The notes under the pieces were generated by a model. That model was given only the letters and a program-made list of their open reading frames with translations. It was not told where the DNA came from and did no database searches. DNA of 38,270 bases from Lachnospiraceae bacterium (GTDB lineage Bacteria; Bacillota; Clostridia; Lachnospirales; Lachnospiraceae). Made by a program: the position numbers and the translations under genes. Shown here one piece after another: positions 1 to 38,270 of the stretch (position 1 is its first letter; each line of letters opens with the position of its first letter). The DNA lies in the NCBI GenBank assembly GCA_017521605.1, contig JAFXCD010000007.1, positions 1 through 38,270 of the forward strand, given 5' to 3'.

Positions 1-789
1 ACACAGGCGTTGTCGATTCCGGACATGGTTACTTCTTTTTCTTCCGGTACGATATAGCCTTCTGCATCGGTTACTTCCACAGTATACTTTCCGTTTGGCA
101 ACTGTTCAAATACTACTGCTTCGCCATCTGCTCCGGTTGTATTGCTGGCTACTTCATCACCATCTTCATTCTTTAATACTACTGTCGCATTGGATATCAG
201 CTCTTTTGTCTCTTCATCCTTTACAGTTACAGTCAGGTCTGGTAACTGTTTCAGCTCCACTACACAGGCGTTATTCGTTCCGGACATGGTTACGTCTGTT
301 TTTTCCGGTACAATATAGCCCTCTGCTGTTGTCACTACCACAGTATACTTTCCGTTTGCCAACTGTTCAAATACTACTGATTCTCCGTTTGTTCCGGTTG
401 TCTTGCTGTCTACTACTTCATCTGCTTCGTTCTTTAATACTACTGTTGCATTGGATATCAGCTCTTTTGTTTCTTCATCCTTTACGGTTACGGTTAAATC
501 CGCTGTCGGAGATACTACCTGCTGCTGATTCAGCTCAACAACACACTCTTTGTTTTCTCCGGACATGGTTACTTCTTTTTCTTCCGGTACGATATAGCCT
601 TCTGCATCGGTTACTTCCACAGTATACTTTCCGTTTGGCAACTGTTCAAATACTACTGCTTCGCCATCTGCTCCGGTAGTATTGCTGGCTACTTCATCAC
701 CATCTTCATTCTTTAATACTACTGTTGCATTGGATATCAGCTCTTTTGTTTCTTCATCCTTTACGGTTACGGTTAAGTCTGGTAACTGC
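1..789 (-). repeat. Three tandem Cna-B coding repeats of about 261-279 bp
   Basis: The marker ggacatggtt recurs at 21, 282 and 561, giving unit spacings of 261 and 279 bp; the longer one carries a Gln-rich linker insert. The outer two copies, about 1-246 and 541-786, differ at only about seven positions by eye, while the middle copy is more diverged. The array probably continues beyond the left edge. Long open frames on the opposite strand here are by-products of the repeats. Confidence 0.9.
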
Positions 790-2549
790 TCCAAATAGAT
801 GACACCTTCACCTATTTCACCACCAGGTACTTCAATATCCACTTTTCCATCAAGTGTTATCTCTGTATGTCCATAATTATTTTCCGGTATTCTATAACCA
901 GTAGTAGACAACTCCACAGCAGTTGCTTCATACCAACCATGCTCAACATCCACTTTTTCGACTATACCATCTCTATTGGTTGGCTGACTCAATATAACAT
1001 CAGTACTTCCACTTTTGTTGATATTTACTGTGATTCCTTCAATCTCATCCCCAGTCTCAATATCCTTTACTGTTACCTTCACAGTGGTAATCTTCTTTTC
1101 GTTCGTAAACACAGGCATATCAGCACTATAGCCTGCATCAGAACCCACCAATTTATAGGTTACATTTCCGTTTCCATCTATCTTACATTCATAAACATCA
1201 GTTGTTATCAAAAAGCCTTGTGCCGGAGCAATTTCCTTTAAATAATATGTACTGTTTTTAGACAAAAGGCTACCACTTATAGCCCCCTCATATATTCCTT
1301 GCGAATCAGGATTATCTGATAGCTTTGGAAGTTCAATGGGGGCTCCACTACAATCTGCGCTGGTATATAACGCAAACTCTGCTGGTTTATTACCTGGTTG
1401 ATTTTGTATATCTTTTGTAATAGGGTGAACATACTTTTTGCCAAACCGAATACTCTGTACCACTTCTGAGCCGGAGCCATTTAATGCATTAAAAGGGAAG
1501 AAATGTGGTTCTACTGCATTTGTTCCCTCTATTCTACTTTCTTTTGCAATAACTCCACCTTCCAAATGCCCTACGATATTATATACAGTAGCACTTGGTG
1601 CAACAATGTGTCCGAAAAATTCCTCTGTTTTTACAGAATTATCTGCATCCGGAAAGTTGAAAATCAACTTCATGCCTTCCAAATTACATTGATTTCCATA
1701 TTTTGTTGTGGCATCATAAAACATCCCTGATTCTGCATTATTATATTGCTCAGAAATATTACCACCCAAAAGTTCTACACTATTACCATTTGCGTCCTTA
1801 AACTGAAACTTCACAATAATCCCATTATCTGATCCTGACGTGAAATTTCTGCCTCCCAGGTAAAAATTCGTTTCACTCTCTTGGGTATCGCCATAAAAGC
1901 TAACCACTTGTTTCTTGGTTTTCAAATCATCCCAACTGTTTAATCTTATGATTAATTCGTCTGCTGCCAAATAATTGGCCAAGCTAATCTTCTTATAGGA
2001 AGACCCCTGTGTAAAATCACATATAATCCTAGATGTACTTACTCCATCTACCACTTCTAAGCTCAAATCATCAGCATTATTTAACATAGCCTTTGACTCA
2101 TTTATAATAGAATTATTAAATGCACCTTCTATATCCATAAATAAGGCATTCTTTGTAAACCCATTGAAATTTGCATGGTCATCATCATTAAATTCACTAT
2201 CGTTTGCCAATTCGCCATAGTAAAAATCATGTGTGGTAGCTCCATAGGTTGAGACTCCTGTAACCTGTGCACGTTTTAATCTCTTTGCGTAAGAAGGTGT
2301 ATATGAAGCATCTCCCAATAATCCTCCATCTATCGCTCCACCTACTGCAACCGGTCCCACACAGTGATTTCCCAGCTCGCAATCTCCTCTGGTAAAATAC
2401 TGATAATATGTAAGGATATCTTCTATTCCATATCCTCCATTATATACAGCTGTGCTACTCGCTGCCTCCACCTTCTGTGGCACTTGTACACTAAAGGTCA
2501 TCACCAAAGCCAATACAAATGCAATTATCCGTTTCATTCCCTTTTTCAT
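1..2549 (-). CDS. Secreted choice-of-anchor-A surface protein with Cna-B/SpaA repeats (3' part missing)
   Basis: The frame is open from the ATG at 2549 to the left edge, so about 849 residues are visible and the C-terminus, with any sorting signal, is lost. The start has a GGAGG site 7 nt upstream and is followed by a signal peptide (MKKGMKRIIAFVLALV, with cleavage near VEA-ASS). Residues of about 35-420 resemble the choice-of-anchor-A domain of secreted Gram-positive proteins (conserved VAVGGAIDGG and FNFP-like patches). A SpaA-type Cna-B domain follows (FALYTSADCSG to YYLKEIAPAQGF), then a second beta-sandwich domain. At least three near-identical 87-93 residue Cna-B repeats complete the visible part (DLTVTVKDEETKELISNATV). 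The likely role is a cell-surface adhesin or stalk; this is inference from domains. A sigma-28-like promoter lies about 160 nt upstream. Confidence 0.85.
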   Translation of the reverse strand, partial: MKKGMKRIIAFVLALVMTFSVQVPQKVEAASSTAVYNGGYGIEDILTYYQYFTRGDCELGNHCVGPVAVGGAIDGGLLGDASYTPSYAKRLKRAQVTGVSTYGATTHDFYYGELANDSEFNDDDHANFNGFTKNALFMDIEGAFNNSIINESKAMLNNADDLSLEVVDGVSTSRIICDFTQGSSYKKISLANYLAADELIIRLNSWDDLKTKKQVVSFYGDTQESETNFYLGGRNFTSGSDNGIIVKFQFKDANGNSVELLGGNISEQYNNAESGMFYDATTKYGNQCNLEGMKLIFNFPDADNSVKTEEFFGHIVAPSATVYNIVGHLEGGVIAKESRIEGTNAVEPHFFPFNALNGSGSEVVQSIRFGKKYVHPITKDIQNQPGNKPAEFALYTSADCSGAPIELPKLSDNPDSQGIYEGAISGSLLSKNSTYYLKEIAPAQGFLITTDVYECKIDGNGNVTYKLVGSDAGYSADMPVFTNEKKITTVKVTVKDIETGDEIEGITVNINKSGSTDVILSQPTNRDGIVEKVDVEHGWYEATAVELSTTGYRIPENNYGHTEITLDGKVDIEVPGGEIGEGVIYLEQLPDLTVTVKDEETKELISNATVVLKNEDGDEVASNTTGADGEAVVFEQLPNGKYTVEVTDAEGYIVPEEKEVTMSGENKECVVELNQQQVVSPTADLTVTVKDEETKELISNATVVLKNEADEVVDSKTTGTNGESVVFEQLANGKYTVVVTTAEGYIVPEKTDVTMSGTNNACVVELKQLPDLTVTVKDEETKELISNATVVLKNEDGDEVASNTTGADGEAVVFEQLPNGKYTVEVTDAEGYIVPEEKEVTMSGIDNAC

Positions 2550-2603
2550 AAATTTTCCTCCGTGCTTTATCACATACTCAACAGTGAATCTGCAATAAGA
2601 AGC

Positions 2604-2621
2604 GTGAAAGTATTATTTCAC
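2604..2621 (-). other. Hairpin in the 5' leader of the surface-protein gene
   Basis: gtgaaa (2604-2609) and tttcac (2616-2621) form a 6-bp stem with a 6-nt loop, about 55 nt upstream of the start codon. There is no T tract. I see no match to a known riboswitch in the 150-nt leader. Confidence 0.3.
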
Positions 2622-2700
2622 TGATGCGCCCTTTCCCTATTAGGTCGCACTTAACTCCTCTATTTGTACAATAATCTCCCTAATTATCGTATTCGTAACT

Positions 2701-2728
2701 ATATCGTCATGTCCTATATAGAACTTTA
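2701..2728 (-). promoter_or_regulatory. Sigma-28 (SigD/FliA)-like promoter of the surface-protein gene
   Basis: On the minus strand TAAA (2728-2725) is followed by 16 nt and then GACGATAT (2708-2701). The known family consensus is TAAA, about 15 nt, GCCGATAT/A; this site has one mismatch in the -10 and one extra spacer base. The -35 extends to TAAAGTT, as in enteric sigma-28 sites. The predicted leader is about 145 nt. A very similar site precedes the second surface-protein gene. Confidence 0.5.
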
Positions 2729-2780
2729 GTACTAATTTGGTAAAATATTATCCTTTTTCAGCACAATTCTATCTTATCCA

Positions 2781-2826
2781 TTAAAAACAAACTACCTCAA
2801 GAGGGCGTTTGCTCCCTCTTGAGGTA
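2781..2826 (-). terminator. Intrinsic terminator downstream of purL
   Basis: Perfect 13-bp stem (2793-2805 with 2814-2826), 8-nt loop, followed on the minus strand by TTGTTTTTAA. It begins 9 bp after the purL stop codon. Confidence 0.9.
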
Positions 2827-2834
2827 ATAATCAC

Positions 2835-5800
2835 TTATTTAAAATATGCCACACCACTCTCGAAGATCTTCATATCCTGTTCGCCATAAATATTCATAGC
2901 CACAGCAATATCTCTTCTTTCAGAGTGAGCCATCTTACCAAAGCAACGTCCATCAGGTGAAGTAATACCTTCGATAGAACAGTAAGAACCGTTGATGTTG
3001 TACTCTTCATCCATGGAGATGTTTCCGTTCATGTCTGCATACTGGGTTGCCACCTGACCATTTGCAAAGAGCTTATCCAACCATTCCTTAGGTGCTACGA
3101 AACGACCTTCGCCATGGGAAGCAGGATTACAGTAGGTTGCACCAAGCTCAGCACCCTGTAACCAAGGAGACTTATTAGAAACCACCTTGGTGTATACCAT
3201 CTTGGAGATATGTCTGTTGATGGTATTGAAGGTCAGTGTAGGTGAATCTTCCTTCTGTCCTACGATTTCACCGTAAGGAACCAGACCTAATTTAATCAGC
3301 GCTTGGAAACCATTACAGATACCCAGTGCCAGACCATCGCGCTCATTAAGAAGCTTCATAACTGCTTCCTTCATCTTTTCGTTCTGGAATGCTGTTGCAA
3401 AGAACTTCGCACTTCCATCCGGTTCATCACCTGCGGAGAATCCACCGGGGAACATAATAATCTGTGCCTGTGCAATAGCCTTTTCAAATTCGTCCACAGA
3501 AGCTCTGATATCCTCTGCGGTCATATTCTTAAATACCTTGGTGATTACGTTTGCGCCGGCACGTTCAAATGCCTTGGTACTGTCGTATTCACAGTTGGTA
3601 CCCGGGAATACAGGAATAAATACGGTAGGCTTAGCCACCTTGTTCTTACATACATAAATGTTATCAGCCTTGTAAATACCGCTTTCTACTACTTCATCAC
3701 CCTTGTAAGCCTTGGTAGGGAATACCTTCTCCAGCTTAGAGGTCCAAGCTTCTAAAGCTTCATCCATGGTAATCTTAGCATCGCCGACTACAAATGCAGC
3801 TTCATCGGTTACGGTACCGATGACTTCATACTTCACGCCTGCTGCTTCTAAGGTACTCATTTTATCTTCTGCAATTTCAGCCACGATGTCGCCCAAGCCA
3901 TTTGCAAACAAGCTTTTCGCCTCAACAGACGCATCAACTGCAACACCCAGCTTATTACCAAATGCCATCTTGGATACAGCCGCTGCCACACCCTTAGAAT
4001 CCAAAGCATATGCAGAAACAATGGTCTTATTTATGGTTAATGCATGGATTGCATTGTAAAGTGTCATTACTGTCTCATATACCGGCATATCAAACTCATC
4101 CTTCTCAATAGAGAAGCGTACTAACTTATTTCCTGCCTTCTTTAGTTCAGGTGTTACGATATCACCATACTTAGCGATGTCCACTGCGAACGAAACTAAT
4201 GTGGGAGGTACGTCGATTTCATTGAAGGAACCGGACATACTGTCCTTACCACCAATGGAAGGAAGACCAAAGCCCATCTGCGCATCATATGCACCAAGAA
4301 GTGCAGCAAAAGGCTGGCTCCAACGTGCCGGTTCTTCTGACATACGACGGAAGTACTCCTGGAAGGTGAAACGAATCTTGCTCCAATCACCACCATTTGC
4401 CACAATCTTTGCCATAGATTCTACCACTGCATAAACTGCTCCGTGGTAAGGGCTCCAGCTTGACAAATAAGGATCGAAACCATAGCTCATCATAGTTACT
4501 GTATCAGTCTTACCCTTGAGTACAGGAAGCTTAGCAACCATAGTCTGGGTCTCAGTCAACTGATACTGACCACCATAAGGCATGAATACACTGCCAGCAC
4601 CAATAGAAGCGTCAAACATTTCTACCAGACCCTTCTGTGAGCACACATTCAAGTCATTTAACATGGTCATCCAAGCGCCCTTTACGTCGCCTGCTTCCAC
4701 TTTTTCACCCACTACAGGGATTGCATATTGTTCAAAATAATTATCTTCTTTTACAGGAATATCAACCTTAACGCCTGTTTCCTGATGTGCACCATTGGTA
4801 TCCAGGAACGCACGTTTTAAGTTAACAATACTCTGACCTCTCCAGTTCAGAACCAGTCTGGGTTCTTCAGTAACTACTGCTACAGGAATAGCCTCTAAGT
4901 TTTCTTCTGCTGCGTAGCCCAAGAATGTATCCACATCCTTAGGGTCTACTACTACTGCCATTCTTTCCTGAGACTCAGAAATCGCCAGCTCTGTACCATC
5001 CAGACCCGCATATTTCTTAGGCACCTTGTCCAAATCTACAGTCAGACCGTCTGCCAGCTCACCGATTGCTACGGATACACCGCCGGCACCAAAGTCGTTA
5101 CACTTCTTAATTAACTTACTAACCTCTTCTCTACGGAAAAGTCTCTGAATCTTACGTTCAGTAGGTGCATTACCCTTCTGTACTTCTGCACCACAGGTTT
5201 CGATAGAGCTTTCTGTGTGTACCTTAGAAGAACCGGTAGCACCACCACAACCGTCACGGCCGGTACGTCCACCAAGCAGAATGATAATATCACCCGGATC
5301 AGAGGTTTCACGGATTACACATCTTCTGGGAGCAGCCCCCATTACAGCACCGATTTCCATACGCTTAGCCACATAGTTAGGATGATAAATTTCCTTAACA
5401 AAACCGGTTGCCAAACCAATCTGGTTACCATAAGAAGAATAACCATTAGCTGCACCGCGAACCAGCTTCTTCTGAGACAATTTACCCTTTAATGTATCTG
5501 CAACAGGTACGGTAGGATCTGCCGCACCGGTAACACGCATTGCCTGATATACATAACCACGTCCTGAAAGGGGATCACGAATTGCACCGCCAAGACAGGT
5601 GGCTGCACCACCGAAAGGTTCGATTTCGGTAGGATGGTTGTGGGTTTCGTTCTTGAAGAATACCAACCACTCCTCTGTTACCTTCTCACCATTCTCATAT
5701 TCCATTTCTACAGGAACCACTACGGAACAGGCATTGATTTCATCAGACTGCTCCATATCATCTAACTTGCCTTCTTTTTTCAGCTTACGCATAGCCATGG

Positions 5801-6638
5801 TAGCCAAATCCATAAGGCACACAAATTTATCACTTCTACCGGCAAAAATCTCGGCTCTGGTATCCAAATAATCTTTATAAGTTTTCTCAATCGGTTCTTT
5901 ATAATAGCCCTCGCCAAAAGCCACATCCTTAAGCTCTGTAGAGAAGGTAGTATGACGACAGTGGTCAGACCAATAGGTATCCAACACACGGATTTCTGTC
6001 ATAGAAGGATTACGCTTTTCATCATTAGCAAAATAATTCTGAATATGCTGGAAATCCTTAAAGGTCATAGCCAGTCCTAAGGAATCATACAGCTCCTTCA
6101 ATTCCTTCTCATTCATAGCTGTGAAGCCATCAAAAATAGCCACATCAGCAGGATCCTCAAACTCTGTCACAAGAGTTTCGGGCTTCACCATATCGGTTTC
6201 TCTGGAATCCACAGGGTTGATACAATATGCCTTAATCTTGTTCATTTCTTCCTCAGAAATATCACCGATAATCATATATGTAACTGCTGTTTTAATGATT
6301 GGATTTTCATCCTCTTTCAAAAACTGCACACACTGTACAGCGGAGTCTGCTCTCTGGTCAAACTGACCGGGCAGGTATTCTACGGAAAATACATGTCCGT
6401 TTGCCGGAATTTCAATGGTCTCCTCATATAAATCATCTACCGGCGGCTCTGAAAATACTGTCTTACAAGCCTTTGCAAAAATTTCGTCTGAGATGTTTTC
6501 CACATCATAACGAATGAACTCGCGTACTGCCTCCACTTTATCGAGTCCAAGATAGTTCTTCAGGTCACCCATAAGCTCCTTTGCTTTTACGGCATAGGGT
6601 GCCTTCTTTTCAACATAGATACGTCGTACCATTCCCAT
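2835..6638 (-). CDS. purL: Phosphoribosylformylglycinamidine synthase (single-chain)
   Basis: Fourth step of de novo purine synthesis: FGAR, glutamine and ATP give FGAM. The 1267-residue protein is the large fused form, with the synthetase core followed by a glutaminase domain. Visible marks are the ATP-site region FFKNETHNHPTEIEPFGGAA, the FGAGGVSVAIGELADG patch, and the C-terminal class I amidotransferase domain: FPGTNCEYDS, then the nucleophile Cys in ALGICNGFQALIKLG, then the catalytic His in NPASHGEGRF. The first ATG is chosen because GGAGG lies 6 nt upstream; a second Met two codons later would be 12 nt away. It is a single-gene unit with its own promoter and terminator, apart from the purE-M-N-D operon 22 kb away. 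I saw no guanine riboswitch or PurR box upstream. Confidence 0.98.
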   Translation of the reverse strand: MGMVRRIYVEKKAPYAVKAKELMGDLKNYLGLDKVEAVREFIRYDVENISDEIFAKACKTVFSEPPVDDLYEETIEIPANGHVFSVEYLPGQFDQRADSAVQCVQFLKEDENPIIKTAVTYMIIGDISEEEMNKIKAYCINPVDSRETDMVKPETLVTEFEDPADVAIFDGFTAMNEKELKELYDSLGLAMTFKDFQHIQNYFANDEKRNPSMTEIRVLDTYWSDHCRHTTFSTELKDVAFGEGYYKEPIEKTYKDYLDTRAEIFAGRSDKFVCLMDLATMAMRKLKKEGKLDDMEQSDEINACSVVVPVEMEYENGEKVTEEWLVFFKNETHNHPTEIEPFGGAATCLGGAIRDPLSGRGYVYQAMRVTGAADPTVPVADTLKGKLSQKKLVRGAANGYSSYGNQIGLATGFVKEIYHPNYVAKRMEIGAVMGAAPRRCVIRETSDPGDIIILLGGRTGRDGCGGATGSSKVHTESSIETCGAEVQKGNAPTERKIQRLFRREEVSKLIKKCNDFGAGGVSVAIGELADGLTVDLDKVPKKYAGLDGTELAISESQERMAVVVDPKDVDTFLGYAAEENLEAIPVAVVTEEPRLVLNWRGQSIVNLKRAFLDTNGAHQETGVKVDIPVKEDNYFEQYAIPVVGEKVEAGDVKGAWMTMLNDLNVCSQKGLVEMFDASIGAGSVFMPYGGQYQLTETQTMVAKLPVLKGKTDTVTMMSYGFDPYLSSWSPYHGAVYAVVESMAKIVANGGDWSKIRFTFQEYFRRMSEEPARWSQPFAALLGAYDAQMGFGLPSIGGKDSMSGSFNEIDVPPTLVSFAVDIAKYGDIVTPELKKAGNKLVRFSIEKDEFDMPVYETVMTLYNAIHALTINKTIVSAYALDSKGVAAAVSKMAFGNKLGVAVDASVEAKSLFANGLGDIVAEIAEDKMSTLEAAGVKYEVIGTVTDEAAFVVGDAKITMDEALEAWTSKLEKVFPTKAYKGDEVVESGIYKADNIYVCKNKVAKPTVFIPVFPGTNCEYDSTKAFERAGANVITKVFKNMTAEDIRASVDEFEKAIAQAQIIMFPGGFSAGDEPDGSAKFFATAFQNEKMKEAVMKLLNERDGLALGICNGFQALIKLGLVPYGEIVGQKEDSPTLTFNTINRHISKMVYTKVVSNKSPWLQGAELGATYCNPASHGEGRFVAPKEWLDKLFANGQVATQYADMNGNISMDEEYNINGSYCSIEGITSPDGRCFGKMAHSERRDIAVAMNIYGEQDMKIFESGVAYFK

Positions 6639-6683
6639 GATTTTCCTCCAAGTTAGTTTTGTTAATATAAAACGCTATATATA

Positions 6684-6712
6684 ATAATACATTTCTTTCT
6701 TATTATAAACAA
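6684..6712 (-). promoter_or_regulatory. Predicted sigma-A promoter of purL
   Basis: TTGTTT (6712-6707), 17-nt spacer, TATTAT (6689-6684) on the minus strand, in an AT-rich gap between the TetR gene and purL. Confidence 0.5.
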
Positions 6713-6734
6713 GCGTAAAAACGACAAATTTTTA

Positions 6735-7319
6735 CTAGTCTTCTACCCCGAGAGACTTCAAAATATACAATAATTGTTTATCCACACTTTCCGCATTCAC
6801 ACCTATTGTCTGGGCAGAGATTTTAAAGCCCTCCAAAACCAGCATAATATTTCTGGCAGCTCCTTCCGGGTCTTCACAATAAAACTCGCCGCCTTCCACA
6901 CCGGCTTCTATTAACTTCTGAATAATTATAACTGCTGATTCAAACTGCTTCTTTAATATATTATCCTTTTTTGAAAGGGTATTTTCAAAATAAAACTCAT
7001 AGGTTGCCTGTGTCAGAGTATCCTCTTTACGTAACAGCTCTTTCTTCTGTTCCTTCAAAAAGAGCATCAGAATATCTGTCGCTGTGGCATCCTCCTTAAT
7101 ATTATCTGAAAAAACATCATCCGTTTCTTCACTCTCCATACGTAATACTTCCAGAAAAATCTCTTCCGTACTGTTAAAATATAAATACAATCCGCCACGG
7201 CTTATATCGCAAGCTTCCACAATATCCTTCATGGTTACCCGTTTGAAGCCTTTTTCCATAAATACTTTTCTGGCCGTATCCAATATGAATTTACGCTTCT
7301 GTACCGATTTCTCTCCCAT
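6735..7319 (-). CDS. TetR/AcrR-family transcriptional regulator
   Basis: 194 residues, the usual TetR length. The N-terminal helix-turn-helix is clear: ILDTARKVFMEKGFKRVTMK, then VEACDISRGGLYLYFNSTEEIF (about residues 12-60). The C-terminal two thirds are the helical ligand/dimer domain, whose ligand cannot be read from sequence. It starts 14 bp after the stop of the upstream 156-residue gene, so the two are probably co-transcribed. That gene, or neighbouring membrane or stress functions, may be its target, but no operator was identified. Confidence 0.9.
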   Translation of the reverse strand: MGEKSVQKRKFILDTARKVFMEKGFKRVTMKDIVEACDISRGGLYLYFNSTEEIFLEVLRMESEETDDVFSDNIKEDATATDILMLFLKEQKKELLRKEDTLTQATYEFYFENTLSKKDNILKKQFESAVIIIQKLIEAGVEGGEFYCEDPEGAARNIMLVLEGFKISAQTIGVNAESVDKQLLYILKSLGVED

Positions 7320-7333
7320 TCTCTTTTCATCCC

Positions 7334-7804
7334 CTAAACAATTAATGGTTTATCCCAATACTCCACAATTTCCTTCATCTTTAAAATCACCAGATAAAAG
7401 ATACTTTCACTCATACCCTGACGCCAAAGATAAGATTGTGTCATTCCGCCTCTTACATAACGGGTAAGGATTCCGCACAAAACATTCCACTCCTGTATCG
7501 TTGCCTTTTCAATGGCACGTTTCTCATCCATAGGCGTTTTCAGCCCCAGCCTGCTGTACACATACACATAATTCCGATCCATAAAAGAGGTTTTATCCTC
7601 TTCTTTCACAAAACTTATCAGCGTATTGTCAAATATGGGGAATTTCATGGTTCCCGGCGCATTATCGCCACCATCATACTGTGTGCTGGTGTCCTTCCCT
7701 GCATTTTGTTCCAGCCAATACATATAACGCAACAGAGGGGTTAATTCTTCTTTATATTTCGCCGATAATTCCTGCAAATATTTCTTATCCATTTCACCTG
7801 TCAT
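7334..7804 (-). CDS. Conserved hypothetical protein, 156 aa
   Basis: I do not recognise this family with certainty. The start at 7804 has GGAGG 7 nt upstream (GGAGGAAATGGC). The protein is soluble, with no signal peptide or membrane helix. It is rich in aromatic residues and Arg/Lys (LLRYMYWLEQNAGK, MDRNYVYVYSRLGLK, GGMTQSYLWRQGMSESIFYL), and the predicted helices at the C-terminus could form an interaction surface. It sits directly upstream of a TetR regulator in an apparent two-gene operon, which suggests shared control. Confidence 0.7.
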   Translation of the reverse strand: MTGEMDKKYLQELSAKYKEELTPLLRYMYWLEQNAGKDTSTQYDGGDNAPGTMKFPIFDNTLISFVKEEDKTSFMDRNYVYVYSRLGLKTPMDEKRAIEKATIQEWNVLCGILTRYVRGGMTQSYLWRQGMSESIFYLVILKMKEIVEYWDKPLIV

Positions 7805-7961
7805 GCCATTTCCTCCATCCGCTGTTTTTATGCAAAGCTATACAGATTAAGTATACCATTCCTTAGGCATTTTGCAAATGGGTTTTCACAAAAAAATGAC
7901 ATATTTGTTAGTTTTTCAACAAGTTTCGCTAATATTGTTTTATTTTACCTCAATATATTTA

Positions 7962-7990
7962 TAGACACGAGGCTTTTAATCTTATATACT
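7962..7990 (+). promoter_or_regulatory. Predicted promoter of a plus-strand small RNA
   Basis: TAGACA (7962-7967), exactly 17 nt, TATACT (7985-7990). Each hexamer differs from consensus at one position. No gene starts downstream on this strand before the strong terminator at 8059-8096, so the predicted transcript is about 100 nt, from about 7997. Confidence 0.55.
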
Positions 7991-7996
7991 AAACAT

Positions 7997-8097
7997 GTCA
8001 AACAGAGATGTTGGACTGCTAATTAGCAATTCCGGAAAATTCCCCTTTTACACAATCGAAAGGCCTGTGGAATCCCCCACAGGTCTTTTGGTTTTTT
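7997..8097 (+). ncRNA. Candidate small RNA of about 100 nt
   Basis: This region lies between two minus-strand genes but carries a near-consensus promoter and a plus-strand intrinsic terminator. The transcript would contain the self-complementary gctaattagc and ttccggaa, and then the terminator stem with T-rich tail. I cannot match it to a known RNA family such as 6S, SRP or tmRNA. A 34-codon frame begins at 7995 but has no ribosome binding site and runs through the terminator, so a non-coding role is more likely. The last few bases overlap the 3' end of the convergent HAD gene. Confidence 0.5.
8059..8096 (+). terminator. Intrinsic terminator facing the plus strand
   Basis: 12-bp stem (8059-8070 with 8077-8088, one G-T pair), 6-nt loop, followed on the plus strand by TTTTGGTTTTTT. 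The minus strand has no T tract after the stem, so it acts mainly on plus-strand transcription although it abuts the stop codon of the minus-strand HAD gene. Confidence 0.8.
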
Positions 8098-9262
8098 AGT
8101 ATTTCCCTTCATAATCCGTACCGGTCTCACCCTGTAATTTGTTCACATAGAATTCCGGATTCTTTCTCATCTGCAATAAAATATCAAAACTGTTATAAAT
8201 CAGCTTATCCTGGCGATAACGATTTACCTCTTCCCTGCGGTCCAGATAAGCCTTAAAGTGATCCACCTGCCAAACCAGTATATCCGTTACGCTATATCCT
8301 GCCACCTTATATTTGCACAAAAATTCTTTATTGATTGCATAATATTCCAGTTCTTCCAGCAGTTCAGCATCACCCTTCAACCTCTGCCAAAACTCCGTTG
8401 CTTCTTCCTCAGACTTTCCAACGCTCTTTGTCAATTCATAAATCCACTCCTTCATATCCTCCTCAGATTCCATGGCAAACCACACCACGTCCTCCACACT
8501 GTCACACTCATAATCTGCCACAGCCTTTACACGTTCCTTTGCCCCCTCCATGGCAAAGGCGATACCGGCTATTTCCAACATACTCATGTCATTCTCACTG
8601 TCTCCGAAGGCCATACATTCCTGTATCTCAAATCCCAGCTTCTGAGCCACCTTTATAAGTGCCGGTCCCTTACCACTGGTCAGTGGGTTAAAATCCAAAA
8701 AACCATTACCGGCATCTACAACCTGTAATTGCTTGCCATATTTTTCTTTAAAATACAAAGCCCTCTCCTCGGGAATTCCCTTTGGATAATATATAGATAT
8801 TTTCAGTGGTTTCTCCGGTACTTCAGCAAAGCTTTTCAGTCTCGTAATATGATACTTCACCTTTTGCTCCATTACATCAGAAAATTCAGGCACGTGAGGC
8901 GCTACATAGCAGGTTCTCTCCCCTGATACTATCAATTCCGAGCCTTCACCCTGTACCTGCAATTCTTCAATCAGTCCCACAGACAATTCCTTCTCTATTG
9001 TCTCTTTATGAAGCACTTCACCTTTATACATTACCAAGCAACCATTTTCGCAGATATAAACAATCTCCTGTTTCAGCCCTTTAAGCATGTTATACATATT
9101 AAAATACTGCCTGCCGCTGGCCGCAATAAATAAATGTCCTTCTTCCATCGCTTTATCTATTATTTGAAAAAACTCTGCCGGTGGCTCCATAGCCCCCTTC
9201 TTTAATATAGTTCCGTCAAAATCGCTGACAATGGTTGTTATCCTTTTTCCATTAATACGCAT
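8096..9262 (-). CDS. Cof-type HAD-superfamily phosphatase with C-terminal extension
   Basis: Mg-dependent phosphatase of unknown substrate. HAD motif I is SDFDGTIL near residue 13, with the Asp nucleophile. Motif II is FIAASGRQ, a Lys lies near SGKGPALIK, and motif IV is FGDSENDMSMLEIAG near 220. Cof/YidA proteins are normally about 260-290 residues. This one has 388, with about 110 extra residues rich in aromatic and acidic side chains (CKYKVAGYSVTDILVWQVDH, then LLQMRKNPEFY) that I cannot assign. GAGGAG lies 8 nt before the ATG at 9262. It is a single gene with its own promoter, diverging from tRNA-Trp. Confidence 0.88.
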   Translation of the reverse strand: MRINGKRITTIVSDFDGTILKKGAMEPPAEFFQIIDKAMEEGHLFIAASGRQYFNMYNMLKGLKQEIVYICENGCLVMYKGEVLHKETIEKELSVGLIEELQVQGEGSELIVSGERTCYVAPHVPEFSDVMEQKVKYHITRLKSFAEVPEKPLKISIYYPKGIPEERALYFKEKYGKQLQVVDAGNGFLDFNPLTSGKGPALIKVAQKLGFEIQECMAFGDSENDMSMLEIAGIAFAMEGAKERVKAVADYECDSVEDVVWFAMESEEDMKEWIYELTKSVGKSEEEATEFWQRLKGDAELLEELEYYAINKEFLCKYKVAGYSVTDILVWQVDHFKAYLDRREEVNRYRQDKLIYNSFDILLQMRKNPEFYVNKLQGETGTDYEGKY

Positions 9263-9299
9263 TTATAAACTCCTCTTTTCAAGTTTCTCTGTCCCTTTT

Positions 9300-9328
9300 A
9301 TCATACTTCAACCGGTGATAAAAAGCAA
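9300..9328 (-). promoter_or_regulatory. Predicted promoter of the HAD phosphatase gene
   Basis: TTGCTT (9328-9323), 17-nt spacer, TATGAT (9305-9300) on the minus strand, 38 nt upstream of the start codon. Confidence 0.5.
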
Positions 9329-9365
9329 ACTGTATGAATTTTTCCAAAAATTTTTAATTTTCCAC

Positions 9366-9394
9366 TTGCCAATTACCTTTTCTTATGCTACAAT
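9366..9394 (+). promoter_or_regulatory. Predicted promoter of tRNA-Trp
   Basis: TTGCCA (9366-9371), 17-nt spacer, TACAAT (9389-9394). The start of transcription would fall around 9401, about 14 nt before the mature tRNA. Confidence 0.6.
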
Positions 9395-9414
9395 ACAATT
9401 CGTTAGCAACATAT

Positions 9415-9485
9415 AGAGGAATAGTACAGCGGTAGTGCGGCGGTCTCCAAAACCGTTAACGGGGGTTCGATTCCCTCTTCCTCTG
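9415..9485 (+). tRNA. trnW: tRNA-Trp (anticodon CCA)
   Basis: The full cloverleaf can be drawn. The acceptor stem agaggaa/ttcctct has 7 bp. The D arm stem is gtac/gtgc, the anticodon loop ctccaaa has CCA at 9447-9449, and the T arm stem is ggggg/ccctc with loop ttcgatt. The discriminator base is G at 9485. The 3' CCA is not encoded, so it must be added after transcription. Confidence 0.95.
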
Positions 9486-9489
9486 CTAG

Positions 9490-9519
9490 AACCACAGAAG
9501 ATATTCTGTGGTTTTTTAT
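9490..9519 (+). terminator. Intrinsic terminator between tRNA-Trp and the thioesterase gene
   Basis: Perfect 10-bp stem (9490-9499 with 9504-9513), GATA loop, T-rich tail. It ends about 14 bp before the thioesterase ATG and almost touches its ribosome binding site, so it sits within the only available leader of that gene. Confidence 0.85.
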
Positions 9520-9532
9520 TTAGGAGGTTTCC

Positions 9533-10006
9533 ATGCTTCAAAGAACTGTATCCTATTCCAAATCTGAACAAGTCCATATTGTACAGCCCGCGGACCTAAA
9601 TGCCGGCGGACGTCTTTTTGGTGGTACTTTGCTAAAAATGATAGACGAACTGGCTGCCGTGGTTGCCATGCGCCATGCCGGCACAAAAACCGTTACCACT
9701 GCCGCTATCGATAATCTGGTCTTTAAAGCCGGTGCCTTCTTAGGAGATATGATTGTATTGATCGGATATGTGACTCATACAGGCCGTACCTCTATGGAAG
9801 TCCGGGTGGACACCTATGTGGAAAAAGATAATGGCTTCCGTTATCCAATTAACCGGGCTTATATGGTTATGGTAGCTATAGACAGCAATAATTGTCCCAC
9901 CCCTGTACCGCCCATCATCTTAGAAAACGAGTTTCAGGAGGAGGAATTCCGCATGGCACAGAAACGTCGTGAACTTCGCTTAGAACGCAACAAGGGGGGC
10001 TTTTAG
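9533..10006 (+). CDS. Hotdog-fold acyl-CoA thioesterase (YciA/ACOT type)
   Basis: Hydrolyses acyl-CoA thioesters in the cytoplasm; chain-length preference cannot be told. At 157 residues it has the length of single-hotdog YciA-like enzymes. The family signature lies near residue 27 (GGRLFGGTLLKMIDELAAV, with Asn-Ala-Gly before it). The DNLVFKAGAFLGDMIVL strand and the TGRTSMEVRVDTYVE strand are typical of the fold. The start has TAGGAGG 6 nt upstream. The gene begins only 47 bp after tRNA-Trp with a terminator in between, so I see no room for a private promoter. Confidence 0.9.
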   Translation: MLQRTVSYSKSEQVHIVQPADLNAGGRLFGGTLLKMIDELAAVVAMRHAGTKTVTTAAIDNLVFKAGAFLGDMIVLIGYVTHTGRTSMEVRVDTYVEKDNGFRYPINRAYMVMVAIDSNNCPTPVPPIILENEFQEEEFRMAQKRRELRLERNKGGF

Positions 10007-10014
10007 CCCCCCTT
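9992..10014. terminator. GC-rich hairpin between convergent thioesterase and NUDIX genes
   Basis: 9-bp stem aaggggggc/gccccccctt-like (9992-10000 with 10006-10014) and a 5-nt loop. The thioesterase stop codon TAG (10004-10006) lies in the loop and stem edge. Neither side has a strong T tract, so it may be a weak two-way terminator. Confidence 0.5.
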
Positions 10015-10018
10015 CTAT

Positions 10019-10498
10019 TTACCATGTTTCAAGAGTCTTTCCATCCAAAACAGCCTCTATCAGTTTATCCTGCTCATAGAAGAGCTTTAAGGAAAAGAAT
10101 TCTTCTCTTTTTTCCAAAAGTTCCAGAAAGATATAGTCTCCCTCCCATAAATTCAATTCTCTCAATTTACTTTTAGGCACCCATTCCAAATCTCCCTCCG
10201 TACATACAGACAATTCTCCCACAAAGTCATCCGAGGTATAAAGACACATGTATTCCGTTTCATAGCAATCTGTCACAAAGGTGATAATTCCACGAAACCG
10301 ATAGGATGTCAGCATCAATCCTGTTTCCTCTTTCACCTCTCTAAGCAGACAATCCTCCGGACTTTCCTTCTCCTCAAAATGTCCACCAATACCAATCCAT
10401 TTGTCCTTATTAATATCCTGCTCCTTCTTCACTCGATGAAGCATTAGATAGCAATTATCTTTTTCTATATAACAAAGAGTTGTCAAACATGTTTTCAT
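10019..10498 (-). CDS. NUDIX hydrolase (MutT/8-oxo-dGTP diphosphatase-like)
   Basis: 159 residues. The Nudix box is complete: GGHFEEKESPEDCLLREVKE followed by ETGL, matching GX5EX7REUXEEXGU, with the metal-binding glutamates present. The layout (N-terminal strand TTLCYIEKDNCYLMLHRVKK, box, then EWVPKSKLRELNLWEGDYIF) fits small MutT-like housecleaning enzymes that hydrolyse nucleoside triphosphates. The exact substrate is not readable. It is a single gene with its own promoter, convergent with the thioesterase gene. Confidence 0.9.
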   Translation of the reverse strand: MKTCLTTLCYIEKDNCYLMLHRVKKEQDINKDKWIGIGGHFEEKESPEDCLLREVKEETGLMLTSYRFRGIITFVTDCYETEYMCLYTSDDFVGELSVCTEGDLEWVPKSKLRELNLWEGDYIFLELLEKREEFFSLKLFYEQDKLIEAVLDGKTLETW

Positions 10499-10538
10499 AA
10501 TTAATCATCCATTCACCCAACACTGTATTTCTCACTAT

Positions 10539-10567
10539 ATTCTAACACACCCCTATTCAAACAGCAA
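10539..10567 (-). promoter_or_regulatory. Predicted promoter of the NUDIX gene
   Basis: TTGCTG (10567-10562), 17-nt spacer, TAGAAT (10544-10539) on the minus strand. Confidence 0.5.
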
Positions 10568-10573
10568 CCGGAC

Positions 10574-10606
10574 AAAAAGAGAGTGGCATATTGCCACCCT
10601 CTTTTT
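10574..10606. terminator. Terminator of the lplB-lplC-lplA operon (two-way)
   Basis: 14-bp stem with one mismatch (10574-10587 with 10593-10606) and a 5-nt loop. The stem is A/T-rich at the base, so both strands get a run of five T. It lies 57 bp downstream of the lipoprotein stop codon. Confidence 0.8.
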
Positions 10607-10662
10607 ACATATAACTGCTTATTCAAATTAATTTTAATTTTTCAAGGTCATTATATAAATTA

Positions 10663-12351
10663 TTAGGGAAGATTTACAGCGTCACCATAAGTAGCATTCC
10701 ACTTTTCAGCACGCTCATCCTTAATATCCTGACCACCCGCACTTAAGTAATCAGACATACCATCATCCCATACACTGTCAAAATCAGCTTCCGATGCAAT
10801 TACAGCAGTATCAAATACAATATCTCTCTTCTCAGAAAGAATAGTACCCATACCCTCCTCTGCTTCAATGGCACCTACATTAACATTTTTCTCAGCACGT
10901 GAATCCGTCATTGCAATCTTATATGCAGCAGAAACATCATCAGGGTCAACTTCTGCATAGCTGTAAGCAAGAGATTTTAATGTTGACTCTTCAGAAGCAA
11001 GGCAAAGACCATTACAGGTAATGGTGTAATCAATGTTGTTACCGGAGTTCATGATTGCAGCACCGGTTGCAGCCTTTGAAGCAAATACACCTTCTTCAAT
11101 CTTGGTATGAGTCACGCCTTCATCTCCAAGCTGTAAGTATTGGATATGCTCAGGATCACTAATCCAGTCTAAATACAACATAGATGCAAGAGGTTCATCA
11201 TTAGTAACAGGGAAGAAAATCTTACGATCTCCTGCTGAACTTGTAATGAACTTAGTATGGGTTCCCTTGCTGTCTTCGAAAGGATCGATAGCAACATACT
11301 TAGCATCTTCTCCAACTAATCTCTTTAAACTTGCAGCAATACTGTCAGTACCATTTCTGAAAGGATAATCCCAGTTATGGGTAAATGATCCAACATAACC
11401 TGCCTTCATCATGTCATCTTCAGTTGTATCGCCACTTCCGTATAATGCAAAATCATCCCACATTAAATCAGCATTGTACCATTTGTTAAGCAAACGTACC
11501 GCTTCCTTAGTTCCATCTTCTGTGAACTTTCTGTCATCAAAACCATTAATATAGTAATCCTTGTTAGTAATAGCAGGATCCATAAATGATTCAATTAAAG
11601 TTGCAGCTCTCCAGCCTACATCATAGCTTACAGAATAAGGAATCATCTTATCTGCATCCGCACCGAGAAGAAGCTCTGCATTATCTCTAAATGCAATTAA
11701 CATACTTTCAAATTCAGCCTTGGTAGTAGGCTCCTTAATACCCAGCTTATCAAGCCAGTCCTTACGAACGAAAGTATTAATACGAGCAGTTACAGCTCTC
11801 TTACCTTCAATAGCCCAAAGCACTCCGGTCTGAGGATCCTTATTCCAGTTAATATTGGTATCTCCCAACCATGCCCAAAGATTAGGAAGCAATTCCTTAT
11901 TTCCTTCTACATAAGGAGCTAAGTCAAGTACACCACCCATGTTAGCATAACTCTGAATAGTTGCATAATCATAGGTTAAACAGATATCAGGAGCATCACT
12001 TGCAGCAAGCAGGTTATTAATCTGTTCAACTTCTGTCCAACGGGGAACAGCCACAAATTCAACCTCTACATTATGATCTTCTAACATACCCTTCTTGATA
12101 TAATCAGTGTACATATTGTTAATAGGGTCTGAACCGCCATCATTACCACGATCATATACTTCTACAGTAATCTTTCTGGTTTCTACAAACTTCCCATCAA
12201 CAATTTCGCTGGGATCAGCCGTTACAACAGGGGCCGGTTCATTAGAACCTGTCTGCGGATTATTTGAATTCGCAGATTCGTCTCCGCCACATGCAGTCAT
12301 TGACATTGTCATGAAACAAGCAAGCAGCAAAGAAAGAACTTTCTTTTTCAT
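10663..12351 (-). CDS. Extracellular solute-binding lipoprotein of a sugar ABC importer (LplA/YtcQ-like)
   Basis: 562 residues. It has a lipoprotein signal peptide (LSLLLACFMTMSMTAC, Cys near residue 21) and a Ser/Asn-rich linker, then a long family-1 type binding fold (TVEVYDRGNDGG, NNLLAASDAPDICLTYDYA, FVRKDWLDKLGIKEPTT). The length matches the LplA/YtcQ group, which is larger than typical maltose-binding-like proteins. That group serves complex-carbohydrate importers; the actual substrate is unknown. GGGAGG precedes two ATGs. The first opens a two-codon frame (ATGAAATGA) that overlaps the true start and may be a trivial coincidence. Last gene of the operon, 69 bp after lplC. Confidence 0.93.
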   Translation of the reverse strand: MKKKVLSLLLACFMTMSMTACGGDESANSNNPQTGSNEPAPVVTADPSEIVDGKFVETRKITVEVYDRGNDGGSDPINNMYTDYIKKGMLEDHNVEVEFVAVPRWTEVEQINNLLAASDAPDICLTYDYATIQSYANMGGVLDLAPYVEGNKELLPNLWAWLGDTNINWNKDPQTGVLWAIEGKRAVTARINTFVRKDWLDKLGIKEPTTKAEFESMLIAFRDNAELLLGADADKMIPYSVSYDVGWRAATLIESFMDPAITNKDYYINGFDDRKFTEDGTKEAVRLLNKWYNADLMWDDFALYGSGDTTEDDMMKAGYVGSFTHNWDYPFRNGTDSIAASLKRLVGEDAKYVAIDPFEDSKGTHTKFITSSAGDRKIFFPVTNDEPLASMLYLDWISDPEHIQYLQLGDEGVTHTKIEEGVFASKAATGAAIMNSGNNIDYTITCNGLCLASEESTLKSLAYSYAEVDPDDVSAAYKIAMTDSRAEKNVNVGAIEAEEGMGTILSEKRDIVFDTAVIASEADFDSVWDDGMSDYLSAGGQDIKDERAEKWNATYGDAVNLP

Positions 12352-12420
12352 TTCATTTTTCCTCCCTTTATTTGAAAATGAATAGTAAAATGTATTGAAT
12401 TAACGGATTTCACAATCCGA

Positions 12421-13290
12421 TTATTCCTTAACTGCACCCACAGTCACACCATGGATAAAATACTTCTGCAACCATGGATAAATAAGCAGAATCGGTACTG
12501 TAGAGAACATTACGATTGCAGCCTTTAAAGACTCTGACAATCCGGGTGTTGAAAAACCTTCCAAGGTAGCAACTTCTACACTGTTTATATTATTTAAAAC
12601 ATTGTACAAAAGCAGCTGCAACGGATATAAATCCTTATCTGTTACATACATCAACGCGTCTGAATATCCATTCCAACGCCCCACCGCATAGAACAATGCC
12701 AATGTAGCAAATACCGGTTTTGATAAAGGTACATAAATACTTGTCAAAATCTTAAAATAACTGGCTCCGTCAATCTCTGCCGACTCACGCAAGCTATCCG
12801 GTATACCATAGAAAAAGCTTCGCATAATGATCATATTATAGACGCTCATACAACCGGGTATAATCAACACCCATGGTGTATCAAGCATATGCAAAGATTT
12901 CATCAACAAATAGTTTGGAATGGTTCCCGCATTAAAAAACATGGTTATAGTAATAAAGATATTAATAAAGGAACGACCTTTTAAATTGGAAAATATCAAA
13001 GGATATGCACACAATGTTGTCATGGTTAAGGAAACCACTGTACATACCACTGTCAATATTACAGTCCAAACAAAAGAACGGATATATTTAGGATCCCCCA
13101 ATACTGTCATATATGCGTCGAAATTAATTCCCTTCGGAATCAAATAGACTTCACGTTTAATCAGAAAATCCGTTCCACTCAATGAGCGTGCCAACAAATT
13201 CAACATAGGCACCAAACAACATATACTCACAAGAATACATATAATCACAAAAACCCAATCGCCAACCTTGGCGCTTTTTGACTTAATCAT
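12421..13290 (-). CDS. ABC sugar importer permease (LplC/YtcP-like)
   Basis: Inner-membrane permease with about six helices, 289 residues from the ATG at 13290. That start has GGAGG 8 nt upstream; the frame extends 31 codons further, but that extension lies inside the upstream gene and lacks a binding site. The EAA loop that contacts the ATPase is visible as RESAEIDGASYFKILTSIYV followed by PLSKP. The C-terminus YFIHGVTVGAVKE is characteristic of this permease group. It pairs with the LplB-like permease encoded 22 bp upstream. No ATPase gene is present, as is usual for importers that share an MsmX-type ATPase. Confidence 0.93.
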   Translation of the reverse strand: MIKSKSAKVGDWVFVIICILVSICCLVPMLNLLARSLSGTDFLIKREVYLIPKGINFDAYMTVLGDPKYIRSFVWTVILTVVCTVVSLTMTTLCAYPLIFSNLKGRSFINIFITITMFFNAGTIPNYLLMKSLHMLDTPWVLIIPGCMSVYNMIIMRSFFYGIPDSLRESAEIDGASYFKILTSIYVPLSKPVFATLALFYAVGRWNGYSDALMYVTDKDLYPLQLLLYNVLNNINSVEVATLEGFSTPGLSESLKAAIVMFSTVPILLIYPWLQKYFIHGVTVGAVKE

Positions 13291-13312
13291 TTTTACTTCC
13301 TCCAGTTTTTTC

Positions 13313-14269
13313 TTACCAAATTCCTCGTTCGCCCAACTTACGTGCAAGCCAGTTAGCCAACAGCAGGAAGAATACACATACAACAGACTGGAACAAACCT
13401 ACTGCAGTTGTCAGTGAGAACTGTAGTCCCTTAATACCCACTTTATATACGAAGGTGGATAGTACATTAGCCACATCCATTACCAATTTGTTCTGTAATG
13501 CAAACGGACGATCAAAGCCGCTTCCCAAAATATTACCAAGATTCATTACCAACAATACCACTATGGTAGGCTTAATACCGGGCAATGTAATATGCCACAT
13601 CTTTTTAAATCTGCCGGCTCCGTCTACAGAAGCCGCTTCATATAGTTCCGGATTAATACCGGCTATAGCCGCCAGATATACAATAGAATTCCATCCAAAG
13701 CTCTGCCATACTCCAAGACCAATATAGGTTCCTACCCAGTGTGAAGAGCTATTTAAAAACGGAATAGGTTCAAATCCCATATTTTGAATAATCATATTTA
13801 CAAAACCGGTACTGGGTGCAAACAACTGTAGTGCCAAACCATAAATAATGACCCAAGACAAGAAGTGAGGCATATAAGCAATCGTCTGTACCACTCTCTT
13901 AAATCTTTTGAACACCAATTCATTCAAAATAAGCGCAAATATAATAGGTGCCGGGAACCCTACAATCAAATCCAATAGATTTAATCCTACCGTATTGCGA
14001 AGCGCAAAAATAAAGTCCCTATTCTTAAATGCTTTGATAAAATACTCCATACCATTATGCTTGGCAAGTGGCATCTCCCAAACGCTCATTCCCAACTGAT
14101 ATTTTTTAAATGCAATTTGTATGTAAACCATCGGTATGTATTTAAAGATCACTAAATACAATAACGGTAGCGCCAACAATGCATACAGCTGCCAATAACG
14201 CTTCATATAAATCCCAAAAGGTTGTTTTTTCTGTGGAATTTTTTCCACTTTTCTCTTAAATTTTTTCAT
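13313..14269 (-). CDS. ABC sugar importer permease (LplB/YtePQ-like)
   Basis: First gene of the importer operon, 318 residues. The start is placed at 14269 (MKKFKRKVEK) because GGGAGTG lies 5 nt upstream; the ATG at 14287 has no binding site. The protein has about six membrane helices. The EAA loop is YEAASVDGAGRFKKMWHITL followed by PGIKPT. The N-terminus YWQLYALLALPLLYLVIFKY is typical of LplB-type permeases. It forms a heterodimer with the next permease and works with the lipoprotein encoded last in the operon. Confidence 0.93.
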   Translation of the reverse strand: MKKFKRKVEKIPQKKQPFGIYMKRYWQLYALLALPLLYLVIFKYIPMVYIQIAFKKYQLGMSVWEMPLAKHNGMEYFIKAFKNRDFIFALRNTVGLNLLDLIVGFPAPIIFALILNELVFKRFKRVVQTIAYMPHFLSWVIIYGLALQLFAPSTGFVNMIIQNMGFEPIPFLNSSSHWVGTYIGLGVWQSFGWNSIVYLAAIAGINPELYEAASVDGAGRFKKMWHITLPGIKPTIVVLLVMNLGNILGSGFDRPFALQNKLVMDVANVLSTFVYKVGIKGLQFSLTTAVGLFQSVVCVFFLLLANWLARKLGERGIW

Positions 14270-14324
14270 TTTTTCACTCCCTATCATAATAAGATATCCT
14301 CAAGTATCTCATTCATTCTCGTGA

Positions 14325-14333
14325 ATTATACCA
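14325..14333 (-). promoter_or_regulatory. Extended -10 promoter of the ABC importer operon
   Basis: TGG-TATAAT on the minus strand (14333-14325), a perfect extended -10. No good -35 is seen at 17 nt, which suggests either an extended -10 promoter or one needing an activator. The rest of the 240-bp gap to the divergent DUF1846 gene shows no other clear feature. Confidence 0.5.
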
Positions 14334-14439
14334 CATATTTCCTGCAATTTTATTTCGCAAATTGCTCTTTATCATGCATAAATTGCTATTATTAATTTTT
14401 TCATCATGATCTAAAAAGATAAATATCTACCACAACTCC

Positions 14440-14468
14440 TTGTTTATCCATTCTTTCTGTGATATACT
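14440..14468 (+). promoter_or_regulatory. Predicted promoter of the DUF1846 gene
   Basis: TTGTTT (14440-14445), 17-nt spacer, TATACT (14463-14468), 42 nt upstream of the ATG. Confidence 0.55.
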
Positions 14469-14510
14469 AAATGATGTATGTTATTTGACTTAATTAGCAG
14501 AGGTGGACTC

Positions 14511-15971
14511 ATGAAAACAGGATTTGACAACAAGAAATATCTGACTATGCAATCGGAACATATTATGGAGCGCATTGCACAATTTGACAACAAATTATAT
14601 CTTGAATTTGGCGGAAAGCTTTTCGATGACTTCCATGCAGCCCGTGTACTTCCGGGCTTTGCTGTTGACAGCAAATTGCAGATGTTAATGCAACTGGCTG
14701 ATAAGGCTGAGATTGTCATGGTAGTTAGTGCTGATGATATTGAAAAGAATAAAGTGCGCAGCGATTTAGGTATCACTTATGATAATGATGTAATACGACT
14801 GGCAGATGAGTTCCGTTCCCGCGGTCTTTATGTAGGCAGTGTGGTATTGACCAAGTATGCAGACCAGCCTCTGGCAAATCATTTTCAGAAACGTTTGGAA
14901 AACTTAGGAATCAAGGTTTATCATCACTATATGATTCCCGGTTATCCAACCAATACCCCTTTAATCGTCAGCGAAGAAGGTTATGGTAAAAATGATTACA
15001 TTAAAACTACCCGTCCTTTGGTAGTGGTAACTGCTCCCGGTCCCGGTAGTGGCAAGATGGCAGTATGTCTTTCCCAGCTCTACCATGAACATAAACGCGG
15101 CATTCGCGCCGGCTATGCAAAATATGAAACCTTCCCTGTTTGGAACCTTCCTTTGGATCATCCGGTGAACCTGGCATATGAGGCTGCAACTGCAGATCTA
15201 AATGATATTAATATGATTGATCCCTATCACTTAAAAGCTTATGGCGAAGCCGCCGTAAATTATAACCGTGATGTAGAGATTTTCCCTGTATTAAATGCTA
15301 TTTTCATGAAAATTTATGGCAAGAGTCCTTACGCCTCACCTACAGATATGGGTGTGAATATGGCTGGCAAATGCATTTTTGATGATGAAGCATGTCGCGA
15401 AGCTTCCCATCAGGAAATCATCCGCCGTTATTACAGTACCTTGGTCGGTGTAGCTAACGGTACAAGCACTACAGAAGAATTAAGTAAGCTACAGCTTTTG
15501 ATGAGTCAGGAGAATCTGTCAGCCTCTGATCGTCCTGCAGTAGGTCCTGCCTTGGAACGTTCCGCTCAAATCGGTGTACCGGTAGTAGCCATCGAACTTC
15601 CTGACGGACGTATTATCACAGGCAAAACCGGTGATTTATTAGGCGCCAGCGCCGCAGCCCTGGTAAACACTTTGAAGGTTCTGGCAAATATTCCTCACGA
15701 TAAACCTGTATTATCACCTGATGCTTTATCGCCAATACAAACCTTGAAAACCCGCTATTTAGGCAGTAAAAATCCTCGTCTGCATACAGATGAGGTATTA
15801 ATTGCATTATCTGCCACAGCTGCTACCAACGAAGACGCCACACTGGCCTTAAAGCAGCTTCCTAAACTGGCAGGCAGTCAGGTACACTCCAGTGTCATGC
15901 TTTCCTCTGTGGACATGCGTATTTTCAAGAAGCTGTACTGCGATGTAACCTGCGAACCAAAGAGTATATAA
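14511..15971 (+). CDS. DUF1846 (UPF0371) family protein
   Basis: 486 residues from the ATG at 14511, preceded by AGAGGTGG. An in-frame ATG 11 codons upstream lacks a site and is not used here. The sequence fits the conserved DUF1846 family of Firmicutes throughout: MKTGFDNKKYLTMQSEHI at the N-terminus, the P-loop-like VVTAPGPGSGKMAVCLSQLY near residue 180, YAKYETFPVWNLPLDHPVNL, and SPTDMGVNMAGKCIFDD. The glycine-rich GPGSGK segment suggests phosphate or nucleotide binding, but I know of no firmly established reaction. It is monocistronic and divergent from the sugar importer. Confidence 0.93.
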   Translation: MKTGFDNKKYLTMQSEHIMERIAQFDNKLYLEFGGKLFDDFHAARVLPGFAVDSKLQMLMQLADKAEIVMVVSADDIEKNKVRSDLGITYDNDVIRLADEFRSRGLYVGSVVLTKYADQPLANHFQKRLENLGIKVYHHYMIPGYPTNTPLIVSEEGYGKNDYIKTTRPLVVVTAPGPGSGKMAVCLSQLYHEHKRGIRAGYAKYETFPVWNLPLDHPVNLAYEAATADLNDINMIDPYHLKAYGEAAVNYNRDVEIFPVLNAIFMKIYGKSPYASPTDMGVNMAGKCIFDDEACREASHQEIIRRYYSTLVGVANGTSTTEELSKLQLLMSQENLSASDRPAVGPALERSAQIGVPVVAIELPDGRIITGKTGDLLGASAAALVNTLKVLANIPHDKPVLSPDALSPIQTLKTRYLGSKNPRLHTDEVLIALSATAATNEDATLALKQLPKLAGSQVHSSVMLSSVDMRIFKKLYCDVTCEPKSI

Positions 15972-15981
15972 TTCTACAATC

Positions 15982-16078
15982 GTTCAGGAGACTAACCATT
16001 AACTGATTAGCCGACCTCTCACGCCACCGTAGCGGATTAAGGCCTTTCACACGTAGAAACGTGCGTTGCCGAGCACAC
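15982..16078 (-). mobile_element. Degenerate remnant of a group II intron (domain V/VI end)
   Basis: Read on the minus strand, 16030-15985 runs ACGGTGGCGTGAGAGGTCGG, then a hairpin CTAACCA-type stem, then TCTCCTGAAC. From memory, bacterial group II introns often end with ACGGTGGTGTGAGAGGTCGG, a hairpin and TCTCCT or CTCCTAC. The match over 20 bases has one difference. The 5' half of domain V is missing. GTGTGC at 16078 resembles a group II 5' end (GUGYG), so this could be an intron deleted down to about 97 nt. No intron-encoded reverse transcriptase is present. The boundaries are tentative; the 3' motif is the reliable part. Confidence 0.5.
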
Positions 16079-16086
16079 AACAAATC

Positions 16087-16113
16087 GGAGCGGTCTCATT
16101 ATGTGACCGCTCC
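16087..16113. terminator. Hairpin between the DUF1846 gene and the surface-protein gene
   Basis: Perfect 9-bp GC-rich stem (16087-16095 with 16105-16113) and a 9-nt loop. The plus strand has TTCTTATAT after it; the minus strand has GATTTGTTG. It probably ends transcription from one or both convergent genes. Confidence 0.6.
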
Positions 16114-16161
16114 TTCTTATATAGGCATTTCTATTGTCTCATGTTGTAACCGCCAATCGCC

Positions 16162-19100
16162 TTATTTCTTATCTGAATTTTTAATGTTTCTCCGTTTGTT
16201 CCAGACAAATCCAACACCACTACTTAGCATTAGTGCCAGACACCAATAAATTGAATCATCCTCTCCTGTAACAGGCGACTTTCTCACACCACCAGTATTT
16301 GCCTCAGAAATTGCAGGCGGTGGACTCATCGACTCTATGGGAGCCGGTGTTAATACCGGTGTTAGATTTGGAATTTGTGTTGGAGTCGGTGATTCTGCAG
16401 GCACTTCCGCAGGTGCCTCTGTGGGTGCTTCTGTAGGCACTTCTGTAGGCACTTCTGTAGGTGCTTCTGTAGGCACTTCTGTAGGTGCTTCTGTAGGTGC
16501 TTCTGTAGGTGCTTCTGTAGGCACTTCTGTAGGTGCAGGAGTAAAAGTTTGTGTTGGTTCTTCAGGACTTACTTCTTCCTTAATGTTGTTAAAAACTATT
16601 TTCTCCTGTTCCTTACCTGCACTGGTTATTTTGTTCTTCACCAACAGCTTACCCGTTCCGTTATCTGAAACACTCACCTCTACTACATATTTATTTTCAT
16701 CCATTATATATACGGAATCCTCTTTCATCACTTCCGAAATAGTGTAACTGAATGTATGCCCCACATCTTGCATAGAATATTTAATTGGTGCAAATCGAAT
16801 ATCACCTTTGTCATTTTCTACCGTCTGAAGTACTTTTCCTGCTTCATCAGTCAAAATGAACTCAAAGCTTTCTCCTTCCTCCGGCATCTTACCATTCACT
16901 TGTTTTTCTGCCACAAGGCTTATTTGTCCTTCAGCATCATATTGATTGGTAAAAACAATATCCGGTACTTCTTTTGCATTTCCGATTTCTGACATTTTTC
17001 CCACCTTAACAGTTGCTGACAACTTACCATCATCAGTTTCTTTAACAACCACATTCACCAGATATTTTGAACTATCATATATAATTCCTGCCTGTGTTCC
17101 TTTTTCCTCAGTAATTTCATATTTATATGAACCCACTTTATTAAAGGTTATTCCCGGGAAAGCAAACGCAGCCTTACCCGCACTCCAATTTCTTGTAGTT
17201 GTGGTCAAAGAATCCGGCAGAGGCGCATTCGGTGTATCTACAGCTGCACTTATTGCAAAAGTAAATTTGTCTGAATTTGTTGTCGCTCTCCCCTCCAATT
17301 CCTTAATACCCTTTATTGTCACTGTCGTAGGAATTATCTTTTTATTTGTGATTGTTATGGTATAACCTTCTTCATCAACACTAAACAGCTGATAGTTATT
17401 ACTCTGTGCTACCTGCACCTTTCCATCCTGAGTAATATCAAATTTCCACAAATATTCATCTCTCAATTCATATCCCTGTGGTGCCTTAGTCTCTTCTAAT
17501 GTATAACTTCCCGGAACAAGGCTCGTAAACTGTATGGTTCCTTTTTTATTAACATCCGGTACAATCACTCTATTGTTTGCATCTGTCAGCTTAAACTCTG
17601 CTCCTTCCAGAATCTGACCGGCAATATCACACTTTTGTACTGAAATAACTGCCGGATTATTCTGTACTTCTTCATCCACAAAGCTTCCTGCAGGTATCAC
17701 CGTAATACCGCAATCCAAAACTTCCTGTAATTCTTCACTTAAGTTCTGACCTTGACTTGCATTGGTAGTTAAAACATAACACCATTTCCAAGGTGTTTCA
17801 CCCAGCATATATCCCTTTGGTGCTTTTGTCTCTTCCAGCATATAAACTTTGGTATCAGACAACTTACATACCACTTGAATCATACCATTTGCATCTGTAG
17901 TCAGCACTTCTTCTGTTCCTGCTTTTGCTGTACCATCCAAATTTAATTCTACTTTCTTAAACTCTGCTCCCGAAAGCACCGTGGGTGTTGTCGCTTCCAC
18001 CGCGCTACCATCTATTTTCACCAAACGTATACCGGCTTCATCATTTTGAACGGAAAAGCTACCCATTTGATAAGTAGATTTTACAGTAAAAGTAACATTA
18101 GTGGGGGGGGCTGTACGTCCGGCCAGCGTTGCAGTATTATCAAGTTGGACTTCTGCCCCAACGGGCTTGGTTGTCTTTACCTGATAAACAAACTCAATAT
18201 AGGTTTCATCCGGTATGGTCATTGTAAAACTTTTTCCATCCTCGGCCATTTCCAGCACATACGTGTTTTCTCCGGGTTCAGTTCCCTTCGCCATCTGCAC
18301 TCCGGTTAATTTATTAGTCACCCGGAATGTGTTTTCCAGATAAATAAAATTCTCTTTTCCCGTTCCCATATAATCATACAAAGTAATTGTATCTTCATCA
18401 CTTTGATTAAGGCTGTAGGGATTAATATCTATGGTATATTTTACCTTACTTCCACTAGATTCCAACCACTCTGAGGTTTTACTTAATACCACATCATTTA
18501 TCACAATATCGCCTTCCTCATAAGGCTCTTCCAGCAATAAACCATTCCAATATACCTCTGCAACATTTTTAACATTCTCAAAGGTAAGGCTCACTTCCCT
18601 ATCCGGCATCTTATCCAATGCTTCCTGAAGCACCCCTTCTTTAAATACTGTATAATAATCAATGTAGATATTATATTCCTTACTGGGCCAGTTCTTACCC
18701 GGCTTTGTAAACTCCAATGTGAATTGGTTTTTATCTTCATCCCAACTAAATATAGCATCTGTCAAATCAATCTTTTTATGAGCTTGGGTTGACTCTATAC
18801 TAAAGCAATCTCTCCAGTTTTCACCATCCTCCATTAGCTTCATATTTTCCGGCAAGGTATCTTCCACCTTTAATCGCACGTCATTCCCAACATCAAATTC
18901 AGCCGCACCTATTTCAATACGCCATTTTACTTCTTTTTTATTATCATTATTTACAAAATCAGCAAAATTTTCACCCGAAAGCTCTTCCAACGTTTTTAAT
19001 ACTGTAGAAAACGCTCTGCCGGACTCAACTTTTGCTTCCAAAGGGGTTAACGGATTACCCGATACTGCATAATCCAGAGAAGCCGTATTTTCAATATTTG

Positions 19101-21657
19101 CAACAGGATACCTACCATTATTCGGATTATTATAATCAGTATTATAGAGATAACTTAATACTTCAATCTTTTTAAAATAGGTTTCTCCTTCACTTAAGAG
19201 ATTTTTGATAGCTGACATATTAAAGTTGATAACAAATTTTGCCTTATTGTCTGCCGCGTTAAGCAAAGTATAATGCTCACCCTCAACCAACTGAACTTTT
19301 ATATCATTTTCCCTCACCAATGTAAGGTTTGGAGCATACTTCTTATCTGTTTCAAAATCATACCAGACATCCATGTCATCGGAAATATTCGTTTTACTTT
19401 TTAACCTTGCAACATCTGTCAACACCAAGCCGGATAAACTGTCTACCGGAATTCGATTGGGATTATCAATTTCTATTTTCCATTCGCTAATTATGTCATG
19501 TATATCATACTTCTTCGAATCTCTCGTAGATACCTTCGATAATTTCAATTGTACAGTATCACCAAACTGAGGAATCTCTGTTCCGTTTTGTGGTCCGATA
19601 TCTGTTACATTTGGACTGGGAACAGTAGGAAATTCAATACTCCAATTATTCTCCATCACACTGAAATCTATAGTATCTTCCGGCACCAAAGTATAATAGG
19701 TCAATTTAAACTTCCGAGCACTGGCAGAAGGATCTGCCGTCAATTTACCCGGATAAAGAATAAACATTTCATTGCCATTTTCATCGGTACCAAAATCAAT
19801 ATAATCTAAATCATTTTTGTTCCATAACTTTACAATACTTTCAGGCGAACCGGATGAAATATCCCAAATATCAAAGGATGTTGCCCCATTAATCAGCAAG
19901 CTTTGTCCACCCTTCATTACATCTTTAACAACCATACTGGGATCCGGAACACTCCAACCAAACTCCACATCCCATCGAATTAGCTTTCCTCTGACTCCTT
20001 CCTTATCATAGATAACATGTTCACCTGTATTACTTGTTTCAATGGCACCTCTCTTAATAAAAGGATAAGGTGGTTTTAACTTATCTTTTACTGTTGATTC
20101 TTTTCCATTCACAATATTAGTGTCATCTACGGATACTAATTTGGCAGAATTTATATATTCTATCTCACTATTTCCCTTTGCGACCTCATCCACTGCCTTG
20201 GTCGCTTTACAAGGAACTTTTAAATAATATGTACCGGGAGGCAAAGTCAAAAGACTATTGGTACTAACAATAATGCTTTGCGTATTTTCCGATATGCTTG
20301 TAACAACATCTGCTGCAACCGGTTGTAAATTATCTGCTATTCCCTCTTGGCTCCAGAAATCTTCAGCCGTATTTACTCCCAATAATACAACCGGTTTGTC
20401 AGAATGTTCTAGAGGAGCCGTCACCACATCATTTACTGTGAAAGTAGTTACTTCATCCTTCAAATAAACTGCCACACAATAATCCACATAATAATCTGCA
20501 CCTTCTATGTATAAATTGGTTTGTTTATTTACAGGAATAATACTTTTAATAATTTTACTTCTCTCAGAAATATTATCATCCCATTTAAGAGTAGCTGTAG
20601 CAGTTAATGGTGTTGTTAATGAAGCATTATTCTCTAAAAGCTCCACTACATTATCATTATTATATCCGTTCAGCTTAGCAGCTGCTGCTTCATTCTTTAT
20701 GGACATAGTGTATGTAAGAGTATAGGAGCCTTTCTTCAATACATCAGCACCATTAAAGGAAAAAATATTTTCTGTACCATTATTCAATACAGTCACACTT
20801 AACCCATCAGTCGGTCCGGTTACTTCAGGATTATCAACCAACTGCCCTGTAAGCGAACTTCCGGCACCGCCACTTAATACATCCTTTAATTTCAAATCAG
20901 CCGAGTAACCATCATATGAAACGTTTCCACCAATTCCCATATCCTGGTCCAATGTAAAAGTCACCGAATAATCTGCTACATAGGTACCATCTCTATACAC
21001 CGGTGCACCTACTGTTTTCGTTAATTCATAACGGGTCTTAATGGGGATAATATAATTCTGACCACCCACATTAATGGTAATCTTACCGGGATTATCATTA
21101 TCACCAATATTCACCTCTCCTGTAAATCCCATTGCTATTTTGTTTAACTGAAGATTATCATTATTCTTAACTTTATTAATCCATTCTTCCTCAAAACGAA
21201 TTCTCACCTTATGATTTTCATCTATCCACCATCTATAAAAGGGGGCACCGGATTCATCCTCTGCCAGATTATCAAAATCCGAAGGATATAAGGATGTAGG
21301 ATAACTTCCCTTTAGCATACTGACAAACTGAGCATCCACCGTAAAATCAATCAATTTATTAGCCGCCTTTAACTTTTCTAACAGCTGTGTGTTATCAAAC
21401 TCTGTCATTTCCAACAAAAAAATCAAAGACTGACCATCTTCCAGCACAGTAATCTGCTGCCCATTTTCTGCATCTTCATTACTTGCATATAAACTAATGT
21501 TCACCTTTGCATAGTCAGACATTTCTACCGACTCTACTTCCTGTTCTCCCTCTGCTTGCACGTTCAAAGGTTCAATAACCATAAACATCATAATCAGACA
21601 AAGCAGCCATGCCATTCCCTTTTTCATTAATTTTCCCACTTCATTACACACTTTCAT
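16162..21657 (-). CDS. Large wall-anchored pilin/adhesin-like protein with SPVTG sorting signal
   Basis: 1831 residues. The start at 21657 has AAAGGAG 8 nt upstream; a later ATG (MKKGMAWLL) fits the signal peptide better but has a poor site. After the signal peptide (LLCLIMMFMVIEPLNVQA) comes a long region of beta-sandwich repeats. Next are two SpaA-type Cna-B domains (each with the E-box YMLEETKAPKGY or YTLEETKAPQGY), then two FctA/Spy0128-like pilin isopeptide domains (YKYEITEEKG; FSYTISEVM). A PTEAPTEV repeat spacer follows at about 1725-1775. The C-terminus is SPVTG at 1794-1798, a hydrophobic segment and NKRRN. SPVTG fits the (S/P)PxTG motif described for Clostridioides sortase B rather than LPxTG. 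No sortase is in the window. Role: surface display and probably adhesion, with self-made isopeptide cross-links (inference). Confidence 0.93.
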   Translation of the reverse strand: MKVCNEVGKLMKKGMAWLLCLIMMFMVIEPLNVQAEGEQEVESVEMSDYAKVNISLYASNEDAENGQQITVLEDGQSLIFLLEMTEFDNTQLLEKLKAANKLIDFTVDAQFVSMLKGSYPTSLYPSDFDNLAEDESGAPFYRWWIDENHKVRIRFEEEWINKVKNNDNLQLNKIAMGFTGEVNIGDNDNPGKITINVGGQNYIIPIKTRYELTKTVGAPVYRDGTYVADYSVTFTLDQDMGIGGNVSYDGYSADLKLKDVLSGGAGSSLTGQLVDNPEVTGPTDGLSVTVLNNGTENIFSFNGADVLKKGSYTLTYTMSIKNEAAAAKLNGYNNDNVVELLENNASLTTPLTATATLKWDDNISERSKIIKSIIPVNKQTNLYIEGADYYVDYCVAVYLKDEVTTFTVNDVVTAPLEHSDKPVVLLGVNTAEDFWSQEGIADNLQPVAADVVTSISENTQSIIVSTNSLLTLPPGTYYLKVPCKATKAVDEVAKGNSEIEYINSAKLVSVDDTNIVNGKESTVKDKLKPPYPFIKRGAIETSNTGEHVIYDKEGVRGKLIRWDVEFGWSVPDPSMVVKDVMKGGQSLLINGATSFDIWDISSGSPESIVKLWNKNDLDYIDFGTDENGNEMFILYPGKLTADPSASARKFKLTYYTLVPEDTIDFSVMENNWSIEFPTVPSPNVTDIGPQNGTEIPQFGDTVQLKLSKVSTRDSKKYDIHDIISEWKIEIDNPNRIPVDSLSGLVLTDVARLKSKTNISDDMDVWYDFETDKKYAPNLTLVRENDIKVQLVEGEHYTLLNAADNKAKFVINFNMSAIKNLLSEGETYFKKIEVLSYLYNTDYNNPNNGRYPVANIENTASLDYAVSGNPLTPLEAKVESGRAFSTVLKTLEELSGENFADFVNNDNKKEVKWRIEIGAAEFDVGNDVRLKVEDTLPENMKLMEDGENWRDCFSIESTQAHKKIDLTDAIFSWDEDKNQFTLEFTKPGKNWPSKEYNIYIDYYTVFKEGVLQEALDKMPDREVSLTFENVKNVAEVYWNGLLLEEPYEEGDIVINDVVLSKTSEWLESSGSKVKYTIDINPYSLNQSDEDTITLYDYMGTGKENFIYLENTFRVTNKLTGVQMAKGTEPGENTYVLEMAEDGKSFTMTIPDETYIEFVYQVKTTKPVGAEVQLDNTATLAGRTAPPTNVTFTVKSTYQMGSFSVQNDEAGIRLVKIDGSAVEATTPTVLSGAEFKKVELNLDGTAKAGTEEVLTTDANGMIQVVCKLSDTKVYMLEETKAPKGYMLGETPWKWCYVLTTNASQGQNLSEELQEVLDCGITVIPAGSFVDEEVQNNPAVISVQKCDIAGQILEGAEFKLTDANNRVIVPDVNKKGTIQFTSLVPGSYTLEETKAPQGYELRDEYLWKFDITQDGKVQVAQSNNYQLFSVDEEGYTITITNKKIIPTTVTIKGIKELEGRATTNSDKFTFAISAAVDTPNAPLPDSLTTTTRNWSAGKAAFAFPGITFNKVGSYKYEITEEKGTQAGIIYDSSKYLVNVVVKETDDGKLSATVKVGKMSEIGNAKEVPDIVFTNQYDAEGQISLVAEKQVNGKMPEEGESFEFILTDEAGKVLQTVENDKGDIRFAPIKYSMQDVGHTFSYTISEVMKEDSVYIMDENKYVVEVSVSDNGTGKLLVKNKITSAGKEQEKIVFNNIKEEVSPEEPTQTFTPAPTEVPTEAPTEAPTEAPTEVPTEAPTEVPTEVPTEAPTEAPAEVPAESPTPTQIPNLTPVLTPAPIESMSPPPAISEANTGGVRKSPVTGEDDSIYWCLALMLSSGVGFVWNKRRNIKNSDKK
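16397..16540 (-). repeat. 12-bp tandem repeats encoding the (PTEA/V) wall-spanning spacer
   Basis: About twelve units of ggtgcttctgta or ggcacttctgta in tandem, coding for PTEAP/PTEVP. The repeats are nearly exact, so copy number is likely to vary between strains. They also create a long false reading frame on the plus strand. Confidence 0.9.
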
Positions 21658-21710
21658 TTGTAAACTCCTTTAGAAATTTTACATTCGTGACATAGTACTA
21701 ATTTACCAAC

Positions 21711-21754
21711 TAAAAAAATGCCACAAATATTTTTATCGGCAACAATGTGACATT
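21711..21754 (-). terminator. Terminator of the gntR-clpC-radA operon
   Basis: 9-bp stem with one G-T pair (21717-21725 with 21746-21754), 20-nt loop, and on the minus strand TTTTT directly after. It begins 53 bp after the radA stop. Its loop and stem contain the sigma-28-like promoter of the next gene. Confidence 0.65.
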
Positions 21755-21760
21755 TCTTTA
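21733..21760 (-). promoter_or_regulatory. Sigma-28 (SigD/FliA)-like promoter of the large surface-protein gene
   Basis: On the minus strand TAAA (21760-21757), 16 nt, GCCGATAA (21740-21733). The -10 is identical to the enteric sigma-28 consensus and one base from the Bacillus SigD one. Transcription would begin near 21725, giving a leader of about 68 nt. I find no convincing sigma-A promoter in this gap. Confidence 0.6.
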
Positions 21761-21806
21761 TAGTAAGTTCACAAAAATTTACTTTTTATTTCCAAAAGCA
21801 TTACAC

Positions 21807-23180
21807 TCAAAACAAATATTCAATCGCTTCCTGTATATTGCTTACACCGATAACCTTCATCTTACCGCCGGTCTTGATACTCTTCATGCAGACCTTGGGT
21901 ACTACACAGATTTCAAAGCCAAGTTTCTCTGCTTCTGCCACTCGCTGTGCTGCCATGTTAACGGAGCGGACTTCTCCACTTAATCCTACTTCTCCAAAGG
22001 CCATAAGTTTAGGACTAAGGGCCATATTCTTAAAGCTGGATACAATAGCCAGTACAATGCCCAAATCAATGGCCGGCTCCACAATCTTCATACCGCCGGT
22101 TAGATTTACATAGGCATCGCAACCTGCCAACTGGATTCCACAACGCTTTTCCAGTACTGCCATCAATAAATTCACACGGTTAAAATCCGTGCCCGTAGTT
22201 TGCCTGCGCGGAATACCGAAATTAGTCTGGCACACAAGAGCCTGAATTTCCAAAAGCAAGGGACGGGTTCCCTCCAGGGAACATGCCACCACCGAACCAC
22301 TGGCATTCATGGGACGACCCTCCAGCATATATTCTGAAGGATTCTGTACTTCTGCCAGCCCTTCTTCCCGCATTTCAAACACACCGATTTCATTGGTAGA
22401 ACCAAATCGATTTTTCACCCCACGTAATATGCGGTAGGATGCATGTCTGTCTCCTTCAAAATAAAGTACGGTATCCACCATATGTTCCAATACTCGTGGG
22501 CCTGCCACTGTACCCTCCTTGGTTACATGACCTACAATAAAAACTGCTACATTTAAGCCCTTTGCCAGCTGTAATAAGGTACCTGTAGATTCCCTAACCT
22601 GTGACACACTGCCCGGTGCTGCTGATACATTTTCATTATACATGGTCTGGATAGAGTCAATAACTACCACCCTTGGATTTTCTTTTCGTATCACCTCAGC
22701 AATCTCGTCCAGATTAGTTTCACAGAGCAGTAGCATCTGCTTCTGAAACTGTCCGATACGTTCCGCACGCATCTTTATCTGCACTTGGGATTCTTCTCCT
22801 GAAATATAGAGTACCTTATGTCCGCTTTCCGCCAATAAACGACAGGTTTGTAAAAGTAATGTGGATTTACCGATACCGGGGTCACCACCCACCAATGTAA
22901 GGGAACCCTGTACAATACCGCCGCCTAAAACCCTGTCTAATTCAGAAATACCTGTGCGGATTTTATCCTCTTCCTGTATGGTTACTTCTACCAACGCTAT
23001 AGGAACACTTTTCCCCTGTCCTTTTACTCCTTTTGAGGAATTTTTTAAGGAAGTCGCACGAACGACTTCCTCCACAAAGGTATTCCACTCTTTACAACCG
23101 GGACACTGTCCCATCCATTTTGAAGATTCAAATCCACAATTTTGACAATAAAATACTGTTGCATTCTTACTTTTTGCCAT
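21807..23180 (-). CDS. radA: DNA repair protein RadA (Sms)
   Basis: 457 residues, the standard length. It drives branch migration and processing of recombination intermediates. It has an N-terminal C4 zinc finger (FYCQNCGFESSKWMGQCPGC), a RecA-like ATPase with Walker A GGDPGIGKSTLL near residue 96, the RadA signature KNRFGSTNEIGVFEM, and the C-terminal Lon-protease-like domain (DAYVNLTGGMKIVEPAIDLG). AGGAG lies 8 nt before the ATG. It is the last gene of the operon gntR-clpC-136 aa-radA, 17 bp after its upstream neighbour. A clpC-radA linkage is common in Firmicutes. Confidence 0.98.
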   Translation of the reverse strand: MAKSKNATVFYCQNCGFESSKWMGQCPGCKEWNTFVEEVVRATSLKNSSKGVKGQGKSVPIALVEVTIQEEDKIRTGISELDRVLGGGIVQGSLTLVGGDPGIGKSTLLLQTCRLLAESGHKVLYISGEESQVQIKMRAERIGQFQKQMLLLCETNLDEIAEVIRKENPRVVVIDSIQTMYNENVSAAPGSVSQVRESTGTLLQLAKGLNVAVFIVGHVTKEGTVAGPRVLEHMVDTVLYFEGDRHASYRILRGVKNRFGSTNEIGVFEMREEGLAEVQNPSEYMLEGRPMNASGSVVACSLEGTRPLLLEIQALVCQTNFGIPRRQTTGTDFNRVNLLMAVLEKRCGIQLAGCDAYVNLTGGMKIVEPAIDLGIVLAIVSSFKNMALSPKLMAFGEVGLSGEVRSVNMAAQRVAEAEKLGFEICVVPKVCMKSIKTGGKMKVIGVSNIQEAIEYLF

Positions 23181-23197
23181 GAACCTGCTCCTATGGG

Positions 23198-23608
23198 TTA
23201 TGCCTCAACAATCTTAACATCAACATCTTCTGCCTTCAAGTCAATACTTAAATTCAGCTTGCCGCTCAAGTTAGTCTTTACCTTACCAATAGAGTTACCC
23301 TGCAGGAATACTTCGTATTCTGTATCTTCCTTAAGTCCTACTGTCACCTGGGTACTATGTGCTCCCTCTGCCAGGAAAGAAACTCCTTCTGCTGTCTCAG
23401 AAAACTCATGAACAGCAGTTCCGGGTACGGATTCATACAGGAACATACCATTCTTCTCCAGCTTTGTGATTTCTTCAAAGGTCTTTACCTTGTAGATATC
23501 TCCCATATGTGAGAAATCTTCCACTTTCTTCTTGTCCCTAAGCTCATAATTACCAAAGCTTATTGTGTTGTTTTCTTCGCTACGAAGTAATTCTTTTACT
23601 ACTGACAT
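23198..23608 (-). CDS. Conserved hypothetical protein between clpC and radA, 136 aa
   Basis: Small soluble protein without signal peptide or membrane helix. It has alternating hydrophobic residues typical of beta strands (TISFGNYELRDKKKVEDFSH, YKVKTFEEITKLEKNGMFLY, VHEFSETAEGVSFLAEGA, NLSGKLNLSIDLK). I recall near relatives in Lachnospiraceae that databases sometimes label endosialidase-like; nothing visible here supports a catalytic sialidase, so I do not use that name. It lies 17 bp from both clpC and radA, so co-expression with the Clp chaperone is nearly certain. Confidence 0.85.
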   Translation of the reverse strand: MSVVKELLRSEENNTISFGNYELRDKKKVEDFSHMGDIYKVKTFEEITKLEKNGMFLYESVPGTAVHEFSETAEGVSFLAEGAHSTQVTVGLKEDTEYEVFLQGNSIGKVKTNLSGKLNLSIDLKAEDVDVKIVEA

Positions 23609-23625
23609 TTCAGTACCCTCCTAAT

Positions 23626-26091
23626 TTATCTATTGTTTTTTACTGTAAAGGTCACTTCTCCCAGACCTGTTTTTTTATCTGTTTTGTAGCCTGCAGTCAC
23701 TGTATCACCTGCTGTTACATTCTTTTTTAAAATTTCCTCTGCCAATGCATCCTCAACTACTGACTGAATAGCTCTTCTCAACGGTCTGGCCCCCATCTTA
23801 CTATCTGAATATTTCTCCACCAGATGCTCTTTTAAAGAATTGCTAAGACTCAACTGAATATCCATCTGCTCTTTGCATCTCTTGCTCAGACTTCTTGCCA
23901 GCAAATTAATAATATCTTTCATATTTGTTTTGTTCAGCTGATGGAATACAATAATATCGTCAATTCGGTTGATAAATTCGGGTTTAAAGCTTTTCTTTAC
24001 CTCTTCCATGACGCCCGCTTTCATCCTCTCATAATCCTTTTCTTCATTTACTTCTGAGGCAAATCCCAGATTCTTAGGATCCACAATCCGCTGGGCTCCC
24101 GCATTGGAGGTCATTATCAATATGGTATTTTTGAAATTCACTTTGCGGCCCTTGGAATCTGTAATATGTCCATCATCCAATACCTGCAACAAAATATTAA
24201 ACACATCCGGATGAGCCTTTTCGATTTCATCAAAAAGCACCACACTATAAGGATTACGTCTAACCTTTTCACTCAACTGTCCACCGTCATCAAAGCCTAC
24301 ATAGCCCGGGGGAGATCCAATCATCTTAGATACAGAATGACCTTCCATATACTCTGACATATCCACTCGGATCATTGCGTTTTCATCCCCAAACATTGCT
24401 TCCGCCAAAGCCTTACTCAATTCTGTCTTACCCACACCGGTAGGTCCCAAAAACAGAAACGAACCAATGGGTCTGTTAGGATCCTTTAGTCCTACCCGGC
24501 CTCTACGCATAGCCTTGGAAACTGCTGTAACAGCCTCCTCCTGTCCGATTACCCTCTTATGCAAAACGCCTTCCAACTTAAGTAAACGTTCACTTTCCTT
24601 CTCTGCCAGCTTTTGTACCGGAATCTTGGTCCACATTGCCACAACCTTAGCAATATCTTCTTCCCCAATCTCCAGATATTCACTTTCTTGACTGCTCTTC
24701 TTTTTCTTATCTGCTTTCTCCAGCTTCTTTACTGCCTCATCCTGTAATGCCTTCAACCTGGAAGCTTCCTTAAACTCTCCGGCTCCCAAAGCCTTTGCAA
24801 TCTTTTCATCCAGCTCTCTGACTTCCAGCTTTATGTTATGAATCTTATCACTCTTATTATTCTTCTGCAATCTGGCAGCTGAAGCCGCTTCGTCTATAAG
24901 GTCGATAGCTTTGTCCGGCAGATTTCTGTCATTAATATATCTTTCTGCCAGCTTCACAGCTATTTCTACTGCTTCTTTGGTTATTCTTACTCTATGATGA
25001 TCTTCATATTTCCCTTTGATTCCTTCCAATATAGCAATAGCCTCTGTTACAGTAGGTTCTTCCACATTAATCGGCTGGAATCTTCTCTCTAAAGCGGCAT
25101 CCTTGGAAACATATTTGCGATATTCAGAAATTGTGGTTGCACCGATTAACTGTATCTCACCGCGGGCCAATGATGGTTTTAATATATTGGAAGCATCAAT
25201 TGCTCCCTCTGCCCCGCCGGCACCAATAATTGTATGCATTTCATCCACAAACAAAATCACATTACCATCAGTAATTACTTCCTTAATCACCTTTTTGATA
25301 CGTTCTTCAAACTCTCCCCTGTACTTGCTTCCCGCAACCATACCTGACAAATCCAAGGTCAATACTCTTTTATCCTGTACGGTAAATGGAACATCTCCAT
25401 TAACAATTCGTAACGCCAGTCCCTCTACCACAGCCGTTTTACCCACACCGGGCTCCCCTATGAGACAAGGGTTATTCTTAGTGCGCCTGCTTAAAATCTG
25501 AATTACGCGCTGGATTTCATCTTCACGCCCAATTACAGGATCCAATTTTCCTTCCCTGGCCAAAGCAGTCAAATCACGGCTGTATTGATCCAAAGTAGCT
25601 GTTTTACTTTTATTATTCTGTTTCTTACCCAAATCCTCTTTGTATAAATTGGGGTCTGCACCTATTGCAGTCAGCACATCTACATAAAGCTTCTGTACGG
25701 AAACATTCAATGTATTCAATAATCTGACCGCTACATTTTCTCCTTCTTTCAACAAAGCCAACAAAATATGCTCTGTTCCTGTTTTTTTCTGTCCAAAACG
25801 CTTTGCCTGCTTGTGCGCATCTTCCAAAATCTTTTCGGCTCTGGGGGAATATCCTTCCCTCTCTTTAATAACCACTCCGGCTTCAAAAGCAATTAATTCT
25901 TTAATCATTTTCATAGCGCCTTCTGTGGTAACACCATTATCTGTCAAAGCTTTGGCAGCCACTCCGCTACCTTCCTTTATTAATCCAACTAAGATATGCT
26001 CCGTTCCTATATATCCCTGTTTTAGCTGTTTTGCACATTTTGCCGCAAGATTTAGGGCATCTTCAGCTTTACCCGTAAATTGCATCTGCAT
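23626..26091 (-). CDS. clpC: ATP-dependent Clp protease ATP-binding subunit ClpC
   Basis: 821 residues, a Hsp100 unfoldase that feeds proteins to ClpP. Domains: two Clp_N repeats (about 1-145, AEDALNLAAKCAKQLKQGY); AAA1 with Walker A GEPGVGKTAVVEG near 212; a middle domain with UVR motif (KALGAGEFKEASRLKALQDE, about 430-460), which distinguishes ClpC from ClpB; AAA2 with GPTGVGKTELSKAL near 555; and the C-terminal D2-small domain. The start overlaps the stop of the GntR gene by one base (TAATG), with GGAGGG 8 nt upstream, so translation is coupled. No ctsR, mcsA or mcsB neighbours are present. Confidence 0.97.
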   Translation of the reverse strand: MQMQFTGKAEDALNLAAKCAKQLKQGYIGTEHILVGLIKEGSGVAAKALTDNGVTTEGAMKMIKELIAFEAGVVIKEREGYSPRAEKILEDAHKQAKRFGQKKTGTEHILLALLKEGENVAVRLLNTLNVSVQKLYVDVLTAIGADPNLYKEDLGKKQNNKSKTATLDQYSRDLTALAREGKLDPVIGREDEIQRVIQILSRRTKNNPCLIGEPGVGKTAVVEGLALRIVNGDVPFTVQDKRVLTLDLSGMVAGSKYRGEFEERIKKVIKEVITDGNVILFVDEMHTIIGAGGAEGAIDASNILKPSLARGEIQLIGATTISEYRKYVSKDAALERRFQPINVEEPTVTEAIAILEGIKGKYEDHHRVRITKEAVEIAVKLAERYINDRNLPDKAIDLIDEAASAARLQKNNKSDKIHNIKLEVRELDEKIAKALGAGEFKEASRLKALQDEAVKKLEKADKKKKSSQESEYLEIGEEDIAKVVAMWTKIPVQKLAEKESERLLKLEGVLHKRVIGQEEAVTAVSKAMRRGRVGLKDPNRPIGSFLFLGPTGVGKTELSKALAEAMFGDENAMIRVDMSEYMEGHSVSKMIGSPPGYVGFDDGGQLSEKVRRNPYSVVLFDEIEKAHPDVFNILLQVLDDGHITDSKGRKVNFKNTILIMTSNAGAQRIVDPKNLGFASEVNEEKDYERMKAGVMEEVKKSFKPEFINRIDDIIVFHQLNKTNMKDIINLLARSLSKRCKEQMDIQLSLSNSLKEHLVEKYSDSKMGARPLRRAIQSVVEDALAEEILKKNVTAGDTVTAGYKTDKKTGLGEVTFTVKNNR

Positions 26092-26468
26092 TATTCCAGC
26101 CCTCCATATTCCCTATAGATATCATCAATTAATCCATGAAACTCTTCTTTTGTTATATTTTTACAGCTTCCTCTTGCTATCATTACCTGAAGTTCTTTTT
26201 TTAATTCATTTATCATCTTCAGCTTATCCATGTCTACAGCAATTATGGCTCCTTTACGTCTGTCTACTTTTACATAGCCTTCCTGTTTCAGCACCGTATA
26301 TGCCTTATTTACCGTATGCATGTTAATTCCAACCACTTCAGCCAGTTGCCGGACACTGGGAAGGGAATCACCTTCCTGAAAACGTGAGGTTGCAATACCC
26401 AGAATAATTTGATTTTTCAGTTGAAGATAAATTGCTTCGTCACTATTAAAATCAATTTCAATCATCAT
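26091..26468 (-). CDS. GntR-family regulator of the YtrA subfamily
   Basis: 125 residues. It has an N-terminal winged helix (IYLQLKNQIILGIATSRFQE, then LPSVRQLAEVVGINMHTVNK and AYTVLKQEGYV) and only about 50 C-terminal residues. This is the short two-helix effector arm that defines YtrA-type members. YtrA regulators usually repress their own operon; here that operon continues with clpC, which starts on its stop codon. This makes it a likely regulator of ClpC supply in place of CtsR. What it senses is unknown. Confidence 0.92.
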   Translation of the reverse strand: MMIEIDFNSDEAIYLQLKNQIILGIATSRFQEGDSLPSVRQLAEVVGINMHTVNKAYTVLKQEGYVKVDRRKGAIIAVDMDKLKMINELKKELQVMIARGSCKNITKEEFHGLIDDIYREYGGLE

Positions 26469-26496
26469 ATTGCGCTCTCCCTTCTGTTATACATAT

Positions 26497-26505
26497 ATTA
26501 TCACA
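26497..26505 (-). promoter_or_regulatory. Possible extended -10 promoter of the gntR-clpC operon
   Basis: TGT-GATAAT on the minus strand, 29 nt before the ATG, with no good -35. The surrounding gttgtgataat/atatgtataac is an imperfect inverted repeat (about 6 of 11 positions) and could be the GntR operator. No tandem CtsR heptad (GGTCAAA) is visible. Confidence 0.35.
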
Positions 26506-26555
26506 ACTAAAGTCTTATGAGAAGTCTCTTTATTATTTTTTCAGAAATTATAATC

Positions 26556-26583
26556 AAAAAAGGAACCTTTCAGTTCCTTTTTT
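26556..26583 (-). terminator. Terminator of the pur operon / SH3 gene
   Basis: Perfect 11-bp stem (26556-26566 with 26573-26583), 6-nt loop, minus-strand T run formed by the stem base. It directly follows the SH3 gene stop at 26584. Confidence 0.85.
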
Positions 26584-28002
26584 TTATTCTTCGTCTGTAC
26601 CATCCCAATTTAGGAATTCAAATTCAAATTCATCATCCTCATCTGTTGCAAAATTCTTAGACTGCCATTGTTGCTTATTAGGACTTTCAACAGGCTTCTG
26701 CTGAACAGGCTTTGTACTCTGCACACTAGGCTTTGCTTGTGCATTATCTACACCATTCACAGGTTTACTCTGTGGATTAGCAGACCTCTGCTGAGTAGCA
26801 GTTGTTTTAGCAGTTCTTGTTTCTGCAGGATCAGATACCTTCACTGTCTGAGGTACACCGTTGCCTGTAGGTCTCTGCTGCTGTCCTGCAAGTCTTGTAT
26901 TAGCCGGTTTGGGACCACCTGATTTCTGTGCTGAACCGGTTTTATTACCATTGGCACCAACTGTGTGCATTACACTCTGATTTCTATTGGCACCGGAAGG
27001 ATTATTAGCTTTCTGCCCCTGACGCTGACGGATTGTTTCTTTTTCTATTGCAGCAAAATAAGCATCATCCATTACTTCTCTTACCTTTAAGAATAATAAT
27101 GTAGCCACAATTCCCAGCGCCGCCACCAAAATAACCAATATTACAATCCATGTTTTCTGACTCTTAATCTTCTTTTGATTTTCAGCAAACACTTCCGGAT
27201 TATTAATAGCAGCATTAATCAATGACTCAGCATTATAACGAAGTCCGGCATCTTTATCTACCAGATACCATGCTCCCTCATCTTCCTGTACATAATACTT
27301 ATCAGTTATTACAGGTGGATTTGTTGTAGGATTATCAACTACCGGCTCATCCTCTACAGGAGGCTGTTCCTCAGCAGGCGGTGTATCTACCACAGGGGTT
27401 ATTGTTCCTGATACACTCAAAAAATCCTCTCTGATGAAACCCTTCACTTCTCCGGAATCAGAGCTGAAGCTTACCAGATACCATATTTTGTTCTGGCTAT
27501 CTGTAGCACGTCCCGTAATAGTCACCACACTATCCTTTACCACATTTGCAACAATTGTACTTCCTTCTGTGGTAGCATCTGAACGTACTCGTACCGTATT
27601 ACCTACGATAGAAGCACTGACAGGCTGTAAGTTTTCCACCTGAGCTGTAGGCACTGTTGTGCCGCTATTTCCATCATTTCCTGTATTGCCTGTATCTTCT
27701 GTTTTTTTCATCAAATCGGAACGAATGTAACCGGTCTTATCGCCATCAAATGTGATCTGATACCATACCTTACCATCACCACCGGTTTTTTCACCTACAA
27801 TAGTAAAGGTCTGACCATTTGTAGCACTGCCTACCGCTTCACTGCTTGTACTGGCATCTTTTCGGATTTTTGCAGCAGATGCTGTTACTTTACCTTCTGC
27901 CGCCCATACATTCATGGCAGACATAGCAAAGATAACAACCATCATCACTACTGCACTAACATATCCGAACAGTTTCCAACGTAAATCTTTTACTCTTCTC
28001 AT
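26584..28002 (-). CDS. Membrane-anchored bacterial SH3 (SH3b) protein with long cytoplasmic tail
   Basis: 472 residues. An N-terminal signal or anchor helix (about 12-34) is followed by two SH3b domains, about 38-100 (AAKIRKDASTSSEAVGSATN) and 129-200 (TVRVRSDATTEGSTIVANVV). A Pro/Glu-rich linker and a second membrane helix near 286-308 (TWIVILVILVAALGIVATLL) follow. The last about 160 residues form a Gln/Asn/Pro-rich tail ending in an acidic-aromatic peptide (DDEFEFEFLNWDGTDEE). With a cleaved signal peptide the SH3b domains face the wall and the tail lies in the cytoplasm. Wall sensing or anchoring of a cytoplasmic partner is inference. It starts 50 bp after purD without its own promoter, so it probably belongs to the pur transcript. 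Confidence 0.85.
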   Translation of the reverse strand: MRRVKDLRWKLFGYVSAVVMMVVIFAMSAMNVWAAEGKVTASAAKIRKDASTSSEAVGSATNGQTFTIVGEKTGGDGKVWYQITFDGDKTGYIRSDLMKKTEDTGNTGNDGNSGTTVPTAQVENLQPVSASIVGNTVRVRSDATTEGSTIVANVVKDSVVTITGRATDSQNKIWYLVSFSSDSGEVKGFIREDFLSVSGTITPVVDTPPAEEQPPVEDEPVVDNPTTNPPVITDKYYVQEDEGAWYLVDKDAGLRYNAESLINAAINNPEVFAENQKKIKSQKTWIVILVILVAALGIVATLLFLKVREVMDDAYFAAIEKETIRQRQGQKANNPSGANRNQSVMHTVGANGNKTGSAQKSGGPKPANTRLAGQQQRPTGNGVPQTVKVSDPAETRTAKTTATQQRSANPQSKPVNGVDNAQAKPSVQSTKPVQQKPVESPNKQQWQSKNFATDEDDEFEFEFLNWDGTDEE

Positions 28003-28052
28003 TTTGTACCCTTCCTCTTAATCCTAATGCTTACACCATACAGCTCTGATAC

Positions 28053-29327
28053 TTAAGCCTCATCAATCGCTTTACCAATATCATGACGCATATATTTGTT
28101 ACTAAAGCTAATCCATTCTGTTGCAGCATATGCATTTGCTCTGGCCTGCTTCAAATCCTCTCCTGTAGCAGTCACGCCCAACACACGACCACCATTGGTT
28201 ACAATACCTTCTGACGTCTGCTTGGTACCTGCATGGAAACAATAGTAACCATCTGCATCATCAAACTTATCCAAGCCTTCAATTACATAACCCTTTTCAT
28301 AGCTTTCTGGATAACCATCACTAGCCAATACTACACAAACTGCTGCATTGTCTTCAAACTGTAAATCTATCTGGTCCAAAGTACCATCAATACATGCGTC
28401 AATCACATCCATTATATCATTCTTCATACGGCAAAGTACAACCTGAGTCTCGGGATCCCCAAATCTTGCATTGTACTCAAGTACTCTTGGTCCCTTAGGA
28501 GTCAGCATTAAGCCAAAGAAAATAACTCCCTTAAACTCTCTGCCTTCTGCCGCCATAGCATCCACCGTGGCCTGATAAATATATTTCTTACAAAACTCAT
28601 CTACTTCTTCTGTATAAAAGGGACTGGGGGAAAAAGTTCCCATACCGCCGGTATTTAAGCCCTGATCACCATCCTTTGCACGCTTATGATCCTGTGCAGA
28701 GGTCATAGTCTTAATGGTCTTACCATCCACAAAAGAAAGCACGGATACCTCACGTCCGGTCATAAACTCTTCAACAACCATACGGTTACCGGCACTTCCA
28801 AAATGCTTATCCAGCATAATCTCCTTGACGCCTGCTTTTGCCTCCTCCAAAGTATTACAAATCAACACACCCTTGCCCAAAGCCAGACCATCTGCCTTTA
28901 ATACGATGGGCATGTCTGCTGTTTCCAGATATGCAATTGCAGCTTCCGCATCATCAAAGGTTTCATAGGCTGCCGTAGGAATATTATACTTCTTCATTAA
29001 ATCCTTGGAAAATGCTTTACTACCTTCCAAAATAGCTGCATTTGCTCTGGGACCAAAGGTTCTAAGACCTGCTGCCTCCAAGGCATCCACCAGACCGCCT
29101 ACCAATGGGTCATCCGGTGCTACAAACACCAAATCCACAGCCTTTTCCTTAGCATATGCTACCACTTTGTCAAATTCCATAACGCCGATAGAGGGCTCAC
29201 ATTCTGCAATCTGGGCAATTCCTGCATTACCCGGTACACAATAGAGCTTTTCCACTCTTTTGCTCTTCTTCATGCTGACTGCAATGGCATGCTCGCGTCC
29301 GCCACCACCTACGATTAATACTTTCAT
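28053..29327 (-). CDS. purD: Phosphoribosylamine-glycine ligase
   Basis: Second step of purine synthesis: phosphoribosylamine, glycine and ATP give GAR. 424 residues with the ATP-grasp plan: N-terminal MKVLIVGGGGREHAIA, the ATP-grasp core (PIVLKADGLALGKGVLICNT), the GARS signature RFGDPETQ, and the C-terminal domain. Fourth gene of purE-M-N-D, 53 bp after purN. AAGGA-type site upstream. Confidence 0.98.
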   Translation of the reverse strand: MKVLIVGGGGREHAIAVSMKKSKRVEKLYCVPGNAGIAQIAECEPSIGVMEFDKVVAYAKEKAVDLVFVAPDDPLVGGLVDALEAAGLRTFGPRANAAILEGSKAFSKDLMKKYNIPTAAYETFDDAEAAIAYLETADMPIVLKADGLALGKGVLICNTLEEAKAGVKEIMLDKHFGSAGNRMVVEEFMTGREVSVLSFVDGKTIKTMTSAQDHKRAKDGDQGLNTGGMGTFSPSPFYTEEVDEFCKKYIYQATVDAMAAEGREFKGVIFFGLMLTPKGPRVLEYNARFGDPETQVVLCRMKNDIMDVIDACIDGTLDQIDLQFEDNAAVCVVLASDGYPESYEKGYVIEGLDKFDDADGYYCFHAGTKQTSEGIVTNGGRVLGVTATGEDLKQARANAYAATEWISFSNKYMRHDIGKAIDEA

Positions 29328-29380
29328 GCTTGATTTCCTTCCTTTCCTGCCCTGTTCTCCCCAGAACCGTAAACAGGAAT

Positions 29381-30007
29381 CTAAATTTTCTTTACCACTT
29401 TATTCTCTACTACACTGATACGTCCGTTCGCAATATCATCAATAGCCTGAGGAAGCAGAATCCACTCTGCCTGCTCCATAACTCTTCTCTGAAGCACTTC
29501 CGGAGTATCTCCATCTTCAACACATACTGCTTTCTGTGAAATAATAGGTCCCTCGTCCATACCTTCGTTTACAAAATGTACAGTAGCGCCTGTCACCTTG
29601 GCACCACGTTCTAAGACTCTTTCATGTACCTTCAGACCATAATAACCCACACCACAGAAAGAAGGTATTAGAGAAGGATGAATATTGATAATACGATTGC
29701 TGTACTGTGCCACCATCTTAGGCGGAATGGCTACCAAAAATCCGGCCAACACTACCAAATCCGGTTTAAATTCATTTACTGCATCCAATAGCGCATCATT
29801 GAAAATATCACGATTCTCAAAATCCTTAGGAGATACACTAACTGCAGGGATTCCTGCATTCTTAGCTCTCTCCAGACTCTTTACTGTTTTATTATTACTA
29901 ATCACGCCAACAATTTCCGTATTGGTAATCTTACCTGCTGCCATACTGTCAATAATAGCTTGCAGATTGGTACCTCCACCGGATACCAGCACTACGATTC
30001 TTAACAT
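29381..30007 (-). CDS. purN: Phosphoribosylglycinamide formyltransferase
   Basis: Third step: transfers formyl from 10-formyl-THF to GAR. 208 residues, normal length. It has the N-terminal nucleotide fold [15 protein letters not shown], the active-site Asn-His region [14 protein letters not shown], and the conserved Asp in [17 protein letters not shown]. The start codon overlaps the purM stop by 7 bp (ATGTTAA), so translation is coupled. Confidence 0.98.
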
Positions 30008-31026
30008 AAGGTTACTCCCTTTTCACCAGCTTCGCATTTACCTGCTACCCATGCAGTTTCGCCTGCAGCCTGAATAGCTACGATAGTCTTGTCTACATCA
30101 GCAGGATCTACTGCTAACAACATACCGATACCCATGTTAAAGGTATTGTACATCATTTCATCTGCAATGTTACCGGTCTTCTGCATAAGCTTAAAGATAG
30201 CGGGTACTTCATAGCTGCCCAAATCCATATGAGCATTTACGCCTTCCGGAAGCATTCTGGGAATATTTTCCTGGAAACCGCCACCGGTAATATGGCTACA
30301 ACCCTTAATGGTTACACCTGCATCCTTTACAGACTTCAGTGCTTTAACATAAATCTTGGTAGGAGCAATCAACGCTTCGCCAAGAGTAGTTCCCAATTCA
30401 TCATAATAAGTATCTAAGCTTTCCTTGGTCATTTCAAATACCTTACGAACCAAAGAGAAACCATTGCTATGTACGCCTGAAGAAGCGATAGCCACCAATA
30501 CATCGCCGTGCTTAATATTGGCACCGGTAATCAAATCCTTTTCATCTACTACGCCAACTGCAAAGCCTGCCAAATCGTAATCATCCTCAGGCATAAGTCC
30601 TGGATGTTCTGCGGTTTCACCACCGATTAATGCTGCACCAGCCTGCTTACAACCTTCTGCAACGCCCTTTACGATAGTAGCAATCTTTTCGGGATAGTTC
30701 TTGCCACATGCAATATAATCTAAGAAGAATAAAGGTTCACCACCTGCACAAGCCACGTCATTTACACACATAGCCACTGCATCAATACCGATAGTATCAT
30801 GCTTGTCCATAATAAATGCCAGCTTAACCTTAGTACCGCATCCGTCAGTTCCTGACAAAAGTACCGGGTTCTCCATATTCTTAATTGCTGCCAAAGAGAA
30901 TGCTCCGGAAAATCCTCCAAGACCACCCATTACTTCCGGTCTCATGGTTTCCTTTACATGCTTTTTCATAAGTTCTACCGACTTGTAACCGGCTTCAATA
31001 TCCACACCTGCGTTCTTGTAATCCAT
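30001..31026 (-). CDS. purM: Phosphoribosylformylglycinamidine cyclo-ligase (AIR synthetase)
   Basis: Fifth step: FGAM and ATP give AIR. 341 residues from the ATG at 31026 ([13 protein letters not shown]), which has GGAGG 6 nt upstream; an in-frame ATG four codons earlier has no site. Family marks are [43 protein letters not shown] and the C-terminal [17 protein letters not shown]. It uses the product of PurL, which is encoded elsewhere in the window. It overlaps purN by 7 bp. Confidence 0.98.
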
Positions 31027-31071
31027 AATTTCCTCCATTTTGTCCGTATAGGGACGGTATATTTTAATTAA

Positions 31072-31581
31072 TTACTTATTCATATAGGCCTTATATCCAA
31101 CTTCCTGTAATTTGGCATCCTTTGCCTGCACCTGTTCTTTTAAGTTAGTGCTGTAATCTTTTAACTTCTGAAGCAGCTCTGCGTCAGATGTAGCCAAAAT
31201 CTTAGCCGCCAAAAGTCCTGCGTTTGCACCACCGTTAATTGCCACGGTTGCTACCGGAATTCCGGAAGGCATCTGTACAATAGAGTACAGGGAATCTCTT
31301 CCGCCCAAGGAAGTAGTATGCATAGGAATACCAATAACCGGCATAGGGAAAATTGCCGCACACATGCCGGGCAAATGTGCTGCCATACCTGCACCTGCAA
31401 TAATTACCTTGAATCCCTTATCCTCTGCTGTCTTTGCATATTCAAAAAATACATCCGGTTCTCTGTGTGCAGAGATAATTGTCATTTCATAAGAAATACC
31501 CAACTCCTCTAAAATATCGGCAGCCTTTGCCATAACCGGCATATCAGAATCACTGCCCATTACAATACCAACCTTTGCCAT
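31072..31581 (-). CDS. purE: 5-(carboxyamino)imidazole ribonucleotide mutase
   Basis: Sixth step (class I PurE, N5-CAIR to CAIR). 169 residues. It has the signature VGIVMGSDSDMPVMAKAADI, the active-site His in IISAHREPD, and GAGMAAHLPGMCA. First gene of purE-purM-purN-purD. No purK is seen in the window, so either purK is elsewhere or the enzyme uses AIR directly. GGAGG lies 8 nt upstream of the ATG. Confidence 0.98.
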   Translation of the reverse strand: MAKVGIVMGSDSDMPVMAKAADILEELGISYEMTIISAHREPDVFFEYAKTAEDKGFKVIIAGAGMAAHLPGMCAAIFPMPVIGIPMHTTSLGGRDSLYSIVQMPSGIPVATVAINGGANAGLLAAKILATSDAELLQKLKDYSTNLKEQVQAKDAKLQEVGYKAYMNK

Positions 31582-31646
31582 GGTATTACTCCTCCTTGTA
31601 ATCTATATTCTTTAGGCAACTCTGCCTTATAAACAATCCTATTTCT

Positions 31647-31675
31647 AGTTTACTAGACTCTTTCGCACTATGCAA
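31647..31675 (-). promoter_or_regulatory. Predicted promoter of the purEMND operon
   Basis: TTGCAT (31675-31670), 17-nt spacer, TAAACT (31652-31647) on the minus strand. The leader of about 60 nt holds only a small aggca/tgcct hairpin; no purine riboswitch is seen. Confidence 0.5.
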
Positions 31676-31706
31676 GATGTTTTTCTACATTTTGTATACA
31701 ATTACC

Positions 31707-31722
31707 AAATTCTTAAGAATTT
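31707..31722. repeat. 16-bp perfect palindrome upstream of the pur promoter
   Basis: aaattcttaagaattt is perfectly self-complementary. It lies 32 bp beyond the -35 of purE and 26 bp after the aminopeptidase stop, so it could be an operator or a weak transcription end. Confidence 0.35.
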
Positions 31723-31747
31723 CTTACCATATCTAGGGCACAAATCA

Positions 31748-33817
31748 TTAGTTTTCCAAGGGCTCATTCAATTCTCTGCATTCCTCAGGTACAAATCGGC
31801 CGTTTTTGATGATTTCCATTCGACTTCCATCATTTCTGATAGCGGTTAATTCACCCAGCTCATCATAAGGAATGGTAATATCTGTATGGCAGTCAAAATA
31901 CGCCTTCTGAGGTGAACTGTGCCGAAGAACTGCCACCTCATTTTCCTTTGCAATAATTTCCTTACCATCTGGATTGTATACCTTAATATCCTCTGCATGA
32001 GAATAACAGGTATCACCCACCGCAAAGTGTGGTCCCATCTTCTCTGCAATCAATATGGGCAATTTATCTTCTATGCCCCATTTCCTTGCAATAACATATG
32101 CCAGAGTATTGGTACCAATGGCAAATTCTCCTATGGGCAAGGTGTCACGATGATACAACACATTTTCCCTGATATACTTTTTATTCTGTTCCTCATCATC
32201 AAAATTACTACAGCTATAATCTACAATCATACCATCTTCAAACTGTAAGGTCAGATTTTGATATTCCAGTTCATTTAAATATACCTTGGAAACATTTAAA
32301 ACACCCTTGGTGCCTTTTAGTCGAGGAGATGTAAACACCTCACCTACCGGTATATTCACATCTGCTACACAGTTTTCAAACAAGGTTTCCTTCTCCGGAT
32401 TCTTAAGTTCAGTTAAAGCAATGGTCAAATCCGTAGTATTGCCATTCATACCCTTAATTTTCACATACTCTGCCTGGTCCAGTATATCAATCAAAACCTG
32501 CTGCAGCCTACGGTATTTCATATAATCCAGGGTATTAATACGGATAATATCCCTGAAAATCTCTTCAAAATTCTCACCAATTTCCGGCACCGGGAAGGCA
32601 ATAATGGTAAAGCTGCGTTCTTCCTCCAGAATATACTCTCGCTGAATGGCTCCCGCCTGGGAACGATACTCTACTACCAGTTTCTGCTGTTCTGTGCTCA
32701 GAGCAGGGGCTTCCTTCTTACTCACCGGTTCGAATGGTGTCTCACCAAACACCTCCTGCACAGCCGGTCCCGCATACAAAAATGCCTCTTCCTTACAATG
32801 CTCAAAGGCTGTTTTAAATACCTCCAGCTTCCGCTGCACCATGCCTTTATCCCACACAAGTGCCTTATCATCCTTGTGGTCATAATCATATTGCTTGTTT
32901 GGATTGCCTCCGATAGCCCCCAGTTTAAACAGACCACCTCCCTGCAAAATACCAACTGGCGTACGTCGTATTACAGGTTTCAACCCCATCCCGGCAAAAT
33001 TCTCCACCGCCTTTCGCATCATTCGCTCAAACCCCAGTGAATAGCGAATCTCCACAGTCTTCTTTTTACTCAAGTCTTTATTTCCCAGTACAAAGCCCAT
33101 ACGATACCCTTCTGTATAGGTATCTGCCATCAAGTCAATGGTTTCCTGAGGAAGTGTGTTCATAAACTCTGCAGTCTTTATTTCATTCTCAGACACATAC
33201 TCTCCATAGTGATACAAATACCTGACATCAGTCAAATCCGCCTCTGCAAGAAGAACCGTTTCAAAACCAATCTCCGGCACCACCATGGTTCGTATTTTTT
33301 CCTCTTCCGTTATATCAGAGTAATCACTGACATACCAATATAGAATCTGCTGTAAAGTCTCATATGCCGGCAATTTCCCGCTTTCCTTCCATTCACAGGT
33401 ACAGGAAGCATATACTTCCACAAACAGCTCCATACGAATGAGCAGCTCCTCCAACTTCTGAGTTGCCGCAAGAGCTATTGCACTGCGCATTTCTGCCGCC
33501 AATACTGCAAAATAAGGACCATACTCTTCTCCCAGCTTTGCTACTGCATAAGCCGGATTAGCAAAGTTGCTTTCATAATTACCTGGTAATATATCCCCAT
33601 AAAGTCGCTGATTCCACTCCTGCAATTCTCCCAAAGAAGCCTTGTCAACTTCTCCGTCCTTTACAAACCTTAAGTATGCATCTATATTCATGAGAAAACG
33701 GGCTACACTGCCAAAATAATCAGATATAGCCCCATTTACCAACTCTTCCTTTTCTATTTCCCGAATACGCTGAATCGCCAATTCATATCGCTCTGCCAAA
33801 ATTTCATTCTGCTCCAT
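31748..33817 (-). CDS. Long M29-like aminopeptidase
   Basis: 689 residues from the ATG at 33817, chosen because GAGGT lies 6 nt upstream and the same arrangement occurs at the next gene; the in-frame ATG at 33829 contains that site. The C-terminal half resembles M29 aminopeptidases (AmpS/aminopeptidase T): NIPVGEVFTSPRLKGTKG, IGEFAIGTNTLAYVIARKWG, EKMGPHFAVGDTCYSHAEDI, consistent with a dinuclear metal site. The N-terminal 300 residues are helical and not part of the classical enzyme, whose usual length is about 400. It is a cytoplasmic peptidase of unknown specificity. It sits downstream of the DUF6142-like gene, with a terminator-like hairpin and a repeated leader between them. Confidence 0.8.
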   Translation of the reverse strand: MEQNEILAERYELAIQRIREIEKEELVNGAISDYFGSVARFLMNIDAYLRFVKDGEVDKASLGELQEWNQRLYGDILPGNYESNFANPAYAVAKLGEEYGPYFAVLAAEMRSAIALAATQKLEELLIRMELFVEVYASCTCEWKESGKLPAYETLQQILYWYVSDYSDITEEEKIRTMVVPEIGFETVLLAEADLTDVRYLYHYGEYVSENEIKTAEFMNTLPQETIDLMADTYTEGYRMGFVLGNKDLSKKKTVEIRYSLGFERMMRKAVENFAGMGLKPVIRRTPVGILQGGGLFKLGAIGGNPNKQYDYDHKDDKALVWDKGMVQRKLEVFKTAFEHCKEEAFLYAGPAVQEVFGETPFEPVSKKEAPALSTEQQKLVVEYRSQAGAIQREYILEEERSFTIIAFPVPEIGENFEEIFRDIIRINTLDYMKYRRLQQVLIDILDQAEYVKIKGMNGNTTDLTIALTELKNPEKETLFENCVADVNIPVGEVFTSPRLKGTKGVLNVSKVYLNELEYQNLTLQFEDGMIVDYSCSNFDDEEQNKKYIRENVLYHRDTLPIGEFAIGTNTLAYVIARKWGIEDKLPILIAEKMGPHFAVGDTCYSHAEDIKVYNPDGKEIIAKENEVAVLRHSSPQKAYFDCHTDITIPYDELGELTAIRNDGSRMEIIKNGRFVPEECRELNEPLEN

Positions 33818-33865
33818 ATTATACCTCATTCATATCACAAGCAGCGCTTGTGATGCTGCTCAAAT
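33814..33865 (-). repeat. Repeated 52-bp leader with hairpin, copy A (before the aminopeptidase)
   Basis: About 44 of 52 positions match 34258-34309. It spans the region from ATTTGA through the hairpin ATCACAAGC-GCT-GCTTGTGAT (perfect 9-bp stem) and the ribosome binding site to the start codon and next base. Confidence 0.8.
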
Positions 33866-33870
33866 AGAAA

Positions 33871-33893
33871 GTGAAAAATCAAAGATTTTTCAC
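33871..33893 (-). terminator. Terminator-like hairpin after the DUF6142-like gene
   Basis: 10-bp perfect A/T-rich stem (33871-33880 with 33884-33893) and a 3-nt loop, followed on the minus strand by TTTCTATTT. It lies 47 bp after the stop codon and immediately before repeat copy A. Confidence 0.55.
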
Positions 33894-33940
33894 ACTATAC
33901 CTCATGCCTTATCTTAGGACTTCTCATTTATTTCTTATCT

Positions 33941-34261
33941 CTATAAATAAGAACCCGCATACAGGATACCACTCATCCCTAATATAGCCAATGCATTTAA
34001 TGCCACACCTATCCAGCCAAACAGCAAGAACTTCTCCTTTTCCTGCACAGCGAGCACTGCCAGAATCATTCCCACAATACCAAAGATTAGTGCAAGAATT
34101 CCTGCAACTCCATACTTAAAAGGTGCATTTCCATTACTCAAAAAGCTTAAATATATCAATACAATCAAAGAAATGCAACTAAGAGCACCAAAAACAGTAC
34201 TCATTACCGCCTTCTGAGAATGTCCTTTATTGGTAAATTTATAATTTTTCTTCTTTGCCAT
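33941..34261 (-). CDS. Small integral membrane protein, DUF6142-like
   Basis: 106 residues from the ATG at 34261 (MAKKKNYKFTNKGHSQK). The frame's first ATG at 34273 contains the GGGGT binding site. A basic soluble N-terminus is followed by three hydrophobic helices (about 20-40, 48-70 and 80-102). The length and layout resemble the DUF6142 family of Lachnospiraceae, from memory. The function is unknown. The leader carries repeat copy B. Confidence 0.85.
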   Translation of the reverse strand: MAKKKNYKFTNKGHSQKAVMSTVFGALSCISLIVLIYLSFLSNGNAPFKYGVAGILALIFGIVGMILAVLAVQEKEKFLLFGWIGVALNALAILGMSGILYAGSYL

Positions 34262-34309
34262 CTTACACCCCATACATATCTCAAGCAGTGCTTGTGATAC
34301 TGTTCAAAT
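34258..34309 (-). repeat. Repeated 52-bp leader with hairpin, copy B (before the DUF6142-like gene)
   Basis: Same layout as copy A: ATTTGAACAG, hairpin ATCACAAGC-ACT-GCTTGAGAT (8 of 9 pairs), GGGGTGTAAG, then ATGG. Several differences from copy A lie outside or in the loop of the hairpin; one breaks a stem pair. Confidence 0.8.
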
Positions 34310-34310
34310 C

Positions 34311-34345
34311 AGAAAGGCATACCCGAAAAATGAGTATGCCTTTCT
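34311..34345 (-). terminator. Terminator-like hairpin after the 50-residue gene
   Basis: Perfect 12-bp stem (34311-34322 with 34334-34345) and 11-nt loop, only 3 bp after the stop codon of the small gene and just before repeat copy B. The T tract is short (TTTCTGATTT). Confidence 0.7.
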
Positions 34346-34348
34346 CGT

Positions 34349-34501
34349 TTAAAATAATATTTTAGTCTTTCCGGCCAACAGCTTTGCGCCGCTGATAATC
34401 ATAAGTATTCCGCATGCAACTCCAACCACAATGGAAATCACACCTACCACAATATTCAACGCACCTGCGCCATTCATAGTCTTGTAAGTTCTTTCTTCCA
34501 T
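34349..34501 (-). CDS. 50-residue single-helix membrane protein
   Basis: A short gene hidden under a longer false frame. From the ATG at 34501, with AGGAGG 6 nt upstream, it reads MEERTYKTMNGAGALN, then a glycine-rich hydrophobic helix (IVVGVISIVVGVACGILMII), then SGAKLLAGKTKILF and stop. The GxxxG-like spacing suggests helix packing in the membrane. It lies 72 bp after pyrE with no promoter between, so it is probably on the same transcript. I recall similar peptides in Lachnospiraceae, but the function is unknown. Confidence 0.8.
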   Translation of the reverse strand: MEERTYKTMNGAGALNIVVGVISIVVGVACGILMIISGAKLLAGKTKILF

Positions 34502-34573
34502 AATTACCTCCTACACTACTGTTTATTGCCTTTCCTATTTCCATCCGCTATTCGCAAAATCGTTTCTTTTTGA

Positions 34574-35251
34574 TTATGCACCGTACTGTTCATAATATGC
34601 ATCAATAGCTGCCTTCAACTCATCATTGATAAGTACTTGTCCGTTGTAAGGCTTATTGTATAAGTGCTCAATTACATCTGTCATGCTTACGATAGCATTA
34701 GCTGCAAAACCATACTTCTCCTGAACCTCTTCCAGCGCACGCTTCTCACCGCCAAGTCCCTTTTCACAACGATCCAAAGAAACCATCAGTCCTACGATTT
34801 CCACATCTGCTGCACCCTTTACCTTAGGTACCGTCTCTTCCATGGATTTACCGGAAGTGGTAACATCCTCAATCATAATCACTCTGTCGCCATCCTTTAA
34901 CTTGCTACCCAGGAAGCTTCCCTTATCTGCACCATGGTCCTTCTCTTCCTTACGGTCTGAGCAATAACGCACCTCCTTGCCATACAGCTTACTGTAAGCA
35001 ATAGCGGTTACTACACTAATGGGAATACCCTTGTATGCAGGTCCAAACAATACATCAAAATCATCTCCATAAGTATTGTGAATGGCCTTTGCATAATATT
35101 CGCCCAAGCCCATCAACTGGCTACCGGTTACATATCCACCTGCATTCATAAAGAAAGGGGACTTTCGACCACTCTTTAAAGTAAACTCACCAAATTTAAG
35201 AACCTGGCAATCCACCATAAACTCAATAAATTCCTGCTTGTACGCTTCCAT
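34574..35251 (-). CDS. pyrE: Orotate phosphoribosyltransferase
   Basis: Fifth step of pyrimidine synthesis: orotate and PRPP give OMP. 225 residues from the ATG at 35251 (MEAYKQEFIEFMVDCQVLKF), with AGGAGG 10 nt upstream. The frame continues 20 codons upstream, but those codons lie in a leader without a binding site. The PRPP loop is RVIMIEDVTTSGKSMEE, and the substrate region is FGPAYKGIPISV. No other pyr gene is nearby. The mobile element begins directly upstream, so its original promoter region may have been altered. Confidence 0.97.
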   Translation of the reverse strand: MEAYKQEFIEFMVDCQVLKFGEFTLKSGRKSPFFMNAGGYVTGSQLMGLGEYYAKAIHNTYGDDFDVLFGPAYKGIPISVVTAIAYSKLYGKEVRYCSDRKEEKDHGADKGSFLGSKLKDGDRVIMIEDVTTSGKSMEETVPKVKGAADVEIVGLMVSLDRCEKGLGGEKRALEEVQEKYGFAANAIVSMTDVIEHLYNKPYNGQVLINDELKAAIDAYYEQYGA

Positions 35252-35280
35252 TTTAATAAAACCTCCTGTATTTTCATTAA

Positions 35281-35412
35281 GCTGCAAGCCGTGCCATTTC
35301 AAAATTGACAAACCCGTGAAATGCTTGCATTTCTAAGGGTTCTGGCAATTTTGAAATGATAGGGCGCCAGCCCGTGACCGAGAGAGTTTCACTCTCGAGG
35401 TACGGCTTGCAG
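35281..35412. other. 130-bp folded element upstream of pyrE
   Basis: Three nested or adjacent stems can be drawn by eye. The outer stem is ctgcaagccgt (35282-35292) with acggcttgcag (35402-35412). The second is atttcaaaattg (35297-35308) with caattttgaaat (35346-35357), enclosing gaaatg/catttc. The third is gagagt/actctc around 35381-35395. This is far more secondary structure than expected by chance. It may be an RNA leader of pyrE, a DNA repeat of the mobile element or an attachment structure. Confidence 0.55.
35360..35401. repeat. Structured repeat, copy 1
   Basis: 42 bp containing cagcccgtgaccgagagag and ctctcgaggt; 36 of 42 positions match 35542-35583. It forms the third stem of the folded element upstream of pyrE. 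Confidence 0.8.
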
Positions 35413-35429
35413 ATAGTCTCAAAATAGCC

Positions 35430-35451
35430 TTACTACACACTTACTACACAC
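35430..35451. repeat. Two 11-bp direct repeats, possible integrase arm-binding sites
   Basis: ttactacacac occurs twice head to tail. On the minus strand this reads GTGTGTAGTAA twice. The GTAGTAA core equals that of the Tn916 DR2 arm site as I remember it (GAGTAGTAAATTC). Such sites sit at the integrase end of these elements and bind the N-terminal domain of the integrase. Confidence 0.5.
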
Positions 35452-35541
35452 TTTGCACGCTAGCTACGAGCCATGCTCGGATAAGCTTGAATTGTCTGTT
35501 GGGTGCTCGCACACATAAAGACAATTTCAAGATTAGACGAA

Positions 35542-35583
35542 TACGGCGACAGCCCGTGACCGAGAGAGCTCTGCTCTCGAGGT
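35542..35583. repeat. Structured repeat, copy 2
   Basis: Second copy of the 42-bp motif, 182 bp from the first and 18 bp from the integrase stop. It too is preceded by an AT-rich stem (cttgaattgtct near 35487 with agacaatttcaag near 35519) whose sequence differs from that of copy 1 while the fold is kept. Confidence 0.8.
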
Positions 35584-35600
35584 GCATGCACGTACTGCCA

Positions 35601-36740
35601 TCACATTGCCTTTTCCATCAACCTCATTGCCTCAAACAAGGTGTCATCTGTTACATGACAATACAAATCCATGGTCATCTGCAAGGAACCATGCCCTAAT
35701 ATCTTTTGCAAGGTCTTTGGTTGCATTCCATTTTCGATTGCTCTTGTGGCAAAGGTGTGGCGAAAACAATGTGGTGAGAACTTCTCAAATTCCGGATGTT
35801 CCTTTTGTATGTTGCGGACACAGGCTTCGATTCCTTCTTGTACGATAAACTGCTGTGTCGGTCTGTTATTCTTTGTAACAAACACCAGATTCTCGTATTC
35901 TTCGGGAGCATTTCTGCCTTTCAGTTCGATTTCCAGTTTCTGAACCTTCTGTCTTCGCAAAGCTTCATAGGCTTTCTGCGTCAACGGAATCGTTCTTCTG
36001 CCGTTCTTCGTCTTAGTGTCGTGCATTTCAAAGGTGTATTTTCCGCCCTTACGAAAATAGCACAATGTATGCCGCACATACAACACTTTCTTTTTCATGT
36101 CTATATCGGACCAAGTTAATGCCATCAATTCTCCGATACGAAATCCTGTCTCTAACGCCACAATAAAGAGATTATAATAAACACTCGATTCTGCCTGCTT
36201 CAGAAATATCTCCGTTTCTTTGACAGTAAGTACCCGACGTTCCTTTTTATCCTCTTGGCTAACCTTGGTATTGATTTGCTTCGCCACATTCTTGATTAAC
36301 AATTCTGCATCAATGGCTTTCTCCAACATATCTACCAAAATCTTTTTTGAGTTCTTACGCTCATTGTCACTTCGAAGGTCATTGAACACCTGCTGTAATA
36401 CGATGAGATTTAGGTTGGTCAACTTTATCCAACCAAGTTCCTTTTGGATTCTTCTGTAATGACCTGCATATGTCTCCTTTGTAGAGCTTCTGCAATTCTT
36501 CTTACAGGTATTCATCCAAATCTCATACCATTCATCCAGAGTCATTTCCTTGCTTATAACATTAAGCATCTTCTCGTCTTCATACTGCTCTGTCCTTAAT
36601 TGATGTCGAATCTCGTTCAACGTTTTCGCATAAATCGTCTCTCTTTTACCGAATCGATTTACGAAACGTGCCTGATACAGACCATCCTTCCTCTGTGAAA
36701 TTCCTTTTCCTAATTCTTTACCATTAAGGGATTTCCCCAT
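35601..36740 (-). CDS. int: Tn916-type tyrosine recombinase (integrase)
   Basis: 379 residues from the ATG at 36740 (MGKSLNGKELGKGISQRKDG), with AGGAGG 6 nt upstream; the frame extends 47 codons further without a site. The N-terminal arm-binding domain (ISQRKDGLYQARFVNRFGKR) is followed by a SAM-like core-binding domain. The catalytic domain has ETGFRIGELMALTW (Arg), HCFRHTFATRA (HxxR), LGHGSLQMTMDLYCHV (His and the Tyr nucleophile). All catalytic residues are present, so it should be active. It excises and integrates the element together with Xis, encoded upstream. It is the gene nearest the element end facing pyrE. Confidence 0.96.
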   Translation of the reverse strand: MGKSLNGKELGKGISQRKDGLYQARFVNRFGKRETIYAKTLNEIRHQLRTEQYEDEKMLNVISKEMTLDEWYEIWMNTCKKNCRSSTKETYAGHYRRIQKELGWIKLTNLNLIVLQQVFNDLRSDNERKNSKKILVDMLEKAIDAELLIKNVAKQINTKVSQEDKKERRVLTVKETEIFLKQAESSVYYNLFIVALETGFRIGELMALTWSDIDMKKKVLYVRHTLCYFRKGGKYTFEMHDTKTKNGRRTIPLTQKAYEALRRQKVQKLEIELKGRNAPEEYENLVFVTKNNRPTQQFIVQEGIEACVRNIQKEHPEFEKFSPHCFRHTFATRAIENGMQPKTLQKILGHGSLQMTMDLYCHVTDDTLFEAMRLMEKAM

Positions 36741-36795
36741 TTGTGCCTCCTTTCTAGGCTGTAGCTTAGATAAGGAAACATCAAATATCCCATCT

Positions 36796-36824
36796 ATACT
36801 ACCATAAAACCTTGAATTTTTCAA
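36796..36824 (-). promoter_or_regulatory. Predicted promoter of int
   Basis: TTGAAA (36824-36819), 17-nt spacer, TAGTAT (36801-36796) on the minus strand, 56 nt before the int ATG. It would let int be expressed apart from xis. Confidence 0.55.
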
Positions 36825-36834
36825 CCATTTTAGC

Positions 36835-36872
36835 GTGTCGTTTGGTATATATCGCAAATACATAAACGACAC
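36835..36872. repeat. 9-bp inverted repeat between xis and int
   Basis: gtgtcgttt (36835-36843) and aaacgacac (36864-36872) are perfect inverted copies 20 bp apart, just upstream of the int promoter and 9 bp after the xis stop. It may be an operator for int or a transcription end for xis. Confidence 0.45.
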
Positions 36873-36881
36873 ATTTTTCAC

Positions 36882-37067
36882 TTATAAAATTTGATTCAGT
36901 AGCCATGTATCCAACCTTCCTTTGTGTGCATATAGTCTATTACCGATACGGACGGTAAAACTGTTTTTCGGATCAGCAAGGAGTTCTCTCGCCTTGGTCT
37001 GACCGATACCTAAATACTCACACATTTCTTTCACATTAAGTAATGCTTTGTTATCTTTCTTATCCAT
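36882..37067 (-). CDS. xis: Excisionase (Xis), Tn916 family
   Basis: 61 residues. It has a MerR-like winged helix-turn-helix: LLNVKEMCEYLGIGQTKARE, then FTVRIGNRLYAHKGRLDTWL. This is the typical pattern of small excisionases next to Tn916-like integrases. It bends DNA to favour excision. It starts one base after the stop of the upstream 179-residue gene (TGATATG), so translation is coupled. It lies 141 bp before int. Confidence 0.92.
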   Translation of the reverse strand: MDKKDNKALLNVKEMCEYLGIGQTKARELLADPKNSFTVRIGNRLYAHKGRLDTWLLNQIL

Positions 37068-37068
37068 A

Positions 37069-37608
37069 TCAGTCTACCTTCACCTCTCTTTCCTCAAGTT
37101 GCTGTTTTAACTTAATTGCCTGTCCCAACAGTTCATCCATCTTGTCAAAATACTTACACGATTCCGTTCCGTTACCTTGTGCCTCCGCCAAGTCCGACTT
37201 CGCATCATAATACCATGCCTGTGTTTCTAAATAATGATAACGGAGCAAATCATACTCCAGCTCAAGTGCTGCATATTTCCGCTTCATCTCCATCAATCCA
37301 TCCCTTGCTTCTATCTCCTCCTTGGGCAGATATGGATAAGGCTTTAGCCTGATAGGATAGATGGAACGTAAATCTTCTATGACCGCTTTGAATTTCTCTT
37401 CATCCAAATAGAATTTCCAACCGAAACTTTTAACGATTCCATTCTCATCTTCTAATGCTCTCTGCATCTGATATCGCGCAGTCGCCTCCGGCAATCCCAA
37501 CTCTTGCATCAAATACTCTTTGATTTCCTCTTTCTCTTCGCCTTCATTGCCAAGAAACTCGCAAATATGTCTGTACTTACAAAAATGTTCCAACCATTGT
37601 TTCTTCAT
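37069..37608 (-). CDS. Mobile-element accessory protein, 179 aa, unknown
   Basis: I do not recognise the family. The start at 37608 (MKKQWLEHFCKYRHICEFLG) has GGAGG 8 nt upstream; the longer frame to 37644 lacks a site. The N-terminal part suggests a helix-turn-helix (LMQELGLPEATARYQMQRAL). The C-terminal half is strongly helical with heptad-like spacing (MKRKYAALELEYDLLRYHYL, LLGQAIKLKQQLEE), a probable coiled coil. Its coupling to xis suggests a role in control of excision or in element maintenance. No signal peptide or membrane helix. Confidence 0.8.
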   Translation of the reverse strand: MKKQWLEHFCKYRHICEFLGNEGEEKEEIKEYLMQELGLPEATARYQMQRALEDENGIVKSFGWKFYLDEEKFKAVIEDLRSIYPIRLKPYPYLPKEEIEARDGLMEMKRKYAALELEYDLLRYHYLETQAWYYDAKSDLAEAQGNGTESCKYFDKMDELLGQAIKLKQQLEEREVKVD

Positions 37609-37669
37609 TTTCTTTTCCTCCTTCTGATTAGTACTTAGGGTCAAAAAAAGCTGATGGCAAAAAATTTGA

Positions 37670-37710
37670 CAAAAAAATTTAAAAAGTCATCAACATTTCT
37701 GCTGATGACT
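37670..37710 (-). terminator. Intrinsic terminator upstream of the xis-int operon
   Basis: 8-bp stem (37685-37692 with 37703-37710), 10-nt loop, followed on the minus strand by TTTTTAAATTTTTTT. It ends transcripts arriving from inside the element, or acts as an attenuator in the leader of the 179-residue gene, which begins 62 bp later. Confidence 0.75.
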
Positions 37711-37785
37711 CTTGAACAAAACATATTCTCTTATATTTTCTTGCCGCAAGTGTACTTTCTGTGATTCCAGAGCCTCTGGAAAAAG

Positions 37786-38183
37786 AGTCTCAAAAAGTGA
37801 GACTGCCTTGCTCAGTGTCTCCGACCGTAATCCAGCGTCACTTTACACTGGTCAATGTCTCCGACCAGAGAAACCCAATAAAATCAAGGTTTCCAGCCAT
37901 TCTGTCTACAGTTTCGAATCAGAGACTTTGCCCAACGCAATTGAACTGCGAAATAAGCAGGATACGCCTAAAGTTGCATAAACTTTACGCCAAAATCACT
38001 TCACGCCCAGGGCGTTCACTTTAGGGTATCCCCTATCCACCCAATCTCTTACTCGTAATCTCTTTTGGTCCATTGGACCAAAAGAAAAAGCCTACTGGAT
38101 ACATTTTCATCATAGTTATAATACCTTTAACCAATTCCTGCCATTAGGTCAGTATATAAGTGCTCCCTTAATTCCTAAGGAAT
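37786..38183. other. Repeat-rich non-coding region of the mobile element (possible oriT/regulatory region)
   Basis: No credible gene lies between 37711 and 38227. Five short inverted repeats occur: agtctca/tgagact (37786-37804), taaagtt/aacttta (37969-37987), acgccc/gggcgt (38003-38015), cttttggtcc/ggaccaaaag (38062-38084), attcct/aggaat (38171-38183). The 11-mer tgtctccgacc is present twice, at 37816 and 37856. This density fits a transfer or replication origin or a regulatory region. I cannot name a relaxase nick site. Confidence 0.45.
38062..38084. repeat. 10-bp perfect inverted repeat in the mobile element
   Basis: cttttggtcc and ggaccaaaag separated by att. There is no T tract on the minus strand after the stem, so a standard terminator for the upstream partial gene is doubtful. 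Confidence 0.6.
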
Positions 38184-38227
38184 GAGTTAACTAATCGCGA
38201 ATTGAACAATGCACTATTTTAACTACA

Positions 38228-38270
38228 TCATTCAACATCGACCTGCTCCGTCTCCTTGCCGCTTCCACCA
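38228..38270 (-). CDS. C-terminal end of an unidentified mobile-element gene
   Basis: One minus-strand frame is open from the right edge to a TGA at 38230-38228 and reads GGSGKETEQVDVE. The acidic, Gly/Ser-rich composition fits a protein C-terminus. Only 13 codons are visible, so neither its reality nor its function can be proven here; other frames stop nearby as well. Confidence 0.35.
   Translation of the reverse strand, partial: GGSGKETEQVDVE

Follow-up and report, generated by a model that had tools for sequence, protein, structure and literature searches.

A probable SigD-type promoter overlapping a putative radA terminator upstream of a SpaA/FctA adhesin gene in a Lachnospiraceae bacterium

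Promoters read by SigD (FliA/sigma-28) have been described for the Lachnospiraceae genera Butyrivibrio, Roseburia and Eubacterium, with the consensus TAAA-N16-17-MCGATAa in Butyrivibrio fibrisolvens (PMC3720852). The site considered here, on the minus strand of a Lachnospiraceae contig, resembles them in sequence, likewise lies within the range of tens to hundreds of bases before its gene, and belongs to a genome that also encodes the sigma factor and FlgM. It differs from the flagellar promoters of that report in preceding an adhesin rather than a flagellin gene and in overlapping a terminator. In Clostridioides difficile, a sigD mutant showed lower expression of cbpA, encoding a surface-exposed adhesin, so that the SigD regulon likewise extends beyond flagella; cbpA is, however, absent from part of the promoter lines in Table 3 of that study (PMC3865298), whereas the promoter-like site described here immediately precedes a SpaA/FctA adhesin gene. 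Mapping of transcription start sites placed the SigD promoters of C. difficile mainly at flagellar genes (PMC7438776). The sortase substrates of C. difficile that are controlled by c-di-GMP are likewise large and tied to the choice between motile and sessile states, c-di-GMP, the signal of the sessile state, raising their expression (PMC4591827, PMC6447587). The logic at the present locus would be the opposite, as the adhesin would accompany motility, and no riboswitch was matched in the window. Among the papers listed from an open-access library, no title or abstract opening dealt with a SpaA adhesin under a SigD promoter or with such an overlap of promoter and terminator.

The window, i.e. 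the whole stretch of 38,270 nt that was analysed, is one complete contig of a 3.8-Mb assembly (125 contigs, 92.9% complete, 6% contamination). Its tetranucleotide profile correlates with those of five other stretches of the assembly at 0.95-0.98, which disfavours bin contamination as its source, although this is weak evidence obtained with no outgroup. The gene before the adhesin, which we take to be radA, encodes a product with 69-80% identity over nearly the full length to RadA of congeners, and groups with uncharacterised Lachnospiraceae, e.g. strain GAM79 and MAGs labelled Acetatifactor. A profile search of the assembly identified a FliA-type sigma factor (265 bits against a family cut-off of 189.6); FlgM (PF04316) and FlaG are encoded as well, so that the cognate sigma and anti-sigma factors are both present, and four genes carry a Flagellin_N domain. 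By eye, the translated adhesin has a signal peptide and a sortase-like SPVTG tail. The sequence GGAAAATTWATGAAAAAGGGAATG occurs near both adhesin starts of the window (2525-2560 and 21610-21640, minus strand), and since it is common to both, an alternative in-frame ATG at 21627 is possible for the 1831-aa gene. The features of the locus are collected in Table 1.

Table 1. Features of the two adhesin loci (positions refer to the window).
Feature	Position	Strand	Basis or remark
Second SpaA/pAdhesive_15 adhesin gene, cut by contig start	3..2549	-	domain search
Companion SigD-type site, TAAA-N16-GACGATAT, before second SpaA adhesin	2701..2728	-	score 17.24
Second copy of 12-mer AAATTAGTACTA, overlapping the -35 of the 2701 site by two bases	2727..2738	-	sequence search
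Terminator following the PurL-type gene, distinct from the 2701 site	2791..2828	-	gene by domains
Adhesin gene, 1831 aa, SpaA (PF17802) and FctA (PF12892)	16162..21657	-	domain search
Predicted adhesin 5' UTR, ~69 nt	21658..21726	-	fold prediction
Shine-Dalgarno sequence AAGGAG	21665..21670	-	sequence read
12-mer AAATTAGTACTA, candidate common operator	21693..21704	-	in predicted adhesin 5' UTR
Probable intrinsic terminator of radA; arms AAATGTCACA (21755-21746) and TGTGGCATTT (21725-21716), T7 at 21718-21712	21712..21755	-	fold, z -4.3
Predicted transcription start, ~21726	21724..21728	-	sigma-28 geometry
-10 element GCCGATAA	21733..21740	-	sequence read
-35 element TAAA, extended TAAAGAAAT	21757..21760	-	sequence read
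Presumed radA, 457 aa, gene before the adhesin	21807..23180	-	domains

The original prediction had placed a sigma-28-class promoter with a perfect -10 element upstream of the adhesin gene, and this was borne out: the minus strand reads TAAA-N16-GCCGATAA from 21760 to 21733, 75 nt ahead of the 1831-residue SpaA/FctA adhesin, and its score is on a par with those of the genome's own flagellar promoters. It carries both the TAAA of the -35 and the [G/T]CCGATA[A/T] of the -10 element that characterise SigD/sigma-28 promoters; its spacer of 16 is one above the textbook value of 15. The extended -35, TAAAGAAAT, is identical in a congener flagellin locus (L064) and may be compared with TAAAGAAAA in the genome's own flgM promoter; the corresponding promoter ends of flaG and flgM, for comparison of the -10, are CCGATAAAA and CCGATAAAG. 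Sigma-28 promoters have a characteristic geometry, from which a transcription start near 21726 would be expected. Within the gap of 149 nt between the radA stop, which ends at 21807, and the adhesin ATG at 21657, no sigma-70-type promoter was found on the same strand, the best loose candidates reaching 7-8/12. We consider 21760-21733 probably a genuine SigD promoter driving the adhesin gene, and are less confident of the biology derived from it. The promoter would be of the ordinary SigD type, the unusual features being its place and the gene that it precedes. An invertible promoter was considered as well; the single imperfect 14-nt inverted pair around the -10 was set aside as AT-rich chance.

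The promoter had also been proposed to lie inside the loop and stem of the radA terminator. The overlap and the position of the -10 within the apical loop of the predicted fold stand; the -35 immediately precedes the core stem on its 5' side and falls in an A-rich stretch pairing with the U-tract. A stable hairpin followed by a U-tract is present after the radA stop codon, with an AT-rich core stem, and the stretch 21765-21705 is predicted to fold at -17 kcal/mol (z -4.3; 0/200 shuffles equally good). A mechanical terminator scan reported none at the radA-adhesin gap, because the loops that it permits (3-8 nt) stop at 8 nt. Since the TAAA is part of the A-tract opposite the U-tract, the match at 21733 is partly aided by the terminator. 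Such embedding is particular to this site, the 2701 site lying ~60 nt past its upstream terminator; as this second site is placed beyond a separate terminator (2828-2791), embedding appears not to be required and possibly reflects economy of space.

The flagellar promoters predicted in the same genome are those of flgM (TAAAGAAAATG...TCCGATAAAG, spacer 15), flaG (TAAA...TCCGATAAAA, spacer 16) and two flagellin genes (TTAA...TCCGATAT, spacer 15, and TCAA...GCCGATAT, spacer 16), while flagellin leaders of congeners read CTAAAGTAAT...TCCGATATA. Across 61 genomes of the genus, our own included, the pattern TAAAGT-N-CCGATAT has 128 matches versus 29 for the reversed pattern. Their spacers, in the notation TAAA-Nx-[N]CCGATAT, are 13 (6 matches), 14 (7), 15 (92), 16 (21) and 17 (2); the first base of the -10 is T in 58/92 sites at spacer 15 and G in 13/21 at spacer 16, and 12 of the 21 spacer-16 sites lie outside ORF calls. 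The 21733 site, with spacer 16 and a G before CCGATAT, fits this minor class. None of the 128 matches comes from our genome, whose flagellar promoters are more variable. The B. fibrisolvens consensus fits both sites of the window, and the A of GACGATAT in the 2701 site agrees with it too; its N16-17 is counted to MCGATA, and on that count the 21733 site has 17.

Further SigD-type sites came to light in these searches. One lies upstream of a 196-aa MNVNGITS protein that has no Pfam match (L114, G000:C20:16461), and homologues in two congeners (L273, L282) have TAAAGT sites upstream with spacer 16; judged from these sites, the protein is a likely SigD target. In five congeners (L272, L275, L300, L304, L306) such a site is located 187-285 nt before a gene that we take to be MreB/Mbl-like. 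Finally, a mechanosensitive channel gene is preceded, at a distance of 46 nt, by TAAA-N16-GCCGATAT (L012, G000:C50:29293) and is a further candidate non-flagellar SigD target.

The matrix used for scoring was derived from 14 flagellin promoters of congeners and contained no promoter of our own genome; the model favours spacer 15. Of 30 congener flagellin loci fetched, two were not parsed, 12 had no CCGATA within 300 nt, and L055 (stretch edge) and L063 (-35 not alignable) were also dropped; because the loci were selected on CCGATA, the training set favours this core. Left out one at a time, the training promoters score 14.2-26.2. The 21733 site reaches 18.76, second only to flgM (21.5) in a ranking whose flagellar promoters are themselves predictions, and is followed by one flagellin (18.73), flaG (18.0), a presumably IspD-like gene beside flaG (17.3) and the 2701 site (17.24). 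The two adhesin leaders are the top two of 23 leaders in the window, the other 21 scoring at most 8.9. Among 98 leaders taken from flagellar regions and adhesin regions, only flgM, one flagellin (one of the four flagellin-domain genes in the genome), flaG and the IspD-like gene exceed 14.

The most serious rival reading is a chance match: the AT-rich terminator would happen to contain TAAA and GCCGATAA, and the adhesin gene would be read by sigma-A or another factor. In its favour, the bare motif is not enriched in the genome (6 matches versus 19 reversed for TAAA-N14-16-GCCGATA, 46 versus 59 for TAAA-N15-17-CCGATA), and placement was therefore tested against the reversed pattern. Under ORF calls made by longest-ORF heuristics with no gene finder, 39 of the 46 matches fall within ORFs and seven outside; six of these seven are correctly oriented, 46-87 nt upstream of an ORF, namely flgM, flaG, the 196-aa protein, the mechanosensitive-channel gene, a gene on contig C119 and the adhesin. 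Of the 59 reversed matches, 57 are within ORF calls, and neither of the other two is less than 100 nt before an ORF (one is at 171 nt). The difference, 6/46 versus 0/59, gives a one-sided Fisher p of ~0.006 (calculated by hand). By eye, terminator-like hairpins overlap two of the other six non-ORF matches (C54 and C119), and in C119 (L236, G000:C119:33670) the terminator stem GCTATCG/CGATAGC yields a perfect but false SigD-type match. This again speaks for chance, and calls for care in motif scans wherever a site lies within a hairpin; at 21733, on the other hand, the -10 lies in the loop and is unexplained by the stem.

Scores argue against chance. When the 149-nt leader was shuffled 1000 times with its dinucleotides preserved, the score of the 21733 site was never reached; for the 2701 site, 2/1000 shuffled leaders reached the observed score; the matrix used for these shuffles included five own-genome promoters and no adhesin, and the regions were picked partly for flagellar genes. 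All 127 comparison leaders are outranked (best 15.2, in L340; 0/127 reach the 21733 score); they were taken from 61 stretches, of which 58 surround matches to the reversed pattern and three (L143, L144 and L340) had been chosen for other reasons. Moreover, a high-scoring site likewise precedes the one further SpaA gene start that the assembly was found to contain, and the 21733 gap holds no good sigma-A promoter, though the 2701 leader has a 9/12 candidate.

Conservation is the remaining point on the side of chance, the site being absent from the relatives compared. Of 109 radA loci in relatives, drawn from 29 congeners and from 80 named contigs with some genomes counted twice, none has the adhesin gene beside radA (flanks reached 1.5-3 kb at most and were shorter where a contig ended), and TAAA-N14-18-CCGATA occurs in 0/108 of their radA 3' flanks; as radA has other neighbours in the relatives examined, this comparison of orthologous gaps is without power. 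Residues 1-1327 of the adhesin have no counterpart among the matches listed for 60 congeners (at most seven candidates scored per genome), where only C-terminal modules were matched, and no relative was confirmed in named genomes, a set in which records very near our own genome may be left out. Around congener SpaA genes, 52 ORF leaders all score at most 9.8; these ORFs (at least 250 aa) stem from 36 stretches in 18 of the 45 congeners with a match, among the matches listed, and some are not SpaA genes or stand second in operons. Three congeners with a SpaA match (G063, G070 and G076) have no flagellin. Taken with the scores and the placement, we regard a chance match as unlikely.

It had further been suggested, from the two sites together, that pilus-like surface proteins and motility share a sigma factor. 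SpaA domains in our genome are confined to the pair of adhesin genes in the window and to the terminal part of contig C30. As proposed, a companion sigma-28-type site is present at 2701; it fits the B. fibrisolvens consensus and ranks with the genome's own flagellar promoters. It is overlapped by a sigma-70-like candidate, ATGACG-N16-GATAAT (2710-2683, 9/12; one found versus 1.1 in shuffles). The start of the second adhesin, ATG 2549 after GGAGG, was picked by eye, the ORF tool starting at GTG 2573. This contig-start adhesin (3-2573, minus strand) has EETKELISNATVVLKNEDGDEV repeats in common with a 703-residue frame at the C30 end (G000:C30:112302-114413, L340) that ends in a sortase-like SPKTG tail; with the same repeats in both, they are probably one gene split by repeats. 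Elsewhere, three tandem giant adhesins with SPxTG-like tails and no SpaA match occur on contig C88 (L140-L141, G000:C88:34755-49753); no SigD-type site was found before them, none of their leaders reaching 10.3. The idea of a shared sigma factor is thus only partly supported: it probably applies to the two SpaA adhesins and finds no support as a general rule. Any co-regulation of adhesin and motility would be particular to the two SpaA adhesins of the source lineage, because the congener SpaA leaders and the C88 adhesins of the same genome are without a site.

Both SpaA leaders also contain the 12-mer AAATTAGTACTA, a candidate shared operator, which raises the question of an unknown regulator acting there as the main control, with SigD providing only the basal polymerase or being irrelevant. 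The 12-mer has exactly two copies in the 3.8-Mb assembly, both in SpaA adhesin leaders, and only 9/2000 shuffled leader pairs share a 12-mer. Its placement differs, however, since at the 21733 site it lies past the predicted start and at the 2701 site it adjoins the -35; as AAATTAGTACTA was found after the leaders were compared, the test is post hoc; and such a regulator would be compatible with SigD. As main control we consider it improbable, somewhat more so than a chance match.

The predicted adhesin leader is itself structured. The stretch 21726-21655 folds at -16.8 kcal/mol (z -3.46; 0/200 shuffles equally good), the 3' arm of the terminator being able to re-pair with AUGUCACGA, a downstream ATGTCAC copy, and a second predicted hairpin within 21655-21726 of the minus strand covers the Shine-Dalgarno sequence. 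From the folds, the re-pairing arm and this hairpin may have a role in the 5' UTR. At Rfam gathering thresholds the whole window yields one tRNA only, with no riboswitch in either adhesin leader. Attenuation, in which transcription of the adhesin gene would come from the radA operon through a conditional terminator whose 3' arm chooses between the upstream arm (stop) and AUGUCACGA (go), is very improbable: both alternative folds are strong (z -4.3 and z -3.46), but the upstream arm is made first, no known switch is available because Rfam finds only the tRNA, repeats of 7 nt are by our estimate not rare within 150 nt of AT-rich sequence, and the SigD site would be left unexplained.

For the SigD promoter that we prefer, the sequence, its geometry, its rank among the genome's own flagellar promoters and the presence of SigD and FlgM genes are direct observations. 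In the proposed mechanism, SigD RNA polymerase would initiate around 21726, where the loop of the radA terminator borders its stem. Transcripts coming from radA hold both hairpin arms and would end in the U-tract. Those begun by SigD, judging from the geometry, would be without the 5' arm, hence without a terminator, and would escape; the adhesin gene would therefore be insulated from the radA operon. Expression would set in when FlgM releases SigD, together with flagellin, and the second SpaA adhesin (2549) would be served by the sister site at 2728-2701. More broadly, and as a tentative proposal that we hold with less than even confidence, the SpaA adhesins may have been captured into the flagellar regulon through SigD promoters, making swimming cells adhesin-bearing; at the radA locus, promoter and terminator would form one 50-bp element, in which the start removes the 5' arm and the left-over arm becomes a protective 5' hairpin that perhaps gates translation, and the AAATTAGTACTA operator would provide a second, adhesin-specific input.

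The flagellar promoter type is well known, but this lineage seems to have come locally to its use for an adhesin of this kind. If the reading is correct, swimming and holding on would be programmed together in a flagellated gut commensal, and the flagellar regulon of Lachnospiraceae could recruit fast-evolving adhesins. A promoter set defined by sequence is available for this genome, comprising flgM, flaG, flagellin and the two adhesins.
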